Assembly: GCA_020061125.1 (NCBI GenBank)
Contig: JAGUYV010000492.1
Location: 1-7,949 of the forward strand
DNA length: 7,949 nt
Reading direction: 5' to 3'
Source of the DNA: a bacterium
GTDB lineage: Bacteria; UBP15; UBA6099; DSWB01
The notes beneath the pieces are model-generated. The model saw nothing but the letters and a program-made list of their open reading frames with translations, did no database searches and was not told the DNA's origin. A program made the position numbers and the translations under genes. Positions 1 to 7,949 of this stretch are shown here, piece after piece (position 1 is the first letter of the stretch; each line of letters opens with the position of its first letter).

Positions 1-8
1 CCAAGCCC

Positions 9-1868
9 ATGCCCAAACAACAGAAAAAGGCTGACAAGCATGAGACCGGGTACGACAAGTACATCAATTGGAAAATTTTCATCATTCCGGTCGCCCTGTT
101 TTTCGCAATCCTGCTGATGCCCACCGGAAAAGCCATCCGCGATGTGGGCACCGAGTACAGCATGGGACCCAAGACCGTGATCCGGTTCCTGTCCAAAGAG
201 CTGTTCGACGCCAAGACCTCGGACCTGCAGCAATGGCAGTTGCTCACGGTTCAGGTCATGGAAAAGAACATGCGCACCGCGGCGCTGGACAAGGACCGGT
301 TCATGGGCCGCGACGACAAGTGGCTCAAGAAAAACAAGGTCGCGTTCGACAAAAAGAACCTCGAGCGCGCCAAGGAGTTCGTGGGGGGCCTCGGGGACAA
401 GGAATACCGCAGCCTGATGGAGCGCGCCGCGGACGAGCGCATGATCAAGCTGGATTATTCGGATTTAAAAGAAGACGATGTAAAAGCCGCGGACGACGGG
501 ATCTGGAAGCTCAAGGTGGCGCTGGCCATGCTGGTGTTCACCGTGGGCTGCTTCCTCACGGCGTGCATCCCGCTGCCCGCGGTGGCGTTCTGCATCGGCC
601 TCATCGTGGTGCTTACGGGCATCGTGTCGCGCGAGGAAGTGGCGGCCCTGTACTGGAGCGATTCCGTCTGGTTCATCATGGGCAGCCTGATGTTCGCCAC
701 GGCGTTTGTGAAAACCGGGGTGGACAAGCGCATCACCATGCTGTTGTTCAAGCGCCTGGCCGTGCCCAGCGTGGGGGCCATCACCTTCATCATATTGCTG
801 GTGGTGGGGCCTGCGTCCTCGTTCATATCGGACCACGCCCTGGCCGCCATCTTCCTGCCCGTGGCCATCATGCTGTTTCAGGGCAGCCGCAAGCCCGACG
901 GCACGCCGGACCTCGAACTGGCCAAGATGCTCATTCTCACCGTGGCCTGCGCCGCCAACATCGGCGGGCCGGGGTCTCCCTCGGGCGGCGCGCGCAATGT
1001 AATTATGATAACCTATCTCAAGGACATGTTCGGCGTGGACATTTCCTATATTCAATGGCTGACCTACGGCATGCCCTTCGTGATCATCATGATCCCGCTG
1101 ACCTGGCTCTGCATCAAGTTTGCGTTCAAGCCCACGGTCAAGGATCTCACGCCGTCCATGGAACTGCTCAAGTCGGAAACCGACAGCATGGGCCGCTGGA
1201 ACTATACGCAGATCGTGACAGTGGTTGTGTTCCTGCTGACCCTGTGGTTCTGGATGACGGAGCAGACATTCTTTGACAAAGGGTGGTATCCGGTGCGGCT
1301 GGGGGTGGGCGTGATCGCCATCGCCGCGGGCATCGCCTATGTGCTGACCGGCGTGGTGAACTGGCGCGATTATCACGAAAAGGTGGACTGGGGCGTGGTG
1401 TGGCTGTACGCGGGCGCGATCCTGTTCGGCAAAATCCTGGACGAGAGCGGTGGAGCGTACCTCATCGCGCGCACCATGGTGGCGGGCCTGGCGCATGTGG
1501 GCCTGGACCAGGGACTCGGGCTGATCGCAAGCTGCGGCATTCTCACAGGCGGCATCACCCAGCTCATGGCCGACGGCCCGGCCGCGGCCGCGGTGGGGCC
1601 GGTCACGCTGAACATGGCCGGCATGGTGCACCCGGGCACGGTCATGCTGCCCTTCATGGCTATGGCCACGGGCATCTCGGCCAGTTTCGCCTACTGCCTC
1701 ATCATTGGCACGCCGCCCAACGCCATCGTGTACGCCAGCGGCTATCTGGAACCCAAGGACTTCCTGCGCGCGGGCATTCCGCTGTGGATCATCGCGCAAA
1801 TCGTCATGCTTCTCCTGGTCGCGTTTTACTGGCTGCCGCGCGGCTTCGGAAACCTGCCCGGACTCTGA
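9..1868 (+). CDS. SLC13/DASS family anion:Na+ symporter-like transporter, divergent
   Basis: This is an inner-membrane permease of the divalent anion/sodium symporter (DASS, SLC13) family, whose members import dicarboxylates, sulfate or related anions. The 619-residue protein has one membrane segment at about residues 22-39, then a hydrophilic, charged insert of about 125 residues (43-167), then some ten hydrophobic segments from 168 to the C-terminus. The family hallmark GTPPNAIVYASG is intact at 567-578. The two SNT signatures that bind Na+ and substrate carboxylate in characterised members are altered to Ser274-Asp275-His276 and Ala521-Asp522-Gly523, and the first GTPPN-like loop reads NIGGPGSPSGGARN (317-330). 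Substrate and coupling ion are therefore uncertain; sulfate is a guess from the presumed lifestyle. The ATG at 9 has no ribosome site within the 8 visible upstream bases, and the frame is open to the window edge, so a start further upstream is possible. The next gene begins 49 bp downstream, suggesting one operon. Confidence 0.88.
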   Translation: MPKQQKKADKHETGYDKYINWKIFIIPVALFFAILLMPTGKAIRDVGTEYSMGPKTVIRFLSKELFDAKTSDLQQWQLLTVQVMEKNMRTAALDKDRFMGRDDKWLKKNKVAFDKKNLERAKEFVGGLGDKEYRSLMERAADERMIKLDYSDLKEDDVKAADDGIWKLKVALAMLVFTVGCFLTACIPLPAVAFCIGLIVVLTGIVSREEVAALYWSDSVWFIMGSLMFATAFVKTGVDKRITMLLFKRLAVPSVGAITFIILLVVGPASSFISDHALAAIFLPVAIMLFQGSRKPDGTPDLELAKMLILTVACAANIGGPGSPSGGARNVIMITYLKDMFGVDISYIQWLTYGMPFVIIMIPLTWLCIKFAFKPTVKDLTPSMELLKSETDSMGRWNYTQIVTVVVFLLTLWFWMTEQTFFDKGWYPVRLGVGVIAIAAGIAYVLTGVVNWRDYHEKVDWGVVWLYAGAILFGKILDESGGAYLIARTMVAGLAHVGLDQGLGLIASCGILTGGITQLMADGPAAAAVGPVTLNMAGMVHPGTVMLPFMAMATGISASFAYCLIIGTPPNAIVYASGYLEPKDFLRAGIPLWIIAQIVMLLLVAFYWLPRGFGNLPGL

Positions 1869-1900
1869 TCCGGATGGGCACGCAAAGGCTTGAATGCCGA

Positions 1901-1906
1901 AAGGAG
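1901..1906 (+). promoter_or_regulatory. Ribosome binding site for the receiver-CBS gene
   Basis: AAGGAG lies 11 bases before the ATG at 1918. An in-frame ATG at 1894 is upstream of this site and has none of its own, so 1918 is the likely start. The receiver domain also begins right after it. Confidence 0.75.
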
Positions 1907-1917
1907 ACACACAGACA

Positions 1918-2841
1918 ATGACAGAACCGACCAAACAAATCCGCGTGCTCATTGTGGACGACGAAGAGCGGTTCCGCGAAGCGACGCGGGTCATGCTCGA
2001 ACGGCGCGGGTTCCTTGTGACCGCAGTGGGAGACGGCGTGCAGGCCGTGGACGCCGTGCGCGCGAACGGGTTCGACGCCGTGGTGCTGGACATCAAGATG
2101 CCGCGCATGGACGGGCATGCGGCCCTGGCGGAAATCCGGAGCCTGCGGCCCGGGCTGCCGGTGATCATGCTCACGGGCCACGGCACGCCGCAGAGCATGA
2201 TCACGAGCCTGCAGGGCGGCGTGTTCGACTTCCTGAACAAGCCGTGCGAGCTGGATCTGCTCACGCGCACCATCCGCGCCGCCGCCGAGCGCGGCGGCAA
2301 GCCCGTGTCCGAGCTGGAGCCGCTGGTGCATCATGTGATGGTGCCCCTGTCGTCGTTCAGCAGCATCCGCAGCGACAGGTCCGTGGCCGACGCCGTGGGC
2401 GTGCTCCTGTCCGCATTTTCACAGACGGGAACGCCAACTGTTGCCGAGTCCATGCACCGCTCTATGCTGGTCATGGACGAGAGCAACAATGTGGTCGGCC
2501 TCTTGAGCATGAGCGAAATCCTGTCCGGGCTGCAGCCCGCGTATATGCGCGCACGCATAGACACGCCGCTGCAAAGTTCGCTGCACCTCACGCCGCCGCG
2601 CTACCGCGGCCTGTTCACCATCATGGCCCGCGACCTGCACCGCATCAAAGTCGAGGACCTGATGAGCGACGCGCCGCCCACCATTGACGCCAACGCGACC
2701 CTCATGCACGCGGTCAATGTCATGCAGGATACCGGCATACGCCGCTACCTGGTCCTGGATCTCGGCAAGCCCGTGGGCGTGATCCGCGAGCACGATCTGT
2801 TCTTCGAGTTGAGCCGCATCCTCAAAATCCGGGGCGCGTGA
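1918..2841 (+). CDS. Response regulator with receiver domain and C-terminal CBS-domain pair
   Basis: This 307-residue cytoplasmic protein combines a phosphorylation switch with a nucleotide-binding module. Numbered from the ATG at 1918, the receiver spans about residues 8-122: acidic pocket Asp14-Asp15, phosphoacceptor Asp58 in LDIKMPRMDG, Thr86 and Lys108. All key residues are present, so it should accept phosphate from a histidine kinase, but none is encoded nearby. The C-terminal half holds two CBS motifs, the first from about 133 (VMVPLSSF) to about 205 and the second from about 245 (VEDLMSDAPPTI) to 300. CBS pairs typically bind AMP, ATP or S-adenosyl compounds and often regulate channels, transporters or enzymes. 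No DNA-binding domain is present. It sits 49 bp behind a DASS transporter, so control of that permease by direct contact is plausible, but this is an inference. The alternative start at 1894 would add eight residues. Confidence 0.92.
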   Translation: MTEPTKQIRVLIVDDEERFREATRVMLERRGFLVTAVGDGVQAVDAVRANGFDAVVLDIKMPRMDGHAALAEIRSLRPGLPVIMLTGHGTPQSMITSLQGGVFDFLNKPCELDLLTRTIRAAAERGGKPVSELEPLVHHVMVPLSSFSSIRSDRSVADAVGVLLSAFSQTGTPTVAESMHRSMLVMDESNNVVGLLSMSEILSGLQPAYMRARIDTPLQSSLHLTPPRYRGLFTIMARDLHRIKVEDLMSDAPPTIDANATLMHAVNVMQDTGIRRYLVLDLGKPVGVIREHDLFFELSRILKIRGA

Positions 2842-2869
2842 CATCCCGGCTTCGAACCATAGAATCCGC

Positions 2870-2923
2870 GCGCGGGCGTCCGGCAGCCGTCACAGGCGGG
2901 CCTGGCGCCCGCGCAGCGGTTTT
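2870..2923 (+). terminator. Candidate intrinsic terminator after the receiver-CBS gene
   Basis: GCGCGGGCG (2870-2878) is the exact reverse complement of CGCCCGCGC (2906-2914), a 9-bp GC stem that can extend by a U-G and a C-G pair. TTTT follows at 2920-2923 after five other bases. The loop is long (about 23-27 nt) and the T-run short, so efficiency is uncertain. A smaller hairpin (2896-2901 with 2907-2912) uses the same right arm and would compete. The position, 28 bp after a stop codon and before a new promoter, fits termination. Confidence 0.38.
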
Positions 2924-2990
2924 GCTACAGTGTCGCTCCAGAAACACCCGGAAAATCCAAAAGACCGCTTAAAAAAAGGTTTTCTTGCGA

Positions 2991-3006
2991 TGGCATGAAT
3001 ATTGCT
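2991..3006 (+). promoter_or_regulatory. Sigma-54 (RpoN) -24/-12 promoter
   Basis: TGGCATGAATATTGCT matches the RpoN consensus TGGCAYG-N4-TTGCW at every defined position, with GG (2992-2993) and GC (3004-3005) separated by the required 10 bases. Transcription would start near 3017, giving a leader of about 65 nt before the ATG at 3082. An A-run and a T-run (about 2971-2984) lie just upstream. An 8-bp palindrome, CGCATGCG (3046-3053), lies in the leader. No enhancer-binding AAA+ activator is encoded in the window, and I could not identify an upstream activator site. Confidence 0.8.
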
Positions 3007-3066
3007 TTTCATGAGGCAGAGCATGACCCGAGAAATCCGACCGGGCGCATGCGATTCCGGCGCGAA

Positions 3067-3072
3067 CAGGAG
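3067..3072 (+). promoter_or_regulatory. Ribosome binding site deciding the start at 3082
   Basis: CAGGAG lies 9 bases before the ATG at 3082. The upstream in-frame ATG at 2995 lies inside the sigma-54 promoter and ahead of the expected transcript start, so it cannot be used from that transcript. Confidence 0.75.
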
Positions 3073-3081
3073 ACTGCCATC

Positions 3082-3606
3082 ATGATCAGACCCAATGAAA
3101 TCCAGAACAATCCGTTTGCGGCGATCCCCGTGTGGCCGCCGCAGCGCCACCTTGCGCCGGTGGCCGGACAGTTGCTCAAGAATTTCCTTTTCAAGACCAT
3201 CGGATATTTCGACTGCGACTATGCCGTGTTCGTGCATGAATCCGTGCGCGCGCGCAACCTGGTTTTCTTCACCATGGCCAGCCGCTCACGCATGGCCCCG
3301 GATGCCGTGGAAATGGCGCGCGGTTCGTTCCTGCTGCCATTCTTCTGCAACGCGCCGCGCCTGGATCTGGATGCGGAAATCGTGACCATCGAGCACTGCA
3401 TGGACGAGCGCGCCGAGGCGCAAGCCCCGGACCCGGACAGCGCCGGCGATTACCGGTATCTGCACCTCATGAACAACGACCATCTGCAGGGCCTGGCGGG
3501 CATCGGCTGTTTCGACAAAGACGGCATGAGCGCAAAAAGCGCCGAATGGAACGAGTACAGCCAGTTCCTTCACTGCTCGGGCGCGGCCCTGCTGCACAGG
3601 CTCTGA
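3082..3606 (+). CDS. Hypothetical protein, GAF-like C-terminus, sigma-54 controlled
   Basis: This is a 174-residue soluble protein that I do not recognise as a named family. It has no signal peptide and no membrane segment. The C-terminal part (about residues 125-174) has a strand, an acidic loop and a final amphipathic helix ending in a leucine-rich stretch (LHCSGAALLHRL). This is the order seen at the end of GAF domains, so a small sensory domain of the GAF/PAS class is the best guess, at low confidence. The middle (about 50-105) is hydrophobic and mixed alpha/beta. Cysteines occur at about residues 45, 92, 107, 145 and 165, without a tight metal-binding spacing. It stands alone: a near-perfect sigma-54 promoter precedes it and a GC hairpin follows, so it is probably a single-gene transcript made when an RpoN activator is engaged. 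Neighbours on both sides are signalling genes. The longer reading from 2995 is rejected because that ATG overlaps the promoter. Confidence 0.8.
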   Translation: MIRPNEIQNNPFAAIPVWPPQRHLAPVAGQLLKNFLFKTIGYFDCDYAVFVHESVRARNLVFFTMASRSRMAPDAVEMARGSFLLPFFCNAPRLDLDAEIVTIEHCMDERAEAQAPDPDSAGDYRYLHLMNNDHLQGLAGIGCFDKDGMSAKSAEWNEYSQFLHCSGAALLHRL

Positions 3607-3612
3607 TTCCGC

Positions 3613-3643
3613 CGCCGCGCGCGTGCGCTCCGCGGCGAAATTT
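3613..3643 (+). terminator. Candidate terminator after the GAF-like gene
   Basis: CGCCGCG (3613-3619) pairs perfectly with CGCGGCG (3631-3637) around an 11-nt loop. AAATTT follows, so the T-run is only three bases. It starts 6 bp after the TGA at 3604-3606, which suits a single-gene sigma-54 transcript. Rho-independent activity would be weak. Confidence 0.35.
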
Positions 3644-3744
3644 CCCCGTCTTCCCGTTCCCCCTTCCACATCGCCATTCCTGGTTCCACATGCTTTCCCC
3701 TGCGGTGCGCCATGGCCCGGGCCGTAAATCTTTCCGGCCCCGGT

Positions 3745-3772
3745 TTGCCGTTGACGGGATTTTTGTTAAAAT
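3745..3772 (+). promoter_or_regulatory. Candidate sigma-70 promoter for the lipid kinase gene
   Basis: TTGCCG (3745-3750) and TAAAAT (3767-3772) are separated by 16 bases, matching the -35 box at four and the -10 box at five of six positions. The region from about 3750 to 3815 is clearly more AT-rich than its surroundings. Transcription would start near 3779, about 50 bp before the ATG. The better-looking TTGACG at 3751 has no -10 box at a workable distance. Confidence 0.4.
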
Positions 3773-3829
3773 ATCCGGAATCAGGCGGAATATATAGAGA
3801 CAAATAATACTACACAATCTGGAGACGGT

Positions 3830-4744
3830 ATGGGCAGAAAAATCTATGTGGTGCTGAACGGAAAGGCGGGCAAGGCCGGCCGCTTCGGGCTGGACAACGC
3901 ACAGAAGACCATCCGGGAGGCGTTTCAGAAAGCGGACCCCGCGGTGGAGGTGGATTTCGGAATCACGCAGGCGCCGTTCCACGCGCCCGAGCTTGCGCGC
4001 ACCGCGGCCGAAACCGGGCAGTATTACGCGGTATGCGCGGCCGGCGGCGACGGCACGGTGAACGAAGTGACCAACGGCATGGTGCACACGGGCGTGCCCA
4101 TGGGCGTACTGCCCTGGGGCAGCGGCAATGTCTTCGCCCAGGAAATGAGCATCAGCAACAATGTGGAGGAAGCGGCGCGCCTGGTGCTCGAGGGCAAAAT
4201 CCGCGATGTGGACACCGGGCAGGTGGGCGACCGTTACTACCTGTGGATGCTGGGCATCGGCGTGGAAGCCAAAATCGCGTACTATGTGAACCCCACGATC
4301 AAGAAGTACCTGGGAGTGCTTTCCTATGTGGTGGCCGCGGCGCGCCAGATCTTCGACCCCGGCTACTCGCTCATGCGCATCACACTGGACGAGCAGGAAA
4401 TGACCTTCACCACATTCAACACCATCGTGGGCAACGCCACCAGCTTCGACGGGTTCCTGGGCATCAAATCCAGCTACAGCATCAAGGACGGCTTCCTGGA
4501 TGTGTGCATCCTGCAGAAGAAATCCGTGGGCGGAATCCTTAAACTATTGATCGAGTTCATCAAGGGGCGAAAGGACTACTACCGCTTCATAGACAAGTTC
4601 AGCGCCGCCCACTGCCGCGTCAAGAGCCTGCGCATAGACACCGTGCCCAACGCATACTACCATGTGGACGGTGAAGTCATGGGCATGACGCCCGTGGACA
4701 TCCGGGTCCACGCACAGTCCCTGAAACTCATCTTCCCGGGCTGA
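3830..4744 (+). CDS. Diacylglycerol kinase-family lipid kinase (YegS/DgkB-like)
   Basis: This 304-residue protein belongs to the DAGK catalytic-domain family, which phosphorylates diacylglycerol or related lipids with ATP at the inner face of the membrane. The nucleotide-binding GGDGTVNEV lies at residues 72-80. A second glycine loop, WGSGN (96-100), stands where many relatives have G-T-x-N-D. The C-terminal beta-rich domain carries a DGFLDV segment (about 219-224) and the Asp280-Gly281-Glu282 motif before the final strands. The N-terminal loop reads NGKAGKAG (10-17) in place of the usual NPxSG. Length is normal for the family (about 300). GGAG at 3821-3824 lies 5 bases before the ATG, a good ribosome site. 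It heads a same-strand series with the STAS, receiver-ATPase and CheB genes, the next one 55 bp away. The lipid substrate cannot be read from the sequence. Family assignment is firm; a link to the signalling genes is inference. Confidence 0.92.
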   Translation: MGRKIYVVLNGKAGKAGRFGLDNAQKTIREAFQKADPAVEVDFGITQAPFHAPELARTAAETGQYYAVCAAGGDGTVNEVTNGMVHTGVPMGVLPWGSGNVFAQEMSISNNVEEAARLVLEGKIRDVDTGQVGDRYYLWMLGIGVEAKIAYYVNPTIKKYLGVLSYVVAAARQIFDPGYSLMRITLDEQEMTFTTFNTIVGNATSFDGFLGIKSSYSIKDGFLDVCILQKKSVGGILKLLIEFIKGRKDYYRFIDKFSAAHCRVKSLRIDTVPNAYYHVDGEVMGMTPVDIRVHAQSLKLIFPG

Positions 4745-4757
4745 ACCCAGGCCCGAA

Positions 4758-4769
4758 GCCCGGCCGGGC
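4758..4769. repeat. 12-bp perfect GC palindrome between lipid kinase and STAS genes
   Basis: GCCCGGCCGGGC reads the same on both strands. With GCCCG at 4751-4755 it can also form a 5-bp stem to 4765-4769 around a 9-nt loop. There is no T-run after it, so it is not a standard terminator. It could be an operator or a processing hairpin, or simply reflect base composition. Confidence 0.4.
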
Positions 4770-4799
4770 ACATCATCTCGCGAAAGGACGAAGCGTCCC

Positions 4800-5102
4800 A
4801 TGGAAATAGAAATCACCAGAGACGGCAGCGTCTCCCTGCTCAAGCCTTCCGAGGAAATCCACTTCGACAACTACAAGGAAGTGGAAGCCATCCTGCTCAA
4901 GGAGATTGACGAGGGCGCCAAGGAAGTGGTGGTGGACTTGAGCAATGTCACCACCCTCTACAGCATGACCCTGGGCATGTTCAACAACATCGCGTCCAAG
5001 ATCGCCAAGAAGGGGGGCAAGTTCAGCATCACCAACATCAACAGCGACATCCGCAGAGTGCTCAAGGCCACGCGCCTGGACAAACTCATCCAGATCAAAT
5101 AG
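4800..5102 (+). CDS. STAS-domain protein, anti-sigma-factor antagonist-like
   Basis: This 100-residue protein is a single STAS domain of the SpoIIAA/RsbV type. Such proteins bind a switch kinase (anti-sigma factor) when unphosphorylated and are released on serine phosphorylation. The core strand VVVDLSNVTTL (43-53) runs into Tyr54-Ser55-Met56-Thr57-Leu-Gly. This occupies the place of the classic D-S-[ST]-G loop, with Ser55 in the position of the phosphorylated serine. The Asp and the loop glycine are replaced. The helix after it (58-70), the strand GKFSITNI (73-80) and the final helix with TRLDKLIQI complete the fold. AAAGGA at 4783-4788 lies 11 bases before the ATG. The gene encoding a receiver-linked SpoIIAB-type ATPase follows 119 bp downstream, which is the expected partner. 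The target sigma factor or other output is not in the window. Confidence 0.88.
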   Translation: MEIEITRDGSVSLLKPSEEIHFDNYKEVEAILLKEIDEGAKEVVVDLSNVTTLYSMTLGMFNNIASKIAKKGGKFSITNINSDIRRVLKATRLDKLIQIK

Positions 5103-5186
5103 GGACGCGCCGCAGGTTTTTTTCGCGCAACCCGTTTGAACGCGGCCGGAACCGGGAATAGGATACCGGGGAGTGCGCCGCACGCC

Positions 5187-5221
5187 CGGGGCACGCCCCG
5201 CTCGAGGTTCGACCCGAAACC
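5187..5221 (+). promoter_or_regulatory. GC hairpins in the translation start region of the receiver-ATPase gene
   Basis: CGGGG (5187-5191) pairs with CCCCG (5196-5200) around CACG. Directly after it, TTCG (5208-5211) can pair with CGAA (5215-5218), flanked by GG/CC with one bulge, ending at the base before the ATG. The only ribosome-site candidate, GAGG (5204-5207), overlaps the second stem and lies 14 bases from the start. The arrangement suggests weak or controlled initiation; this is inference from base pairing read by eye. Confidence 0.3.
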
Positions 5222-6142
5222 ATGAACACGGACAGAAGTTTCCACATCCTCATCGTTGACGACTCCCGCACGGTCCGCGCGTTCTTCGCCGATATCTTCG
5301 GCGACACACCCGGCTTTCGCCCGGACACCGCAGCCTCGGGCGCCGAGGCCATCGAGATCCTCAAACAAAACCACCTCACCGACAAAGACCCTTACGACTT
5401 CCTGCTCACAGACATCAACATGCCCGAAATGGACGGCTTCGCGGTCATTGACGCAGTCAAGGAACTCGACCCAGAACTCAAAACCGGCATGATCACCGGC
5501 TTCAATGTGGACGATTACATCAAGATGGCGCTGGACAAGGGCGTGTTCAACATCATCTGCAAAATGGACGACCCCGAGGACATCGTGCGCACCGTGCACA
5601 ACCTCATCACCGGCGATCACATCTTCGGGCTTGGCAATTATGTGGAGCCGGGCGCGGAAATCATCCGCATCCAGGTCACGGACACCGCGGCGCTCAAGGG
5701 CGCGGTGAACCGCATCATGGACGCGGCCGAGTCCAAGCTCAACGAGGACAAGCTCTACGGCCTCAAGACCGGGCTGGTGGAAATGGGCACCAACGCCATC
5801 TACCACGCCTACGGATATGAAAAAGGCTCCCAGGTCACGCTCAAGGAATCCGAGGAAGTGGCCCTGGAATACGCCATGGATTCCGAAAAGCTCGCGGTCG
5901 CCATTCTCGATGTGTCCGGCACCCTCACCAAGGAACGCGTGCTCACCCAGCTCAACAAGGGCATCAACCCCACGCACGAAGACCTCATCGCCGCGGGCGG
6001 CCGCGGCATCTACCTCACCCGCTTCCTGTGCGACAAGGTCGTGGTCAACCTGGCCAGCAGACAGCGCACCGAGGTCATCCTCATCATGAACTTCAGCGAC
6101 GACTACAAAGAAAGCAAGCCCCTGCTCATCAACCAGATCTGA
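5222..6142 (+). CDS. Response regulator with C-terminal SpoIIAB/RsbW-type ATPase (switch kinase) domain
   Basis: This 306-residue cytoplasmic protein joins a receiver (about residues 7-128) to a GHKL ATPase of the anti-sigma-factor serine kinase class (about 150-292). The receiver has Asp13-Asp14, phosphoacceptor Asp64 in LLTDINMPEMDG, Thr92 and Lys114, all intact. The ATPase part shows an N-box with Glu187 and Asn191 (VEMGTNAIYHAYG), a G1 box reduced to Asp230-Val-Ser-Gly233, and a G2 box GGRGI (259-263) followed by the strand-rich end. Glu187 and Asn191 are the usual catalytic base and Mg-binding positions, so kinase activity is plausible. About 20 acidic residues separate N-box and G1. The STAS gene lies directly upstream, so the likely substrate is Ser55 of that protein. 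A phosphorylation signal to Asp64 could control the switch directly. No PP2C phosphatase to reverse the reaction is encoded here. Alternatively the domain may only bind ATP and act by sequestration. Confidence 0.9.
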   Translation: MNTDRSFHILIVDDSRTVRAFFADIFGDTPGFRPDTAASGAEAIEILKQNHLTDKDPYDFLLTDINMPEMDGFAVIDAVKELDPELKTGMITGFNVDDYIKMALDKGVFNIICKMDDPEDIVRTVHNLITGDHIFGLGNYVEPGAEIIRIQVTDTAALKGAVNRIMDAAESKLNEDKLYGLKTGLVEMGTNAIYHAYGYEKGSQVTLKESEEVALEYAMDSEKLAVAILDVSGTLTKERVLTQLNKGINPTHEDLIAAGGRGIYLTRFLCDKVVVNLASRQRTEVILIMNFSDDYKESKPLLINQI

Positions 6143-6185
6143 AATCCGAAGACATCCGCCTTGCCGATAAGCGATATATTCTTTT

Positions 6186-6214
6186 CCGGTTCTGTTAGAT
6201 TTTTGATAAACCGG
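6186..6214 (+). repeat. Inverted repeat in the AT-rich region upstream of the CheB-like gene
   Basis: CCGGTT (6186-6191) and AACCGG (6209-6214) form a 6-bp inverted repeat with a 17-base spacer, inside the AT-rich part of the 159-bp gap before the CheB-like gene. It could be an operator or a weak hairpin. TATAAG (6216-6221) just after it is a possible -10 box, but no convincing -35 box is found at the right distance. The downstream leader also holds a GC stem (6237-6242 with 6253-6258). Confidence 0.3.
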
Positions 6215-6301
6215 GTATAAGGGAGCAAAGAAACAGGCGCGCAGGCGGCGCGGCGCGCATTCACAAAACGGATCCATCGCCGCGAACAGGAGGGGCAGCC
6301 C

Positions 6302-7075
6302 ATGATCCCGAGGGAACGGAACCAGGACGGAGAACCCAAACGAATCCGCGCGCAGGCGGTCACTACCGTGGTGGCCATGGGCGCGTCCATGGGAGGCGCG
6401 GAGGCGCTCGAAAAGGTGCTGTCGGGCCTGTCCGCGGATTGCCAGCCCGTGATCATCGTGCAGCATATCCCCGAAAAACTGGAAGCCGGCCTGGCCAAGC
6501 GCCTGCAAAAGTCGTGCGCGGCGCAGGTGCGCGTGGCTGAAAACGGGGCGCTGCTGCGGCCCGGCCTGGTGCTTGTGGCGCCCGGAGGCGCGCACATGGT
6601 GCTGCGCCGCCGCGGTGCGGATTTCTATGTGGCGGTCAAGGACGGCCCCCAGTTCCATTACCACAAGCCCAGCGTGGATGTGCTGTTCCGCAGCGTGGCC
6701 AAGCACGCGGGCGCAAACGCCGTGGGCGTGCTTCTCACGGGCATGGGCAAGGACGGGGCCGCAGGCCTCAAGCTCATGCGCGACGCGGGCGCAACCACCA
6801 TCGCCCAAAACGAATCCACGAGCCTCATCTTCGGCATGCCCAAGTCCGCCATTGAACTGGGCGCGGCCGCGTTCGTGCTGCCGCTGGAGAAAATCGCGGG
6901 CAAAATCACGGCAGCGTCCTCGGGCGCAAAGCGGCGGGCGCGCCCCGTGTCCGCGGAGCGCAATCTCGATGTCGCGGTTCCGGGCATCCCTCCAGGAACC
7001 CTCAAGCCCCTGTGGATGGCCAATGTGCTCTACAAGGTCAGTTACGAGGGAAAGCGAAAAGTCCTCTTCAACTGA
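6302..7075 (+). CDS. CheB-type protein-glutamate methylesterase domain protein without receiver
   Basis: This 257-residue protein is the catalytic domain of CheB, which hydrolyses glutamate methyl esters on chemoreceptors and can deamidate glutamine. The catalytic triad is visible: Ser29 in MGASMGG (26-32), His55 in IVQHIP (52-57) and Asp151 in LLTGMGKDG (144-152). The substrate-loop signature HKPSVDVLF lies at 121-129. The usual N-terminal receiver and linker are absent; only about 18 polar residues precede the fold. The catalytic domain is therefore not phospho-controlled in cis. A tail of about 55 residues after residue 203 starts with a basic stretch (AKRRARP) and has no family match that I recognise. 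AGGAGG at 6288-6293 lies 8 bases before the ATG, the strongest ribosome site in the window. It is the last gene of the + strand series, 159 bp after the receiver-ATPase gene. No CheR or chemoreceptor is nearby, so the substrate is unknown. Confidence 0.92.
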   Translation: MIPRERNQDGEPKRIRAQAVTTVVAMGASMGGAEALEKVLSGLSADCQPVIIVQHIPEKLEAGLAKRLQKSCAAQVRVAENGALLRPGLVLVAPGGAHMVLRRRGADFYVAVKDGPQFHYHKPSVDVLFRSVAKHAGANAVGVLLTGMGKDGAAGLKLMRDAGATTIAQNESTSLIFGMPKSAIELGAAAFVLPLEKIAGKITAASSGAKRRARPVSAERNLDVAVPGIPPGTLKPLWMANVLYKVSYEGKRKVLFN

Positions 7076-7133
7076 CGCGCGTGTTCGCCGCCGCCCGAGC
7101 TTTGATATCGATTTCATAACTTGCGGATAATTG

Positions 7134-7949
7134 TCAGGGCAGATGCGCCTTGAGCAGATCGAAGGCGCGCTCGCTGGCGCCCGCGTTGGCGCGCACCACT
7201 TCGAGGGCGTTGCGGTCGAGTTCGCGCTGAATCTCCGGTTCCCGGAGCGCGGCCATGAGGTGGTCCGCCAGGTCCGCGCCGCTGTTCACGGGGCGTCCGC
7301 CGCCGCCCTTTTCCAGCGCGGCCGCGCTGTCCAGAAAGTTCTGCATGGACGGGCCGTAAAACGGCGCTTTGCCGCACGCCGCGGGTTCGAGCACATTGTG
7401 TCCGCCGCGCGGGATCAGGCTGCCGCCCACGAAGCATGTGTCCGCGATGGCGTACACGGTGCGCAACTCGCCGATGGTGTCGAGGATGATCACATCGGGC
7501 CGCTCGCCGTTGCCCGGCGCGAGGCGGCTTCTGCGGCGCACCTCGTAGTCTTTAATCAAGAAAATCCCTTCCACCTCGTCGGCGCGCTCGATGTGCCGCG
7601 GCGCCACGATCATGAGCAGGTCCGGGGCCTGTTCCCGCACGAGCTTGAACACCTCGAGAAGAATGTCTTCCTCGCCGGGGTGCGTGCTTCCGGCAACGAA
7701 CAGGGGCCGGCCTCCGGGGTTGAGCGCGCTTCGCAGTTCTTGAATTTTCGCGCCGTCGGGTTCCGTGAGCAGGCCGTCGAATTTCATGTTGCCGATGGTT
7801 GACACAAGATCCGCGGGCGCGCCCAGAGCGAGGATGCGCTCCCTGTCCCTGGCGCTCTGCATGCCGAGTGCCGCCATGCGCGCGAACGCCCATGCATACA
7901 TGCGCGCCACGGGGCCGCGGGCCGCGGCCATGCGGTCCGAAACCCGCCC
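7134..7949 (-). CDS. waaA: 3-deoxy-D-manno-octulosonic acid (Kdo) transferase, 5' end outside window
   Basis: This is the C-terminal part (about 270 residues) of the GT30 glycosyltransferase that adds Kdo from CMP-Kdo to lipid A precursor at the inner face of the inner membrane. Family marks are GSTHPGEE in the first strand-loop of the nucleotide-binding domain, APRHIERADEV, and the CMP-Kdo-binding GGSLIPRGGHNVLEPAACG followed by YGPSMQNF. The frame stays open through the right edge, and the six codons before the internal Met at 7931 (GRVSDR) match the family's N-[AG]-R-x-S-[ED] segment, so the gene is cut by the window and is not short. About 150-180 N-terminal residues with the membrane anchor should lie beyond. 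It is convergent with the CheB-like gene, 58 bp apart, and belongs to a separate lipopolysaccharide locus. I see no clear terminator in the gap. Confidence 0.94.
   Translation of the reverse strand, partial: GRVSDRMAAARGPVARMYAWAFARMAALGMQSARDRERILALGAPADLVSTIGNMKFDGLLTEPDGAKIQELRSALNPGGRPLFVAGSTHPGEEDILLEVFKLVREQAPDLLMIVAPRHIERADEVEGIFLIKDYEVRRRSRLAPGNGERPDVIILDTIGELRTVYAIADTCFVGGSLIPRGGHNVLEPAACGKAPFYGPSMQNFLDSAAALEKGGGGRPVNSGADLADHLMAALREPEIQRELDRNALEVVRANAGASERAFDLLKAHLP

Follow-up and report, generated by a model that had tools for sequence, protein, structure and literature searches.

The window analysed here, a DNA stretch of 7,949 nucleotides, comprises an entire contig (C147), the ends of which coincide with both window edges. 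The host genome (4.12 Mb) is 79% complete. The relatives used for comparison were six genomes of the same order, and the next nearest genomes share the domain level only. The focus of this study is a short gene without recognizable relatives, hereafter the orphan, which is flanked by transport and signalling genes and preceded by a match to the sigma-54 promoter consensus (Table 1). The first gene, encoding a transporter of the DASS family, begins 8 bases into the contig, so that its upstream partners are out of view. The transporter carries an additional N-terminal segment of about 165 amino acid residues ahead of its symporter domain. Transporter and receiver-CBS protein are encoded by separate genes, and the contig contains neither a kinase of the two-component type nor an enhancer-binding protein (bEBP). 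The first-pass annotation had placed the orphan between signalling genes, which holds for one half only: its next downstream neighbour encodes a lipid kinase, and the STAS and receiver/ATPase genes follow after it.

Table 1 Features of the window in order of position
Feature	Position	Strand	Basis or remark
DASS-family transporter	9-1868		First gene of the window
Receiver-CBS protein	1918-2841		Between DASS transporter and orphan
GC-rich hairpin then short T run, probable terminator of the receiver-CBS gene	2866-2919	+	Inverted repeat; RNA fold
-24 box TGGCATG	2991-2997	+	Exact match
-12 box TTGCT	3002-3006	+	Exact match
Predicted transcription start	3017	+	Inferred from position of the -12 box
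Ribosome-binding site AGGAG	3068-3072	+	Sequence; 9 bases ahead of ATG at 3082
Orphan gene, 174 aa	3082-3606	+	Codon score, GC3, hydropathy, homologue searches
GC-rich hairpin right after the orphan stop codon, weak terminator candidate lacking a T run	3609-3640	+	Fold -19.8 kcal/mol, z -1.9
Sigma-70-like promoter TTGCCG-16-TAAAAT with TG, ahead of the lipid-kinase operon	3745-3772	+	Consensus scan only, 9/12 matches
YegS-type lipid kinase	3830-4744		Next gene downstream of the orphan
STAS protein	4800-5102		After the lipid kinase
Receiver-HATPase protein	5222-6142		After the STAS gene
CheB-type methylesterase, no receiver	6302-7075		After the receiver-HATPase gene
Kdo-transferase gene, end part only		opposite	Last in the window

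The sequence TGGCATGAATATTGCT (2991-3006, forward strand) matches TGGCAYG-N4-TTGCW without a mismatch and is the sole exact match to this pattern within the window. Compared with the strict consensus TGGCACG, it contains one common change (T for C). The GG (2992-2993) and GC (3004-3005) pairs are separated by 10 bp, the spacing characteristic of sigma-54 sites, and hence transcription is expected to start near 3017. The chance expectation for exact matches in the window is 0.0038 if all bases are equally frequent and 0.0035 at the base composition of the window. Earlier statements on the exact match and its GG/GC spacing, on the expected start and the ribosome site, and on a chance rate of 0.004 per window were all reproduced. 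The site is very likely a genuine sigma-54 promoter, textbook and ordinary in type.

Across the genome, 11 exact sites were found against none for the reversed pattern, with 1.8 expected from base composition. Allowing up to one mismatch yielded 64 sites versus 27 for the reversed pattern, a ratio at which weaker matches are not trustworthy. Seven of the 11 exact sites, including that of the window, are located 33-75 bp ahead of a start codon with a ribosome site, against about 0.1 such sites expected by chance on the assumption of 3500-4000 genes and 150-bp upstream stretches. The remaining four lack a sensible placement before a gene, and the motif alone therefore yields false positives. In the whole order (seven genomes), exact matches numbered 32 as opposed to three for the reversed pattern.

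Two of the seven placed sites precede genes for receiver proteins, and one precedes the gene for a histidine kinase adjoining a bEBP. Another two have membrane products as targets, in one case a small protein, in the other a short peptide with a putative secreted protein next in line; an unknown protein of 166 residues and the orphan complete the set. At other genes of the order, the boxes have been kept while most of the flanking sequence diverged: ahead of five members of a family of small membrane proteins in four genomes, one of them with a changed -24 box, and ahead of a STAS gene in two genomes. The membrane proteins (L002, L036, L092, L100 and L105; 119-131 aa, function unknown) start 39-43 bp past the sigma-54 site, which in L036 has one mismatch. 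A conserved site upstream of murC in four relatives (L097, L101, L103 and L104) was discarded as proof; it overlaps a TATAAAT sequence and may instead represent an extended -10 box.

RpoN itself is encoded in the genome (Sigma54_DBD, E 1.9e-33), along with about 14 strong enhancer-binding ATPases recognized by their matches to Sigma54_activat. Sigma-54 sites within 0-200 nt upstream of a start codon have been considered very likely genuine (Francke et al. 2011, PMC3162934). Taken together, genome-wide enrichment, placement, the presence of RpoN and bEBPs, the order-wide counts, the conserved boxes at other genes and this placement criterion make it highly probable that the sigma-54 promoter is real, in agreement with the first-pass annotation. 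The site most probably drives a single short gene, the orphan.

The competing explanation is a chance match, in which case transcription of the orphan would rely on a sigma-70 promoter or on read-through out of the receiver-CBS gene. It could draw on the exact matches located away from gene starts and on a sigma-70-like pair at 2838-2865 (10/12 matches), which could also transcribe the orphan. It has to account, however, for seven properly placed sites where about 0.1 are expected, and for the strong hairpin that lies between this pair and the orphan (RNA fold of 2842-2935: -49 kcal/mol, z -3.5). We consider a chance match very improbable.

Given the strong statistics, we infer sigma-54 control as the first step of the following mechanism. 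RpoN polymerase would wait in the closed state on the -24/-12 boxes until a two-component system signals an NtrC-type enhancer-binding ATPase to melt the promoter. Transcription would begin near 3017, leaving about 65 bases of leader ahead of the start codon at 3082, from which translation would yield a soluble protein of 174 residues, so far found in this genome only. On this reading, a consensus site read from raw sequence would be trustworthy in this uncultured order when it lies ahead of a gene, and the sigma-54 regulon, in which signalling proteins abound in this genome, would gain the orphan as a further member.

A search for enhancer sites within 200 bp upstream of the window site found no palindrome of at least 7 pairs with a spacer of up to 12; several other putative sigma-54 targets likewise have no obvious enhancer palindrome. 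Among candidates for an enhancer motif common to the seven upstream regions, neither the 12-mer CCAGAAACACCC, which recurs at L004, nor a GC-rich stretch in common with L009 withstood correction for 12 comparisons. L004 features the palindrome TGACGGATATCCGTCA about 105 bp upstream of its own site, a good candidate for an enhancer-binding site; nothing comparable was noticed ahead of the window site.

The description of the orphan as a lone gene appears likely, since a hairpin flanks it at either end and its downstream neighbour may have a promoter of its own; a single-gene transcription unit is the simplest reading of the sequence. Alternatively, the sigma-54 transcript may continue into the operon of lipid kinase, STAS and receiver/ATPase genes as its real target, with the orphan as a passenger. 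Orphan and operon share the same strand across a gap of 223 bp, the terminator candidate after the orphan is only weak, and the order of the operon (3830-6142) is maintained in five relatives of the order with 57-70% identity (L057-L061). Against such read-through, a putative sigma-70-like promoter lies in front of the operon, and a scan of two relatives, G005 and G001, found neither an exact nor a one-mismatch sigma-54 site ahead of it. The region of the sigma-70-like promoter shows no conservation in relatives. Read-through as the main function of the promoter is unlikely, and transcription of the orphan alone remains preferred. The operon itself is a conserved partner-switching-like set coupled to a lipid kinase. 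Upstream of it, different lineages carry different genes; the gene directly preceding the lipid kinase differs in the relatives examined and is never the orphan.

The orphan is a real coding gene. Of the six frames, only its own (3082-3606) scores positive for codon use (+0.44 bits per codon); among the seven genes it ranks last by this score, and the GC3 of 0.81 is like that of its neighbours. A longer version of 203 aa, starting at 2995, was discarded because its first codon falls within the promoter and ahead of the expected transcript start. The encoded protein (19.6 kDa, pI 5.6, five cysteines) has no apparent signal peptide or transmembrane stretch in hydropathy analysis and hence looks soluble. 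Homologues were detected neither in its own genome nor in 385 other genomes, GTDB contigs, viral contigs, plasmids, Pfam, NCBIfam, PHROGs or PDB sequences, which strongly supports the orphan status already proposed. In view of these searches, and of the changing gene upstream of the kinase in relatives, the orphan is considered lineage-restricted.

A single-sequence AlphaFold prediction resulted in a poor model (mean pLDDT 36.5). By eye and in this low-confidence model, the order of elements is helix-strand-strand-helix-strand-strand-helix. This order fits the GAF fold, and the orphan might accordingly belong to a known sensor family and have evolved fast within it, for instance as a lone GAF-like domain. 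Compared by profile with 15 GAF domains encoded in this genome, however, the orphan reached a probability of 0.1%, no better than shuffled sequences, whereas left-out GAF domains scored 90-99% in the same comparison; Pfam and NCBIfam are also devoid of any match to the orphan. Membership in a known sensor family is therefore rather doubtful. The earlier proposal of a candidate regulatory component gained no support: no domain was recognized, the structure model was unusable and the GAF test failed, leaving the neighbouring genes as its basis. As a working guess from these neighbours and from the sigma-54 company in the genome, the orphan could tentatively be seen as a cytosolic protein with an accessory or sensor role in a signalling or transport module.

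A comparable module is present on another contig of the same genome (C338). It holds two exact sigma-54 sites, of which TGGCATGAATATTGCA is identical to the window site in 15 of 16 positions, differing in the last base only. One site heads a histidine kinase-bEBP pair, the other a receiver-kinase-receiver/DASS transporter-receiver-kinase-receiver-porin set. The DASS transporter of C338 is fused to a receiver and shares 32% identity with the window transporter, and both accompany receiver genes. In contrast, the orphan is missing from the C338 module, and in the window the transporter is unfused and kinase and bEBP are absent from the contig. By analogy, this suggests that the transporter and receiver genes of the window, together with the orphan, belong to a sigma-54-linked module similar to that of C338. 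A further reading, in which the orphan founds a new lineage-restricted regulatory family that would link sigma-54/two-component input, as in C338, to the neighbouring partner-switching operon of STAS and receiver/ATPase proteins, appears quite improbable.

With known TGGCAYG-N4-TTGCW promoters the window site shares the boxes, their spacing, the location ahead of a gene that has a ribosome site and the coexistence of RpoN and bEBPs in one genome. It differs in that no enhancer site was recognized and that activity is predicted from the sequence. In the sigma-54 regulome of Desulfovibrio vulgaris (PMC4641369), the consensus reads tGGcacg / tTGCt and hypothetical proteins are among the predicted targets, both resembling the case described here; the D. 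vulgaris sites are conserved among relatives. The C338 module corresponds to positions 1203-13632 of L055, where a divergent gene resembling those for glycyl radical enzymes follows at 13745-16312.
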